From Magnetospirillum moscoviense (GTDB lineage Bacteria > Pseudomonadota > Alphaproteobacteria > Rhodospirillales > Magnetospirillaceae): a stretch of DNA of 58,650 nucleotides. The notes under the pieces were generated by a model. The model did no database searches. It saw only the letters and a program-made list of their open reading frames with translations, and was not told where the DNA came from. Location: positions 1 through 58,650 of the forward strand of contig NZ_LWQU01000095.1 of assembly GCF_001650635.1 (NCBI RefSeq), read 5' to 3'. Within the stretch, counting starts at the first letter, position 1. Every line of letters starts with the position of its first letter. A program made the translations under genes and the position numbers. Shown in pieces: positions 1 through 58,650 of the stretch.

Positions 1-104
1 CAAGTCATGAAAAACGCTATTCTGATGCCGCACGGTGTTGCTCCAATTCGTGTCCAGGAGACGCGCCAAACGTCTGAACACGAGTAGAATCAACGCCGTG
101 CACT

Positions 105-367
105 CAGTCCACTAAATTAAACCGGACAGCAGTGGGCTTGACCCGGCCATCTACGCGGTTTCGCGAAAAATGCTATCTGAACCAATGCGGTGGGCGGCCC
201 CACTTGGTTACGCGGGTCAAGCCCGCGCATGACGACAATGGGTACGAAGCCGCCAAGCCGGCCCTCTGATGCAGTCTGCTAAAGCCGCCGTCGCGCTGAA
301 TAGCCACTCCGGTTTTGGCGGGAAGCGAGATGTGACCGGCGGCGGGGGCGGGGAATTGAGTGGACTG
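105..367. repeat. Possible 263-bp inverted-repeat-bounded insertion
   Basis: The ends carry a 14-bp inverted repeat with one mismatch (105-118, cagtccactaaatt; 354-367, aattgagtggactg). The right end coincides with the point where the GAF-like reading frame on the minus strand stops looking like a GAF domain. No transposase fits inside, and no target-site duplication is evident. It also contains two REP-like motifs in opposite orientation. It could be a MITE-like insertion or a chance repeat within a decayed region. Confidence 0.3.
134..224. repeat. Pair of REP-like palindromic motifs, inverted
   Basis: A perfect 12-bp inverted repeat is present: gggcttgacccg at 134-145 and cgggtcaagccc at 213-224. 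The motif and its surroundings (cgggtcaagcccgcgcatga) resemble the short extragenic palindromic repeat common in alphaproteobacterial intergenic DNA. A related half-copy, gcgggtcaagcctg, occurs at about 12909 upstream of ctaC. No function is assigned. Confidence 0.5.
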
Positions 368-567
368 TCACCGCAACGAGAAAAGGCAAAGGTGCTAACC
401 AAGTCGCTTTCTTTGTCATAAACAGCCAGTGACACGCGAGATATGCCGCTACATCCAATAACGTCTTTGATATATGTGTGTATGGAGCAGACGCGCTCTC
501 CGATGTTTACATTGCCAGAAATAATTTGGCGAACCTGGAAAATCATGTGTGAACTTGGCATTCTCAC
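217..567 (-). pseudogene. Truncated GAF-domain protein gene
   Basis: Only the first 65-70 codons look genuine. They read like the start of a GAF domain as found in sensory HD-GYP or diguanylate cyclase proteins, with the segment SRVSLAVYDKESDLV. After residue 70 the frame becomes Pro-rich and Arg-rich and resembles no domain I know. The switch falls at 354-367, the inner end of the inverted-repeat element. The GTG start overlaps the TGA of the hemerythrin gene (GTGA), so the two genes were once translationally coupled, presumably as an oxygen-sensing pair. I read this as the 5' remnant of a larger sensor gene cut by an insertion or deletion. Confidence 0.5.
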
Positions 568-1031
568 TTCTCAATCGTAGAATTCAGTGCATCAGAATTA
601 TTATCGGCAACCCATGGCCGCATATTAGTGTCAAATTTTTTGATGTGGTTTATGAGCCAAAATTTCATAAATTCATTTAGTTCACTCATGGCTTTTAGAT
701 CAATTTTTTTCGTTTTCCTTACGAAGTAATCTCTGGCCATTTCCTCCACCTGAACCACAAGCGCACGATGTTCCCTTTTGTGCATCTCGTGGTACTCATA
801 CATGCACTCACGCTGAATCTTTTCTTCGCGCTCAAAATGCTCGCGTGTATAGTTTACAAGGTCTTTTAGGGTATTGTGCATAATTTCGTGGTAATTGTTA
901 GATATAGTGTCTCCAAGGAACTCGCAAATCTTTGCATCATCCAAGAATCTATTAATAATATCAATCAACCCTTGATGGTCGCAATCGATGGCCGCGTTTC
1001 CAATCATTAGATCTTCTGTTAACTTCAGCAT
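564..1031 (-). CDS. Bacteriohemerythrin
   Basis: Single-domain, non-haem diiron oxygen-binding protein of 155 residues, presumably cytoplasmic. All expected iron ligands are visible: H19 in the first helix, H65 and E69 (HFERE), H84 and H88 (HKREH), H129 and D134 (HIKKFD). The start at 1031 is preferred because AGGTG lies a suitable distance upstream; ATG 1034 and GTG 1040 are alternatives. The gene and its flanks look clearly more AT-rich than the rest of the window, which suggests later acquisition. Its stop overlaps the GTG of a truncated GAF gene. In related bacteria such proteins deliver or sense oxygen for chemotaxis and signalling; which applies here cannot be told. Confidence 0.93.
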   Translation of the reverse strand: MLKLTEDLMIGNAAIDCDHQGLIDIINRFLDDAKICEFLGDTISNNYHEIMHNTLKDLVNYTREHFEREEKIQRECMYEYHEMHKREHRALVVQVEEMARDYFVRKTKKIDLKAMSELNEFMKFWLINHIKKFDTNMRPWVADNNSDALNSTIEK

Positions 1032-1131
1032 CATTATCACCTACAGAAAGTCGGCGTCCGCTGCGGTTTGCACACTCAGGCGCTTCTAATCCTTGTGCGC
1101 CATATACCAAAGCATTGTAAACACGGTTTGG

Positions 1132-1163
1132 GGATTCCGGTGACACTGGATTCCGGTGACACT
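1132..1163. repeat. Perfect 16-bp tandem duplication
   Basis: The unit ggattccggtgacact occurs twice head to tail (1132-1147 and 1148-1163) in the noncoding gap between the hemerythrin gene and purN. The motif resembles sequence flanking mobile DNA in other proteobacteria, recalled rather than searched. The remainder of the gap (1032-1229) shows no convincing gene. Confidence 0.6.
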
Positions 1164-1229
1164 GCACTTAATTCAGATTCCGGGCATGCATGGGCCTGGC
1201 TTGGTCAGGGGCGACACGCTGCGGTGTCC

Positions 1230-1873
1230 TCAGCCCGCTGGGCTGATCAGCGCGCCCGTTGCCGTCGCGTCCACATGGGCGCAATTCCCGTCCACGCGCA
1301 CCTTGCCCTCGGCCAGCAGCCGCAGCGCCAGCGGATAGCATTGGTGTTCCTGTTCCAGCACACGGGCGGCCAGGCTGTCCTCGGTATCGTCCGGCAAGAC
1401 CGGCACGGCGGCCTGGACCAGGATCGGGCCGGCATCCAGGTCGGGGGTGACCAGATGGACGGTGCAGCCGTGCAGCTTCACCCCTTCCTCGATGGCGCGG
1501 CGGTGGGTGTGCAGCCCCTTGAAACTGGGCAGCAGGGCAGGGTGGATGTTGATCATCCGGCCGGCCCAGCCTTGGGTGAAGGGCGCCGACAACAGCCGCA
1601 TGAAACCGGCCAGGCAGACGATCTCGACGCCGGCTTGTCGCAGCTCGGCATCCATCGCCTGATCGAACGCCTCGCGGCTGGCGAAGTCCTTGTGCGGGAT
1701 GGTCCGGGTGGCAATGCCGGCCCGTTCAGCCCGTTCCAGCGCGAACACCTTAGGCACGTTGCTGATCACCAGCACGATCTCGGCCGGGAAGGCAGGGTCG
1801 GCGCAGGCATCGATCAGGGCCTGCAGGTTCGAGCCCCGGCCCGATACCAGCACGCCGACCTTGGCCCGGCTCA

Positions 1874-1874
<1 letters not shown>
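1230..1874 (-). CDS. purN: Phosphoribosylglycinamide formyltransferase
   Basis: Third step of de novo purine synthesis: transfers the formyl group of 10-formyl-THF to GAR, giving FGAR, in the cytoplasm. The protein has 214 residues, the normal PurN length. It shows the phosphate-binding start VGVLVSGRGSN, the catalytic motif NIHPALLPSFKG with N109 and H111, and D147 in LDAGPI. Its ATG overlaps the TGA of purM by one base (TGATG), so the two are translationally coupled. A 7-bp hairpin at 1230-1246 overlaps the stop codon but has no U-tract, so I do not call it a terminator. Confidence 0.96.
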
Positions 1875-2950
<1,076 letters not shown>

Positions 2951-3043
2951 GGTCTTCCTCGTGGCTTTGCGTGTGATATGGTGTGGCCCATTTCAGGGGG
3001 GCCGATCTCGGCGCCGAAGATACTCCAACCCGAACGGTTTGCA

Positions 3044-4120
3044 ATGCCTTCTCTCCGCCTGCTGTGTGTCTTGGGGCTGCTGCTGGGCCTGTCCGGTCAG
3101 GTCTTGGCGCAAGGTGCGGCCGACGCCTTCACCGTGCGCGGCGTCGAGGTCGATGTCTCGGCCGCCAATGTCCAGGCCGCCAAGGATCAGGCCGTCACCG
3201 AGGGCCAGCGCCAGGCCTTCCGCCAATTGCTGGACCGCCTGACCCAGCCGTCCGACCATGCCCGCCTGCCCAAGGCCGACGGGCTTGATTATGTTCGCGA
3301 TTTCACCGTCGATCAGGAACGCGCCTCGGCGACCCGCTATCTCGCCAGCCTGACGGTGCGCTTCAACGCCACCGCGGTGAAGAAGCTGCTGCAGAATGCC
3401 GGCATTCCCTTCGCCGACGCCCGCGCCCGCGGCGTGGTGATCGTGCCGGTCTACAAGCCGGCGGCCGGGTCCCGGCCGGTCCTGTGGGACGATCCCAATC
3501 CGTGGCGCGCCGCCTGGATGGGCCTGGGCGGCGGCGGGCTGGTGCCCCTGACCGTGCCGGCCGGCGAGGTGGGCGACGTCGCCGCCATCACCCCGGAACA
3601 GGCGCTGGCCGGCTCGGCCGATGCCATGCGGGCCATCGGCAGCCGATGGAAAAGCCCCGACGTGCTGGTGGTGGCCGCCGCCCTGTCGCCGACCGGCAAA
3701 AGCCTGGACGTCGCCCTGCTGGCCGAGCCCGGCACGCCCAAGCCGTTCGAGACCCTGTCCTATTCCCTGAACGAGGGCGAAAGCCTGGACGGCTTGATGC
3801 GCCGCGCCGCCCGCGACATCTCGAAGGGGATCGACCAGCTGCACAAGCAGCCCAATCTTTTGCATTTCGACCGCGCCGGCACGGTGTCGGCGCTGGTGCC
3901 GCTGTCGGGCCTGGCCGACTGGCTGGCGGTGCGCGACCGCCTGGCCAAGGTGTCGCAGGTCCGCCGCTGGGAACTGGTGTCCCTGTCCAAGGTCGAGGCG
4001 GCGGTGACCCTTCACACCGTCGGCGAGGCCGAGCAAATCCGTGGCGCCCTGCACAGCGCCGGCCTGAAGATGGACATGGTCGACGGCTTCTGGACCATCC
4101 GGCCGGTGGGGGTGAAATGA
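3044..4120 (+). CDS. DUF2066 family secreted protein
   Basis: A 358-residue protein with a clear Sec signal peptide (MPSLRLLCVLGLLLGLSGQVLA, cut about residue 22), so probably periplasmic. The segments AFTVRGVEVDVSA, QAFRQLLDRLT and the late VSALVPLSGLADWLAVRDRL match the DUF2066 family as I know it. That family has no established activity but is repeatedly placed beside purM, a PerM-type permease and a DnaA-like gene in proteobacteria. The stop overlaps the next ATG (ATGA), giving an operon with the following three genes. No catalytic motif is visible. Confidence 0.8.
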   Translation: MPSLRLLCVLGLLLGLSGQVLAQGAADAFTVRGVEVDVSAANVQAAKDQAVTEGQRQAFRQLLDRLTQPSDHARLPKADGLDYVRDFTVDQERASATRYLASLTVRFNATAVKKLLQNAGIPFADARARGVVIVPVYKPAAGSRPVLWDDPNPWRAAWMGLGGGGLVPLTVPAGEVGDVAAITPEQALAGSADAMRAIGSRWKSPDVLVVAAALSPTGKSLDVALLAEPGTPKPFETLSYSLNEGESLDGLMRRAARDISKGIDQLHKQPNLLHFDRAGTVSALVPLSGLADWLAVRDRLAKVSQVRRWELVSLSKVEAAVTLHTVGEAEQIRGALHSAGLKMDMVDGFWTIRPVGVK

Positions 4121-5181
4121 CCCATTCTCAGCGCCTGCGTTTCTGGCTGATCGGGCTGGCCGTCTTCCTGGCCCTGCTGTGGCTGCTGAAGGGCATGCTG
4201 CTGCCCTTCGTCGCCGGCATGGTCATCGCCTATTTCCTGGATCCGCTGGCCGACCGGCTGGAAGCCTTGGGGCTGTCGCGCACGTTGGCCACCGCCATCG
4301 TCACCGGCGGTTTCTTCCTGTTCTTCTTCGGCATCCTGGTGGTGCTGCTGCCGCTGCTGGAACATCAGGTGGTCGAGTTCGTCCACCGCGTTCCCGGCTA
4401 TATCGACACCCTGGAAGCGCGGGTCCAGCCCTTGATCCTCGAGATCAAGCGCAAGCTGTCCAAGGGCGATATCGAGAAGCTGCGCAGCTCGGCCGGCGAA
4501 TATGCCGGCACGGCGATCTCCTGGGGCATCGGCGTGGTCAAGGACATGCTGAGCGGCGGCCTGGCGATCTTGAACCTGTTGTCCTTGCTGTTCATCACCC
4601 CCATCGTCGCCTTCTATCTGGTCCATGACTGGGATGTCATCAAGGCCAAGATCGATAGCTGGCTGCCGCGCGACCATGCCGACACCATCCGCGTCCAATT
4701 GCGCGAGATCGATCGCACCATTTCCGGCTTCGTGCGCGGCCAGGCCACCGTCTGTCTGGTCATGGCCGCCTTCTACGGGCTGGGCCTGTCGCTGGTCGGG
4801 CTGGATCTGGGGCTGGTCATCGGCCTGGGCGCCGGATTGTTCTCGTTCGTGCCCTATCTGGGGGTGATCTCGGGCTTCGTCGCCGGCATCGCCCTGGGCT
4901 TCGCCCAGACCCAAGGCTGGGAATTGCCCGGCCTGGTCGCCATGGTGTTCGCCGCCGGCCAGGTGCTGGAAGGCAATGTCCTGACGCCCAAGCTGGTGGG
5001 CAGCAAGGTCGGGCTGCATCCGGTGTGGATCATCTTCGCGCTGCTGGCCTTCGGCAGCCTGTTCGGCTTCGTCGGTCTGCTGCTGGCGGTGCCGCTGGCC
5101 GCCGTCATCGGCGTGCTGGTGCGCTTCGCCATGGGCCGCTATCTGGCCAGCCGGCTGTACCACGGCGACGGCGTGCCGTGA
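4117..5181 (+). CDS. AI-2E/PerM family membrane permease
   Basis: 354-residue polytopic inner-membrane protein. Hydrophobic segments lie near residues 7-45 and 64-90. A soluble stretch (about 95-135) follows, and then a membrane block to residue 345 containing LFSFVPYLGVISG and the family-typical LEGNVLTPKLVGSKVGLHP. Members export small molecules or, in some cases, sodium/proton; the substrate cannot be inferred here. It overlaps both neighbours by four bases (ATGA upstream, GTGA downstream). The DUF2066/PerM/Hda order is conserved in related genomes, which hints at a joint envelope or replication-linked role, but that is inference. Confidence 0.88.
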   Translation: MTHSQRLRFWLIGLAVFLALLWLLKGMLLPFVAGMVIAYFLDPLADRLEALGLSRTLATAIVTGGFFLFFFGILVVLLPLLEHQVVEFVHRVPGYIDTLEARVQPLILEIKRKLSKGDIEKLRSSAGEYAGTAISWGIGVVKDMLSGGLAILNLLSLLFITPIVAFYLVHDWDVIKAKIDSWLPRDHADTIRVQLREIDRTISGFVRGQATVCLVMAAFYGLGLSLVGLDLGLVIGLGAGLFSFVPYLGVISGFVAGIALGFAQTQGWELPGLVAMVFAAGQVLEGNVLTPKLVGSKVGLHPVWIIFALLAFGSLFGFVGLLLAVPLAAVIGVLVRFAMGRYLASRLYHGDGVP

Positions 5182-5864
5182 CTGGCGGTCAACTGCCGTT
5201 GACGCTGCCGCATCGGCCCGCTTTGGGGCGCGAGGATTTCCTGACCGCCGCCAGCAACGAGCAGGCGGTGGCCTGGCTGGAACGCTGGCCGGACTGGCCG
5301 GTCCATGCCTTGGCGCTGTTCGGGCCGCCCGGCTGCGGCAAAAGCCACCTGCTGGCCGCCTTCGCCGCCGCCCAGGACGGCGTTGTCATCATCGACCGGG
5401 CGGCGCTGACGGTGGCGATGGTGCCCGATCTGGTCGAGAAGGCGCGGGTGGTGGCGGTCGATCGGCTGGATGACGGCGACGGCGGCGAGGACGCGCTGTT
5501 CCATCTGTGGAACCTGACCAAGGAAACCGGCCGTCACCTACTGCTGGCCGGGCGCGAGGCGCCGGCCCGGCTGGGCGTGCGCCTGCCCGACCTGCGCTCC
5601 CGGCTGTCGTCGGTGCTGGCCATCGGCATCGGCGCCCCCGACGAATCCTTGTTGGCTGCCGTGCTGGTCAAGCTGTTCGCCGACCGTCAGCTGAAGGTGA
5701 CGGCCGACCTGATCACCTATACCCTAAGCCGGTCGGAACGCAGCTTCGCCGCCATCGGCCGGGTGGTGGACGCGCTGGATCGCGCCTCGCTGGCGGCGCA
5801 ACGCGCCGTGACGGTGCCGTTGGCGCGCGCCGTCCTGGAAGCCTTGGACACGGAGGAACGCTGA
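5178..5864 (+). CDS. hda: DnaA-related regulatory inactivator Hda
   Basis: 228 residues, DnaA AAA+ domain without the DNA-binding domain IV, the size of Hda. The N-terminus carries QLPLTL (residues 5-10), a sliding-clamp binding motif as in E. coli Hda. Walker A GPPGCGKSH is at 49-57, and AVDRLDDGD sits where Walker B is expected. Hda with the clamp promotes ATP hydrolysis by DnaA and so limits re-initiation. The GTG start overlaps the PerM stop (GTGA), and the stop overlaps the next ATG by one base. Assignment as Hda rather than another DnaA-like ATPase rests on size, clamp motif and context. Confidence 0.85.
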   Translation: MTGGQLPLTLPHRPALGREDFLTAASNEQAVAWLERWPDWPVHALALFGPPGCGKSHLLAAFAAAQDGVVIIDRAALTVAMVPDLVEKARVVAVDRLDDGDGGEDALFHLWNLTKETGRHLLLAGREAPARLGVRLPDLRSRLSSVLAIGIGAPDESLLAAVLVKLFADRQLKVTADLITYTLSRSERSFAAIGRVVDALDRASLAAQRAVTVPLARAVLEALDTEER

Positions 5865-6643
5865 TGGATCTGGGACTTTCGGGCCGGCGCGCCCTGGTCT
5901 GCGCCGCCAGTCGTGGGCTGGGCAAGGCCTGCGCCCTGGCCTTGGCCGCCGAGGGCTGCGAGGTGTTGATCATCGCGCGCCGCCCCGACATTCTGGCCCA
6001 TGCCGCCGACGACATCCGCCAACAGACCGGCGCCAAGGTGGAAACCGTCGCCGCCGACGTCACGACGCCGGAAGGCCGGGCCCGGATTCTGGCGGCGATG
6101 CCCGACCCGCACATCCTGGTGACCAATGCCGGCGGCCCGCCGCCCGGGGATTTCCATGATTGGGACCGCGACACTTGGATCCGGGCGCTGGATGCCAACA
6201 TGCTGGCCCCGATCGAGCTGATCAAGGCGACCATCGATTCCATGATGGTTCGGCGCTGGGGCCGCATCGTCAACATCACCTCGGGCGCGGTCAAGGCGCC
6301 GATCGACGTGCTGGGACTGTCGAACGGGGCGCGTTCCGGCCTGACCGGCTTCGTCGCCGGATTGGCCCGCGCCAGCATCCGTCACGGCGTCACCATCAAC
6401 AACCTGCTGCCCGGCCCGTTCGACACCGACCGGCTGGCCCAGGTGCTGGCGGCCCAGGCGGCCAAGGACGGGATCGCGGTGGAAGAAGCGGCGCGGCGCC
6501 GCGCCGGGGCCAATCCGTCGGGGCGCTTCGGCGACCCAGCCGAATTCGGCGCCTTCTGCGCCTTCCTGTGTTCCGATCAGGCCGGCTACATGACCGGCCA
6601 GAACATCTTGTTGGATGGCGGCGCTTATCCGGGGGTGTTTTAG
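5864..6643 (+). CDS. Short-chain dehydrogenase family protein, atypical active site
   Basis: 259-residue SDR with Rossmann nucleotide site ALVCAASRGLGKACA (TGxxxGxG type, first residues altered), VTNAGGPPPG for the NAG motif, and the C-terminal FLCSDQAGYMTGQNILLDGG. The catalytic YxxxK is not there: the aligned stretch after NITSGAVKAP reads LSNGARSGLTG, with Ser and Arg where Tyr and Lys belong. This feature is known from a subgroup of SDRs whose reaction is uncertain. Last gene of the operon starting at 3044 (TGATG overlap with hda), convergent with the protease gene after 22 bases. Confidence 0.88.
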   Translation: MDLGLSGRRALVCAASRGLGKACALALAAEGCEVLIIARRPDILAHAADDIRQQTGAKVETVAADVTTPEGRARILAAMPDPHILVTNAGGPPPGDFHDWDRDTWIRALDANMLAPIELIKATIDSMMVRRWGRIVNITSGAVKAPIDVLGLSNGARSGLTGFVAGLARASIRHGVTINNLLPGPFDTDRLAQVLAAQAAKDGIAVEEAARRRAGANPSGRFGDPAEFGAFCAFLCSDQAGYMTGQNILLDGGAYPGVF

Positions 6644-6665
6644 GGGCGGTTGTGCGCCACGGGCA

Positions 6666-7892
6666 TCAATTCCCGCGCACGACTTTCAAGGCGCGATCCA
6701 ACTGCGGGTCCGATCCCTCGACCGGTTCGGTGACGATGTCGGGGGTGATGCCGACCTTGTCGACCGGTTGGGTGCTGGGGCGCAGATAGCGTGACGTCGT
6801 CACCCGCATGCCGCCTTCCGACAGGTCCAGGATGGTCTGGACGCTGCCCTTGCCGAAGCTTTTCTGGCCGACCAGCACGGCGCGGCGGTGGTCCTTCAGG
6901 GCACCGGCGACGATTTCCGAGGCCGACGCGCTGCCGCCGTCGATCAACACCACGATGGGCAGGCCGGCCATGATCTCGCCGATGCGGCCGCTATAGACCT
7001 GGCGGTCCTGGCTGCGGCGCCCGGTGGTCGAGACGATCGGGACATCACCCAGGAACAGATCGGCCACGGCGATGGCCTGGTCCAGCAGGCCGCCCGGGTT
7101 GCGGCGCAAATCCAGCACGATCCCCTTGAGCCGGCCTCCGGCCGCCTTCTCCAGGTCCAACAGGGTCGAGCGCAGGTTGGCGGCGGTGCCGCCGGCGAAC
7201 TGGGTGACGCGGACATAGGCGACGTCGGACCCGTCCAGGCGGCCCTTGACCGCCTGCAACTGGATGATCTCGCGCTTCAGGACCACGTCGCGGGTGACGC
7301 CGTTGGTGGTCGACAAGGTCAGGGTGACCGGGGTGCCGACCTTGCCCCTGATCTTCGACACCACCTGCATCAGGGATTGGCCGGCGGTCGGCGTGCCATC
7401 GACCTTCAAGATGCGGTCGTCAACCTTGATGCCGGCGCGGGCGGCGGGGGTGTCGTCGATGGGGGCGACCACCACCACCTGGTCCTCCTTCATGGTCAGT
7501 TCCATGCCGACGCCGCCGAACTGGCCGGAAAACGACGTCCGCATGTCGTCCATGTCGGCCGGGGTCAGATAGGCGGTGTGCGGGTCCAGCACCTCGCTCA
7601 TCGCCCCGGTCGCCGCCTTGAAGGCGTCGTCAGGGCTTTGCGGCGGCTTCAGCTCGCGGACCGCCTTGGCGGCGGCCTCGCTGATCTGGTGCGATTCCTT
7701 GGGCTCGACATAGACCTCGACGATCTTGGCGATCATCTCGTCCAGCAATTCCGCTTTGGCCTTGGCCTTGGGCGTCTCGAGCCCGGCCTGGGTGAAGGCC
7801 TGGGTCAGCAAGGCGCGATCGGCACGGTCCGCCAGCGAGGCGCCGGAAATCAGGACCAGAACGGAAAATGCGGCCAGGAACAGTCTGTTCAT
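6666..7892 (-). CDS. S41 family carboxy-terminal processing peptidase (CtpA-type)
   Basis: 408 residues with an N-terminal signal peptide (residues 1-21). A PDZ domain lies around 95-180 (SGQFGGVGMEL, VDDRILKVDG). The C-terminal catalytic domain shows DLRRNPGGLLDQA, GGSASASEIVAGAL with the Ser nucleophile near residue 317, and QKSFGKGSVQ with the Lys general base near 342. Such proteases trim C-termini of periplasmic proteins and control peptidoglycan hydrolases. At 408 residues it is slightly shorter than many alphaproteobacterial CtpA proteins (about 440), lacking a C-terminal extension. Single gene, convergent with the SDR gene. Confidence 0.93.
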   Translation of the reverse strand: MNRLFLAAFSVLVLISGASLADRADRALLTQAFTQAGLETPKAKAKAELLDEMIAKIVEVYVEPKESHQISEAAAKAVRELKPPQSPDDAFKAATGAMSEVLDPHTAYLTPADMDDMRTSFSGQFGGVGMELTMKEDQVVVVAPIDDTPAARAGIKVDDRILKVDGTPTAGQSLMQVVSKIRGKVGTPVTLTLSTTNGVTRDVVLKREIIQLQAVKGRLDGSDVAYVRVTQFAGGTAANLRSTLLDLEKAAGGRLKGIVLDLRRNPGGLLDQAIAVADLFLGDVPIVSTTGRRSQDRQVYSGRIGEIMAGLPIVVLIDGGSASASEIVAGALKDHRRAVLVGQKSFGKGSVQTILDLSEGGMRVTTSRYLRPSTQPVDKVGITPDIVTEPVEGSDPQLDRALKVVRGN

Positions 7893-7951
7893 GACCGCAT
7901 TGTGACGCAGGCGGCGGGGAAGGAAAACCCCCCGCCGACAAAATCTAGGGA

Positions 7952-8215
7952 TCAATGTCCCAATTCGGGATGGGCAAGGCGGAATTCGCACAATCCATGG
8001 GCGCAGTCCGCCGCGATGGCCAGGTGATGGTCGCAGGCCAGCTTGGCCTCGGCCTCCAGCACCGCCTCGACCTCGGCCGGGCCGTCGGGATGGTCCAGCA
8101 CCTCTTCCGCCCATTCGGCGGCGACGATGGTGGGGATGTGCTTGAAACAGGCGACGGCGTCGAGCTGTTCCGGCGTCAGGCCACTGAAGGCGATGCAATC
8201 TACCAGGGATAACAT
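7952..8215 (-). CDS. Small Cys/His-containing protein of unknown function
   Basis: 87-residue acidic protein. I do not recognise a named family. It has four Cys (CIAF, ACFKH, ACDHH, CAHGLC region) and several His, including the pair in LACDHHLAIA, so metal or redox binding is possible but unproven. The start at 8215 is chosen because a GGGGAG ribosome site lies upstream; a longer frame to 8296 has an Arg-rich extension that looks non-coding. It lies 59 bases upstream of the protease gene start, same strand. The 283-base gap upstream (8216-8498) holds an AT-richer patch at about 8320-8430 with no clear gene. Confidence 0.65.
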   Translation of the reverse strand: MLSLVDCIAFSGLTPEQLDAVACFKHIPTIVAAEWAEEVLDHPDGPAEVEAVLEAEAKLACDHHLAIAADCAHGLCEFRLAHPELGH

Positions 8216-8498
8216 GGGCTGCACTCCCCTGATCGTTTCCGAATGGGAGGCTCGGGTTCGTTCCCGGGCCCGGAATGGTGAAGAAAACACTAACACAGAT
8301 GCTGCCTTTCCAAGAATGCAAAAAGTTGAAGGGTAGGATGAATTTCGAACTACATATTGCGGCGCACCTAAGAATGTTTGCCAAATGCTGCAGGTGCTTC
8401 TTGGCCTTATCGATGAAATACGGACGAATGTTCCTTTCTGTGCTTACCGACCATCGCGGCCTTGACCGTGGCCGTCAACCCGCGTCACACTATCGCCG

Positions 8499-8744
8499 AT
8501 GTTCGGGAAAATCCTGCTGACCGTTGCGGTCGTCGCCATCATCTGGTTCGGTTTCAAGTTCGCCCAGCGCCGGCTGGAGCAAAAGGCGAGGCGCGACCAG
8601 GATCCGCCGGCCGCCGGGCCGCGGCCGGTGTTTCGTCCTGATCCGGACGGCGAAAGCGTTCAGGATCTGGTCAAGTGCCCGGCCTGCTCGACATGGCGGT
8701 CGGCCAAACAGGGACATTGCGGCCTTGAGAAATGCCCTTATTAG
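8499..8744 (+). CDS. Small membrane protein with C-terminal Cys cluster
   Basis: 81 residues: one N-terminal transmembrane helix (about 3-21), a basic and Pro-rich linker, then a Cys-rich end (CPACSTW, HCGLEKCPY) of zinc-ribbon appearance. The layout is like PP0621-type small proteins, but I cannot confirm the family. The last 20 bases overlap the start of the lipoprotein gene in another frame, suggesting co-expression. Function unknown. Confidence 0.6.
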   Translation: MFGKILLTVAVVAIIWFGFKFAQRRLEQKARRDQDPPAAGPRPVFRPDPDGESVQDLVKCPACSTWRSAKQGHCGLEKCPY

Positions 8745-9141
8745 CCTGGCCCTGCTGCTGATACTGGCCGGCTGCGCCTTGCCCGCGCCCGACCAGCCGG
8801 CGTGGCACGGCCGCATGGGCCGGTTCATCGGCCTGGTCGCCCAATGCAATTGTTCGGACATTACCCCGGACCGCGCCGTGGCGGACTATGTCCAGGCGCT
8901 GGGCGGGCGCTATTCGGCGGCCGAGGTGGCGGCGATGAAGGGCTATGTCGCCGACGGCGCCTTCGAGCGCTACGACAACCAGATCGAAATCTGCAAGGAA
9001 GTGTGCGGCCAGGCCTGCATGGTCAATTCCGTGGCCCAGCCGATGGGCGGGCGCACCATCCCCGGCGTGGCCGCCTGCCCGGTGACCGAACGCGACCTGC
9101 ATTTGACCCCGGGCCGGTTCGAGGGGGCGCATAGGCTTTAG
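8725..9141 (+). CDS. Small Cys-rich lipoprotein
   Basis: 138 residues from a TTG start, chosen because it opens directly into a lipoprotein signal peptide (RNALISLALLLILAGC) with a lipobox ending at C17. The mature part has further Cys pairs (QCNCSD, CKEVCGQACM), unusual for a periplasmic protein and possibly disulfide-bonded or metal-binding. No known domain recognised. It overlaps the previous small membrane protein gene by 20 bases and meets the ctaE stop codon tail to tail with a 4-base overlap. Weak start evidence; the frame itself looks coding. Confidence 0.6.
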   Translation: MRNALISLALLLILAGCALPAPDQPAWHGRMGRFIGLVAQCNCSDITPDRAVADYVQALGGRYSAAEVAAMKGYVADGAFERYDNQIEICKEVCGQACMVNSVAQPMGGRTIPGVAACPVTERDLHLTPGRFEGAHRL

Positions 9142-9938
9142 CTGTTGCCCCACCAATAGACCCAGACGAACAGGAACAGCCACACCACATCGACGAAGTG
9201 CCAGTACCAGGCGGCGGCCTCGAAGCCGACATGCTGCTTGGGCGTGAAGTCGCCCTTGACGGCGCGGGCCAGGCACACGGCCAGGAAACACACGCCGACG
9301 AAGACGTGGAAGCCGTGGAAGCCGGTGGCCATGTAGAACACCGACGGATAGACGCCGTCCTGGAAGCCGAAGGTGGCCTGGCCGTATTCATAGACCTGCA
9401 GCGACAGGAACAAGGCCCCCAGCACGACGCTGAGCGCCAGCCCGCCTTTCAGGGCGGTGCGGTTGCCTTCGCGCAGGCCGTGATGGGCCCAGTTCACCGT
9501 CGCCCCGGAACTCAGCAGGATCAGGGTGTTGATGAAGGGCAGGGTCCAGGTGTGCAAGGGCTCGATCCCGGCCGGCGGCCATTCGGGAACCAGCTGGTTG
9601 ACCCCCAGGGCGGCGTTGAAGAAGGCCCAGAAGAAGGCGGCGAAGAACATCACCTCGCTGGCGATGAACAGCGCCATGCCGACCCGCAGGCCGTGCTGGA
9701 CTTCCGCCGTATGGTCGTGGCCGGAATTGGCCTCGCGCACCACGTCGCGCCACCAACCCAGCATGGTCAGAAGCACCAGGCCCAGGCCGACCAGCAGCCA
9801 CAGGCGGTGGGCGTGGTCCTGGAAATACTGAACCGCGCCATAGGCCAGGATAAAGGCCGCCACCGAGCCTGCGAACGGCCACGGACTGGGATTGACCAGA
9901 TGATAGGGGTGATCGTGGTGCGAGGGGGATGCGCTCAT
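9138..9938 (-). CDS. ctaE: Cytochrome c oxidase subunit III
   Basis: 266-residue, seven-helix inner-membrane subunit of aa3-type cytochrome c oxidase. Typical stretches are HPYHLVNPSPWPF at the N-terminus, GMALFIASEVMFFAAFFWAFF with the conserved Glu, TGFHGFHVFVG and the C-terminal WYWHFVDVVWLFLF. Subunit III stabilises the catalytic core and the proton entry path. It is the last gene of the cta operon; its ATG overlaps the ctaG stop (ATGA). No downstream surf1 or ctaB is present. Confidence 0.97.
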   Translation of the reverse strand: MSASPSHHDHPYHLVNPSPWPFAGSVAAFILAYGAVQYFQDHAHRLWLLVGLGLVLLTMLGWWRDVVREANSGHDHTAEVQHGLRVGMALFIASEVMFFAAFFWAFFNAALGVNQLVPEWPPAGIEPLHTWTLPFINTLILLSSGATVNWAHHGLREGNRTALKGGLALSVVLGALFLSLQVYEYGQATFGFQDGVYPSVFYMATGFHGFHVFVGVCFLAVCLARAVKGDFTPKQHVGFEAAAWYWHFVDVVWLFLFVWVYWWGNS

Positions 9939-10474
9939 GACCGGCCCTGCCTTTCGGGAACAAGGTAGAAGGTATAGGACAAGGTCACCGTGTCGATGTC
10001 CTCGGCCAGGTCAGCATCGACGAAGAAGCTGACCGGCAGTTCGGCGCTTTGGCCGGGTTCCAGCCGCTGCTCGGTGAAGCAGAAACATTCGGTCTTGTTG
10101 AAGGACTGGCCGGCCTTGTCGGGCGTCACGTTGAACACCGCCGTCCCCACCAAGGTCTGGCGCGAGCGGTTGGTGGCGCGATAGAAGGCCAGACTCGGCT
10201 CGCCCAGATGCACACGCATCTGCCGCTGGCTTGGCACGAATTCCCAATCGAGCCCCTTGGCCAGCCCCTTGGCCAGCGACGCATCGAAGCGCACCGTCAC
10301 CATCCGGGCCGACATTTCGGGCGGGACTTCAGTCGCGACACGCGGCGTGCCGCCGGCCCCGGTCAGCCGGCAATAAAGGCCGTAAAGCGGCACGCTGGCG
10401 GCCACCAGCCCGATCATCGCCGCCACACCGGCCAGCGTGGCCAGGACGATGGGGCGATGGCGGCGCTGGTCCAT
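9935..10474 (-). CDS. ctaG: Cytochrome c oxidase assembly protein, CuB insertion
   Basis: 179 residues; Cox11/CtaG family. One transmembrane anchor (about 10-30) and a periplasmic immunoglobulin-like domain with the copper-binding motif ECFCF. It delivers copper to the CuB site of subunit I. The start at 10474 (MDQRRHRP) leaves 4 bases after the ctaD stop; the upstream extension in frame is ctaD shadow. The gene order ctaD-ctaG-ctaE omits ctaB, which commonly sits between ctaD and ctaG in alphaproteobacteria. Confidence 0.96.
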   Translation of the reverse strand: MDQRRHRPIVLATLAGVAAMIGLVAASVPLYGLYCRLTGAGGTPRVATEVPPEMSARMVTVRFDASLAKGLAKGLDWEFVPSQRQMRVHLGEPSLAFYRATNRSRQTLVGTAVFNVTPDKAGQSFNKTECFCFTEQRLEPGQSAELPVSFFVDADLAEDIDTVTLSYTFYLVPERQGRS

Positions 10475-10478
10475 GGGG

Positions 10479-12998
<2,520 letters not shown>

Positions 12999-13037
12999 TT
13001 ATTGGGGCGAAGGCCCATCCCTGGAGTGGCTCAAACC

Positions 13038-13412
13038 ATGCTCAATCGCCTGTTCGGTCAGATGTTTTCCGCCCCGGCCCAGCCCGAGAACGTCCATATG
13101 GTGTCGCCGGTTCAGGTGCGCCAATGGCTCGATTCCGGTGTCGCGGTGCTGGTCGATGTGCGCGAGCCAAACGAGGTGGCGGCCGAGACCATCGCCGGGT
13201 CGATCAACCTGCCGTTGTCGTCGTTCGACGCCGCCAAGCTGCCGAAGGTGCCCGAGGGCAAGAAGCTGGTCCTGCATTGCCGTTCGGGCCAGCGCTGCGG
13301 CATGGCCGCCGCCAAGTTGGTCCAGGCCGGCTATACCGGCGAGATCAACCGCATGGAAGGCGGCATCATGGGTTGGCGCATGGCCGGCGGCCCGACGCGC
13401 CCGGGCGCCTGA
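13038..13412 (+). CDS. Rhodanese-like domain protein
   Basis: 124-residue single rhodanese domain. LVDVREPNEVAAETIAGSINLPL is the family hallmark region, and the active loop HCRSGQRCG carries the persulfide-forming Cys. No signal peptide, so probably cytoplasmic. It would move sulfane sulfur to an acceptor; in this neighbourhood a link to sulfide oxidation downstream is attractive but inferred. ATG 13038 is preferred over 13002 because GGAG precedes it. A predicted promoter lies upstream. Confidence 0.92.
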   Translation: MLNRLFGQMFSAPAQPENVHMVSPVQVRQWLDSGVAVLVDVREPNEVAAETIAGSINLPLSSFDAAKLPKVPEGKKLVLHCRSGQRCGMAAAKLVQAGYTGEINRMEGGIMGWRMAGGPTRPGA

Positions 13413-13430
13413 TCCGGCCGGGTGCAGCGG

Positions 13431-15038
13431 TCACGGCAGGGTGAAGGCGAAGGTGCTGCCCTGTCCGGGCTGGCTGTCCACCTCGATGCGGCCGCCATGG
13501 CGTTCGACGATCTTGCGGCACACCGCCAGGCCGACACCGGCGCCGTCTGCGTATTTGGCCGGGTGCAACCGCTGAAACACCTTGAACAGACGGTCGAACT
13601 GGTCGGCATCGATGCCGATGCCGTTATCCGAGACGGCGAAACGCCAGCCGCCATCGGTCGGCCTGGCCGACACCGTGATCAGCGGAGCACGGTCGGCGAC
13701 ACGATATTTCACGGCGTTGCCGATCAGGTTCTGGAACAGGCGAACCATCTCGTTGGGGCTGGCGGTCAGGATGGGCCAGACGCCTTCTATCCGAATCTCG
13801 GCCTGGGCATCCTGGATAGCGGGCTCCAGATATTGCAGGGCTTCGTCGAGCTGGGCGCGGCAGTCGGTCTCGACCATCGGCTCGCCCGAGCGGCCGACGC
13901 GGGAATATTCCAACAGCGACACCAGCATCTGATCCATGCGTGACGCCCCCGAGCGCACATATTCGAAGAAGTCTTGCTCGTCCGCCGCCAACCGCTCTTT
14001 CAGGCGGGTGTCCAGCAGCTTGACGTAGCTGGCGATCATCCTGAGCGGCTGACGCAAGTCGTGGGAAATGATATAGGCGAATTGCTCGAGCTCCCCGTTC
14101 GAGGCGGCCAGCGCCCGACTTCGTTCTTCCAACTGACGGGTGCGCCGTTCGACCTCGTCACGAAGCGTCGCCCGCATGCGGTGCTGCTCGTCTTGCAGCA
14201 ACCCCATGTACAAGACGGCGATGCCCACGCCGACGATGGTCAGGTTCAAGACGACGATGGCCTGGGCGGTGCCTTGCCCCCGTAGCGGCCCCAGGTCGAA
14301 CGCCGCCTGCACCACCATCACCGTTGCGCACACCAGATTGCCGGCGGCGGCGCCGGGGAACTGGAAGATGAAGGCCATCAACGCCAATCCCAGCAAGGCC
14401 AGCGGCGCCAACAGCGGGTCGATCGCCGAAACCGCCACCTGGGCGACCGCCAGCAAGGCCAAGGCCGCCGGCAGGCGCATGGCAGGCCAGCCGGCCGAGA
14501 ACCCCACGACCACCGGCACCACCAGGAACAGGCCGCTGGTGTCGGCCAGCAGCAGCATCAAGGTGCGCTCCAGGAAGGCGTGCAGGGTCAGCGGACCGGC
14601 GGTTCTGGCCAGGTCGTGGATCAGCGGCAGCAGCCACACGGTCGCCAGCGGCGGGATCAGGCAAATCGACGCCAGTCCGCGCAGGCGGCGGGGGTCGTGG
14701 ACCGGGGCGCCGACCAGATTGTCCCAGTGGCGGCGCAGCAGGCTCCAGCCCAGCCAGGATTGCAAGGAATCGACTGCGGCCGACAGCGCGGTGGCCAGCA
14801 AGACCTGTCCCTGGTCGCCCATCATCAGGCCGTTGGCGGTGAAGCTGGCGGCGGCGACGACGACCGTGCCCCGCCGGCCCAGCACCAACAAGACGGCGAC
14901 ACCAATTCCGGCCGGTAACCAGAACACCGTCAGGTTGCCCGGCGGCAGGCTGGCCAAGGTCATGCCGCCGATGGCGGTGGCGATGTAGGCGGCGAACAAA
15001 AGGGCGGCTGCCGCCCCGCGAGAAAGCCGAAAAGGCAA
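13431..15038 (-). CDS. MASE1-domain sensor histidine kinase
   Basis: 535 residues. The N-terminal 280 residues form about eight transmembrane helices of the MASE1 type (GNLTVFWLPAGIGVAVLL). A short coiled coil (285-315) follows, then the HisKA domain with H326 in ISHDLRQPLR and the ATPase domain with N box NLIGNAVKYR, DNGIGID and GAGVGLAV. The kinase core resembles the bacteriophytochrome/CheB-associated group. No partner response regulator adjoins it. Ligand unknown. It is convergent with the rhodanese gene, and 227 bases separate its start from fccA. Confidence 0.92.
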   Translation of the reverse strand: MPFRLSRGAAAALLFAAYIATAIGGMTLASLPPGNLTVFWLPAGIGVAVLLVLGRRGTVVVAAASFTANGLMMGDQGQVLLATALSAAVDSLQSWLGWSLLRRHWDNLVGAPVHDPRRLRGLASICLIPPLATVWLLPLIHDLARTAGPLTLHAFLERTLMLLLADTSGLFLVVPVVVGFSAGWPAMRLPAALALLAVAQVAVSAIDPLLAPLALLGLALMAFIFQFPGAAAGNLVCATVMVVQAAFDLGPLRGQGTAQAIVVLNLTIVGVGIAVLYMGLLQDEQHRMRATLRDEVERRTRQLEERSRALAASNGELEQFAYIISHDLRQPLRMIASYVKLLDTRLKERLAADEQDFFEYVRSGASRMDQMLVSLLEYSRVGRSGEPMVETDCRAQLDEALQYLEPAIQDAQAEIRIEGVWPILTASPNEMVRLFQNLIGNAVKYRVADRAPLITVSARPTDGGWRFAVSDNGIGIDADQFDRLFKVFQRLHPAKYADGAGVGLAVCRKIVERHGGRIEVDSQPGQGSTFAFTLP

Positions 15039-15191
15039 GATGCGGTCCCGGATATGAAGCTCAGGTCGAAACAGTCTACGCCAAATGGGTGGGGGCGCAA
15101 TCGGCGATGAATTCCCCCTTTTTTTTCAATGGTTTTTGCACTGCGGCTTAAAAAAGGTGGCGTTTCCTTGATTCTGGTCAGGCCAACCCGC

Positions 15192-15220
15192 TTGTCAGAG
15201 CCTTTTCCCGCTGTTAGTTT
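15192..15220 (+). promoter_or_regulatory. Predicted promoter upstream of fccA
   Basis: TTGTCA (15192-15197), 17-base spacer, TAGTTT (15215-15220), followed by a strong ribosome site GGGAGGAGGAAG ahead of the fccA ATG. Pattern match only; an AT-rich run taatat just downstream could instead contribute the -10. Confidence 0.35.
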
Positions 15221-15265
15221 AACCTAATATAACCGTAAAAAATCTCCAGGGAGGAGGAAGTGACC

Positions 15266-15574
15266 ATGAGGGGTATCCCCACTACGCTCGCACTTTGCCT
15301 TGCTTTCGGGCTGGCGATCCTGCCGGCTGCCGCCAAGGCCGCCGATCCTGTCGCCGTGATGGCGGATGCCTGCTCGGGTTGCCACGGCACCGACGGCCAT
15401 TCCATCGGCGGCATGCCGGCTTTTTCCGGCAAGAACGCCGACGAACTGAAGAAGTTCCTGCGCGACTACAAGTCGGGCGCCCGCGAGGCGACGGTCATGG
15501 ACCGCATCGCCAAGGGCTATAGCGTCGAGCAGCTCGACGCCATCGCCGCCTACTTCGCCAGCCGCAAGAAGTGA
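15266..15574 (+). CDS. fccA: Sulfide dehydrogenase cytochrome c subunit, monohaem
   Basis: 102 residues after ATG 15266 (a GTG two codons upstream is less likely): Sec signal peptide ending near residue 26 and one class I haem site CSGCH (C36, C39, H40), with a Met-containing GGMPAF loop as probable sixth ligand. It is the small, monohaem type of FccA; the purple sulfur bacterial subunit is dihaem and about twice as long. It accepts electrons from FccB, encoded 15 bases downstream, and passes them to soluble cytochrome c. Strong ribosome site, predicted promoter upstream. Confidence 0.9.
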   Translation: MRGIPTTLALCLAFGLAILPAAAKAADPVAVMADACSGCHGTDGHSIGGMPAFSGKNADELKKFLRDYKSGAREATVMDRIAKGYSVEQLDAIAAYFASRKK

Positions 15575-15589
15575 TCGGGGGACGCCATC

Positions 15590-16864
15590 ATGTTCAATAT
15601 TTCGCGTAGGACTTTCAACGGCCTGATGGGCGCCGCCGGTGCCCTGACCATGGCCGGCGGTCTGTCGGCCTGCTCGGGTGGTGCCAAGGTGGTGGTCATC
15701 GGCGGCGGCTTCGGCGGTGCCACCGCGGCCAAGTACCTCAAGCGCTATGATCCCAGCCTCGACGTCACCCTGATCGACGCCGACAAGACCCACTTCACCT
15801 GCCCGTTCTCGAACACCATTCTGGGCGGCATGAACGACATGGCCTATATCGAGCGCAAGTTCGATGTGCTGGTCAACAAGCATGGCGTCAAGGTGTACAC
15901 CGACTTGGTGGTCGCCATCGATGGCGCCGCCAAGGTGGTCAAGACCAAGAGCGGCCAGACCTTCGCCTACGACCGTCTGATCGTGTCGCCGGGCATCGAC
16001 TTCAAGTGGAACGCCATCCCCGGCTATGACGAGGCGGCCAGCCACATCATGCCGCACGCCTGGAAGGCCGGTCCGCAGACAGTGCTGCTGAAGAAGCAAC
16101 TGGAGGCCATGCCGGCCGGCGGCCTGGTGGTCATCTCGGCGCCGGGCAATCCGTTCCGCTGCCCGCCCGGCCCGTACGAGCGCGCCAGCCTGATCGCCGC
16201 CTACCTGAAGAAGCACAAGCCGAAGTCGAAGCTGCTGATCCTGGATTCCAAGGACGCCTTCGCCAAGGACAAGCTGTTCAAGGAAGGCTGGGAAAAGCTG
16301 TACGACGATATCATCGAGTGGGTGCCTGCCGCCAAGAACGGCAAGGTCACCAAGGTCGATGCCAAGGCTGGTGTGGTCGAGACCGACTTCGAGAAGTTCA
16401 AGCCGGCCGTCGCCAACATCATCCCGCCGCAGACCGCCGGCAAGATCGCCATCGATGCCGGCCTGGCCGACAAGTCGGGCTTCTGCCCGGTCAACCCGCT
16501 GACCTTCGAATCGACTCTGGTCAAGGATGTCCACGTCATCGGCGATTCCAGCATCGCTGGCGAAATGCCGAAGTCCGGCTATTCCGCCTCGTCGCAGGCC
16601 AAGATCACCGCCGCCGCCGTGGTCGCCCTGCTGAAGGGCGAAAAGCCCGGCGAGTTCTCGGCCATCAACACCTGCTACTCGCTGCTGGCTGCCGATTACG
16701 GCATCTCGGTCGCGGGCGTGTTCTCGATCCAGGACGGCAAGATCGCCAATATCAAGGGTGCCGGTGGCGTCAGCCCGATGGGCGCGAACTACCAGTTCCG
16801 CAAGAAGGAAGCCGACTTCGCCGTCGGCTGGTATCAGAGCGTCTGCCAGGATAGCTGGGCCTAA
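15590..16864 (+). CDS. fccB: Sulfide dehydrogenase flavoprotein subunit
   Basis: 424 residues. Tat signal peptide (SRRTFNG, residues 5-11), consistent with export of a folded FAD protein to the periplasm. FAD site VVVIGGGFGGATAA at 34-47. C71 (HFTCPFSN) fits the Cys that binds FAD covalently in Allochromatium FccB (Cys42 of the mature protein). C191 (FRCPPGPYERA) and C362 (NTCYSLL) fit the redox disulfide pair (Cys161, Cys337). It oxidises sulfide to sulfur or polysulfide and hands electrons to FccA. Pair fccAB is followed by a terminator-like hairpin. Confidence 0.95.
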   Translation: MFNISRRTFNGLMGAAGALTMAGGLSACSGGAKVVVIGGGFGGATAAKYLKRYDPSLDVTLIDADKTHFTCPFSNTILGGMNDMAYIERKFDVLVNKHGVKVYTDLVVAIDGAAKVVKTKSGQTFAYDRLIVSPGIDFKWNAIPGYDEAASHIMPHAWKAGPQTVLLKKQLEAMPAGGLVVISAPGNPFRCPPGPYERASLIAAYLKKHKPKSKLLILDSKDAFAKDKLFKEGWEKLYDDIIEWVPAAKNGKVTKVDAKAGVVETDFEKFKPAVANIIPPQTAGKIAIDAGLADKSGFCPVNPLTFESTLVKDVHVIGDSSIAGEMPKSGYSASSQAKITAAAVVALLKGEKPGEFSAINTCYSLLAADYGISVAGVFSIQDGKIANIKGAGGVSPMGANYQFRKKEADFAVGWYQSVCQDSWA

Positions 16865-16892
16865 GTCCGGCCCGGTCCCGTTCAATCACGGC

Positions 16893-16918
16893 CCCACCTT
16901 CCCGCAAGGGAAGGTGGG
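16893..16918 (+). terminator. Hairpin after fccB
   Basis: Perfect 11-bp stem CCCACCTTCCC/GGGAAGGTGGG with GCAA tetraloop 29 bases after the fccB stop, followed by a loosely T-rich stretch (gctgttgttt). Probably an intrinsic terminator separating fccAB from the cytochrome genes. Confidence 0.7.
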
Positions 16919-17118
16919 CGCTGTTGTTTGACAATTCGCAATCCAATGTTGACTTTGACCTTATTCCATTTCGCAGGCTCAAATATCGCGCTGCATCGGG
17001 GGGATTCCCTACTTGCAGTGTCCGATAGATTTTTGGCATATTAGAAAAATGCGAACCGAAGGCAGGGTTAACCTGCTCCAGGGCTTCCGACTTGAAACGG
17101 TCTTAGGGGAACATCCAC

Positions 17119-17799
17119 ATGATCTCGCGTCGCTTGAGCTTCGTCGCTGCCGTGCTGGTGGCGCTTGCGGCCGGTGGGGCCGCTGTCCCGGCGTCCGCCG
17201 CCGAGACGGAAACCGCCGTCGCCCGCGGTGGCCGTCTTTACGACAATTGGTATAAAGAACTGAAGACGACGCGGCCCGACAGCACGCATCCGTCTTATCC
17301 GGCCTCGGGCAAGTCGCCGAAGAATTCCTGGCGCTGCAACGCCTGCCACGGATGGGACTACCAGGGCGACAAGGCCATGGGCATCAAGGGCATCGGCGGC
17401 GCCAAGGGCAAGCCGGAAGCCCAGATCGTCGCCGTCTTGCGCGACAAGACCCATGCCTACACCCCGGACCTGCTGCCCGACGTCGCCGCCAATGAACTGG
17501 CGATGTTCGTCTCGAAGGGTCAGACCGACGTGGCGAAGTTCGTCGATGCCGCCGGCAAGCCCAAGGGCAACGTCGCCAAGGGCGAGGTCTATTACAATTC
17601 GCTGTGCGGTGTCTGCCATGGCGCCGACGGCAAGAAGGTATCGACCGGCATGGCGCTGGGCCAGGCGTCGGAATATCCGGCAGCCGTCGTCCACAAGGCG
17701 CTGAACGGCCAGCCGGCCGAGGCGATGCCGATGCTGCGGGCGTTTGATCATCAGGTCACCGCCGACATCGTCGCCTATTCTCAGTCGCTGCCGAAGTAA
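17119..17799 (+). CDS. Diheme cytochrome c
   Basis: 226 residues with Sec signal peptide (cut near residue 28) and two haem sites, CNACH (73-77) and CGVCH (163-167), in two class I-like halves. The N-terminal domain carries an insertion rich in Lys/Pro before its haem. Five bases separate it from the tetrahaem gene, so they form a pair in which the NapC-type protein would reduce this cytochrome from the quinol pool. Two-domain c4 or TsdA-like architectures are alternatives; I see no clear TsdA Cys ligand. Substrate or acceptor unknown. Confidence 0.88.
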   Translation: MISRRLSFVAAVLVALAAGGAAVPASAAETETAVARGGRLYDNWYKELKTTRPDSTHPSYPASGKSPKNSWRCNACHGWDYQGDKAMGIKGIGGAKGKPEAQIVAVLRDKTHAYTPDLLPDVAANELAMFVSKGQTDVAKFVDAAGKPKGNVAKGEVYYNSLCGVCHGADGKKVSTGMALGQASEYPAAVVHKALNGQPAEAMPMLRAFDHQVTADIVAYSQSLPK

Positions 17800-17804
17800 G
17801 CCCG

Positions 17805-18410
17805 ATGACCGCTCAGGGCTCGCACGACCCGCAATCCGGAGGTGCCGCACATGCGCGGCACCACCGGCGCCCCAGCCACAATACGTTCTGGCGTAAGGCG
17901 ATCCTGGTGTGGATCGGCGTAGCGCTGGGCCTGTTCGGCATGGCCGGCTTCGTCACCGCCATCGAATGGACCAATCGGACAGAGTTCTGTACCTCGTGCC
18001 ACGGCATGGTGCAGAACTACAACGAGTACAAGGAAAGCGTCCATTACCTGAACCGTAGCGGCGCCCATGCCCAGTGCGCCGATTGCCACGTGCCCAAGGC
18101 CCTGGGGCCGAAGCTGGTGCGCAAGATGTTCGCCGTCAACGACATCATCGCCGAACTGAAGGGTACGCTGGACACCCCGGAAAAGATGGAAGCCATGCGC
18201 CCCATCCTGGCCGAACGGGTGTGGAAGTACATGGCCGAAAGCGACTCACGCGAGTGCCGCAACTGCCATTCCTACGATTCCATGAGCACCACCAAGCAAA
18301 CCACCACGGCGCGCCGCAAGCACCCCGAGGCGGCCTTGGAAGGCAAGACCTGCATCGCCTGTCACAAGGGCGTGGCCCACAAGCTGCCCTCGTCCAAGGA
18401 CGATCTGTAG
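17805..18410 (+). CDS. NapC/NirT family tetraheme quinol dehydrogenase
   Basis: 201 residues: short cytoplasmic N-terminus, one transmembrane helix (about 30-53), then a periplasmic domain with four CXXCH sites at 62-66 (CTSCH), 91-95 (CADCH), 151-155 (CRNCH) and 183-187 (CIACH). This is the standard NapC/NirT layout. Such proteins oxidise membrane quinols and feed periplasmic reductases. No nap, nir, tor or similar reductase genes adjoin; only the diheme cytochrome precedes it. The stop is 28 bases before a GC-rich hairpin. Confidence 0.94.
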   Translation: MTAQGSHDPQSGGAAHARHHRRPSHNTFWRKAILVWIGVALGLFGMAGFVTAIEWTNRTEFCTSCHGMVQNYNEYKESVHYLNRSGAHAQCADCHVPKALGPKLVRKMFAVNDIIAELKGTLDTPEKMEAMRPILAERVWKYMAESDSRECRNCHSYDSMSTTKQTTTARRKHPEAALEGKTCIACHKGVAHKLPSSKDDL

Positions 18411-18438
18411 GGGTCTTGGCACTCACTGGACAACAAGG

Positions 18439-18462
18439 CGGCCGCCCGGCGACGGGCGGCCG
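18439..18462. terminator. GC-rich hairpin between convergent genes
   Basis: Perfect 10-bp stem CGGCCGCCCG/CGGGCGGCCG with GCGA loop, directly abutting the tauE stop codon and 28 bases after the tetraheme gene. No T-tract on either side, so it may act as a barrier rather than a classic terminator. Confidence 0.5.
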
Positions 18463-19362
18463 TCAGTCCATGGCGAACAGGTCGGACGGCGTCGACGCCA
18501 GGTCCAGCCCCAGCTTGAAACAGACGCCCAGCACGATCAGCGCCAGCAGCAGCCGCAATGTCTCGGCCCGCAACCGGTCGCCGAACTTGGCGCCGATCTG
18601 GGCGCCGACCACGCCGCCGACCAGCAAAGTCAGCATCAGCACCGCATCGACGGTATGGGTGCCGACCGCCTGCAGGAAGGTGACGTTGGCGGTGACGAAG
18701 ATGATCTGGAACAGCGAGGTGCCGATCACCACCGCCGTCGGCATCTCCAGCACATAGATCATCAGCGGCACCATCACGAAACCGCCGCCCACCCCCATGA
18801 TCGCCGCCAACAGGCCGCCGAAGGCGCCGACGGCGATGGGCAGCAGCGCGCTGATGTAAAGGCCCGAACGACTGAAGCGCATCTTGAACGGCAGACTGGT
18901 GCCGATGTGGCGATGGCGCTTGCGCAAGGCTTGGCTGCCGGGCTTGCGCAGCAGCGCCTGCACGGATTCGGCGGCCATGGTGGTGCCGATGAAGCCCAGG
19001 AACAGCACATAGGAAAGCGCGATCACCAGATCGATCTGGCCCAGCGACTTCAGCCAGGCGAACAGCCAGATCCCGCCGCTGGAGCCGGCAAACCCGCCGG
19101 CCAGCAGCATCAATCCCATGCGCAGATCGACGGTGCGCCGCCGCCAATGGACGATCAGTCCCGACACGCTGGCACCGACCACCTGATTGGCACCGGTGGC
19201 GACGGCGACCGGGGCCGGCACCCCCAGGAACATCAGGAACGGTGTCAGCAGGAAGCCGCCGCCGACGCCGAACAAGCCCGACAGGAACCCGACCCCGCCG
19301 CCCAGGGCCAGCAAGGTCAGTAGATCGACGGGGATTGCGGCGATGGGCAGATAGATGTTCAC
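18463..19362 (-). CDS. TauE/SafE family sulfite/anion exporter
   Basis: 299-residue polytopic membrane protein. The two repeated glycine motifs GLFGVGGGFLLTPFLMFLGVP (near residue 30) and AAIMGVGGGFVMVPLMIYVL (near 190) are the family signature, and each half has about four helices. Members move sulfite, sulfoacetate or related anions. Lying beside sulfide dehydrogenase and cytochromes, with soeABC elsewhere in the window, it may export sulfite or a sulfur intermediate; that is inference. A loop of about 30 basic residues separates the halves. Confidence 0.85.
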   Translation of the reverse strand: MNIYLPIAAIPVDLLTLLALGGGVGFLSGLFGVGGGFLLTPFLMFLGVPAPVAVATGANQVVGASVSGLIVHWRRRTVDLRMGLMLLAGGFAGSSGGIWLFAWLKSLGQIDLVIALSYVLFLGFIGTTMAAESVQALLRKPGSQALRKRHRHIGTSLPFKMRFSRSGLYISALLPIAVGAFGGLLAAIMGVGGGFVMVPLMIYVLEMPTAVVIGTSLFQIIFVTANVTFLQAVGTHTVDAVLMLTLLVGGVVGAQIGAKFGDRLRAETLRLLLALIVLGVCFKLGLDLASTPSDLFAMD

Positions 19363-19494
19363 AGGGCGTCCCCCATAATCGCGCCAGGCGCGTGGATTTA
19401 TAACAGGGACATCTCATATACTCCCGCAGGCGGGGCGAGCGTGAGTTAACAAATGGAAACTCGCCGCCGCCGGGAATTTGGAGCAGCATAAGCC

Positions 19495-20172
19495 ATGCGC
19501 ATTCTGCTGATCGAAGATGACGGGGCCGCCGCCCAGATGCTGGTCCAGGGCCTGGGCGAGGCCGGGCACGGAGTCGATGTCGCCGCCACCGGCCGTGCCG
19601 GTCTGGAACTGGCCGAAGCGGTGGCCTTCGACGCCATCGTCCTTGACCGCATGCTGCCGGACGGCGACGGCTTGACGGTGCTGACCGACCTTCGCGCCCG
19701 TGGCGATACCGTCCCGGTCCTGATGTTGAGCGCCCTGGGCGAGGTCGATCAACGGGTCGAGGGCTTGCAGGGCGGGGCCGACGATTATCTGGCCAAGCCG
19801 TTTGCCTTCCGCGAGTTGCTGGCCCGGCTGGATGCGGTGGCGCGCCGCCGCGACCCCACCCCGCCCGAGGCGGTGTTGCGGCTGGCCGATCTGGAAATCA
19901 ACCTGATCACCCGCACCGTCACCCGCCAGGGTCACGAGATCGCGTTGCAGCCGCGCGAATTCCGCTTGCTGGAATTCCTGGTCCGTCGCGCCGGCCAGGT
20001 GGTGACCCGCTCGATGCTGCTGGAAGGGGTGTGGCAATACCGCTTCGCCCCCGAGACCAAGGTGATCGACGTCCAGGTCAGCCGTTTGCGCCAAAAGATC
20101 GACCGCGACTTCCAGCCGCCCTTGATCCACACCATTCGCGGCATCGGGTATCGCGCCGGTGTCCTGGCTTAG
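19495..20172 (+). CDS. OmpR-family response regulator
   Basis: 225 residues. Receiver domain with acidic pair E7/D8-D9, phosphoacceptor D51 (IVLDRMLPDGDG) and K101 (YLAKPF). The C-terminal winged helix starts near 130 (ALQPREFRLLEFLVRR, VIDVQVSRLRQKID, IRGIGYRAG). The histidine kinase gene begins inside its last codons (14-base overlap). Target genes unknown; neighbours suggest regulation of the TauE permease or cytochromes, unproven. Confidence 0.96.
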   Translation: MRILLIEDDGAAAQMLVQGLGEAGHGVDVAATGRAGLELAEAVAFDAIVLDRMLPDGDGLTVLTDLRARGDTVPVLMLSALGEVDQRVEGLQGGADDYLAKPFAFRELLARLDAVARRRDPTPPEAVLRLADLEINLITRTVTRQGHEIALQPREFRLLEFLVRRAGQVVTRSMLLEGVWQYRFAPETKVIDVQVSRLRQKIDRDFQPPLIHTIRGIGYRAGVLA

Positions 20173-21529
20173 CTCGTTTCGCACCACCACCTTCCGCATG
20201 GTCGCGCTGGCGGCGGGGGTGTTCGCGGTGCTGGGGCTGGCCCTGATCATGGTGCTGTCTTTCCTGTTGGAAACCGTCGCCGATCAGCGTTTCGACCGGG
20301 TCGCGGCGACCAGCGCCCAGGCGGTGCTGTCCGCCCAAGAGCGGGGCGGATTCAACGCCCTGCGGGCCGCGGTGGCCGACCGTGCGGCGCGCACCTCGCC
20401 CAGCCTGCGGCTTTATTTGCTGGAGGACCCAAGCGGGACGGTTGTGGCCGGCAACCTGCCGACCTGGCCGCGCGGACTGGAGCATCAGGCCGGCAACGTC
20501 ACCATCGCGGTGGATCAGGACGGAATCCTGGTTGCCCGGGTCTCGACGATTCCGGTGGCCGGCGGCGGCTTCTTGTTGGTGGGGACGCCGATCCCGGAAC
20601 GCCAGCGGATCATGAACCTGGAAATCGAGGCGCTGGCGGTCATGGCCGGCTTGATGGCCTTGATCGGCACGGCGGCCGGTCTGGTGATCGCCAAAAGGGT
20701 GCTGGGCCGGCTGGACGTGGTCAACCGCACCGCCTCGACCATCCTGGCCGGCAATCTGGCGCAGCGTGTGCCGGTGTCGGGCCGCGGCGACGAATTCGAT
20801 TCGCTGGCGGCCAACATCAACATCATGCTGGATCGGATCGAGGGGCTGCTGGCCACGGTCCACAGCGTCACCCATAACATCGCCCACGATCTGCGTGCGC
20901 CCTTGAACCGGCTGCGCGGCCGGCTGGAACTGGCGCTGATGACCCAGCGCTCGCCCGACGATTACCAGCAGGCGCTGGCCGCCGCCATCGCCGAGGCGGA
21001 CGAGATCATCAACACCTTCAACGCCATGCTGGCCATCGCCCGGCTTGAGGGGGGGGCTTCGGGGGCGCGCGTCGACCCGGTCGATGTCAGCGAACTGGTC
21101 GAGTGCCTGGCCGACCTTTACCAGCCCCTGGCCGAGGAAAACGATCTGACCCTAGCGGTGGAAGTCTTGGCCGGGCAATGGATCCGGGGCGACCGCCACC
21201 TGTTGTCGCAGGCGCTCAGCAACCTGGTCGACAACGCGATCAAGTACAGCCCGCCGGGGGGGCGTTTGCATCTGGGGGTCGAGCGGCTCGGCGACTGGGT
21301 CCGCCTGTCCGTCAAGGATGACGGCCCCGGCATCGCCGCCGACCAGCGCGAGGCGGTGTTGCAGCCGTTCGTCCGGCTGGACCCGGCGCGCAGCACGCCG
21401 GGCTCGGGCTTGGGATTGTCGCTGGTGGCGGCGGTGGCCGAGTTCCACAATGCCCGCCTGACCCTGGCCGATAATCAGCCGGGCCTGGTGGTCTTTATCG
21501 ATTGTCCGGTCAGTTCCGCGCCCCGGTGA
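20159..21529 (+). CDS. Sensor histidine kinase partner of the OmpR regulator
   Basis: 456 residues from a GTG inside the regulator gene. Two transmembrane helices (about 12-38 and 160-182) flank a periplasmic sensor loop of about 120 residues; HAMP near 180-235; HisKA with H243 (NIAHDLRAPLNR); ATPase with NLVDNAIKYS, DDGPGI and GSGLGLSL. Classic EnvZ/QseC-like layout. The signal is unknown. Its 3' end overlaps the convergent lipoprotein gene by 20 bases. Confidence 0.95.
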   Translation: MSWLSSFRTTTFRMVALAAGVFAVLGLALIMVLSFLLETVADQRFDRVAATSAQAVLSAQERGGFNALRAAVADRAARTSPSLRLYLLEDPSGTVVAGNLPTWPRGLEHQAGNVTIAVDQDGILVARVSTIPVAGGGFLLVGTPIPERQRIMNLEIEALAVMAGLMALIGTAAGLVIAKRVLGRLDVVNRTASTILAGNLAQRVPVSGRGDEFDSLAANINIMLDRIEGLLATVHSVTHNIAHDLRAPLNRLRGRLELALMTQRSPDDYQQALAAAIAEADEIINTFNAMLAIARLEGGASGARVDPVDVSELVECLADLYQPLAEENDLTLAVEVLAGQWIRGDRHLLSQALSNLVDNAIKYSPPGGRLHLGVERLGDWVRLSVKDDGPGIAADQREAVLQPFVRLDPARSTPGSGLGLSLVAAVAEFHNARLTLADNQPGLVVFIDCPVSSAPR

Positions 21530-21686
21530 AATAGGGCGAGGTGTCGTAGGGGCCGCGGGCGACCTGGTCGGCCTTGGTGGTCGGCGCCTCGTAGCGAGCG
21601 GTCGGGAACTTGTCCAGCGAAGGATCGTAGGCGCCGGTGCAGGCGGCCAGCAACAGCAGACCGGCCATGGCCATCAGGGCTTTCAT
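21510..21686 (-). CDS. Very small lipoprotein
   Basis: 58 residues: signal peptide MKALMAMAGLLLLAAC with lipobox Cys16, then a short hydrophilic tail with Tyr and Pro (KFPTARYEAPTTKAD). The start at 21686 has a clean GGAGG ribosome site 6-7 bases upstream; the longer frame to 21731 is not needed. Unknown function; it lies just downstream of a cytochrome c gene on the same strand and may be co-transcribed. Confidence 0.7.
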   Translation of the reverse strand: MKALMAMAGLLLLAACTGAYDPSLDKFPTARYEAPTTKADQVARGPYDTSPYFTGARN

Positions 21687-21755
21687 AAAGAACCTCCGGA
21701 TAAGACTCGCGTTGGGCCATGGTAACGCCACTGGCCGCCGTGGGAAAGGCCGCCC

Positions 21756-22076
21756 TTATTCCAGGGTCAAAATCCATTTCACCAGGGTTCGGATATCGTC
21801 TTCCTTGACCCGCTTGTTGGGCGACATCACCTCGGTCCCCCATGCGCCGAAGCCGCCGTCCTTCACCTTCTTGACCAGCGGCTCGACCATGTCGGGGCGA
21901 CCGCGATAGCGCTTGGCGACCTCGATCCAGGCCGGGCCGCTGATTTTGGTCGTAAGGTCGTGGCATTGGAAACAGCGGCTTTTGTCGGCCAGTTCCATCA
22001 TCGCCGGATCGGGAGGCGCAGCTATGGCAGGCGCCGCCACCATCAAGCTCGCGACTAAAGGCAAGGAGAAACGCAT
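21756..22076 (-). CDS. Small monohaem cytochrome c
   Basis: 106 residues with Sec signal peptide (cut near APAIAA) and one haem site CFQCH. The later segment FGAWGTEVMSPNKRV supplies a Met likely to be the sixth haem ligand. Size and layout resemble cytochrome c-551/c8 type electron carriers of the periplasm. ATG 22076 is chosen since GGGAGG sits 9 bases before it; ATG 22082 is very close to that site. It could serve fccAB or the cta oxidase, but neither is shown. Confidence 0.88.
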   Translation of the reverse strand: MRFSLPLVASLMVAAPAIAAPPDPAMMELADKSRCFQCHDLTTKISGPAWIEVAKRYRGRPDMVEPLVKKVKDGGFGAWGTEVMSPNKRVKEDDIRTLVKWILTLE

Positions 22077-22221
22077 CGGCATGGCCCTCCCGGTCGGGGT
22101 GTTCATCTCGAATGTACGATGGGGCAGGGGCTGGCGCAACCAAGGTGGCGACATCATGAACTTGCCACTTGACGCCCCCGACGGGGGCATGTCCAACTCG
22201 GCTTTGGGGAAAGGGTTGACC

Positions 22222-24360
22222 ATGGCGTTTCGCTCCATTCGTTCGACGGTGCTGATTCCGGCCCTGGTCCTGATCCTTGGGACCGGGATCGGGACGGCTG
22301 CCTTGTCGTTCCTGAATGCCCGCTCGGCCGTCAACCATATGGGACACGAATTGCGGGCCGAGTTGTCGCTTCGTGTGGTCGAGCGGCTGCGCTGGTTCCT
22401 GTCCCAGGCGCCGGGCATGCTGCGCGCCAATGTGCGATTGCTGGAAGCCGGGCTGATCTCGATGACCGATTCCGGCTTGCTCCAGCGTCATTTCTGGGGG
22501 CAGGTGCTGATCAACGACGCGGTCACCACCATCTATTTCGGCAACCAGGCCGGCGGACTGGTCGGGGCCGGCCGTGACGGTCCTGGCGGCAAGCTCTATC
22601 TTACCGGCACCGAGAATTTCGCCGCCGGCCCATGGGCCAAGGTCTGGGTCGATGACGACGGCAATCCGGGTTCGCGGTCGATGCGGATCGCCAATTTCGA
22701 CGCCCGCTTGCGGCCATGGTACCAGGGCGGAGCCAAGGCCGCCGACATCGCCTGGGGCGACATCTTCGTGCTGTTCACCGGCGACGACATGGCGTTGGCG
22801 CCCAGCCTGGCGGTCCATGACCAGCGGCAACAGGTGGCGGGCGTTGTCGCCACCGACATTTTTATCTCGCATATCGCGTCCTTCCTGCGCGATCTGCAAG
22901 GGGCTCGCCCGGGCTTGACCTTCGTCCTCGAATCCGGCGGCCTGATGGTGGCGTCGTCGGCCGACGAACGGCCGCTGGTGGCCTTGGGCCAGGGATTGGC
23001 GCCGCGCCGTTTGATGGGCGCCGACATGCGCACCCCGGAAATCTCGCAGGCGGTGCGCGCCATCGAGAGGGAAGTCGGGTCGCTTGGGGCTGTCGTCGGT
23101 TCGACGCAATTGTCGACCGAAATCGCCGGCCAGCGCCACTTCGTCGAGGTCACCCCGTTTTCGGCCATTCCCGGCCTGTCCTGGCTGGTGGCCACCGTCG
23201 CCCCCGAGGACGCCTATCTGGGCCGCGTCACCGAAGGCAACACCACCACCTTGGCGGTGATCGCCGCCATGCTGATGCTGACGCTGATGATCGGGGTCAG
23301 GCTGGCCGGCAGCATCACCCAGCCGATCCGTCGTATTCGCGAGGCGTCGCAGCGAATTTCCGCCGGCGACCTGGCGGTGCGCATCGAGGATTCCCGTCAT
23401 GACGAGTTGGGCGAACTGGCGCGCGCCTTCAACACCATGGCCACCACCCTGGGCCGCGCGGCCGAGACCCAGGTGACGCAATTGCACGAACTGCGCGATG
23501 CCGAGGCCCAGGTGCGCCGGCTGAACCAGGAACTGGAACAGCAGGTGAGCACGCGCACCCATCAATTGGTCGAGCGCATCGAGCAGGATCTGCTGACCCA
23601 GGAGGAGCTGCGCAAGGCAAAGGACGAAGCCGAGCGCGCCAGTCGTGCCAAGAGCGAGTTCCTGGCCAATATGAGCCACGAATTGCGGACGCCGTTGAAC
23701 TCGATCGTCGGTTACTCCGACGCCATCCTGAGCGGGACGTTCGGCCCGATCGACAATCCCAAGCATGCCGAATATGTGCGCGACATCCACCGGTCCGGCC
23801 GCTACCTGACCGATTTGATCAACGACATTCTGGACCTGTCGGCGGTCGAGGCCGGCAAGGTCGAACTGAAGGATGGATTGTTCACGGTCGCCGAGCTGGT
23901 CGCCGCCACCCGGCCGCAGATCCGGGCCCGCGCCGTCGAGGCCGGCGTGGAACTGGTCTTCGACCTGCACGACGATCTGCCGGCGCTGTTGGTCGATGAA
24001 CGCCGGGTCAAACAGATGCTGCTGAACCTGATGTCCAACTCGGTCAAGTTCACGCCCCCGGGCGGACGGGTCACGGTCTCGGCAGCCGAGGCCGGCGACG
24101 GCTTGACCCTAAGGGTGGCCGATACCGGCATCGGCATGACCGCCGATGAAATCGAGCGGGCTCGCACCCGCTTCGGCCGGGTCGATTCCCATCTGGCCCG
24201 CGTCCATGCCGGGACCGGGTTGGGGCTGCCGGTGACCGAAAGCCTGATCGTCCTGCATGGCGGAATCATGGATATCGACAGCGTCAAGGGCCGGGGCACC
24301 ACGGTGTCCTTGTGGTTCCCGCCGTCCCGGGTGGTCCGCCCGACCGCCGAGGGCGATTAG
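22222..24360 (+). CDS. dCache-type sensor histidine kinase
   Basis: 712 residues. First membrane helix at 10-30, a long periplasmic sensor of about 310 residues with features of a Cache domain ([24 protein letters not shown]), second helix near 340-360. Then HAMP ([20 protein letters not shown]), a coiled coil (about 415-475), HisKA with H486 ([17 protein letters not shown]) and ATPase with [10 protein letters not shown] and DTGIGM. No receiver domain. Unpaired here. The start ATG follows AAAGGG. The stop overlaps the convergent EAL gene by four bases. Confidence 0.93.
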
Positions 24361-26189
24361 CCCAAGGTGCCGATGGCCTGGCGAGAGGCGCTTTGCTTGG
24401 CTTGCTTCTTCAAGACGGCGATCTGTTGGCCGACATCATCGACCGAACAGGCCGCGCGGCCGGCGGGAAGGTGGATCACCGCCGCCGACACCGTCATCAG
24501 CGGAAAGCGCAGGCTATTGCCCTGGCGGTCGGTGCCGTCGATATGGCCCTGTTTGCGGGTGGCGTCGTCATAGAAGCTTTCGACGTCGCGGGCGAAGGCC
24601 GCGATCAGGCGGGCGGTGACCGCGACGGCCTCGTCGGGGGGCAGGCCGCGAAAGGCAGCGAAGAAGTCGTCGCCGCCGACATGGCCGGGAAAGCCGCAAT
24701 CGCGCGGCATCGCCTTGGTCAGCAACTCGGCGAACAAGGTGATGGCGCGGTCGCCCAGGCGGAAGCCGTACTTGTCGTTGAACGGCTTGAAATTGTCGAA
24801 GTCGAAATAGGCCAGCACGAACGGGGTGTCGGTGGCGGCCAGCGCTTCCGACAGATATTCGTGGATCAGGTTGTTGCCCGGCAGCCGCGTCAACGGGTTC
24901 TGGTCGCGCGCGGCGGCCAGGTTCTTCTCGTTGATGACGCGCAGCAGCGAATGGGCCGACAGGAAGCCGACATATTTCATGGTGTCGACGATCAGGATGC
25001 CTTCGGAATTCTCGACCGCCGAATAGACCTGCAGGATCTGCTCGGCCTTGGTGTTGATGTCGGCGATCGGGCAGCGCACCACGAAATCCTTGAGACGCCG
25101 GCCGATGGTCTTGTTGGCGATCAGCGCCTTGCCGTACTGGGAATAGGTATAGTCCTTGAGTTCTGCCTCGCGCACGATGCCGACCGGCTCGCCGGCCGCG
25201 TCGATGACCGGAAAGAAGGTCACCGTCTTGTCGGAACGGAACCGTTCGAACACCTGCTCCATCGGGCAATCTTGCATGATCGGCTCGACCTGGGTGATCT
25301 GGTCGGCGATCAGCTTCTGGTCGCTGACCGGCGCCCGGCGCTCGGCCCGGCCCAACCGCTCGACCTCGCCGTAATGGGGCAGCAGGTCCTGGGCCCGGCG
25401 CGTCGGCTTTTGCACCAGCCAGCCCTGGATCAGGTCGCAGCCGATATCCTTGCAGACGAAATATTCCCGCTCGGTCTCGACCCCTTCGGCCAGCACCACC
25501 ACGCCCAACAGGTGGGCGATGTTGACGATCTGCCCCAGGAACAGCTTCTTCTTCGAATCGGACGCGATGTCCGAGATGAAGAAGCGGTCGATCTTCAACA
25601 CGTCGGGGGCGGAGAAATACAGCAATTGCAGGCCCGAGAAGCCGGTGCCGAAATCGTCGATGGCCAGGCGGAAGTTGGCCTTCTTGTAGTGGCCAAGCGC
25701 GATGCGGGCGGTGGCGGGCACGCCGATCGGGTGACGTTCGGACACTTCGAACACCACCTGGCTTTCCTCGATGCCGTGGCGGTCCAGCATGGCCCGGGTC
25801 CGGACCGGAAGATCGTCGTCGGCGGCCAGCGAGCGGTTGTCGATGTTGATGAACAGCTTGGTCTGGCGCCAATGCGGCATCTGGCGGAACTTGGCCGCCG
25901 CCTTCTCGCGCACGCACATTTCGATGTCGGACAGCAGGCCCAGCGCGTGGCCGGTGTCGAACACGTCGTCGATGCTGGCGAAACCGGCTTCCTCGTGGTT
26001 GCGCAGCAGGGCCTCGTAGCCGTAGCAGGCGCCGGTATGGATGTTGACGATCGGCTGCAGCGCGATGTCCAGGCGATCCAGCACGCCATCCCACGGATCA
26101 TCGGGTCGGGCCTTGGTGGGGAAGGGGGTGCCACGCGGCGGCAGGGTCGGTCTGGGGACGTCACTGAGAACGGTGGCGGAAAGGGACAT
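24357..26189 (-). CDS. EAL-CBS-GGDEF c-di-GMP protein
   Basis: 610 residues from ATG 26189 (a longer frame to 26282 exists). The EAL domain comes first, with EALLR, LFINID, DDFGTGFSGL and AEGVETE, so phosphodiesterase residues appear intact. Two CBS-like segments follow in the middle (VTFFPVIDAAGEPVGIV; GILIVDTMKYVGFLSAHSLL). A GGDEF domain ends the protein with DFDNFKPFNDKYG and signature GGDDF, a conservative variant that may or may not be active. CBS pairs usually bind adenosyl nucleotides, suggesting nucleotide-responsive c-di-GMP turnover. Confidence 0.92.
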   Translation of the reverse strand: MSLSATVLSDVPRPTLPPRGTPFPTKARPDDPWDGVLDRLDIALQPIVNIHTGACYGYEALLRNHEEAGFASIDDVFDTGHALGLLSDIEMCVREKAAAKFRQMPHWRQTKLFINIDNRSLAADDDLPVRTRAMLDRHGIEESQVVFEVSERHPIGVPATARIALGHYKKANFRLAIDDFGTGFSGLQLLYFSAPDVLKIDRFFISDIASDSKKKLFLGQIVNIAHLLGVVVLAEGVETEREYFVCKDIGCDLIQGWLVQKPTRRAQDLLPHYGEVERLGRAERRAPVSDQKLIADQITQVEPIMQDCPMEQVFERFRSDKTVTFFPVIDAAGEPVGIVREAELKDYTYSQYGKALIANKTIGRRLKDFVVRCPIADINTKAEQILQVYSAVENSEGILIVDTMKYVGFLSAHSLLRVINEKNLAAARDQNPLTRLPGNNLIHEYLSEALAATDTPFVLAYFDFDNFKPFNDKYGFRLGDRAITLFAELLTKAMPRDCGFPGHVGGDDFFAAFRGLPPDEAVAVTARLIAAFARDVESFYDDATRKQGHIDGTDRQGNSLRFPLMTVSAAVIHLPAGRAACSVDDVGQQIAVLKKQAKQSASRQAIGTLG

Positions 26190-26344
26190 GACGCGGCTCG
26201 CTTGTGATCGACGCGGGCCGGAGTCTGGTTGTCCCACCCCCCGAGAGTCAACGTCGATACCGTGACGCAACATAAACTTCACGGGGCAATTCCATATTTG
26301 TTAAATGGTTTTACCGACGCGGCCGATGCGGGCATCATCAGCCG

Positions 26345-28024
26345 ATGGCTGTCGTCGAGAATCCCACCCAACTTCCGGCCACCTTGGCCGACGACCTGGA
26401 CCTGATCGCCGAGATGACCGGCGACTTCGCCCGCTCCTACGACATCGAGGAGACGTTGCGGGTCGGCCTGGCCCATATCAGCACCCGCATGGAGGCCGAG
26501 GCGGCCTCGCTGTTCCTGATGGAGGAAGGCAGCGGCGAGTTGGTGTGCCGGGCCTGTTTCGGCCCGACCGACGTGACCGGATTGCGGTTGCCCAATGGCC
26601 AGGGCATCGTCTGGCGCGCGGTCAGCCGCAACGCCACCGAATTGGTGCAAGACACCCGCGACGATCCCGACTTCGCCGCCCGGGTTGACGACGATACCGG
26701 CTTTCGCACCCGCTCGATCCTGTGTGCGCCGCTTTCCGTGCGCGACGAACGGCTGGGCGCCATCGAACTGTTCAACAAGAAGGGCGGCGGCAGCTTCGAT
26801 TCCGACGATGTCCGCGTGCTGCAGGCGCTGGCCGCTTCCGCCGCGCTGGCCCTGATCAATGCCCGCCAGGCCGCCGCCATGGCCGAACGCCAGGCGCTGT
26901 CGCGCGAACTGGCCCTGGCCTCCGACATCCAGCGGGCCATGCTGCCCAAGGAAAGATGCGCGGAATTTCCCATCCATGGCATCAATTTGCCGGCCCGGGG
27001 GGTGTCGGGCGACTTCTTCGACGTGGTCGAACTGCCCGGCGGCCGGTTGGCCTTCGCCATCGCCGACGTCTCGGGCAAGGGCATGAACGCCGCCCTTCTG
27101 ATGGCCAAGACCGCCAGCCTGTTCCGCTGCCTGGCCAAGCGCCTGGACGGCCCCGGCGCGCTTTTGCAGGCCATCGATTCCGAACTGGCCGAGACCGGGT
27201 CGGCCGGGATGTTCGTCACCATGGTCGCCGGCGTGCTGGACCCGGCCACCGGCCGCGTGCGTTTGGCCAATGCCGGGCACGAGCCGCCGCTTTTGTGCTG
27301 TGGTGCGCGCATGAGCCGCATCGACGAAGGCCTGCCGCCCTTGGGGGTGATCCCGGAAATGTTCGCCGCCGGCTGCCCGGAAAGCGAGATCGACCTGGCC
27401 GGCGGCGCCCTTTACCTGTTCACCGACGGCCTGACCGAGGCCGACGACGACGGGCGCATGTTGGGGTCCCTGGGGGTCGAGCGGCTGTTGACGCGCCATC
27501 GCCTGCTGCCGGCGCCCGAGCGCCTGCGCGCGGTGGTCGCCGAGGTCGCCCCCGAGGGCGCCGCGCTGAAGGACGATCTGACCATGCTGGTGGTCGAGGA
27601 CCGTCGCGACGGCCCCTTGCTGCGCCGGCTTTATCCGGCGGTGCCGGCCAGCCTGGCCGAGGTGCGCCGGGCCGTCACCGGGGCGCTGACCGCCCAGGGA
27701 CTGGAGGATTCCGTGGTCGGCGACATCATCCTGGCGGTAGACGAGGCCTGCCAGAACGTGGTGCGTCACGCCTATGGCGGCAGCGATTCCGGCGACATGA
27801 TCGTCGAGCTTCGTCGCAAAGGCTGCGAATTGGTGATCGATCTGCTAGATTTTGCCGCTCCGGTCGATCCGGCCCGGGTGGTGCCGCGCGACCTGGACGA
27901 TATTCGTCCCGGCGGATTGGGCACGCACCTGATCCGCGAGATCATGGATCGCGTCGAATTCTTGAAGCCGCCTGCCGGGGCGGGCAACCTGTTGCGGATG
28001 GTGAAGGGGCTGGGGAACCAATGA
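26345..28024 (+). CDS. GAF-PP2C(SpoIIE)-HATPase partner-switch regulator
   Basis: 559 residues with three parts. A GAF domain (about 20-175) with AEAASLFLMEEGSGELVC. A SpoIIE/RsbU-type PP2C phosphatase (about 190-415) with GVSGDFFDVVEL, AIADVSGKGMNAAL, LANAGHEPPLL and LKDDLTMLVVE, keeping metal-binding Asp residues. An RsbW-like HATPase kinase domain (about 425-555) with AVDEACQNVVRHAYGG and GGLGTHLIREIMD. Phosphatase and anti-sigma-type kinase are therefore in one chain, which would dephosphorylate and phosphorylate a STAS protein. The candidate STAS gene overlaps its stop codon (ATGA). Confidence 0.93.
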   Translation: MAVVENPTQLPATLADDLDLIAEMTGDFARSYDIEETLRVGLAHISTRMEAEAASLFLMEEGSGELVCRACFGPTDVTGLRLPNGQGIVWRAVSRNATELVQDTRDDPDFAARVDDDTGFRTRSILCAPLSVRDERLGAIELFNKKGGGSFDSDDVRVLQALAASAALALINARQAAAMAERQALSRELALASDIQRAMLPKERCAEFPIHGINLPARGVSGDFFDVVELPGGRLAFAIADVSGKGMNAALLMAKTASLFRCLAKRLDGPGALLQAIDSELAETGSAGMFVTMVAGVLDPATGRVRLANAGHEPPLLCCGARMSRIDEGLPPLGVIPEMFAAGCPESEIDLAGGALYLFTDGLTEADDDGRMLGSLGVERLLTRHRLLPAPERLRAVVAEVAPEGAALKDDLTMLVVEDRRDGPLLRRLYPAVPASLAEVRRAVTGALTAQGLEDSVVGDIILAVDEACQNVVRHAYGGSDSGDMIVELRRKGCELVIDLLDFAAPVDPARVVPRDLDDIRPGGLGTHLIREIMDRVEFLKPPAGAGNLLRMVKGLGNQ

Positions 28025-28347
28025 ACGTGAATGTTCGCGAGCAAGAAGGTGCGATGGTGGTGACGCTGGAGGGCGAGATCGACCTGCAGCGTTCGCCCGC
28101 CGTGCGCAAGCAATTGATGGAGCTGATGTTCGACAGCCGCGATGTGGTGGTCGATCTGTCCGGTGTCGCCTATATCGATTCGTCGGGCATCGCCTCGCTG
28201 GTCGAGGCCTATCAGATGGCCCGCAAGAACAACAGCCGTTTCGTCCTGGCGGCGGTCAGCCAGCCGGCGATGCGGGTGCTGCAGCTCGCCCGTCTCGACA
28301 AGGTGTTCGCCTTGGCCGAGACCGTCGCGGCCGGGCTGAAGGCTTAA
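28021..28347 (+). CDS. STAS-domain protein (RsbV- or MlaB-like)
   Basis: 108-residue single STAS domain: VVTLEGEIDLQRSPAVRK and VVVDLSGVAYIDSSGIASL, with the phospho-acceptor Ser of anti-anti-sigma factors at S55 (DSSG). It overlaps the phosphatase-kinase gene and stands six bases before the mlaE-type permease. Two readings are possible: the RsbV-type substrate of the upstream regulator, or the MlaB-type STAS subunit of the downstream transporter. The kept Ser favours the first, the position fits both. Confidence 0.93.
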   Translation: MNVNVREQEGAMVVTLEGEIDLQRSPAVRKQLMELMFDSRDVVVDLSGVAYIDSSGIASLVEAYQMARKNNSRFVLAAVSQPAMRVLQLARLDKVFALAETVAAGLKA

Positions 28348-28353
28348 GGGCCG

Positions 28354-29154
28354 ATGCGCGATCGGGTGCTGGACGTTCTGGAAAATGTCGGGCGCGCCAC
28401 CACCCGGGGCGTCGCCGAGCTGGGATTCGCCGCCAGTCTGCTGGGCCAGTCGGTCTATTGGCTGGTGCTGGGCCGGGCGCGCAAGCAGCCGGTGCGCCTG
28501 GCCCCGATCTTCGCGCAAGCGATGGATATCGGCATCGCCGCCCTGCCCATCATCACCGTCCTGGCCGCCACCATCGGCCTGATGCTGGCGATCCAGGGCA
28601 TCTATACGCTGAAGACCTTCGGCGCGGAAAGCCGCGTCACCCTGGGGGTGGCGCTGTCCACCGTGCGTGAATTCTCGCCCTTGATCACCGGCATCCTGGT
28701 GGCCGGCCGATCGGGTTCCGCCCTGGCGGCCCGGCTGGGGACCATGCGCATCAACCAGGAAATCGATTCGCTGACCGTGATGGGCATCTCGCCGGTGCGC
28801 TTCCTGGTGGTGCCGCCCCTGGTGGCGATGGTGGTGCTGATGCCGCTTCTGACCCTGTGGGCCGATCTGGTCGGGCTGGCCGCCGCCGGCCTTTACATCG
28901 CGGTGGAATTGCAGACCACCTTCGCCGCCTATGCCGACGAGGTGCTGTCGCTGTTGAAGCTGAACGATCTGCTGCACGGCCTGGCCAAATCGGCCATCTT
29001 CGCCGTGCTGGTCACCATCGTCGGCGTGGTCAACGGCGCCTCGGTGACCGGCGGCGCCGAAGGGGTCGGGCGGATGACCACCCGCTCGGTGGTGCACGCC
29101 ATCTCGGCCATCGTCGTCACCGACATGCTGTTCGTCTTCATGGTGACCCGATGA
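28354..29154 (+). CDS. mlaE: MlaE-type ABC lipid transporter permease
   Basis: 266 residues, inner membrane. It starts with an amphipathic segment and has about five further helices. The family motifs are TLGVALSTVREFSPLITGILVAGR-like around residues 95-120 and GTMRINQEIDSLTVMGISP. Pairs with MlaF ATPase encoded next (ATGA overlap) and MlaD. The complex moves phospholipids between inner and outer membranes to keep outer-membrane asymmetry. The N-terminal extension of about 40 residues before the conserved core is usual in alphaproteobacteria. Confidence 0.93.
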   Translation: MRDRVLDVLENVGRATTRGVAELGFAASLLGQSVYWLVLGRARKQPVRLAPIFAQAMDIGIAALPIITVLAATIGLMLAIQGIYTLKTFGAESRVTLGVALSTVREFSPLITGILVAGRSGSALAARLGTMRINQEIDSLTVMGISPVRFLVVPPLVAMVVLMPLLTLWADLVGLAAAGLYIAVELQTTFAAYADEVLSLLKLNDLLHGLAKSAIFAVLVTIVGVVNGASVTGGAEGVGRMTTRSVVHAISAIVVTDMLFVFMVTR

Positions 29155-29984
29155 GCCAGTCCTCCATCGTCGTCGAGAACCTGAACACCTTCTACGGGTC
29201 GCGGCACATCTTGAAGAACGTCTCGCTGACGGTCGAACCGGGCGAGATCTTCATCATCATGGGCGGTTCGGGCTCGGGCAAGACCACGTTGTTGAACCAT
29301 CTTTTGGGGCTGTTGATCCCGACATCGGGGACCATCCGCATCCTGGGCAAGGACATCCATGCGGTGTCGGCCCTTGAACGCCAGGCCTTGCGCACCCGCA
29401 TGGGGGTGGCGTTCCAGTCCGGCGCGCTGTTTTCGTCCATGAGCGTCGGCGAGAACATAGCGCTTCCGCTTCGCGAGCATGCCGAGCTGGACGAGACCAC
29501 CATCGGCATCGTCACCCGCCTGAAGCTGGAAGTGGTCAGCCTGGCCGGCTTCGAGAATCTGATGCCGGCCGAGTTGTCGGGCGGCATGATCAAGCGGGCC
29601 GCCCTGGCGCGCGCCATCGTCATGGACCCGCGCCTTTTGTTCTGTGACGAGCCCTCGGCCGGGCTGGACCCGGTGGTGGCGTCCTCGATCGACGACCTGA
29701 TCCTTAGGCTGCGCGACGCCATGGGCATGAGCATCGTGGTGGTCACCCACGATCTCGATTCCGCCTTCAAGATCGCCGACCGCATCTGCGTGCTCGACAA
29801 GGGCGAGGTGCTGGCGCTCGACACCGTCGATGCGATCCGCCGCTCGGACAACGAGCGTATCCAAAATCTTTTGAACCGCCGCACCGAAGAGGCCGAGGTC
29901 GATCCCGACGCCTATCTGCGGCGGCTGATGGGCGAAAAGGAGCGGAGCACCCGCTTCGGCCCGCAAGCGAGGAAGGGTCTATGA
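29151..29984 (+). CDS. mlaF: MlaF-type ABC transporter ATPase
   Basis: 277 residues. Walker A GGSGSGKTT (39-47 region), Q-loop VAFQSGALFSSMSVGEN typical of the Mla family, signature ELSGGMIKRAALARA, Walker B LLFCDEPSAGLDP and switch His in VVTHDL. The C-terminus beyond residue 245 is a basic tail that in MlaF proteins contacts the neighbouring subunit. Start and stop overlap the flanking mlaE and mlaD genes by four bases each. Confidence 0.95.
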   Translation: MSQSSIVVENLNTFYGSRHILKNVSLTVEPGEIFIIMGGSGSGKTTLLNHLLGLLIPTSGTIRILGKDIHAVSALERQALRTRMGVAFQSGALFSSMSVGENIALPLREHAELDETTIGIVTRLKLEVVSLAGFENLMPAELSGGMIKRAALARAIVMDPRLLFCDEPSAGLDPVVASSIDDLILRLRDAMGMSIVVVTHDLDSAFKIADRICVLDKGEVLALDTVDAIRRSDNERIQNLLNRRTEEAEVDPDAYLRRLMGEKERSTRFGPQARKGL

Positions 29985-30931
29985 GGGACGCGCGCACCAA
30001 TTACGTCATCGTCGGCTCGTTCGTGCTGGCCATGCTGGCGGCGCTGGTCGTCACCGTCGCCTTGCTGACCGGCCGCACCGGCTCGGCCGACATCTACTTC
30101 ACCGAACTGGGCCATGTCGGCGGCATCAAGTTCGGCTCGAAGGTGACCTATGACGGCTTCGTCGTCGGCACCGTCGAGGATATCGAGCCGGTCCGCGTCG
30201 AGGGCAAGACCCGCTTCAAGGTCAAGCTGGCGGTCAAGGAAGGCTGGCCGGTGCCGGAAGGCTCGGTGGCGCGCATCACCGCGCCGGGCATCCTGGCCGC
30301 GGTGGTGGTCGATATCAAGGGCACCACCTCGGACAGTTTGCTGAAGCCCGGCTCGGCCATTCCCGGGGCTCCCGCCGCCAACATCTTCGCCGTCATGAAC
30401 GACATGTCGGCCCAGGTCACCAAACTGAACCAGGAAGGGCTCTTGCCCTTGATGGCGACGCTGAACCAGCAGGTCGCCACCTTGGGCGGCGTGCTGGAAA
30501 AGCAGGCGCCGGAATTGCTGGCCAACCTGGCCCTGATCAGCACCGATCTGGCCGCCAAGGCGCCGCGCATCACCTCGGACGTCCAGAAGATGACCGGTAC
30601 CCTGGCCAATTCCGTGGTCACCGAGCAGAACGCCGCCCAGATCGGCCAGTCCCTGAAGAACGTCGCCGAACTGACGGCCGGTCTGCAGGACAGCCGCAAG
30701 AAGCTGGACGGCATCATCGGGGCCATCGATGCCAACAAGGGCAATGTCGATCAATCCCTGAAGGATTTGCGTCATACCTTGCAGGCGGTGGCACGGACCA
30801 TCGATTCGGTGACCTACAATCTGGAAGGCACCAGCCGTAACGTGCACGAATTCTCGCGCCAGATCCGCGACAATCCCGGCGTGCTGATCGGTGGCACCAA
30901 GGGCGCCGGCGACGGGCCGGGCAAGCGGTAG
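29981..30931 (+). CDS. mlaD: MlaD-type MCE-domain substrate-binding protein
   Basis: 316 residues: an N-terminal membrane anchor (about 8-28) and an MCE domain (about 38-115) containing GGIKFGSKVTYDGFVVG and ARITAPGILAAVVVDIKG. A long predicted helical region (130-290) follows, with EQNAAQIGQSLKNVAELTAGL. Such proteins form hexamers that hold lipid at the periplasmic face of MlaE. Translationally coupled to mlaF. Confidence 0.94.
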   Translation: MRDARTNYVIVGSFVLAMLAALVVTVALLTGRTGSADIYFTELGHVGGIKFGSKVTYDGFVVGTVEDIEPVRVEGKTRFKVKLAVKEGWPVPEGSVARITAPGILAAVVVDIKGTTSDSLLKPGSAIPGAPAANIFAVMNDMSAQVTKLNQEGLLPLMATLNQQVATLGGVLEKQAPELLANLALISTDLAAKAPRITSDVQKMTGTLANSVVTEQNAAQIGQSLKNVAELTAGLQDSRKKLDGIIGAIDANKGNVDQSLKDLRHTLQAVARTIDSVTYNLEGTSRNVHEFSRQIRDNPGVLIGGTKGAGDGPGKR

Positions 30932-30942
30932 GAGAGGGGGAT

Positions 30943-31527
30943 ATGAGGAAGCAGGCTTTCATCTTGGTATTGGCCTCGGCCCTGTCCGCCTGCGCCTCGC
31001 CGGCACCGCCTCGGGACAGTTTCCACCGGCTCGAAATCGCCCAGCCCGCCCAGCGTTTCACCGCGCCGGTGCTGCCCGGCGTGCTGGAAGTCGCCCGGCT
31101 GGAAAGCGAAGGCATGCTGAACGAGCGGCCCCTGGCCTATCAGGAAGCCGACGGCTCGCTGGCCCGCTACCGCTATGATCTGTGGACCGAGGTGCCGGCG
31201 GTGATGCTGCAGGAACACCTGACCGAGGTTCTGCGCGGCGCAGGCATCGCCGGGACCATCACCACGCCCGATTTACGGGTGCCGCCCGACTGGATCCTGC
31301 GCGGCCGCATCTCGCGGTTCGAGCTGGTGCCGTCCTCGGGCAAGGTGGTGGCCAGGATCCGTCTGGCGGTGGTGTCGGCCAAAGACGGCGGCCTGGTGCT
31401 GCAGGAAACCTATGGGGCGGAGGTGCCGGCCGCCACCGGTCCCGATGCCGAGGTCAAGGCGCTGGGCGCCGCGGTCAGCGACATCCTGGCCCGCTTCGTC
31501 GCCGATCTGGGTCGGGCGCGGCGATGA
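30943..31527 (+). CDS. ABC-type transport auxiliary lipoprotein (PqiC/DUF330-like)
   Basis: 194 residues with a lipoprotein signal (ALSACAS, lipid Cys16). The mature part resembles the auxiliary lipoprotein family found after MCE transporters in alphaproteobacteria: HRLEIAQPAQRFTAPVLPGVLEVARLES-like start, WTEVPAVMLQEHL, and ending ALGAAVSDILARFVADL. It probably anchors the MCE bridge to the outer membrane, replacing MlaA/MlaC, which are absent here. GGAGAGGGGG precedes the ATG. The stop overlaps the methyltransferase start. Confidence 0.85.
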   Translation: MRKQAFILVLASALSACASPAPPRDSFHRLEIAQPAQRFTAPVLPGVLEVARLESEGMLNERPLAYQEADGSLARYRYDLWTEVPAVMLQEHLTEVLRGAGIAGTITTPDLRVPPDWILRGRISRFELVPSSGKVVARIRLAVVSAKDGGLVLQETYGAEVPAATGPDAEVKALGAAVSDILARFVADLGRARR

Positions 31528-32855
31528 GCCTTCGCAAGCGTCACGCTCCGCCGTCGCGCGCCAAGGCGCGGGGCAATGCCGTCACCCCCCGCGCGGTCGA
31601 GGTGACCGTCGACGAACTGGGCGCGCGCGGTGACGGCATCGCCCGTCTGCTGGGCGAGTTGGTGTTCGTGCCCTTCACCGTTCCCGGCGACCGGGTCATC
31701 GCCCGCATCGAGGGCCGGCGCGGCGACGGTCTGGTCGCCGCCCTGGTCGAGGTGCAAGCGCCCGGCCCCGACCGCGCCACCCCGCCATGCCCCCATTTTG
31801 GCCGCTGCGGCGGCTGTTCGCTGCAGCATGTGGGGGCCGCGTCCTATGGCGCCTGGAAGCGCGACCTGCTGGTCACCCATCTGGCCCGCCATGGTTTCGC
31901 CGACGCCCTTGTCGATCCGTTGATCCAGGTGCCGGCCGGGACCCGACGGCGGGCCACCTTCGCCTTCCATCGCTCGAAATCGGCGACGATCCTGGGCTTC
32001 AACGGCCGCGCCAGTCATACGGTGATCGACATCGATGCCTGCCTGTTGCTGGACCCGGCCCTGGCCGCCCTGATCGTCCCCTTGCGCCGCATGCTGGGCG
32101 AGGTGGTCGCCGCCGGCGAGGATGGCGACGTCACCATTCTGGCAGCCGATTCCGGGCTGGACGTGCTGGTGGAAGCCGATGCCCGGCTGGACCTGTTCGA
32201 CCGCGAGCGCCTGGCCGCCTTCGCCGATTCCCACGATCTGGCCCGGCTGTCGTGGCGCCGGCCGGGGGCGGGCTTCGTCGATCCCATCGCGCGCCGCCGC
32301 CCGGCCGTGGTCAGCTTCGGACCCGTTCAGGTCGAGCCGGCCCCGGGCGGCTTCCTGCAGCCGACCAAGGACGGCGAGAACGCCATCGCCGCGGCGGTGC
32401 TGGCCGGCATCGGCCCGGCCCGTCAGGTCGCCGACCTGTTTTCCGGCTGCGGCAGCTTCACCTTCCCGCTGGCGGCGCAGGGCCGCACAATCCATGCCGT
32501 CGAGGGTGAGGAAGCCCCGGTTCGTGCCCTGGAAGCGGCCGCGTCCCGGGCCGGGCTGAAGGTCACGGCCGAGGTGCGCGACCTGTCGCGCCGTCCGCTG
32601 CACGCCCAGGAACTGAAGCGTTTCGACGCGGTTCTGTTCGACCCGCCCCGGGCCGGTGCGGCGGCTCAGGCCGAAATGCTGGCCGAATCGGGGCCGGATC
32701 GGGTGGTGGCGGTGTCGTGCAATCCGGCGACCCTGGCGCGCGACCTGCAGACCCTGGCCAAGGGCGGCTATCGGCTGGAACGGGTCACTCCCATCGACCA
32801 GTTCCCGAGGTCGGCCCATCTGGAAGCGGTGGCGGTACTGGTCAGGCACAAATAA
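31524..32855 (+). CDS. TrmA/RumA family 23S rRNA/tRNA uracil-C5 methyltransferase
   Basis: 443 residues. N-terminal TRAM-like domain (VEVTVDELGARGDGIARL), an iron-sulfur cluster motif CPHFGRCGGC plus a later Cys in DIDACLLL, SAM site VADLFSGCGSFTFPLA, DPPRAG and catalytic nucleophile SCNPATLARDL near residue 405. It methylates C5 of a uridine in 23S rRNA (RlmC/RlmD type) or tRNA; which one cannot be told. ATGA overlap with the preceding lipoprotein gene makes it part of the Mla operon transcript. Confidence 0.92.
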   Translation: MSLRKRHAPPSRAKARGNAVTPRAVEVTVDELGARGDGIARLLGELVFVPFTVPGDRVIARIEGRRGDGLVAALVEVQAPGPDRATPPCPHFGRCGGCSLQHVGAASYGAWKRDLLVTHLARHGFADALVDPLIQVPAGTRRRATFAFHRSKSATILGFNGRASHTVIDIDACLLLDPALAALIVPLRRMLGEVVAAGEDGDVTILAADSGLDVLVEADARLDLFDRERLAAFADSHDLARLSWRRPGAGFVDPIARRRPAVVSFGPVQVEPAPGGFLQPTKDGENAIAAAVLAGIGPARQVADLFSGCGSFTFPLAAQGRTIHAVEGEEAPVRALEAAASRAGLKVTAEVRDLSRRPLHAQELKRFDAVLFDPPRAGAAAQAEMLAESGPDRVVAVSCNPATLARDLQTLAKGGYRLERVTPIDQFPRSAHLEAVAVLVRHK

Positions 32856-32946
32856 TTGTAGGACACCAGTTGCCACGCTGTGCGCGGCTGAGTAGAGTGG
32901 CGTCGCCCGAGCCTGTCCAGGTGGGCGTCCTCTCCCGTTTGCCAGA

Positions 32947-33645
32947 ATGCCTGCCATGCGCCCGTTCGCCATCGTGGGACTTGTCGTCCTGACCTTTTTC
33001 CTCGCCCGTCCATTGGCGGCGGCCGAGCGTGCCATCGGCGTGTTCGGCGATTCGCTGGGCGACGGCGTGTGGAGTGCGCTGACCTTCCTTCTGAAGAAGA
33101 ACGAGGGCGACAAGGTGTTTCGCTACACCAAGGTCGGCGCCGGCCTGACCCGGCCGGACTTTCCCGCCTGGATCGAGGAATTGCCCAAGAATCTCGAGGT
33201 CGATCGCATCACTCATGCCGTGGTGATGGTCGGGGCCAACGACCTGCAAAGCGTGCGCGACGAGAACCGGCGCGGATTCCTGTTCGGCACGCCGGGCTGG
33301 AAGCAGGTCTATCAGGCCCGCATCGAGAAGATGCTGGACGCCTTCGCCGCCCGCGACATTCCGGTAGTGTGGCTGGGCCTGCCGATCATGGCCAAGGACG
33401 AGTCCAACCAGGGCAGCCAGACCTTGAGCGAGGTGTTCGTGGCGGCGACCGCCAAGGGCAAGCGGGTCACCTATCTGCCGCTGATCGATGATTTCAAGGG
33501 CGAGGGCGGGGCCTTCGTTACCCATCTGCCCGACGATGCCGGCAAATCTCGGCAGGTCCGTCTCGAGGATGGCATCCATTTCACCCATTACGGTTACGAG
33601 CGAATTGCCCTGAAGGTGCTGGCCCGGTTCGCGGATAAGCCCTGA
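32947..33645 (+). CDS. DUF459-type SGNH hydrolase, periplasmic
   Basis: 232 residues (ATG 32956 is a possible start three codons later) with a Sec signal peptide. SGNH blocks: GVFGDSLGDGVW with nucleophile Ser, VGANDLQ with Asn, and DGIHFTHYGY with the Asp-x-x-His pair. DUF459 proteins are esterase-like and sit in surface polysaccharide O-acetylation loci. The next gene is a second SGNH protein (TGATG overlap) followed by an MBOAT acyltransferase, so it probably acetylates or deacetylates a periplasmic glycan. Confidence 0.85.
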   Translation: MPAMRPFAIVGLVVLTFFLARPLAAAERAIGVFGDSLGDGVWSALTFLLKKNEGDKVFRYTKVGAGLTRPDFPAWIEELPKNLEVDRITHAVVMVGANDLQSVRDENRRGFLFGTPGWKQVYQARIEKMLDAFAARDIPVVWLGLPIMAKDESNQGSQTLSEVFVAATAKGKRVTYLPLIDDFKGEGGAFVTHLPDDAGKSRQVRLEDGIHFTHYGYERIALKVLARFADKP

Positions 33646-34922
33646 TGGTTCTGCTGCGGCTGGCCCTGGTGGCGATGATGGCGGTAACGGGGGTAGGGGC
33701 CGCCCTGGCCGCGCCGCAGCGCAAATCCGCCGCCCCGACCCTGCAGACCGATTCCCGCAAGATGATCGCCCCCCAGGCGTTGGCCGGGTTCTACCGTGAC
33801 CTCGCCCGGCTCGAGGCCGGCGAGATCGATCACCTGCACATCCTGCAACTGGGTGACAGCCACACTGCCGGCGACGTCTTCTCGGGCCGGCTGCGCAGCC
33901 GGTTCCAGCAGATGTTCGGCGCGGCCGGACGCGGCGCCATGCCGCCCGGCAAGACCTTTCCCGGCATCCGGCAAAAAGAGGTATCGCTGGCCCAGGGCGG
34001 CGCCTGGACCATGCGCAACAGCAAGCAGGGCAACCCCGACGATCTGGCCTATGGCCTGAGCGGATTCGTCGCCGTCAGCGGCCAGGGCGGCGGCTGGATG
34101 CAGGTCTCGCCCACCGAGGACAAGCTGTTCCAGTCGGCCCGGATCGATTTCCTGCATGCCGAGGTCGGCGGCGCCTTCGAGGTACTGCTGGACGGCGAGG
34201 CGGTCGAGACGGTGTCCACCGAAGGCCCCGACGGTCGGCCCGGCCATGTCCAGGTCGCGGCGCCGCACGGCGCGCGCACCCTGGGGCTGGCGACGTCCGC
34301 CCCCGATGTCCGGATCAAGGGCTGGTCCCTGCTCGAGGCGCGTCCCGGCGTGCTGGTGGAAAGCTTCGGCATCGTCGGCGCGACGGTGCGGGTGGTCGAA
34401 CGCTGGCATCCGGCCAGCGTCGCCGCCGACCTGGAAGCGCTGCGCCCGACGCTGGTGATCTTGGCCTACGGCACCAATGAAGGGTTCGAGGTGACACTGG
34501 ACCTGGCGGAATACCGCGCGACCTTCGCCCGCGTGCTGGGCCAATGGCGCCGGCGCGCCCCCATCCTGGTGGCCGGCCCGCCCGATGGCCGCCGGGCCGC
34601 CCCGGCCTGCAAGGAAAAGCCCAAAAAGGGCAAGAAGCCCGCGCCTTGCCGCTGGTTCACCCCCGCCAACCTGCCCTTGGTGCGGGCCATCCAGCGCCAG
34701 GAGGCGCAAGCAGCCGGTGCCGCCTTCTGGGACTGGTCGGCGCAAATGCCCGAGCCGGGCGGCATCGAACGCTGGGTCAAGGCCGAGCCGCCAATGGCCC
34801 GCGGCGATTACGTTCATTTCACCACTTTAGGGTATGAAAGTGCTGCGGATGCGCTGTTCGAGCAATTGATGGACGGTTACGCCCAGTTCAAGGCCAAATC
34901 CCTGCCGGTCAAGCCGAGATAG
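33645..34922 (+). CDS. Large SGNH/GDSL hydrolase-like protein
   Basis: 425 residues with a Sec signal peptide. LQLGDSHTAGDVFSGRL gives the GDS block. A beta-rich insert (about 145-250) resembles the extra domain of peptidoglycan or alginate O-acetylesterase-type proteins. ILAYGTNEGFE supplies the GxN block, and GDYVHFTTLGYE the terminal His. A Lys/Pro/Cys patch near 325-340 (ACKEKPKKGKKPAPC) is odd and may be a disulfide-closed loop. Coupled to the genes on both sides; likely partner of the MBOAT protein. Confidence 0.85.
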   Translation: MVLLRLALVAMMAVTGVGAALAAPQRKSAAPTLQTDSRKMIAPQALAGFYRDLARLEAGEIDHLHILQLGDSHTAGDVFSGRLRSRFQQMFGAAGRGAMPPGKTFPGIRQKEVSLAQGGAWTMRNSKQGNPDDLAYGLSGFVAVSGQGGGWMQVSPTEDKLFQSARIDFLHAEVGGAFEVLLDGEAVETVSTEGPDGRPGHVQVAAPHGARTLGLATSAPDVRIKGWSLLEARPGVLVESFGIVGATVRVVERWHPASVAADLEALRPTLVILAYGTNEGFEVTLDLAEYRATFARVLGQWRRRAPILVAGPPDGRRAAPACKEKPKKGKKPAPCRWFTPANLPLVRAIQRQEAQAAGAAFWDWSAQMPEPGGIERWVKAEPPMARGDYVHFTTLGYESAADALFEQLMDGYAQFKAKSLPVKPR

Positions 34923-34924
34923 AC

Positions 34925-36319
34925 ATGCTGTTCCCGACGCTGAACTTTGGATTGTTCTTCCTGGTGGTGTTCTCGGTGGCCTGGGCGCTGGTCGGCCATC
35001 ATCGCCTGCGCCTGGCCTTCCTGACCGCCGCCAGCTACCTGTTCTACGGCTTCTGGGATTGGCGGTTCTGCGCCCTGCTGGCGGCCAGTTCGCTGGGAAA
35101 CCATCTGTTCGGCCGGCTGATCTTCGATTCCCCCGACCCCCAGCGGCGCAAGACCATCCTGACGGTGGCGATCGTCCTGAATCTGGGCTGCCTGGCCGTC
35201 TTCAAATATTTCAACTTCTTCCTGGAATCCTTGAACGAGTTGCTGATCCTGCTGGGCGTCGGGCGCGACCTGCCGTTCCTGTCGGTGCTGCTGCCGGTCG
35301 GCATCTCGTTCTTCACCTTCCACGGCATCTCGTACCTGGTCGATCTGTATCGCGGCACGCTGGACCGCCCGGCTTCCGCCCTGCAGATGCTGCTTTACAT
35401 CTCGTTCTTCCCGCAATTGGTGGCGGGTCCCATCGTGCGCGCAGCCCATTTCCTGCCCCAGCTCCGGCGACCGGTCGATCCGGCCGAAATTCCGGCAATC
35501 CGCGCCTTCCTGCTGATCCTGGGCGGGTTGTTCAAGAAGGTGGTGGTGGCCAACATCCTGGCCACCGAACTGGTGGACCCGGTGTTTCGCGACCCGCAGG
35601 CCTTTGGCGCCATCGACCTGATGCTGGCCGCCTATGGCTATGCGGTGCAGATTTATTGCGATTTTTCCGCCTATACCGACATCGCCATCGGCGTGGCCGC
35701 CCTGTTCGGCTATCGCTTTCCGCAGAACTTCAACCAGCCCTATCGCGCCGTCGGCCTGCGCGATTTCTGGCGGCGCTGGCACATCTCGTTGTCATCGTGG
35801 CTGCGCGACTATCTGTACATCTCGCTGGGCGGTCAGGACCGGCGGACCCGCAACCTGATGATCACCATGCTGCTGGGCGGGCTGTGGCACGGCGCCGCCT
35901 GGACCTTCGTCGCCTGGGGGCTGCTGCATGGGGCGATGCTGGTGGTCGAACACCGGGCAGCCCAAGGCCGCCAGCCTTTGGCCGGCTGGCAACGGGGGGC
36001 GGCCGTTTTGGTCACCTTCCATCTGGTGTGCCTGACCTGGATTTTGTTCCGTGCCCCCGATCTGGGGCTGGCCCTGGACTATCTGGCCGGCTTCGCCCGC
36101 TTAAGCCAGGCCAGCCAGGTCGCCCAACCCATGGTGCTGGCCCTGCTGGCCGGCGGGATCGGTGCCCATTTCCTGCCGGCCGGCCGGCTGGATTGGCTGG
36201 AACGCCAGGTCGCCACCTTGCCGCGCACGGCCCAGGCCGCCGCCTTGGGCGCGGCGATCGTGCTGATCGACCGCCTGGGACCCGACGGTGTCGCCCCCTT
36301 CATCTATTTCAGGTTCTAG
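34925..36319 (+). CDS. MBOAT family O-acyltransferase
   Basis: 464-residue membrane protein with about eleven helices. AlgI/DltB-type features are FFPQLVAGPIVRA, NFNQPYRAVGLRDFWRRWHISL and the catalytic His in GGLWHGAAWTFV (about residue 321). It moves acyl groups, normally acetate, from the cytoplasm across the membrane for O-acetylation of an exported polysaccharide, handing them to an SGNH-type protein. It follows the SGNH gene by two bases. Confidence 0.94.
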   Translation: MLFPTLNFGLFFLVVFSVAWALVGHHRLRLAFLTAASYLFYGFWDWRFCALLAASSLGNHLFGRLIFDSPDPQRRKTILTVAIVLNLGCLAVFKYFNFFLESLNELLILLGVGRDLPFLSVLLPVGISFFTFHGISYLVDLYRGTLDRPASALQMLLYISFFPQLVAGPIVRAAHFLPQLRRPVDPAEIPAIRAFLLILGGLFKKVVVANILATELVDPVFRDPQAFGAIDLMLAAYGYAVQIYCDFSAYTDIAIGVAALFGYRFPQNFNQPYRAVGLRDFWRRWHISLSSWLRDYLYISLGGQDRRTRNLMITMLLGGLWHGAAWTFVAWGLLHGAMLVVEHRAAQGRQPLAGWQRGAAVLVTFHLVCLTWILFRAPDLGLALDYLAGFARLSQASQVAQPMVLALLAGGIGAHFLPAGRLDWLERQVATLPRTAQAAALGAAIVLIDRLGPDGVAPFIYFRF

Positions 36320-36321
36320 CC

Positions 36322-36618
36322 ATGAGCTATCTGTCCCAACCGCCCCGCCCGTTGACCCGCCGCCCCCCGGTCGAATCCATGACAGGTGCGGTGCGCATGC
36401 CGCTTCACAGCGTCATCCGGATGGTGGCGCTGGCCAGTGCGGTGACGCTGGTCTTGGGCTCGCAGGCCATCCTGGATTGGGCGTTGGCCTTGCCGGTCCA
36501 TCCGGCCAGCGATCTGGCGGTGAATGCGGCCGACCAGTGGCACGCCTGGATGGGCCAGGTCGGCCTGACCCGTCCGGCCGAGGCGGCCCGGTCCGGCTTT
36601 CGCCAACTGCAGAATTAA
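36322..36618 (+). CDS. Small membrane protein of the O-acetylation cassette
   Basis: 98 residues, starting two bases after the MBOAT stop. Basic, Pro-rich N-terminus (PPRPLTRRPP), one hydrophobic helix (about 33-57), and a hydrophilic C-terminus with DQWHAWMGQVG. No family recognised. Position and spacing suggest a cassette accessory, such as a docking partner for the acyltransferase. The 302-base gap downstream contains only the palindromic element described separately. Confidence 0.65.
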   Translation: MSYLSQPPRPLTRRPPVESMTGAVRMPLHSVIRMVALASAVTLVLGSQAILDWALALPVHPASDLAVNAADQWHAWMGQVGLTRPAEAARSGFRQLQN

Positions 36619-36631
36619 TAGTTGCCCGTGG

Positions 36632-36909
36632 AAAAGTCCCTCGGCTTCGCCTCGGTGTACTTTTCCCCGATGTTTGTTTGGAAATCCCGTGCTCAAGCAA
36701 GCTTTCCGCGCGGGATTGGTGTGTTTTCCCGCCACGAGGCGAGCACGGCTCGCCTCGTGGCGGCCACGGTTTTGCCGGATTTGCGGCCCAAGGGGCCGAA
36801 AATCCGGCAAAACGACAGGCCTGAAAAATAGGAGCAGGGCCGTCCCAAGCCTATTTTTCTCTTTTTGAGCCAACGTGCGAAAGTACACTGAGCGAAGCGA
36901 AGGACTTTT
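36632..36909. repeat. 278-bp nested palindromic element
   Basis: Bounded by imperfect inverted repeats of about 30 bp (36632-36664 and 36880-36909; about 28 matches with small gaps). Inside lie three strong hairpins: a 15-bp perfect stem at 36730-36762 (3-base loop), a 14+6-bp stem at 36769-36813 broken by one mismatch, and a 10-bp stem at 36823-36859. No reading frame of note. It fills the gap between convergent genes. Could be a MITE-like mobile repeat, a REP-derived unit, or a strong bidirectional terminator. Confidence 0.75.
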
Positions 36910-36920
36910 GCGCGGACGAC

Positions 36921-37703
36921 TCAATATCCGCGCAGACCCATGGCCAATTGGCGATAGAACTGGCCGTTGCCCTTGGCCTGTTCGGCGGTCAGGTCCTTGC
37001 GGGCCATCCGCTCGGCGGCGGTAACGTCGCCCTTCAAGGCCAGCAGCAGGGCATAATTCTGGCGGACCTGAGCCTTGGCGGCGGGTTGTTCGTTGGCCTG
37101 GCGCAGGGCGTCGAGCGCGCCGTCCAGGTCGCCCGATTGGGCGCGAGACAGGCCCAGATTGTTCAACACCACCGGATTGTCGGGATTGATCGCCAGGGCG
37201 GTCAGATAGGCCGCCTGCGCCTTGTCCCATTGTTCCTGGTAATCATAGGCGACGCCCACGGCCGAGACGATCTCCCAATTCTTCGGCGCCTTTGCCTGGG
37301 CTTCCTGAAGGGTGCGCAGCGCCAGGCCCAGGCGGTCTGCGGCCAGATAGGCCTTGCCCAACTCGGCCAGCACCAGGGCCGAGCGTTCGCTTCCGGCCAG
37401 GGAGTTCAACAAATCGATCGCCCCCTGCGACGCCCCCGAGAAGCGCAGGTTGCGCGCCAGCGACAGGGCCAGGCGCTGGTCGTCGGGATGGCGGTCCAGC
37501 AGGGCGCGGTAATGCTGGACGGCGCTGCGGTAATCATAGGACGCCTCGGCCTCGCGGGCGGCCTGGCGCAGCGACGGCTCGACCGCTTCGGACAGGCCCG
37601 AGATGGTGGGGGTGCTGGTCTGGGTGGTGCCGCAGCCGCTAAGAATAATGGCGAGCGCACTTGCAGACAAAACAGCACGAAAACTATATAAAATTTTCGA
37701 CAT
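36921..37703 (-). CDS. TadD-like TPR lipoprotein
   Basis: 260 residues with a lipoprotein signal (LAIILSGCG, lipid Cys24) and about four TPR repeats (YRSAVQHYRALLDRHPDD; AQAAYLTALAINPDNPVVLNNLGLSRAQSGDLDGAL). This is the layout of TadD, the pilotin-like lipoprotein of Tad/Flp pilus systems. It is divergent from an RcpC/CpaC N-domain gene and close to TadE/TadG genes, which supports the assignment. The ATPases, prepilin and secretin genes of the system are not in this window. Confidence 0.85.
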   Translation of the reverse strand: MSKILYSFRAVLSASALAIILSGCGTTQTSTPTISGLSEAVEPSLRQAAREAEASYDYRSAVQHYRALLDRHPDDQRLALSLARNLRFSGASQGAIDLLNSLAGSERSALVLAELGKAYLAADRLGLALRTLQEAQAKAPKNWEIVSAVGVAYDYQEQWDKAQAAYLTALAINPDNPVVLNNLGLSRAQSGDLDGALDALRQANEQPAAKAQVRQNYALLLALKGDVTAAERMARKDLTAEQAKGNGQFYRQLAMGLRGY

Positions 37704-37849
37704 TTTGTTTTCCTCTGGTCCGCAGCAAGTTAACTGCTATTACCATATGCCAGAATGCGGCCTTGTTTCCAGCGCTATTATATTTTGAATGGGTCATTGG
37801 TTTGTGTTAGTGTGATTACTGTATGATAACGACTGAAGTGGGGCTTCCC

Positions 37850-38248
37850 ATGCGTGCCGCCATATTGACCGCCCTTCTTGTTGTGCTGGCGCTTCCGGCC
37901 TGGGCCGAGCCGTTGCGGGTCGGCCGGGACGAGGTCATCGTGGTGCCGCTGAACGGTGCCGCCCGCGACGTGGTTGTCGGCAATCCGCGTGTCGCCGACG
38001 TTCAGGTCCAAGGGTCGCGCCGGCTGGTGGTGATCGGCAAGGGCTATGGCGAAACCAGCCTGACCGTGCTGGATGGCGCCGGCCGGGTGCTGCTTAGCCA
38101 GCCCGTGGTGGTGACCGGCGGCGACCAGCGCCAGGTGTCGGTTATCACCGCCGACAAGTCCGGCTTCAAGGAAACTCATTTCTCGTGCGCGCCGCGTTGC
38201 GTTCGTGTGCTTGAGGATCAGGCACCGGGCACGCCGGCGCCCAAATAG
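37850..38248 (+). CDS. Pilus assembly secretin N-terminal-domain protein
   Basis: 132 residues. Signal peptide (cut after PAWA), then the N-terminal domain known from CpaC/RcpA secretins: LRVGRDEVIVVPL, ARDVVVGNPRVADVQV and LVVIGKGYGETSLTVLD. The secretin channel domain is missing and the protein ends with a Cys-containing tail (FSCAPRCVRVL). So it is a stand-alone domain, perhaps capping or modulating the pilus secretin. ATG 37850 fits the signal peptide; the frame is open to 37823. Confidence 0.85.
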   Translation: MRAAILTALLVVLALPAWAEPLRVGRDEVIVVPLNGAARDVVVGNPRVADVQVQGSRRLVVIGKGYGETSLTVLDGAGRVLLSQPVVVTGGDQRQVSVITADKSGFKETHFSCAPRCVRVLEDQAPGTPAPK

Positions 38249-38258
38249 GCCTTGGGCC

Positions 38259-39494
38259 GTGTTCGCCCTGCTTCACCATGACGGCGGCGCCGTCGCGCCG
38301 TTGACCGCCATCACCCTTCCGGTCCTGCTGGGGCTGGTCGGGCTGGGGGTGGAAACCGGCATGTGGTACGCCGACAAGCGGGTGTTGCAGGTCCAGGCCG
38401 ACGCGGCGGCCATGGGCGGCGCCTTCGAGGTGGCCGACGGTGGCCAGGCCTCGAGCGCGGCGGCCCGCGACGCCGCCCGCAACGGCTTTTCCCAGGCCAA
38501 TGGCGGCAGCCTTTCGGTGGCGGTGCCTCCCGGTTCGGGGGCCTATGCCGGCGATTCCAGCGCCGTCGAGGTGACGGTCAGCCGCAGCCGCACCCTGCTG
38601 TTCGCCGGATTGTTCCTAGGCGGCGACGCTGTGACCATCCGCGCCCGCGCCGTGGCCCGGGTCATCCAGAACGGCCAGGCCTGCGTGCTGGCGCTGGAAG
38701 GGGTGCAGTCCCAGGCGCTTTACTTTACCGGCAGCGCCACCATCAACCTGATCGGCTGCGGCGTCGCCGCCAATTCCACCAGTGCCCAAGCGATGCAGGT
38801 GTCGGGCAGCGCTACCTTGAACACCGACTGGGTCGATCTGGTCGGCAATTATTCGGTATCGGGGTCGGGGGTGTTGAATTCGGCGGCGACGCCCCGCACC
38901 GGCATCTCGCCCATCGCCGATCCGTTCGCCGATCTGCCGTCGCCCAGCACCGGGTCGTGCTTGAAGACCGGCTATAAAAGCAAGGCCCAGCAATCCGAGA
39001 CGCTGCAGCCCGGCACCTATTGCGACGGCATGGAAATCGGTTCGCAAGGCGACGTGACGCTGTCGCCCGGCACCTACGTCGTCAAGGGCGGCACCTTCAA
39101 GGTCAACGGCAATGCCAGCCTGACCGGCAGCGGCGTGACCATCATCCTGACGGGCACCGGCAGCGATTACGCCCTGGCCGACATCAATGGCGGGGCCAGC
39201 ATTTCCTTGACCGCGCCTAGCACCGGCGATTATGCCGGGATCGCCTTTTATCAGGATCGCAACGCGCCCACCGGGCCGGACAACAAGTTCAACGGCGGCT
39301 CGACCATGAACATCAACGGAGCCATCTACTTCCCCCGGCAAGAGGTCAAGTTCACCGGCGGCAACGCCACCGGCGGCGGCTGCACCCGCATCGTCGCCCG
39401 CGAGGTGGTCTTCACCGGCAGCGCCGACATGGAAAACAATTGCGCGGCGCTGGGGTTGGACACCAGCACCACCAGCGTCCGCCTGGTGGAGTAG
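38259..39494 (+). CDS. TadG-like pilus-associated protein with C-terminal beta-helix
   Basis: 411 residues from GTG 38259. The N-terminal 110 residues match the TadG-like segment: a membrane helix (APLTAITLPVLLGLVGLGVETG) then YADKRVLQVQADAAAMGGAFEVADGG. The rest is not the usual von Willebrand A domain. It is Gly/Ser/Thr-rich with regularly spaced repeats (FTGSATINLIGCGVAANS; VNGNASLTGSGVTIILTGTGSDY; FTGGNATGGGC), as in a parallel beta-helix. Membrane-anchored, facing the periplasm. The start is weak; there is no clear ribosome site. Confidence 0.82.
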   Translation: MFALLHHDGGAVAPLTAITLPVLLGLVGLGVETGMWYADKRVLQVQADAAAMGGAFEVADGGQASSAAARDAARNGFSQANGGSLSVAVPPGSGAYAGDSSAVEVTVSRSRTLLFAGLFLGGDAVTIRARAVARVIQNGQACVLALEGVQSQALYFTGSATINLIGCGVAANSTSAQAMQVSGSATLNTDWVDLVGNYSVSGSGVLNSAATPRTGISPIADPFADLPSPSTGSCLKTGYKSKAQQSETLQPGTYCDGMEIGSQGDVTLSPGTYVVKGGTFKVNGNASLTGSGVTIILTGTGSDYALADINGGASISLTAPSTGDYAGIAFYQDRNAPTGPDNKFNGGSTMNINGAIYFPRQEVKFTGGNATGGGCTRIVAREVVFTGSADMENNCAALGLDTSTTSVRLVE

Positions 39495-39499
39495 AAACG

Positions 39500-39934
39500 A
39501 TGATCCGCCGCCTGATCCGCGACCAGACCGGAGCCTCGGCGGTGGAATTCGCCCTGGTGGCGCCGATGCTGATCGCCCTGGTGCTGGGGCTGGTGGATTT
39601 CGGCCAGGCCATGCGTGAGCGCATGCAGCTGACCGCCGCCGCCCATGCCGGCATCCAGTACGCGGCGCTCAATCCCAACAATCTGGGCGGCATTTCCGGC
39701 GCGGTCACCGCGTCGGGTTCGATTCCGTCGGCGCGTCTTTCGATCACCACCTCGACCGCCTGCGAATGCTCGGACGGCACTTCGGTCGCCTGTGCCGGCG
39801 GCGCCTGCCCGGTCGGCTCGCCCCGGACCTATGTGACGGTGACGGTGGCCGAAAGCTATCCCTTGCTGTTCCATTATCCCGGCCTGGGGACCAGCGTCAG
39901 CTTGTCGGCCCAGGCCAGCCAGCGTGTCGAGTAG
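39500..39934 (+). CDS. TadE-like pseudopilin (first copy)
   Basis: 144 residues with the TadE signature: RDQTGASAVEFALVAPMLIALVLGLVDFGQAM, a prepilin-like cleavage region with E after the helix start. The periplasmic part has a Cys-rich segment (TACECSDG, CAGGAC). TadE/TadF pseudopilins are processed by the TadV peptidase and help Flp pilus assembly. Five bases after the TadG-like gene, ten before a second TadE. Confidence 0.9.
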   Translation: MIRRLIRDQTGASAVEFALVAPMLIALVLGLVDFGQAMRERMQLTAAAHAGIQYAALNPNNLGGISGAVTASGSIPSARLSITTSTACECSDGTSVACAGGACPVGSPRTYVTVTVAESYPLLFHYPGLGTSVSLSAQASQRVE

Positions 39935-39944
39935 GGGGGCGGCG

Positions 39945-40319
39945 ATGAAACGGCGCCTGGCCTTCGACCAATCCGGCGCGGCGGCCATCGAGTTCGCCCT
40001 GGTCCTGCCGGCGCTGCTGATGATGATGCTGGGCGTGGTCGAATTCGGCCGCGCCTTGTGGACCCAGGGCACGCTGCAATACGCGGTCGAGGAAGCGGCC
40101 AGATACGGCGCCGTCGACGACCAGGCCAGCAGTACCGGCGTGGTGACGCGGGCGCGGGCGCGCATGGCCGGGCTCGACGCCGCCGCCGTCACCGTCACCG
40201 CGACCCTGGGGGCCAGTTCGGTGACGGTCACCGCCAGCCAAAGCCTGAACTGGTTGGTTCCCGGCCTGCTGCCGGCCGACGCGGTGTCCTTGTCGGCGAC
40301 GGCGACCCATCCGCGCTGA
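39945..40319 (+). CDS. TadE-like pseudopilin (second copy)
   Basis: 124 residues. FDQSGAAAIEFALVLPALLMMMLGVVEFGRALW is the TadE membrane segment with conserved Glu residues. The remainder is a short periplasmic domain without Cys. Probably partner of the upstream copy, as TadE/TadF pairs are. The ATG 39945 follows a G-rich ribosome site. The gene is convergent with the Sel1-repeat gene, with three bases between the stops. Confidence 0.9.
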   Translation: MKRRLAFDQSGAAAIEFALVLPALLMMMLGVVEFGRALWTQGTLQYAVEEAARYGAVDDQASSTGVVTRARARMAGLDAAAVTVTATLGASSVTVTASQSLNWLVPGLLPADAVSLSATATHPR

Positions 40320-40322
40320 GCT

Positions 40323-42459
40323 TTATCGAGGCGTCTTGGTCAACGGCCATTGACCGGATTCATGCAATTCCTTGCGCAAGGCCGTGGCCTTGATGCGGGC
40401 GTCGAGATCAAGGGCGGGATTTTCGATCGAGCGGGCGACATGGCGGGTGCGGCGCAAGGGCTCCAGCAACAGCCCATCGGCTTCGGCCTCGGGCGGGTCG
40501 CCGTGGGCCGACAATTCGGACAGATGCAGCCAGGTCAGCGCGTCCAGGAAATCGCGTGTTCGGTGCTGGCCGCGAAAGGCCAGGGTCGCCAGGGTGAACT
40601 GGGCCATGCGCTGGCCGGACCGGGCCGCCTGATCCAGCAGCGTCAGGGCCCGCCCAATGTCGGCGGGGCCGCCTTGGCCCTTCAGCAACAAGATGCCCAG
40701 CACGGCCTGGCCCTCGGGCCAACCGGCCCCGGCCGAGCGTTCGGCCAGCTCCCGCGCCTGGACAGGGTCGGGTTTGACGCCGCGCCCCGCCGCCAACAAG
40801 GTGGCCAGCCGCGCCTGGGCTCCGGCATGGCCGCCTTGTGCCGCCTGGCGGTAAAGGGTCACGGCGCGGGGCAGGCTGGTGGGGATGCCCAGGACCTTGG
40901 GAACCCTGCGTTCCAGTCCTTGCTGGAAATCGTCGGCGCGGGCGTGTTGCAACCGGGCCAGGTGATAGGCCGAGTCCGCTTGTCCCAAGGCCACGCCCTT
41001 GACGCAGAAGGGCGCGAGATCCCAGCTCAGCAGCCACGGCAGGCCGGCATTGCGACAGGCGAAGGCAATGGCGGTCGGGTCTCGTTTGTTGGCGAGATCG
41101 ACCAGATGGTCCGTCATCGACGAACCCGTCACCTCGGCGGGTTCCCACCGCCCGGTGACGGATTGTGTGGCGACGCGCAACTGAGTGGTGTCGGTGGTCG
41201 CTTCGCGCAATTTCTTGGCCGTCTCGGGTGACGGTTCCTGGCTGCCTTGCCGTCCTTCCTTCAGCCATTCCCGGTTGGCCAGGATGGTGTGGGCCATGGC
41301 GTGGCCAGCGGCGGACAGTTCCGAAAGAAACGCCTCGGGTGACGGGTGATACCATGCCTGAGCGATCAAGGCCGATGGATCGCCGTCAGCCGCAGCCTTC
41401 CTTTCGGTCGCGGCCTCGGGCGGATCGCCCCGGCGAGACAGTTGGGCCAGCCTGACCCAGGTCAGCGCGTCCAGGAAATCGCGCGGGCGGTACTGGCCGC
41501 GAAAGGCCAGGGTCGCCAGGGTGAACTGGGCCATGCGCTGGCCGGACCGGGCCGCCTGATCCAGCAGCATCAGGGCCCGCCCGATGTCGGCGGGGCCGCC
41601 TTGGCCCTTCAGCAACAAGATGCCCAGCACGGCCTTGCCCTCGGGCCAACCGGCCTCGGCCGAGCGTTCGGCCAGTTCCCGCGCCTGGACCGGGTCGGGT
41701 TTGACGCCGCGCCCCGCCGCCAACAAGGTGGCCAGCCGCGCCTGGGCTCCGGCATGGCCGCCTTGTGCCGCCTGGCGGTAAAGGGCCAAGGCGCGGGGCA
41801 GGGACGGCTTGATGTGCAGAGCTTCATCAATCTTGTCGATGAACCCGTCATGGAAATCATCGGCGCGCCCATGATGCAGCCGGGCCAGATGATAGGCGGA
41901 TTCCGGCTGACCAAGGGCCACCCCCTTGGCGCAGAAGGGTGCGTGATTGCGCATCAGGATGAACGGCAGGCCGGCGGTGCGGCAGAGGAAGGCGATGGCC
42001 GCCGGTTCGCCCCGCTTGGCCAAGACCAACAGGTTGGGGACCGGGGTACCGCCGTCATAAGGGGGCTCCCATTGCCCGGTAAGGGCCAGCGCCTCGAATT
42101 GAATCGCCAGCAGACCGGGCGGATCCTTGGCCGCCCGTTGGCGCAGCAGGGCGGCCGTCGCCGGGGTGGGCTCGCGCAGGCCTTGGCCGTATTCCTTGCG
42201 CCAGGCCGCCAGGGCACCGCCGGTGTCAAGCCCGGTCATCCCGGCCCAGGAAAGCTCGGCGACCACCGCGTCGCTCGGACTTTCGCCCCATCTTGCCGAT
42301 TGCTCCCACATCGCATCTGGATCGCCTGCGGCAGCGGCGGCGTCCTCGGTCGCCTGGCTGAGAATATAGCCGTCGGCGTTGAAGTGTTTGGATTGGGCAT
42401 GTCCAGCGCTGGAAAAGTAGGGTCAAAACCCCAACGACTATCCAGGCTTTGGTGTTCAT
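40323..42459 (-). CDS. Sel1-repeat protein; signal peptide out of frame with body
   Basis: The body (frame open from 42311 ATG to 40323, 662 residues) has Sel1-type helical repeats (ALYRQAAQGGHAGAQARLATLLAAGRGV; AVLGILLLKGQGG). The true start is probably ATG 42459, which overlaps the upstream gene's TGA, follows GAGGAAA and opens a signal peptide MNTKAWIVVGVLTLL. That frame closes unless one base is skipped in a T4 run (42413-42416 on the plus strand). Skipping gives LLSSAGHA then QSKHFNADGYILSQA and runs into the body. So one extra T, real or a sequencing error, breaks the gene. The body is a duplication of a 309-residue unit. Confidence 0.8.
40484..41802 (-). repeat. Internal 927-bp direct duplication in the Sel1 gene
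   Basis: Segments 40484-40875 and 41411-41802 (392 bp each, offset exactly 927 bases, 309 codons) are nearly identical in DNA, not only protein. The flanking parts of the unit are also recognisably repeated but have diverged more, for example SAYHLARLHHGRADDF versus SAYHLARLQHARADDF. This points to recent duplication or gene conversion of the central repeats. Confidence 0.9.
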
Positions 42460-42947
42460 CGTTGCTTTCCTCGACGGTTGCCAGTTCTTTCCCAGGTGGG
42501 AAGCCCAAACAGGCCTGGCTTGAGTTGAATTTCCCATCCCTCGGAATCAACGCCCATGGACGGCGTATCCCTTTCGTCCCTGCCGGCGCCCCGCGGCAAG
42601 GGCACCGTCCGCACCCGTCCCGTGTTGGGGTCCTTGATGTTGGGGGGAACCTCCGATGCTCGGCCGGTATTGGGTTGCCGGCGGTCTTCCGCCGCCGCCA
42701 GTTGGGTGTTCATGGCGTCTTCGGTCGGGCCGCCGGGGCGCATGAACCCATCGACCTTCAGATTACGGTCCTGCTGGAACGAGCGGATGCCCTTGAACAT
42801 CGCATCATCGGTCCAGTCGTCGATGCCGCGTTCCGGCGGAACGTCGTAATAGCCCAGGCTGTTCAAGGCCTGCTTGGTGTTGACGATGTCGTCGGGATCG
42901 ACCTGATAGTTCGTTCTCATCGGTTCTTTCAGTGCGAAAAAAGACAT
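42456..42947 (-). CDS. Peptidoglycan-binding-domain-like protein
   Basis: 163 residues (ATG 42920 possible). Residues 20-80 look like a PG_binding_1 domain: KQALNSLGYYDVPP, ERGIDDWTDDAMFKGIRSFQ and LKVDGFMRPGGPTEDAMN. The rest is a Pro/Arg-rich low-complexity tail. No signal peptide is evident. Its TGA overlaps the ATG at 42459, so it is coupled to the Sel1-repeat gene. Such domain pairs occur in peptidoglycan-linked or phage-type lysis proteins; the role here is unknown. Confidence 0.78.
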   Translation of the reverse strand: MSFFALKEPMRTNYQVDPDDIVNTKQALNSLGYYDVPPERGIDDWTDDAMFKGIRSFQQDRNLKVDGFMRPGGPTEDAMNTQLAAAEDRRQPNTGRASEVPPNIKDPNTGRVRTVPLPRGAGRDERDTPSMGVDSEGWEIQLKPGLFGLPTWERTGNRRGKQR

Positions 42948-43176
42948 TGGAGCGACCTTTCAACAGGATAGTGGGGTGCTGTCTGTTCGTCAAACGTGTG
43001 TCTGTTGGAAGTTTGTATCCTATGGTTGCGCAATTGCCAGGGAAGATGATCATGCATAGGAAAAGCGACCCATCTGCTTCGGGTGATTCAAAAAAACCGC
43101 CCAAGGCCAAACAAAGGTTTGAATCATTAGGGTGGTCTAATTTAATCTCCGTCCCAATAAGCCGACAGGAGCAGGC

Positions 43177-46074
43177 ATGAGGGACCCGGAAGCGATTCGT
43201 GACGCCGACCTTGGACAATCCGAGGTCAAGACCACCACCTGTTACATGTGCGCCTGCCGCTGCGGCATCCGCGTGCATCTGCGCGACGGCGAGGTCCGTT
43301 ACATCGAGGGCAATCCCGATCACCCGCTGAACCATGGCGTGATGTGCGCCAAGGGTGCTTCGGGCATCATGAAGCAATATTCGCCGGCCCGGCTGACCAA
43401 GCCCCTGAAGCGCGCCCCGGGTGCCGAGCGCGGCGAGAACCGCTTCGAGGCGATTTCCTGGGACGAGGCCTTCGACATCCTGTCGACCCGCCTGGGCAAC
43501 ATCCGCAAGACCGATCCCCGCAAGCTGGCCCTGTTCACCGGCCGCGACCAGATGCAGGCGCTGACCGGCATGTTCGCCAAGCAGTTCGGCACCCCCAATT
43601 ACGCGGCGCATGGCGGATTCTGCTCGGTCAACATGGCGGCCGGCATGATCTACACCATCGGCGGCAGCTTCTGGGAATTCGGCGGCCCCGACCTGGACCG
43701 CGCCAAGCTGTTCGTGATGATCGGCACCGCCGAGGACCATCACTCGAACCCGATGAAGGTCGAGCTGTCGAAATTCAAGCGCGGCGGCGGCCGTTTCATC
43801 GCCGTCAATCCGGTCCGCACCGGCTATGCCGCCATCGCCGACGAATGGGTGCCGATCCGCCCGGGCACCGACGGCGCCCTGCTGCTGGCCCTGATCCACG
43901 AGATCATCGACAAGGGCCTGTTCGACCGCGAATTCCTGATCCAGTACACCAACTCGGCCGAGCTGGTGAACCTGAACGAGGAAGCCGACGAGTTCGGCCT
44001 GTTCGTGCGTGACGAGAACGTGCCGGTTCGCCCCGACACCTTCGACACCCCCGACCGCATGTGGTGGGACCGCTATAGCGACCAGCCCACCATCTCGCGC
44101 ACTGCCGGCACCGACGGCCGCCTGATGGGCGAGTACAAGATGCCCGACGGCACGCCGGTCAAGCCGGCCTTCCAGCTGCTGAAGGACCGGGTCAAGGACT
44201 ACACCCCGGAATGGGCCGAGGGCATCACCGGCATCCCCGCCGCCACCATCCGCCGCCTGGCCCACGAAATGGGCGTCACCGCCCGCGACCAGAAGATCGA
44301 GCTGCCGATCTCGTGGACCGACGCCTGGGGCAAGGAGCATGATTCGGTCACCGGCAATCCGGTGGCCTTCCACGCCATGCGCGGCCTGGCGGCCCATTCC
44401 AACGGCTTCCATACCATCCGCGCCCTGTCGATCCTGATGACCGTGCTGGGCACCATCGACCGGCCCGGCGGCTTCCGCCACCGCGCGCCGTTCCCGCGCC
44501 CGATCCCGCCCTGCCCGAAGCCGCCCAAGGGGCCGCACGCCATCCGGGCCGGCCATCCGCTGGAAGGCACGCCGCTGGGCTGGCCGGCCGAGCCCGACGA
44601 TCTGTCGGTCGATGCCGACGGCAACCCGCTGCGGCTGGACAAGGGCTTCTCGTGGGAATATCCGCTGTCGGTGCACGGGCTGATGCACAACGCCATCACC
44701 AATGCCTGGCGCGGCGATCCCTATCCCATCGACACGCTGTTCCTGTTCATGGCCAACATGGCGTGGAACTCGACCATGAACACGGTCGAGGTCAGGAAGA
44801 TGCTGACCGACAAGGGCGAAGACGGCGAATACAAGATCCCCTTCATCGTCGTCGCCGACGCCTTCCAGTCGGAAACGGTGGCCTTCGCCGATCTGGTGCT
44901 GCCCGACACCACCTATCTGGAACGCCATGACGTCATGAGCATCCTGGACCGGCCGATTTCCGAATTCGACGGGCCGGTCGATTCGGTGCGCGTGCCGATC
45001 CTGCCGCCGACCGGCGAGTGCAAGCCGTTCCAGGACGTGCTGATCGAGCTGGGCACCCGTCTGGGCCTGCCGGCCTTCGTCACCAAGGCGGGCGAGCGCA
45101 AGTACCGCGACTATCCCGACTTCATCATCAATTTCGAGACCGAGCCGGGGTCCGGCATCGGCTTCCTGTCGGGCTGGCGCGGCAAGTCGGGCGAGAAGTT
45201 CCTGGTGGGCGAGCCCAACCCGGCCCAGTGGGAGATGTACGCCCGCAACAACAACCATTTCCATTACGAGCTGCCGCGCAGCTACCAGTATATGCGCAAC
45301 TGGAACAAGGGCTACCTGACCTGGGCCCAGCGCCATCGCCTGGTGCGCTATCTCGATCCGATCAACATCCATATCTATTCGGAAGTGCTGCAGAAGTTCC
45401 GCCTGGCGGCGCTGGGCAAGTGGAAGGGCAAGCAGCCGCCGGATCATCTGCGCGAGCGTGTGAAGCAGTTCTTCGACCCGCTGCCGTTCTATTACGTGCC
45501 GCTGGAATGGCAGAAGACCGACACCAGCAAGTATCCGCTCAGCGCCGTCACCCAGCGGCCGATGGCGATGTACCATTCGTGGGATTCGCAAAACGCCTGG
45601 CTGCGCCAGATCCACACCCACAATTACATCTTCGTCCATCCGCAGGTGGGCGTGACCGGCGGCTTCGGCGACGGCGATTGGGTGTGGGTGGAAAGCCCGT
45701 GGGGCAAGGTCCGCTGCATGGCCCGCTTCTCGGAAGCGACCGAGCCCGGCACGGTGTGGACCTGGAACGCCATCGGCAAGGCCTCGGGGGCATGGGGCCT
45801 GTCGGCCGACGCCAACGAATCGAAGAAGGGCTTCTTGTTGAACCACCTGATTTCCGAGGAACTGCCGAACATGGTCGGCGGGCGCCACGTCTCGAACTCG
45901 GATCCGGTGACCGGCCAGGCGGCGTGGTACGACGTGCGCGTGCGCATCACCAAGGCCGAAGCCGGCGAGCCACAGGAAAGCTGGCCGCAATTCGCCACGC
46001 TGCCCCAGGTGCCGGGCCAGACCGGTTTTACCGCCAAGGTCCGGGCCTTCTTCGCCGGCAAGGGAGGGCGCTGA
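43177..46074 (+). CDS. soeA: Sulfite dehydrogenase molybdopterin subunit SoeA
   Basis: 965-residue molybdopterin oxidoreductase of the DMSO-reductase superfamily. Its [4Fe-4S] site has C22, C25, C29 and C57 (CYMCACRCG, GVMCAKG). There is no Tat signal, so it stays in the cytoplasm, as known for SoeABC of Allochromatium. Family blocks include GGFCSVNMAAGMIYTIGG, RFIAVNPVRTGYAAIADEW and the C-terminal QVGVTGGFGDGDWVWVESPWG. With SoeB and SoeC it oxidises sulfite to sulfate and reduces quinone. Distinguished from Phs/Psr by the missing signal peptide and gene order A-B-C. Confidence 0.9.
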   Translation: MRDPEAIRDADLGQSEVKTTTCYMCACRCGIRVHLRDGEVRYIEGNPDHPLNHGVMCAKGASGIMKQYSPARLTKPLKRAPGAERGENRFEAISWDEAFDILSTRLGNIRKTDPRKLALFTGRDQMQALTGMFAKQFGTPNYAAHGGFCSVNMAAGMIYTIGGSFWEFGGPDLDRAKLFVMIGTAEDHHSNPMKVELSKFKRGGGRFIAVNPVRTGYAAIADEWVPIRPGTDGALLLALIHEIIDKGLFDREFLIQYTNSAELVNLNEEADEFGLFVRDENVPVRPDTFDTPDRMWWDRYSDQPTISRTAGTDGRLMGEYKMPDGTPVKPAFQLLKDRVKDYTPEWAEGITGIPAATIRRLAHEMGVTARDQKIELPISWTDAWGKEHDSVTGNPVAFHAMRGLAAHSNGFHTIRALSILMTVLGTIDRPGGFRHRAPFPRPIPPCPKPPKGPHAIRAGHPLEGTPLGWPAEPDDLSVDADGNPLRLDKGFSWEYPLSVHGLMHNAITNAWRGDPYPIDTLFLFMANMAWNSTMNTVEVRKMLTDKGEDGEYKIPFIVVADAFQSETVAFADLVLPDTTYLERHDVMSILDRPISEFDGPVDSVRVPILPPTGECKPFQDVLIELGTRLGLPAFVTKAGERKYRDYPDFIINFETEPGSGIGFLSGWRGKSGEKFLVGEPNPAQWEMYARNNNHFHYELPRSYQYMRNWNKGYLTWAQRHRLVRYLDPINIHIYSEVLQKFRLAALGKWKGKQPPDHLRERVKQFFDPLPFYYVPLEWQKTDTSKYPLSAVTQRPMAMYHSWDSQNAWLRQIHTHNYIFVHPQVGVTGGFGDGDWVWVESPWGKVRCMARFSEATEPGTVWTWNAIGKASGAWGLSADANESKKGFLLNHLISEELPNMVGGRHVSNSDPVTGQAAWYDVRVRITKAEAGEPQESWPQFATLPQVPGQTGFTAKVRAFFAGKGGR

Positions 46075-46076
46075 GC

Positions 46077-46814
46077 ATGTCGGACAAGCAACTCGCCCTG
46101 GTCATCGACCTCAATGTTTGCGTCGGCTGCCATGCCTGCGTGACCTCTTGCAAGGAATGGAACACCTCGGGCTGGGCCGGCCCGCTGACCGATCTTTCGC
46201 CCTATGGCGGCGATCCCAAGGGGGTATTCTTCAACCGCGTCCAGACCTTTGAATGCGGCACCTTCCCCAACACCGAGACGGTGCATTTCCCCAAATCGTG
46301 CCTGCATTGCGAGGAACCGCCCTGCGTGCCGGTCTGCCCGACCGGCGCGTCCTACAAGCGTGAATCCGACGGCATCGTCCTGGTCGATTACGACAAGTGC
46401 ATCGGCTGCAAATATTGTTCGTGGTCGTGCCCCTATGGCGCCCGCGAGTTCGACGAGGTCCAGGGCGTGATGAAGAAATGCACCCTGTGCGTCGATCGCA
46501 TCTACGACACCTCGATCCCGGAAGACCGCCGCAAGCCGGCCTGCGTGCTGGCCTGCCCGCCGTCGGCCCGCATCTTCGGCGACATCAAGGACCCCGAGTC
46601 CGAGGCGTCGAAGGCGATCCGCGAGAATGCCGGCTTCCAGTTGATGCCGGAATGGGGCACCCAGCCGGCCAACCATTACCTGCCGCGCCGCAAGACCGCC
46701 ATGCGTCTGCACGAGGACGAGCTGGTCCGCGCCGACAACCCGCTGAAGCTGGAAGCCGAGCTGCCCAAGCCCGCCTTCAGCTCGCCCACCGTCGACGAAA
46801 TGTCGAGCTGGTAA
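46077..46814 (+). CDS. soeB: Sulfite dehydrogenase iron-sulfur subunit SoeB
   Basis: 245 residues carrying four [4Fe-4S] motifs: CVGCHACVTSCKEWN, CLHCEEPPCVPVCPTGA, CIGCKYCSWSCPYGA and CTLCVDRI with CVLACPP. No signal peptide, consistent with a cytoplasmic complex. It relays electrons from the molybdenum cofactor to SoeC. Starts two bases after the soeA stop; ribosome site GGGAGGGCG. Confidence 0.93.
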   Translation: MSDKQLALVIDLNVCVGCHACVTSCKEWNTSGWAGPLTDLSPYGGDPKGVFFNRVQTFECGTFPNTETVHFPKSCLHCEEPPCVPVCPTGASYKRESDGIVLVDYDKCIGCKYCSWSCPYGAREFDEVQGVMKKCTLCVDRIYDTSIPEDRRKPACVLACPPSARIFGDIKDPESEASKAIRENAGFQLMPEWGTQPANHYLPRRKTAMRLHEDELVRADNPLKLEAELPKPAFSSPTVDEMSSW

Positions 46815-46829
46815 GAGGAGAGGAACATC

Positions 46830-47810
46830 ATGCGTCCCGCTTTTTCCGTCCTCTTCCTCACCACCCTGATCGGCGCTGGCCAGGGTCTTCTGATCGCCCT
46901 GGTCACCGGCCAGTGGTACTTCGTCATCGGCACCGGCGCCGCCCACGAGACCGGCAAGTTCTATGGCATCGGCGCGGCGGTCTCGGTCGCCTTGCTGGCC
47001 GCCGGCCTGGTCGCCTCGATCTTCCACCTGGCCAACCCGCAGCGCGGCTGGCGGGCGGCGACCCGGTGGCGCACCAGCTGGCTGTCGCGCGAGGTGATCG
47101 TGCTGCCGGCGGTCATGGGCCTGGCCTTCCTGTACGGGGTGACCCACTGGTTCGACTTCAATCCGGTGCTTTATACCTTCGGCAACCAGAAGTCCCTGGA
47201 CCTGACCATGAGCGTCGGCTTCCTGGCCGCTGGCGCCGCCGGATTGCTGTTCATCTGCACCGGCATGATCTATGCCTGCGTCAAGTTCATCCGCGAGTGG
47301 GGCAGCTTCTGGACGGTGATCAACTACACCCTGATGGGGCTGTCGTCGGGCTTCGTGCTGGCGGCGGCCTATACCGGGGCCAGCGGCTCGCCGTTGTTCG
47401 GCCTGCTGGCCGGGCTGGGGCTGATCCTGACCGGGCTGGGGCTGGCGACCAAGCTGTTCCATCTGTGGCGCAACACCCGCCTGAAGCCCAAATCGACGAT
47501 GAAAAGCGCCATCGGAATCCATCATCAGCAGATTCGCCAGGTGACCCAGGGCTTCCTGGGGTCGTCGTTCAACACCACCGAGTTCGTCGCCCCCGGCGGG
47601 GCGGATGCGGTGCGCGCCCTGAATCTGGCCGGTCTGCTGGCCGGTTTCGTGCTGCCGATTCTGCTGCTGGCCCTGGGCTGGAGCCATGGCGAGCCGCCGC
47701 TTCTGTGGATCGCGGTGGCCATCCAGTATGTCGGCCTGCTGGCCGAGCGCTGGGCCTTCTTCGCCGGCGGCAACCATGTGCAGAACCTTTACTACCAGCG
47801 CATGGCGTGA
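46830..47810 (+). CDS. soeC: Sulfite dehydrogenase membrane subunit SoeC
   Basis: 326-residue membrane protein of the DmsC/NrfD-like anchor type, with about eight helices. Regions ASIFHLANPQRGWRAATRWRTSWLSRE and FTTLIGAGQGLL-like N-terminus fit DmsC. It binds the complex to the inner membrane and passes electrons to quinone. Ribosome site AAGAGGAGAGG precedes the ATG. Two hairpins follow the stop. Confidence 0.92.
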   Translation: MRPAFSVLFLTTLIGAGQGLLIALVTGQWYFVIGTGAAHETGKFYGIGAAVSVALLAAGLVASIFHLANPQRGWRAATRWRTSWLSREVIVLPAVMGLAFLYGVTHWFDFNPVLYTFGNQKSLDLTMSVGFLAAGAAGLLFICTGMIYACVKFIREWGSFWTVINYTLMGLSSGFVLAAAYTGASGSPLFGLLAGLGLILTGLGLATKLFHLWRNTRLKPKSTMKSAIGIHHQQIRQVTQGFLGSSFNTTEFVAPGGADAVRALNLAGLLAGFVLPILLLALGWSHGEPPLLWIAVAIQYVGLLAERWAFFAGGNHVQNLYYQRMA

Positions 47811-47858
47811 AAGGCGCTTTGCCCACTTCGCTTGACGTGGGCGATTGGGTAAGCTGAG

Positions 47859-47883
47859 CGGGCGTCCGGGCAACGGGCGCCCG
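47859..47883 (+). terminator. Hairpin after soeC
   Basis: A 10-bp stem (one G-U pair), CGGGCGTCCG paired with CGGGCGCCCG across a 5-base loop, preceded by a smaller hairpin (GCCCAC/GTGGGC, 47821-47842). A short T-containing tail follows (ttcgcttt). Likely end of the soe transcript. Confidence 0.6.
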
Positions 47884-47903
47884 TTCGCTTTCGGGGGGAG
47901 CCG

Positions 47904-48878
47904 ATGACCACCACCACGCGCCGTTCCGTCCTGGCGGGCCTGGCAGCCACCGCCGCCAGCCCGGCCCTGGCCCAGTTCGACAGCGCCATAAAGCCGCAAA
48001 GCGACCCGTGGGCCCAGGTCGATCCCTATGCCGATCCCCGGAACGGATTTCCGGCGACCGGGAATGCCCCCAAGGCTGCGCCCGGATCGGCCCCGCCGCA
48101 GGGCAATGCGATCTTCCAAGCGGGCGGCTCGGCACCGCCCTTTCCGACCCAATATCCGCTCGAAGCGACGCAGATCGCCATCGGGCAGAAGGATGTGCGC
48201 GGGCTGTTGGCGCAAGAAGGTGGGGTTCATCCCGACCAGCGCCTGCAGCAGGCGCTGGCAGCCTTCTGCAAGCCATTCCTGACAGCTGCCACCCGTCGCA
48301 ATCTGCCGTGGGAGGTGTTCCTTCCCGCCAGTTCGAACATCAACGCCTATGCCTATGTCGGCGGCAAGCTGTTCTTCTTCGACGGCATTATCAAGCTATG
48401 CGACGACCCTTCCGAGTTCGGCGCCATTGTCGCCCACGAGATCGGACATATCGATTATGACCACCACGCCCGGCGGGTTCAGACCGAGACGATGCTGTCC
48501 GATGTCCTGGCCAAGCAGGGCGATCCCGGCAACGCGAAGGTGCTGGAGGTCGCGCTGGGCGGTTCGGCGCAAAAGGCGATGATGAGCGGTTGGGGCCGCG
48601 AGAACGAGTTCGAAGCCGACGCCAATGCCCTGACCATGCTGGCCAAGTTGGGCATGGACCCGGCGCGGGCGTCGAAGCCGTTTCGCCGCCTGCTGAAGAT
48701 CGAGCCGCCTGACCGGCAGACCTCGTTGTTTTCGACCCATCCCGGAACGGTCGAGCGGATCCAGCGCCTGGAAGAGGCGATGACGGCCTATCCGCGCCCC
48801 CGACAGGCCTTTGCCCCGCCCGGCTGGGATATGCTAAAGGCAGCCTTCCCGACCCCTCCGCAGCTCAAGGCTGTTTGA
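47904..48878 (+). CDS. M48 family metalloprotease, periplasmic
   Basis: 324 residues. Twin-arginine-like start (TTTTRRSVLAGLAATAASPALA), so exported. A Pro-rich linker (about 25-80) is followed by the zinc protease domain with HEIGH (H178, H182) and the third ligand Glu in ENEFEADAN. BepA/YcaL-like proteases of this class degrade or help assemble outer-membrane proteins; unlike BepA there is no TPR domain. Conventional ribosome site GGGGGGAG. MscS gene follows after three bases. Confidence 0.9.
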   Translation: MTTTTRRSVLAGLAATAASPALAQFDSAIKPQSDPWAQVDPYADPRNGFPATGNAPKAAPGSAPPQGNAIFQAGGSAPPFPTQYPLEATQIAIGQKDVRGLLAQEGGVHPDQRLQQALAAFCKPFLTAATRRNLPWEVFLPASSNINAYAYVGGKLFFFDGIIKLCDDPSEFGAIVAHEIGHIDYDHHARRVQTETMLSDVLAKQGDPGNAKVLEVALGGSAQKAMMSGWGRENEFEADANALTMLAKLGMDPARASKPFRRLLKIEPPDRQTSLFSTHPGTVERIQRLEEAMTAYPRPRQAFAPPGWDMLKAAFPTPPQLKAV

Positions 48879-48881
48879 CCG

Positions 48882-49664
48882 ATGACCGATTTCACCACCA
48901 TCTCCATCGACCAACTGACCGAATTGGCCATACATTGGGGGACCAGCGGCTTCTGGGCCGCCGTCACCCTGGTGGTGGGCTGGACGCTGGCCGGCTGGGC
49001 CGAGCGGGCGGTGGGCGGCGGCCTGGCCCGGGTCAAGGTCGCCGACGCCATGCTGCGCGGCTTCTTCGCCTCGCTGGTCCGCTGGGGCCTGTTGACCGTC
49101 ACCGGCATTGCCGTGCTGGAACGCCTGGGCGTGCAGACCGCCTCGCTGGTGACCATCGTCGGCGCCGCCGGCCTGGCCATCGGCCTGGCCCTGCAGGGCA
49201 CGTTGTCGAACCTGGCGGCGGGCGTGATGCTGCTGCTGTTTCGCCCGTTCAGGGTGGGCGATTCCATCGAGGCCGGCGCGCTGGCCGGCAAGGTCGGGCA
49301 GGTGTCGCTGTTTCACACCCAGTTGGTGACCGGCGACAACATCCAGGTTGTCACCCCCAATTCGGTGGTGTGGTCGGCATCGATCCGCAACATGACCTAT
49401 TTCCCCACCCGCAAGGTCGATATCGCGGTTCCGTTGTCCTATGACGCGCCGGTCGATGCCACCATCGCCACCTTGCGCGCCCTGCTGGCCGCCGATCCCC
49501 GCATCGCCGCCGAGCCGGCGCCTGCGGTGGTGCTGACCAAGTTCGCCGAAAAGGCGGTCGATGTGGTGGTGTCGGTCTGGGTGCCGGTGGGCGACATCGG
49601 GACCATCAGGTCCGACCTGATCGCCGCCATCTGGCGGGAATGCAAGGTCGGACCCAGCGCCTGA
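48882..49664 (+). CDS. MscS-family mechanosensitive channel
   Basis: 260 residues. Three membrane helices; the third, pore-lining one is AAGLAIGLALQGTLSNLAAGVMLLLFRPF with the Gly/Ala pattern of MscS. The beta domain follows (FRVGDSIEAGALAGKVGQVSLFHTQL, NIQVVTPNSVVW), then a short C-terminal alpha-beta domain. Small, single-channel form of the family. Releases solutes on hypo-osmotic shock. The stop meets the stop of the regulator gene with no gap. Confidence 0.95.
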   Translation: MTDFTTISIDQLTELAIHWGTSGFWAAVTLVVGWTLAGWAERAVGGGLARVKVADAMLRGFFASLVRWGLLTVTGIAVLERLGVQTASLVTIVGAAGLAIGLALQGTLSNLAAGVMLLLFRPFRVGDSIEAGALAGKVGQVSLFHTQLVTGDNIQVVTPNSVVWSASIRNMTYFPTRKVDIAVPLSYDAPVDATIATLRALLAADPRIAAEPAPAVVLTKFAEKAVDVVVSVWVPVGDIGTIRSDLIAAIWRECKVGPSA

Positions 49665-50108
49665 TCAGCCGACGTTCAGCTTGGACGCCAGCGCCTTGGT
49701 CAGGTCATAGACGCCACGGCGGATGGTCTCGTCGCCGATGCGATGGTAATTGCGCATCATCTCAAGCCCTTCCCGGCCGGCATCGGGCGGGGCCAACGGC
49801 TGGGCGGGGTCTTCCGACAGGCCTGGCCCGGTCTTGGCCGGCAGGTCGTCGAAGAAGAAGCTGACCGGAACGTCCAGGGCTTCCGAGATATGATAAAGCC
49901 GGCTGGCGCTGATGCGGTTGGCGCCACTTTCGTATTTCTGCACCTGCTGGAAGGTCAGGCCGACGGCGCGCGCCAGCTCGGTCTGCGACAGGCCCATCAG
50001 GGTCCGGCGCAGGCGCAGGCGGGCGCCGACATGCCGGTCGATGGGATCGGGCTCGCCCTCTTCGGTGCGGGCACGGTAAACGCGCTTGTCATTGGTGGGT
50101 TTGGTCAT
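49665..50108 (-). CDS. XRE-family transcriptional regulator
   Basis: 147 residues with an N-terminal helix-turn-helix (residues 30-85: LRLRRTLMGLSQTELARAVGLTFQQVQKYESGANRIS) of the HTH_3 type. The linker is acidic and Pro-rich (SEDPAQPLAPPD), and a helical C-terminus may serve for oligomerisation. This short alphaproteobacterial form is common and its targets are generally unknown. Convergent with mscS; upstream gap of 95 bases to the pseudouridine synthase stop. Confidence 0.9.
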   Translation of the reverse strand: MTKPTNDKRVYRARTEEGEPDPIDRHVGARLRLRRTLMGLSQTELARAVGLTFQQVQKYESGANRISASRLYHISEALDVPVSFFFDDLPAKTGPGLSEDPAQPLAPPDAGREGLEMMRNYHRIGDETIRRGVYDLTKALASKLNVG

Positions 50109-50203
50109 CGGCTACCATCACGCGACGGATAAGGATGCATACAATACCCGCCACGGTAATTGCATGCAAGCGCGTGTCCGGCAAGGTACGACTTCAACCT
50201 CGA

Positions 50204-50899
50204 CTAATTCCCGGCGGCCTCGGTGTCGGCCCAGCCGCAGCGACGCAACAATTCGGCCATGTGGTCGGGCACCGGTGCGGTGGCGGTGATCGGCGGCTTC
50301 TTGGGGGTGAAGGGCAGGCTGATGGAGCGCGCATGCAGATGCAGACGGGGCGCTTCCAGGTCGCCGGTGCCCCGCCCATAGACCGCGTCGCCGGCCAGGG
50401 GCAGCCCGATCGAGGCAAGGTGGACCCGGATCTGGTGGGTCCGACCGGTCAGGGGCCGTGCCTCGATCCAGGTCAGGCGCTGGTCGTAGCCCAAGACCCG
50501 CCACCTTGTCGCCGATGGCTGGCCCTTGGGATCGACGATCATCCGCCAGCCGTGGCGGCGTTCCAATTTCTTCAAGGGCGCTTCGATCAAGCCTTCGTCG
50601 GCCTGCGGGCGCCCGACCACCACCGCCCAATAGACCTTGTCCACGCTGTTGCTGGCGAACAATTCGCCCAGCCGGGCCAGTGCCTTACGGTGGCGGCCCA
50701 GCACCAGGCAGCCCGAGGTGTCGCGATCCAGCCGATGCGCCAGTTCCGGCGCGCGCGGCAGACCGAAGCGCAATTGATCCAGCCATTGCATCAAGTTGGC
50801 GCTGCCATCGCGCGGACCGGCATGGACGGCGATGCCGGCCGGCTTGTCGATGATCAGCACCATGGCGTCCCGGTACAAAAGCCGGGCTTCCAGGTTCAT
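50204..50899 (-). CDS. RluA family pseudouridine synthase
   Basis: 231 residues. LIIDKPAGIAVHAG opens the catalytic fold, HRLDRDTSG holds the catalytic D58, and PLTGRTHQIRVHLASIGLPLAGD is the conserved third motif. No S4 domain, so nearer to RluA/TruC-type enzymes than RluC/D; the target uridine cannot be assigned. ATG 50899 overlaps the TGA of the SPOR lipoprotein gene (ATGA), so they form an operon. Confidence 0.92.
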   Translation of the reverse strand: MNLEARLLYRDAMVLIIDKPAGIAVHAGPRDGSANLMQWLDQLRFGLPRAPELAHRLDRDTSGCLVLGRHRKALARLGELFASNSVDKVYWAVVVGRPQADEGLIEAPLKKLERRHGWRMIVDPKGQPSATRWRVLGYDQRLTWIEARPLTGRTHQIRVHLASIGLPLAGDAVYGRGTGDLEAPRLHLHARSISLPFTPKKPPITATAPVPDHMAELLRRCGWADTEAAGN

Positions 50900-52035
50900 T
50901 TGGGAAACGGTGTCGCCTGGCACGATTGCCCCTTGGCCCGGATGTCGGCGCAAATCTTTTCGGCATTGGCCGGATCGGTCGGCCCGGCGATCAGTCGGTA
51001 GGTGGCGCCCAGATCGCCCAATTCGGCCTTGGACACCGTGAAGGACAGGGGAGCCAGATCGGGAAATTCCTTTTTCAACGCCTCATAGGCCTTCTCGGCG
51101 TGGATGGCGGTGCCCATCGATAACAGATGCAGGCCGGCCGGCGCGTTCGATCCGGCGGGAATCTTCGGAGCCGACACCTGCGGCGGCGAGGGGATCACCT
51201 CGAACCGTCCCGAGACGCCGCCTTCCATGCGGCCGACCGGGCGTCCGCTTCCAGGCTTCTTGACGACCTTCTTGGCAGGCGGCGGCGGTGGTGGCGGCGG
51301 CAATTCGACGATCAGCGTTTCGGGCAGGGCACCGTCGGCGATCATCTTCTGCAGGGCCTGGGCTTCGCCTTCCTGCTCGCTCCGGGTGATCAGGCCGGTC
51401 TGTTTGAGCCGGTCCAACCTGGCCAGTCCGGCCCGGGCCTGGGCCATATCGATCGGCGCCGCCAGCGTTGTGCGCGGCGCCTTGGCCCCGGGCATCATCG
51501 CGTCCAACAGGAAACCCCGCTCGGCGCGGCGGGTTTCGGGCGTGCCCTTGGCGGTGTCAAACAGATGGTTGAAGCGCTTGACCAGGGACGAAGGCGGAGC
51601 GGTGGGCCGGTCCAGGCCGGCGGCCGGTGGGGTAGGCACCGTGATCGGCAGCAGGGCGCCCAGATTGGCGGCGCGGCGTTGGATCACGTCTTCCAGGCCG
51701 ATCAGCCCGTCCTGACCCAGTTGCTTCAGGGCCAGGAAGCGAAGGGCGGCGGGGTCGCCGGCCAGCATCGCCTCGGCCTCGCTCCACGGGATGTCCACCC
51801 ACGGAAACGGCAGGGCAGAGGGATCGGGCTGTTCTGGACGCTCGGGCGTGATCTGGTCGGGCATCGCCGGCTGCGGGCGGTATTGCAGCGGCTCCAGACC
51901 GGGTCTGATGTTGGTCGGGCGCGACTGCATCTCGGCCTCGGCGCGGCTGGTCTCGATCTCTTCCTTGAATTTGGTGCAGCCCGCCGCCAGCGCCGCCAGC
52001 GCCACAACAACCACAATTCGGGAACTCGGCCGCAT
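50896..52035 (-). CDS. SPOR-domain lipoprotein
   Basis: 379 residues: lipoprotein signal (VVVVALAALAAGC, lipid Cys20), an uncharacterised middle, a poly-Pro stretch (ELPPPPPPPPAKK, about residue 250), and a C-terminal SPOR domain (about 300-379) with HLLSMGTAIHAEKAYEALKK. SPOR domains bind denuded glycan strands at the septum, so a cell-division or peptidoglycan role is likely. ATG 52035 has GAGG six bases before it. Followed by the pseudouridine synthase gene. Divergent from the methyltransferase gene (79 bases). Confidence 0.85.
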   Translation of the reverse strand: MRPSSRIVVVVALAALAAGCTKFKEEIETSRAEAEMQSRPTNIRPGLEPLQYRPQPAMPDQITPERPEQPDPSALPFPWVDIPWSEAEAMLAGDPAALRFLALKQLGQDGLIGLEDVIQRRAANLGALLPITVPTPPAAGLDRPTAPPSSLVKRFNHLFDTAKGTPETRRAERGFLLDAMMPGAKAPRTTLAAPIDMAQARAGLARLDRLKQTGLITRSEQEGEAQALQKMIADGALPETLIVELPPPPPPPPAKKVVKKPGSGRPVGRMEGGVSGRFEVIPSPPQVSAPKIPAGSNAPAGLHLLSMGTAIHAEKAYEALKKEFPDLAPLSFTVSKAELGDLGATYRLIAGPTDPANAEKICADIRAKGQSCQATPFPK

Positions 52036-52114
52036 GGGGCGCCTCGGATCGACATCGACTGGCGCCATTTTCCCCGCCTTGACGGGAAGCGCAAGTGATA
52101 AGCACCATGGCGCC

Positions 52115-53191
52115 ATGGACCAACGTCTTTCCCAGGCCCGCGCCCTGATCCGCGCCAGCCGACCAGCCGCCGCCATCCACCTGCTGGAACCCGTGGCCGA
52201 TTGGCCTGCCGTCGCCAGTCTGTTGGCCGGCGCCTATCGCCGCGACGCCCGTTACGCCGATTGCATCCGCTTGGCCGACGGCCATGGCGCCGACATCCAG
52301 ATGCTGTACGAAAAGGCCATGAGCCTGCTGGCCCTCAGTGACGCCAGGGCGGCGCTGGCGGCCTTCGATGCGGTGCTGGACCTCGATCCGGGGCGGGCGG
52401 CGGCGTGGTTCGGCGGCCACGGCCCGGCCTTGGAACTGGCCGGCCCCGACGCGGCGCTGGACCGGCTGGCCCAGGCCAGCGCCTGTGTCGGCGCCAACGG
52501 CAAGTACCACGCTTTCGCCTACGGCCTGCTGCGGCTGATCGGCCGGCATGACCGGGCGGCCGAACTGTTCGCCCGTCACCTGGCCGACCACCCGCGCCGC
52601 CGCCCGCTGGCCGACGGCATCGACGCGCTGATGCGGCATTTGGCCGCCGATTGCCGGGTGTTCGGCGTTTCGGCCAGCCTGCTGCGCCATGGGCTGGCCA
52701 GCGCCACCCGCCCGGGTCTGGTGCTGGAATTCGGCGTCCGACGCGGAACCTCGATCACCCACCTGGCCCACGCCGCCGGGCAAATGGTGCACGGCTTCGA
52801 TTCGTTCGAGGGCCTGCCCGAGGATTGGGGCTCGGAACAAGCCAAAGTCCTGACCACCGACGCCCAACTGCCCGCGGTGCCCGACAATGTGGTCTTGCAC
52901 GCCGGCTGGTTCGAAAACACTCTGCCGGCCTTCCTGGCCACCCATCCCGATCCGGTGCGGCTGGTCAACATCGACAGCGACATCTATTCCTCGGCCCGCT
53001 TCGTGCTGTTTGCGCTGGCCGAGAGGATCGGGCCGGGGACGATTGTGGTGTTCGACGAAATGATCGGCAACCGCACCTGGGCCGACGACGAATACCGGGC
53101 CTTCGGCGAATTCGTCGCCGCCTTCCCGATTTCCTGGCAGGTGTTCGCCGTCAGCCCGGCCACCAAGCAGGTGGCGATCGAGATTCTATAA
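52115..53191 (+). CDS. TPR protein with TylF-like methyltransferase domain
   Basis: 358 residues. The N-terminal half is TPR-like helical repeats (ALIRASRPAAAIHLLEPV, MSLLALSDARAALAAFDAVLDLDPG). The C-terminal half has a SAM fold of the TylF/macrocin O-methyltransferase type: LVLEFGVRRGTSITHLA, HGFDSFEGLPEDWG and VNIDSDIYSSARFVL with the acidic metal ligands. Substrate unknown; such proteins act on sugars or glycan ends. No clear ribosome site, so the start is less certain. Confidence 0.85.
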   Translation: MDQRLSQARALIRASRPAAAIHLLEPVADWPAVASLLAGAYRRDARYADCIRLADGHGADIQMLYEKAMSLLALSDARAALAAFDAVLDLDPGRAAAWFGGHGPALELAGPDAALDRLAQASACVGANGKYHAFAYGLLRLIGRHDRAAELFARHLADHPRRRPLADGIDALMRHLAADCRVFGVSASLLRHGLASATRPGLVLEFGVRRGTSITHLAHAAGQMVHGFDSFEGLPEDWGSEQAKVLTTDAQLPAVPDNVVLHAGWFENTLPAFLATHPDPVRLVNIDSDIYSSARFVLFALAERIGPGTIVVFDEMIGNRTWADDEYRAFGEFVAAFPISWQVFAVSPATKQVAIEIL

Positions 53192-53788
53192 GGCCGTTCC
53201 CAGGATCACCAGACCCTTGGGCCGGCCGGCGGCGACCAGGGCCTGCAGCAGACCGGCCTGGGCATGGCCGAAAATGCCGTGCTGGGCGGCCAGGACCGGG
53301 ATGTTGGCCGGCTGGCCCTCGAACGAGCTTTGGCAGATGGCGCGGTCGGCCGAGTTCATCGCCCGGCAGGGAAGCGGGCGGGCGGCATGGACCAGGCAGG
53401 CGCCTTGCGGCGACAATAACGGGCAGCGCAGCTTGGCCGCCCACCATTGGGCCGGCGACAGCCCTTGGGCCTTGTCGCGCAAGGCGGCCGAGGCCGCTTT
53501 GATCCGGCTTTGCGTTTTGCTCGGCAAGCTGGCGATTGCCGTTTGGACCAGGGCGATTTCAGCCTCGGTGGCGCCGACCATCTGGTGGCAGCAGTAGGAA
53601 CATCCCTTGGCGCAGGCTAGGCCCTTCAACTGGCGGCCCAGATCGGCGGCCTGGGCGGCTTGGACCATATAGGATTCGGCGGCGGCGATGGCGGCTTCGG
53701 CCGCGCCCTTCAGGTCGCGGGCGGCCAAGGCCGGGCGGGCGGCGGCGGCGGCCCGGGCCTCGGCCTCGCGGAAGGTCGGCGTGCTCAT
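53186..53788 (-). CDS. YkgJ-family Cys-cluster protein (copy 2)
   Basis: 200 residues. Has the YkgJ pattern: CAKGCSYCCHQ, CPLL.PQGACLVH with HAARPLPCRAM downstream, suggesting an iron or zinc-bound Cys cluster. The last residues form a helical tail ending HAQAGLLQAL. It is a paralogue of the gene just upstream. Its ATG overlaps that gene's TGA by one base, so they are translated together. Ends tail to tail with the methyltransferase gene (6-base overlap). Confidence 0.85.
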   Translation of the reverse strand: MSTPTFREAEARAAAAARPALAARDLKGAAEAAIAAAESYMVQAAQAADLGRQLKGLACAKGCSYCCHQMVGATEAEIALVQTAIASLPSKTQSRIKAASAALRDKAQGLSPAQWWAAKLRCPLLSPQGACLVHAARPLPCRAMNSADRAICQSSFEGQPANIPVLAAQHGIFGHAQAGLLQALVAAGRPKGLVILGTAL

Positions 53789-54405
53789 CAGTGGAAGGCC
53801 AGGGCCAGCGCCTCGGTCAGCGCCATCGGTTCGGGCGGCATGCCGGCCTCGCCCAGCGCCTGGGCCAGACCGGCCTGGGCATGGCTGTAGATGCCGCGCT
53901 GGACAGCCACCAACGGGATGCGGGCCCCCTCGTCGCCGTCGTGCCAGGCCCGGCAGGCGGCGGCATCGGCCGACAGAACGGCGCGGCACGGCAGCGGGCG
54001 GGCGGCATGGATGGCGCAGGCCTGATCATCCAGCAGCGGGCAGGGGACGCGGGCCGCCTGCCATTTTTCGACCGGAAGGGCGCGCAACCGGCATTCGGCC
54101 TGCGCCTGACGGGCGCGCACGCGGGCCCGGATGTCGGGGGCCAGAGCCTCGACGGCGGCCAGCACCAGTTCTTCCTCGGCGGCGGTGATGCCGACCACCT
54201 GATGGCAGCACCAGTGGCAACCCTTGGCACAGGCGGCCCCTGCCAGGGCTTGGGCCACCGCCGGCTCGCGGGCGGCTTCGGCGGCGATGGAATCGGCCAG
54301 GCGGATCACCGCGCGGGCGGCGGCCGGCAGGCCCTTGCCCAGCGCCTTGGCGGCCTCGGCCCGGGCGCGTTCCTGGATGTCGCCGAAGGTCGCTGTGCCG
54401 GCCAC
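53788..54405 (-). CDS. YkgJ-family Cys-cluster protein (copy 1)
   Basis: 205 residues from GTG 54405, three bases from the rnd stop; no ATG is available near the conserved start. Motifs CAKGCHWCCHQVVG, CPLLDDQACAIH and HAARPLPCRAV match copy 2 closely, so the genes are tandem duplicates. YkgJ proteins bind a metal through these Cys and are of unknown biochemical role. Rnd-YkgJ-YkgJ is one transcript by spacing. Confidence 0.85.
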   Translation of the reverse strand: MAGTATFGDIQERARAEAAKALGKGLPAAARAVIRLADSIAAEAAREPAVAQALAGAACAKGCHWCCHQVVGITAAEEELVLAAVEALAPDIRARVRARQAQAECRLRALPVEKWQAARVPCPLLDDQACAIHAARPLPCRAVLSADAAACRAWHDGDEGARIPLVAVQRGIYSHAQAGLAQALGEAGMPPEPMALTEALALAFH

Positions 54406-54407
54406 GG

Positions 54408-55607
54408 CTAAAGCGCCTCGGCCGGTTCGGGCGGCGTCGCCGCTTCCTCGGGTTCCATCGGCACCAGTCGCAGCCGGCGCCCGTCGGTGCAAAAGCCCAG
54501 GCCCAGGCGGCCGTGCTTCAGCTTCAAGGCGTCCTCGCCGAACAATTCGCGCCGCCAGCCGTGCAGGGCGGCCACGTCGGCATTGTCGTCGGCGGCGATC
54601 GCCTCGATGTCGGCGGAATTGGCCACCAGCTTGCTGGCGACGTCGTGGGCGTCGCACTTCATCTTCAGCAGAACCTTCAGCAGCTCGACCACCGGGGCTA
54701 GGCCACGCGGCAGCTCGACCCGCTCAGGCGGACGCGGGATGTCCTCGGCTGGCATGGCCAGGCCGCGCTTGACCGCGTCCAGCAAGGCGGTGCCCATCTT
54801 GCCCTCGACCATGCCCTTGCTCATGCCCCGCGTGCGGGCCAGCTCGTCAGTGGTGGCCGGGTGGTGGGCGGCGATTTCCATCAAGGTCTCGTCACGCAGC
54901 ATGCGCTGGCGCGGGATGTCGCGTTCCTGCGCCTCGCGTTCGCGCCAGGCGGCCAGTTCCTTCAACACCGCCAGGAACTTCGGGCTGGTCGAGCGCGGCT
55001 TCAGCCGCCGCCAGGCCTGGTCGGGCACGGTGCGATAGGTGGCGGGATCGGCCAGTTCGGCCATTTCCTCGCTCAGCCACTCGATGCGGCCGTTCTTTTC
55101 CAGCTTGCGCACCAGCTTTTCATAGGCCACCCGCAGATGGGTGACGTCGGCCAGGGCGTACTGGACCTGCTTTTCGGTCAAGGGGCGCAGCGACCAGTCG
55201 GTGAAGCGCTGGGTCTTGTCGATGCGGGCCTTGGCCAATTGGGTGGCCAGGGTCTCGTAGCCGACCGAATCGCCGAAGCCGCACACCATGGCGGCGATCT
55301 GGGTATCGAACAGCGGCGTCGGCACCGCACCTGCCAGATTCAGGAAGATTTCGATGTCCTGGCGGGCGGCGTGGAACACCTTCAGGACCTTGGGATTGGC
55401 CAGCAGCTCGAACATCGGCGCCAGGTCGATGCCGGGCGCCAGGGGGTCGACGGCGCGTGCCTCGTCGGGGCCGGCCAACTGCACCAGGCAGAGCTGCGGG
55501 TAGTAGGTCTTCTCCCGCATGAACTCGGTATCGACCGTGATGAAGGGGGCTTCGGCCAGACGCTGGCAGAAACGGGCGAGTTCGGCGGTGTCGGTGATCA
55601 TCGGCAT
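54408..55607 (-). CDS. rnd: Ribonuclease D
   Basis: 399 residues (397 from ATG 55601). DEDD 3'-5' exonuclease domain with VDTEFMRE (Exo I), FHAARQDIEIF (Exo II) and a YALADVTHL third block, then an HRDC domain (about 205-285) and a further helical C-terminus. Trims 3' ends of stable RNA precursors including tRNA. Divergent from aspS with 126 bases between; the YkgJ genes follow. Confidence 0.95.
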   Translation of the reverse strand: MPMITDTAELARFCQRLAEAPFITVDTEFMREKTYYPQLCLVQLAGPDEARAVDPLAPGIDLAPMFELLANPKVLKVFHAARQDIEIFLNLAGAVPTPLFDTQIAAMVCGFGDSVGYETLATQLAKARIDKTQRFTDWSLRPLTEKQVQYALADVTHLRVAYEKLVRKLEKNGRIEWLSEEMAELADPATYRTVPDQAWRRLKPRSTSPKFLAVLKELAAWREREAQERDIPRQRMLRDETLMEIAAHHPATTDELARTRGMSKGMVEGKMGTALLDAVKRGLAMPAEDIPRPPERVELPRGLAPVVELLKVLLKMKCDAHDVASKLVANSADIEAIAADDNADVAALHGWRRELFGEDALKLKHGRLGLGFCTDGRRLRLVPMEPEEAATPPEPAEAL

Positions 55608-55733
55608 GGCCGAAGTTGATACACCTCTGGCTGCAAGCCGGCAAGTCGAGCCTTGCGCCACCCTTGACGAAACGGCGCCCTTGTGCCTTTTTCCCGGTTT
55701 CGAAATCATCGCGCGCCAGCGGAGTACGGCACC

Positions 55734-57521
55734 ATGCACGCTTACCGGACCCACACCTGCGGCCAGCTTCGCAAAGACGATGCCGGCAAGATCGCTCGCC
55801 TGTCGGGCTGGGTGCATCGGAAGCGCGACCACGGCAATCTGCTGTTCATCGATTTGCGCGACCATTACGGCCTGACCCAGTGCGTGGTCGATACCTCCAG
55901 CCCGATCTTCCCGATCCTGGAAAAGGCCCGCCCCGAAAGCGTGATCACCGTCACCGGCAAGGTGGTGACCCGCTCGGCCGAGACGGTCAATGCCAAGCTC
56001 GCCACCGGCGAGATCGAGATGCAGGTCGCCGAGGCGGAAATCCAGTCGATGGCCGACATCCTGCCGATCCCTGTGGCCGGCGAGTGCGACTATCCCGAGG
56101 ACATGCGCCTGAAGTACCGCTTCCTGGACCTGCGCCGGGAAGAGGTGCACGCCAACATGATGCTGCGCTCGCAGGTGATCGCCTATCTGCGCCAGGCGAT
56201 GATCGCGCAGGGCTTCACCGAGTTTCAGACCCCGATCCTGACCGCCTCCAGCCCGGAAGGCGCGCGCGATTATCTGGTGCCGGCCCGTCTGCATCCCGGC
56301 AAGTTCTATGCGCTGCCGCAGGCGCCGCAGCAATTCAAGCAATTGCTGATGGTCGCGGGCTTCGACAAGTATTTCCAGATCGCCCCTTGCTTCCGTGACG
56401 AGGCCGGCCGCGCCGACCGTTCCCCGGGCGAGTTCTACCAGCTCGATTTCGAGATGAGCTATGTGACCCAGGACGACGTCTTCGCCGCCATCGAGCCGGT
56501 GCTGGAAGGGGTGTTCAAGGAATTCGGCAAGGGCCGCAAGGTGACGCCGGCGCCGTTCCCGCGCATTCCTTACGCCGAATCGATGCTGAAATACGGCTCG
56601 GACAAGCCGGATCTGCGCAATCCCATCGAGATCGCCGACGTCACCGAACCGTTCCGCGGTTCGGGCTTCGGCCTGTTCGCCAAGCTGGTGGACAAGGGCA
56701 GCGTGGTCCGCGCCATTCCGGCCCCGGGTGCGGCCAACCAGCCGCGTTCGTGGTTCGACAAGCTGAACGAATGGGCGCGCGAGAACGGTGCCGGCGGCCT
56801 GGGTTATATCCAGTTCGCCGCCGATGGCCCCAAGGGCCCGATCGCCAAGAACCTGGAGCCGGCCCGCGTCGAGGCCATCAAGCAGGCCGCCAATCTGAAG
56901 GATGGCGACGCGGTGTTCTTCGCCTGCGACAAGGAATTGCCGGCCGCCAAGTTCGCGGGCCTGGTCCGCACCAAGATCGGCACCGAGCTGGATCTGTTGG
57001 AAAAGGACGTTTTCAAGTTCTGCTGGACCGTCGATTTCCCGATGTACGAGCTGAACGAGGAAACCGGCCTGGTCGATTTCAGCCACAACCCCTTCTCGAT
57101 GCCGCAAGGCGGCATGGAGGCGTTGGAGACCAAGGATCCGCTGACCATCAACGCCTATCAGTACGACATCGTCTGCAACGGCGTCGAACTGTCGTCGGGC
57201 GCCATCCGTAACCATCGCGCCGACATCATGATCAAGGCCTTCGGCATCGCCGGCTACGGGCCGGAAGTGGTGGAAGAGAAGTTCGGCGGCATGCTGAACG
57301 CCTTCCGCTATGGCGCGCCGCCGCACGGCGGCTCGGCCCCGGGCGTCGATCGCATCGTCATGCTGCTGGCCGACCAGCCCAACATCCGCGAGGTCATCTT
57401 GTTCCCGATGAACCAGCAAGCCCAGGACCTGCTGATGGGCGCGCCGGCCGAAGTCGAGCCGCTGCGCTGGAAGGAACTGCACATCAAGCCCGATCTGCCC
57501 AAGCCGAAAAAGGAAGGCTGA
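55734..57521 (+). CDS. aspS: Aspartyl-tRNA synthetase, probably non-discriminating
   Basis: 595 residues; class II core with the OB-fold anticodon domain ([20 protein letters not shown]), motif 2 [22 protein letters not shown], the bacterial GAD insertion (about 290-420) and motif 3 [17 protein letters not shown]. In the OB fold, H33 sits where His marks AspRS forms that charge both tRNA-Asp and tRNA-Asn (known from Pseudomonas); this suggests use of the GatCAB route to Asn-tRNA. Ribosome site GGAG, 10 bases before the ATG. Confidence 0.96.
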
Positions 57522-57633
57522 CCGGCCTCAATTTTGTTGCGGTTATTAATCAACTTTTAAAACAATTGTTGCCAATCCCCCCTCTGCCGTTTACGGTGTC
57601 CCATCCTGTAATGCGGCAAGAGGGGGTCCGCGC

Positions 57634-58485
57634 ATGGTAGCGGCCTTGAGCGTGGCAGAAAATGGGGTTCGGCGCTTTGCGCTGCCCGTTCTGGCACGCC
57701 TTGCCGTCGTGCTGACCCTGATGATGGGCCTTTCGGCCTGCGCCATTCCCCCCGCCATCAGCATCGCCAGCCTGGCCGCCGACGGCGTTCTGTTGGCCGC
57801 CACCGGCAAAAGCAAGACCGACCACGGCTTGTCGCTGGCCACCGGCAGGGATTGCGCCACCTTCCGTATCTTCGACGACCAGAATGTCTGCCAAGACGAC
57901 GTCGTCGCCCAGATCGAGCCGATGCCGGCCGAGGTCGAGCGCGAGCTCGATCGTCTGCGCTCGCCGTCGGTGGCGACCGCCCCGCCGCCGCGTGTCGCTC
58001 TGGCGACGGCGTTCGCCGGAACCTCGGGCGTTACCGTCGCCCAACTGACCATGCCGCGTCATCTGTCGTCCGCCGATGTGCGGGGGGCGCAAAGCCGCGC
58101 GCCGTCGCCGGTGCCGGTCGCCGTCGCGGTGGCCAGTCCCGGTCCCTTCAAGGTGGCTCTGGTGGCGCCGCCGAAATCGACGGTGCTGCAGCGGGCCGGC
58201 TACAAAAGCGGGCGCGCCATCGCCGCCAATGCCGGCGCCAGGTTCAAGGCCGCCAAGCTCACCAAGAAGGTCGCCACCGTTGGTCCGTCGCGCAAGGCCG
58301 GCAAGAAGGTGGCGTCATTGGCGAACGGAACGGCCAAAGGCGGCGTGAGCGTCGCCAAGGGCCTGGCCCGGAAGGTTTCGGCGCTGGCGCCGAATCGTGG
58401 CGCCGCTCCGCCGCCATTGCCGCCGGTGTCGCGTAAGGTGTCGTCGGCCCAGACCGGTCATGCGGTCCAATTGGCGATGCGCTGA
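57634..58485 (+). CDS. Lipoprotein with basic Ala/Lys-rich tail
   Basis: 283 residues. Lipoprotein-type N-terminus (VVLTLMMGLSACA, Cys near 36, preceded by an Arg-containing n-region), a short conserved-looking domain (about 60-110) with two Cys (GRDCATFRIF, NVCQDDVV), then a Pro/Ala/Val-rich linker and a Lys/Ala tail (AAKLTKKVA, KAGKKVAS, VAKGLARKVS). Unusual for a lipoprotein; the tail could bind polyanions such as teichuronic-like polymers or nucleic acid, or be disordered. No named family. Good ribosome site GAGGGGG. Confidence 0.7.
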   Translation: MVAALSVAENGVRRFALPVLARLAVVLTLMMGLSACAIPPAISIASLAADGVLLAATGKSKTDHGLSLATGRDCATFRIFDDQNVCQDDVVAQIEPMPAEVERELDRLRSPSVATAPPPRVALATAFAGTSGVTVAQLTMPRHLSSADVRGAQSRAPSPVPVAVAVASPGPFKVALVAPPKSTVLQRAGYKSGRAIAANAGARFKAAKLTKKVATVGPSRKAGKKVASLANGTAKGGVSVAKGLARKVSALAPNRGAAPPPLPPVSRKVSSAQTGHAVQLAMR

Positions 58486-58508
58486 CCGCTTTTTTCGAGA
58501 AGCCCTAG

Positions 58509-58650
58509 CAGCCTGTCGGACTTAACCTGACGCCGGGGACATGGCAGAATCGTGGGCACAACAGATCGCCCGCTGATGGATATCCCCCGGCATGAGCAAC
58601 TTCCGCCAGATTGACCGCGACACCGGCTTCTTATTGCCGCCGTCCATTGA
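58509..58650 (+). mobile_element. Left end of an IS1182-type insertion sequence (partial)
   Basis: The IS left end is placed at cagcctgtcggactta, directly after CTAG (58505-58508), a palindromic tetramer that may be the target. A transposase gene starts 83 bases later and runs off the window. Only one end is visible, so terminal repeats and duplication cannot be confirmed. Confidence 0.6.
58592..58650 (+). CDS. IS1182-family transposase (partial, N-terminus)
   Basis: ATG followed by SNFRQIDRDTGFLLPPSI, cut by the window end. The pattern FR.IDR.T.FLLPPS.D is how IS1182-type DDE transposases begin. 19 codons are visible. It would cut and paste the element through its DDE domain, which lies outside the window. 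Confidence 0.75.
   Translation, partial: MSNFRQIDRDTGFLLPPSI

Follow-up and report, generated by a model that had tools for sequence, protein, structure and literature searches.

We found that six genes on the forward strand of the window, at positions 26345-31527, quite probably encode an MCE lipid transporter of Mla/Mpc type, with a STAS subunit that also serves as the switch protein of a partner-switch module, as judged from sequence. The window is the complete 58,650-base contig C95 of Magnetospirillum moscoviense (NZ_LWQU01000095.1). Because a kinase-phosphatase sensor and its switch protein lie inside a lipid-pump operon, the pump is probably switched by phosphorylation. Pfam searches gave the gene order regulator-STAS-MlaE-MlaF-MCE-lipoprotein, and an ORF check showed that all six genes start with ATG and contain zero internal stops. 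The features are as follows.

26345..28024, + strand: regulator, 559 aa, GAF - PP2C (SpoIIE type) - HATPase_c_2 (RsbW type), by Pfam
26441..26854, + strand: GAF domain (input) of the regulator, residues 33-170 (PF13185/PF01590)
26930..27604, + strand: PP2C phosphatase domain of the regulator, residues 196-420 (Pfam SpoIIE/PP2C match 231-418)
27635..28006, + strand: HATPase_c_2 kinase domain of the regulator, residues 431-554 (Pfam)
28021..28347, + strand: RsbV-type STAS protein of 108 aa, proposed to be the switch subunit and the equivalent of MlaB (PF01740, 79 bits)
28180..28182, + strand: Ser54 codon, predicted phosphoacceptor, first Ser of DSSG (from conservation, model and alignment)
28354..29154, + strand: MlaE-type permease, 266 aa, without a fused STAS domain (PF02405 only, 220 bits)
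29151..29984, + strand: MlaF-type ATPase, 277 aa (ABC_tran, Pfam)
29904..29930, + strand: C-terminal 'handshake' helix of MlaF, residues 252-260, with Y255 and L259
29981..30931, + strand: MlaD/MCE protein, 316 aa, with a long C-terminal region (PF02470)
30943..31527, + strand: ABC_trans_aux lipoprotein, 194 aa, PqiC-like by family name only (PF03886)

The regulator and STAS genes share bases 28021-28024, the STAS stop codon is separated from the mlaE start by 6 bases, and the mlaE/mlaF and mlaF/mlaD overlaps are 4 bases each. Thus the four-base overlap of regulator and STAS, the DSSG motif and the six-base gap to mlaE described in an earlier sequence-only reading were all borne out by the ORFs and junctions, as was its single chain of GAF, PP2C and RsbW-like kinase domains by Pfam. 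In a Foldseek search the best matches of the window MlaF were MlaF chains from solved Mla complexes, and the MlaD/MCE protein scored under the cut-off of TIGR00996. The canonical E. coli Mla system has mlaC, whereas Pfam identified no mlaC among the six operon genes, which instead include the ABC_trans_aux lipoprotein.

Relatives of the operon were collected through MlaE alone, giving 108 distinct loci after 18 of 126 had been removed as duplicates. Since the best 80 of at least 539 confirmed candidates were kept at one search step, these loci are the nearest relatives and not all MlaE. A STAS gene and a kinase were present upstream of mlaE in 105 of the 108, neither ever without the other, and the phosphatase was also present in 100; recurrence on this scale is more than chance. 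Downstream of mlaE, MlaF was found in 106, MCE in 103 and the ABC_trans_aux lipoprotein in 96 of the distinct loci. The carriers include Alphaproteobacteria, among them Rhodospirillales, as well as Solimonas and MAGs labelled Myxococcota, Nitrospirota and Marinimicrobia, and the 27 sampled MlaE (26 of the 108 window-type loci plus the window) formed one clade in a tree. Among 385 genomes of the window's class, the STAS protein was found in 14, the MlaE orthologue in 14 and both in 12, the window's own genome counted (Fisher p 4e-19, with our own thresholds and uncorrected for kinship). In one genome (G271) module and transporter are convergent neighbours, and in another (G026) they lie ~8 kb apart, indicating that the parts stay close even where their order changes. 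Individual departures were also observed: one transporter has no close STAS (L142), and at one locus with regulator, STAS and mlaE we found no mlaF, MCE or lipoprotein gene after mlaE (L049).

The catalytic motifs of kinase and phosphatase are intact, and the predicted phosphosite is invariant. Residues D223, D241, D361, D410 and D411, which we take to be the catalytic Asp residues of the PP2C domain, were invariant in 44/44 rows (43 order-level loci plus the window). Similarly, E467, N471 and G523-G526, presumably the catalytic residues of the HATPase_c_2 kinase domain, were invariant in 46/46 rows (45 order-level loci plus the window). A dead kinase or phosphatase was ruled out by this conservation within the order-level set. 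The sequence-only reading had suggested examining STAS genes upstream of mlaE for conservation of the Ser, and DSSG (residues 53-56) proved invariant in 106/106 STAS proteins of the module. In the structure model Ser54 is the first residue of helix 2, and it aligns with T52 of E. coli MlaB, so that the Ser/Thr of MlaB is kept at this position. Structure alignments A2 and A3 comprised 44 loci plus the window, hand-picked from 58 and 59.

The C terminus of MlaF provided a further line of evidence. Like the window operon, E. coli MlaFEDB combines MlaE, MlaF and MCE proteins with a free STAS protein that has Ser/Thr at the phosphosite, and its MlaF ends in a C-terminal handshake helix, which in E. 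coli contacts MlaB. The handshake tail motif was kept in 103 of 104 MlaF (103 loci plus the window, a complete MlaF being lacking for 5 of the 108 loci), and in the sole miss Phe replaces Tyr. At the third motif position, where E. coli has Leu, 64 of the 104 have Thr. In small samples from the window's order, the motif was missing from the tails of 6/6 STAS-less canonical MlaF and of 9/9 MlaF beside STAS-fused MlaE; a loose regular expression matched 2 of the 6 canonical proteins, in the core (YKGKLI/YKGRLI) and not in the tail. The background was 5 of 314 other 55-aa stretches of window-type proteins. Among the MlaF examined, therefore, the handshake co-occurs with a free, linked STAS, and such a tail argues for a partner of the MlaB type. 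In G271, His occupies the handshake Tyr position of MlaF. In a covariation analysis (MI with APC, 101 rows, Neff 68), the highest-scoring pairs of STAS with MlaF, with the kinase and with MlaE lay off the expected contact faces.

We considered whether the kinase itself could be the inhibitor, with the HATPase domain blocking MlaF or MlaE in the manner of RsbW and unphosphorylated STAS removing the kinase without acting as MlaB. This arrangement would retain textbook RsbW logic, and within the module the kinase is as constant as the STAS protein. However, the handshake tail suggests an MlaB-like partner for MlaF, and in a related type of transporter MlaE itself bears a fused STAS domain, making direct inhibition by the kinase improbable. 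In that type, represented by relatives L096-L104, a STAS_2 match precedes MlaE in 9/9 frames (E 0.0035 or better; 3/9 over the Pfam cut-off), and the fused MlaE form a clade separate from window-type MlaE. The Mpc system of Brucella abortus, as described in the accessible part of the report (EMBO J 2025), resembles the window operon in combining MlaE-, MlaF- and long MlaD-like proteins with a PqiC-like lipoprotein; its STAS domain is fused to the MpcE N terminus, whereas the window STAS is free and linked to a kinase-phosphatase.

In both profile and fold, the window STAS is closer to RsbV than to MlaB. It scored 85.9 bits with the anti-sigma antagonist model TIGR00377 (cut-off 53.45) and 28.6-29.2 bits with the NCBIfam model mlaB_1, under the cut-off of 90. 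Its nearest folds were RsbV and TM1442 (TM 0.86 by query and 0.92 by target for RsbV 6m36_H), MlaB ranking much lower. The model of the 108-aa protein has a strand at 97-99 and a helix at 102-107, unlike the short E. coli MlaB, which has 97 aa and neither fifth strand nor last helix. These features would also suit a partner switch of the classical type whose target is encoded elsewhere, in which the STAS protein only antagonises a kinase holding a sigma factor or other protein encoded elsewhere and the module merely shares an envelope-stress regulon with mla. In keeping with that explanation, the genomes G054 (100% complete) and G171 (81%) keep the module while no orthologue of the window MlaE was found in them, and other STAS/kinase groups are present in the window's own genome. 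However, the STAS gene adjoins mlaE in 93 of the 95 distinct loci for which 2.5 kb or more of upstream sequence was available, the handshake accompanies the free, linked STAS among the MlaF examined, and none of the six Sigma70_r2 matches of the genome lies on the 58,650-base contig, which leaves no nearby Sigma70-type candidate as target. We regard an unlinked target as unlikely.

The sequence-only reading had also stated that no other STAS gene and no sigma factor gene lies nearby, and STAS and Sigma70_r2 profile searches agreed for the contig, which holds one of the 13 STAS matches of the genome. It had named a separate mlaB elsewhere as grounds for rejecting its proposal; when we looked for one, none of the 13 exceeded the mlaB_1 cut-off, two others scoring slightly above the window STAS (32.2 and 31.0 against 28.6 bits, all below cut-off). 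Outside the surroundings of the C151 STAS (a 750-aa frame), regions around the other STAS genes of the genome contained no MlaE or MCE match, and near another STAS (L208) there were weak MlaF-model matches only. The two canonical Mla loci of the genome (C145, C158) contain no STAS match in stretches of 11-12 kb. Thus the dual role of the STAS protein suggested by that reading held in part: the module in 105/108 loci, the Ser in 106/106, the catalytic residues, the MlaF tail and the lack of any genome STAS over the mlaB_1 cut-off favour it, whereas the RsbV-like profile and fold and the two genomes with the module and no MlaE orthologue found do not.

Phosphorylation, the binding of STAS to MlaF, the polarity of the switch and its consequence for lipid flux are inferred as follows. 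In the 'on' state, unphosphorylated STAS would bind MlaF as MlaB does and support ATPase activity or assembly. Phosphorylation by the HATPase domain would fall on Ser54, which opens helix 2 and is predicted to lie on the side that corresponds to the MlaF-binding face of E. coli MlaB; the phosphate would take STAS off MlaF, turning transport down. Conversely, the PP2C domain, under control of the GAF input, would strip the phosphate from STAS. The opposite polarity, in which the same parts operate with phosphorylated STAS as the form that activates MlaF, is very unlikely. In the accessible text of Thong 2016 and Kolich 2020, T52A abolished ATPase activity while the mutant MlaB remained bound, so that the hydroxyl may matter beyond binding, which would suit this polarity. 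However, T52E weakened MlaF binding in the same sources, and SpoIIAA, RsbR and RsbS (Kolich 2020, as far as accessible), like SiaC, lose binding when phosphorylated.

The preferred scheme, with unphosphorylated STAS as the activating form, resembles several known systems. In E. coli, mlaB is the last gene of mlaFEDCB and no kinase or phosphatase gene is annotated in that run, whereas the window STAS precedes mlaE and is accompanied by a kinase-phosphatase. RsbU-RsbW-RsbV and SpoIIE-SpoIIAB-SpoIIAA likewise consist of a PP2C phosphatase, a GHKL-type kinase and a phospho-Ser STAS protein, RsbV being the nearest fold; the window differs in having kinase and phosphatase in one chain, no linked Sigma70 gene and an ABC transporter as the linked output. 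In SiaABCD of Pseudomonas aeruginosa, a kinase/phosphatase pair sets the phosphorylation of a small partner that binds and activates an enzyme of the same operon, so that the switching of an enzyme by phosphorylation has a precedent there. Its output is a diguanylate cyclase rather than a lipid transporter, and the protein families of SiaB and SiaC differ from those of the window kinase and STAS. SypE of Vibrio fischeri is a regulator with a kinase domain and SypA is its STAS partner. There too a kinase-bearing regulator acts on a STAS protein, but in the abstract on SypE-SypA the context is biofilm control, without a lipid transporter, and the mechanism of SypA is given as unknown.

The sequence-only reading knew of no description of such a link. 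MlaB phosphorylation had in fact been hypothesised by Thong 2016, and Kolich 2020 treated the regulation of active MlaB as an open question with phosphorylation as one intriguing possibility; the accessible text of both names no candidate kinase, and our open-access literature search found no paper on this operon. The module supplies candidates for kinase, phosphatase and phosphosite that are genetically linked to the transporter in widely separated bacteria, making the question of MlaB regulation directly testable. If the scheme is correct, partner switching gains an ABC transporter as an output and outer-membrane lipid supply gains post-translational control, which could explain how lipid pumps of this kind are governed. 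From the sequences compared, we lean towards an ancient, widespread class of partner switches with a transport ATPase as output, in which a GHKL-type kinase and a PP2C phosphatase would set a free STAS protein that gates an MCE lipid transporter, with control by Ser phosphorylation and exchangeable inputs (GAF, receiver). In the regulators of two Nitrospirota MAGs, a receiver-like domain replaces GAF, so the input domain seems swappable.

The 58,650-base window is one entire contig of a source genome of 4.16 Mb in 207 contigs. The sequence-only reading had placed a regulator, a STAS gene and mlaE, mlaF and mlaD at 26345-31527. This gene set was borne out, and we found a sixth gene encoding a lipoprotein. 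The operon and its neighbors, with domains assigned by Pfam, are as follows.

24357-26282, minus strand: EAL-CBS-GGDEF gene, divergent from the regulator gene, with 62 bases between the two starts
26345-31527: regulator (559-aa chain with GAF, SpoIIE (PP2C) and HATPase_c_2 domains), then STAS, MlaE, an ABC ATPase (MlaF), an MCE protein (MlaD) and an ABC_trans_aux lipoprotein
31524-32855, plus strand: TRAM/uracil-5-methyltransferase-type RNA methyltransferase gene, overlapping the lipoprotein gene by four bases

Four-base overlaps occur at three junctions (regulator/STAS, mlaE/mlaF and mlaF/mlaD), and six bases separate STAS from mlaE. Judged by this MlaE, Magnetospirillum sp. UT-4 is the closest named relative, at 90% across residues 6-266 of the query; genome G009 is at 92%.

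MlaE was used as the sole query to avoid selecting for linkage. A close MlaE (≥56% identity) was present in 47 of 61 genomes (M. moscoviense and 60 relatives), and we retrieved the relatives' 46 loci with a close MlaE, plus 14 paralogous MlaE loci alongside them. STAS and HATPase were each present in 45 of the 46 loci, GAF and PP2C each in 43, and no copy of any of the four was found in the 14 paralogous loci. Scanning a single genome for each species yielded at least 539 confirmed candidates, of which the best 80, all named loci, were kept, and both sets together (126 loci) contained 108 that were distinct by MlaE sequence. Within 4.5 kb upstream and on the same strand as mlaE, STAS was found in 105 of the 108 loci, the kinase in the identical 105, PP2C in 100 and GAF in 95, the species-scan part again being the best 80 of at least 539. 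By source, STAS was present in 45/46 loci of relatives and in 60/62 from the best 80 of at least 539 in the species scan. When only the 95 distinct loci with at least 2.5 kb of upstream sequence were considered, the counts were 93 for STAS, 93 for the kinase, 90 for PP2C and 88 for GAF. The median gap between the STAS stop codon and an mlaE start that we chose was 6 bases (n = 105). Two loci carry tandem STAS genes, each with DSSG, between the kinase and mlaE (L163:5241-5971 and L164:5241-5971), and in two MAGs the kinase and STAS are naturally fused in a single frame without a stop codon (L067:3240-3986 and L068).

Several loci departed from this arrangement. In L064 (genome G026) the kinase-STAS pair shares the contig with the locus but is some 8 kb away (L202), and the sequence of L150 starts 41 bases before mlaE. 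The module was not found in the 5 kb upstream of mlaE in L142; two weaker STAS matches occur at other places in that genome. In three distinct loci (L073, L092 and L153) no phosphatase adjoins the kinase and STAS, despite at least 4 kb at hand. The mlaF, mlaD (MCE) and lipoprotein genes were not found after mlaE in L049 (= L109, Magnetospirillum sp. UT-4), where the regulator and STAS are still present, and in L065 (= L127) no mlaF was found in the mlaE-mlaD interval. In G271, whose MlaE is more distant (46%), STAS, GAF-PP2C and kinase genes adjoin mlaEFD-lipoprotein but are convergent with them. Those rearrangements in which the parts remain near one another speak for functional linkage. The MlaE match of L091 (G010) is split over two frames, a possible frameshift or sequencing error.

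The sequence-only reading had called for a check of the putative phosphoacceptor Ser, and D-S-S-G was invariant in all 106 STAS proteins (105 loci and the window). The window STAS passed TIGR00377 as an anti-sigma-antagonist type (85.9 bits, cut-off 53.45) and scored below the mlaB_1 cut-off (29.2 bits, cut-off 90). In its AlphaFold2 model (pLDDT 93.8) Ser54 opens helix 2, and the model has a fifth strand and a last helix, both of which E. coli MlaB lacks. Foldseek ranked RsbV from an RsbV/RsbW complex first and MlaB chains at 37-48 (target-length TM-score 0.67-0.76). Profile comparison with E. coli MlaB gave 94.4% probability over 74 columns, with D53-S54 opposite D51-T52. Thus, from the RsbV-type profile and fold and the alignment to MlaB, STAS is made like a kinase substrate and could have the MlaB role as well.

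PP2C residues D223, D241, D361, D410 and D411 were invariant in 44/44 rows of the order-level set, as were kinase residues E467, N471 and G523-G526 in 46/46 rows. These residues are catalytic in their families. With both sites intact, the kinase and phosphatase look active, as judged from sequence.

In E. coli, Kolich 2020 describes a helical face of MlaB that contacts MlaF, with T52 close to its center. T52E is reported to reduce binding to MlaF, whereas with T52A the complex stays and ATPase activity is abolished. Thong 2016 and Kolich 2020 also both propose MlaB phosphorylation, and the latter leaves the regulation of active MlaB as an open question. One STAS face would serve both kinase and MlaF binding in a mutually exclusive manner, so the regulator would switch which partner STAS binds. 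With SiaABCD, such control has been demonstrated for an enzyme in place of a sigma factor. In its transporter parts the operon resembles the Brucella abortus Mpc system, in which STAS is fused to the permease (EMBO J 2025), and in its regulatory parts RsbU/W/V. No paper joining an Mpc-like transporter with RsbU/W/V-like parts was found in searches of an open-access library, and Mla, MlaB and ABC transporter are absent from the main text of a 2021 review of single-domain STAS proteins. The earlier statement that no such link had been described needs correcting with respect to MlaB phosphorylation, given the 2016 and 2020 proposals. We read the operon as a partner switch whose likely output is the transporter.

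Tyr261, Leu265 and Leu266 of E. coli MlaF lie on a short helix in its C-terminal extension, which in MlaFB places them between MlaB and the neighboring MlaF. The window MlaF has YLRRLM at this handshake position, modeled as helix 252-259. The motif Y-x3-L-[LMIVTFA], sought in the last 55 residues, was present in 103 of 104 window-type MlaF proteins (the window and 103 loci; no complete MlaF was obtained from 5 of the 108). The single miss, L070, has Phe replacing Tyr, and the MlaF of G271, outside this set, has His at that position. The motif was found in none of six canonical alphaproteobacterial MlaF proteins (no STAS was found next to them) and in none of nine MlaF proteins next to STAS-fused MlaE, both being small samples from the window's order. 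All nine fused frames have a STAS_2 match ahead of the permease, three of them over the Pfam cut-off. Since the motif occurs in window-type MlaF and is missing from the canonical and fused samples, the handshake accompanies free STAS within these samples. At L103:3977-6139 (minus strand), MlaE shares a 721-aa open frame, its start codon provisional, with an HD domain and a weakly matching STAS_2.

In an MlaE tree of 44 rows, a branch (99/98) separated the 27 window-type rows from canonical alphaproteobacterial Mla (6 rows) and fused-STAS MlaE (9 rows); the tool warns that placement of the long-branched E. coli MlaE and G271 is unsure. Named genera among the record titles included Magnetospirillum, Paramagnetospirillum, Telmatospirillum, Insolitispirillum and Terasakiella, along with Solimonas sp. 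SE-A11. MAG labels included Salinisphaerales, Myxococcota, Deltaproteobacteria, Nitrospirota and Marinimicrobia, labels that may be wrong.

The M. moscoviense genome has two MlaE and three MCE domains. The second MlaE, together with mlaF, follows a gene that by eye resembles alanine racemase, the remaining two MCE domains are on contig C158, and STAS was not found in the regions retrieved around either. A separate mlaB elsewhere would have spoken against the dual role, and no STAS of this genome exceeded the mlaB_1 cut-off, two others scoring slightly higher than the operon STAS. None of the six Sigma70_r2 matches in this genome is on the window contig, in agreement with the reported lack of a nearby sigma factor gene. 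Cross-talk is possible because the genome contains further STAS/kinase/phosphatase groups.

Across 385 genomes of the class, M. moscoviense included, STAS and MlaE were each present in 14 and both in 12 at thresholds of our own (STAS E ≤1e-22, MlaE E ≤1e-55; Fisher p 4e-19, kinship ignored). MlaE occurred without STAS in G371, in which it runs from base 6 of a contig, and in G271. STAS occurred without MlaE in G171 (rated 81% complete) and G054 (rated 100% complete). The window-type transporter was not found in G054; its single MlaE match is a paralogue, and its single MlaF at E ≤1e-45 (37%) lies beside that paralogue. The G054 module (L189: GAF-PP2C, kinase, STAS) is followed by a glutathione S-transferase-like gene, as judged by eye. 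Of all the observations, this one suggests most strongly that the module can act on a different target, the identity of which would be informative.

In two Nitrospirota MAGs (L180:3914-5194 and L188:3892-5187) the phosphatase N-terminus is, by eye, a response-regulator receiver-like domain rather than GAF. The input domain seems exchangeable, with the kinase, STAS and transporter constant. A homologue of the EAL-CBS-GGDEF gene was present in at least 19 of the 108 distinct loci, many of which are too short to show one, and lies on the opposite side in L168 and L179. A tie of the operon to c-di-GMP is possible.
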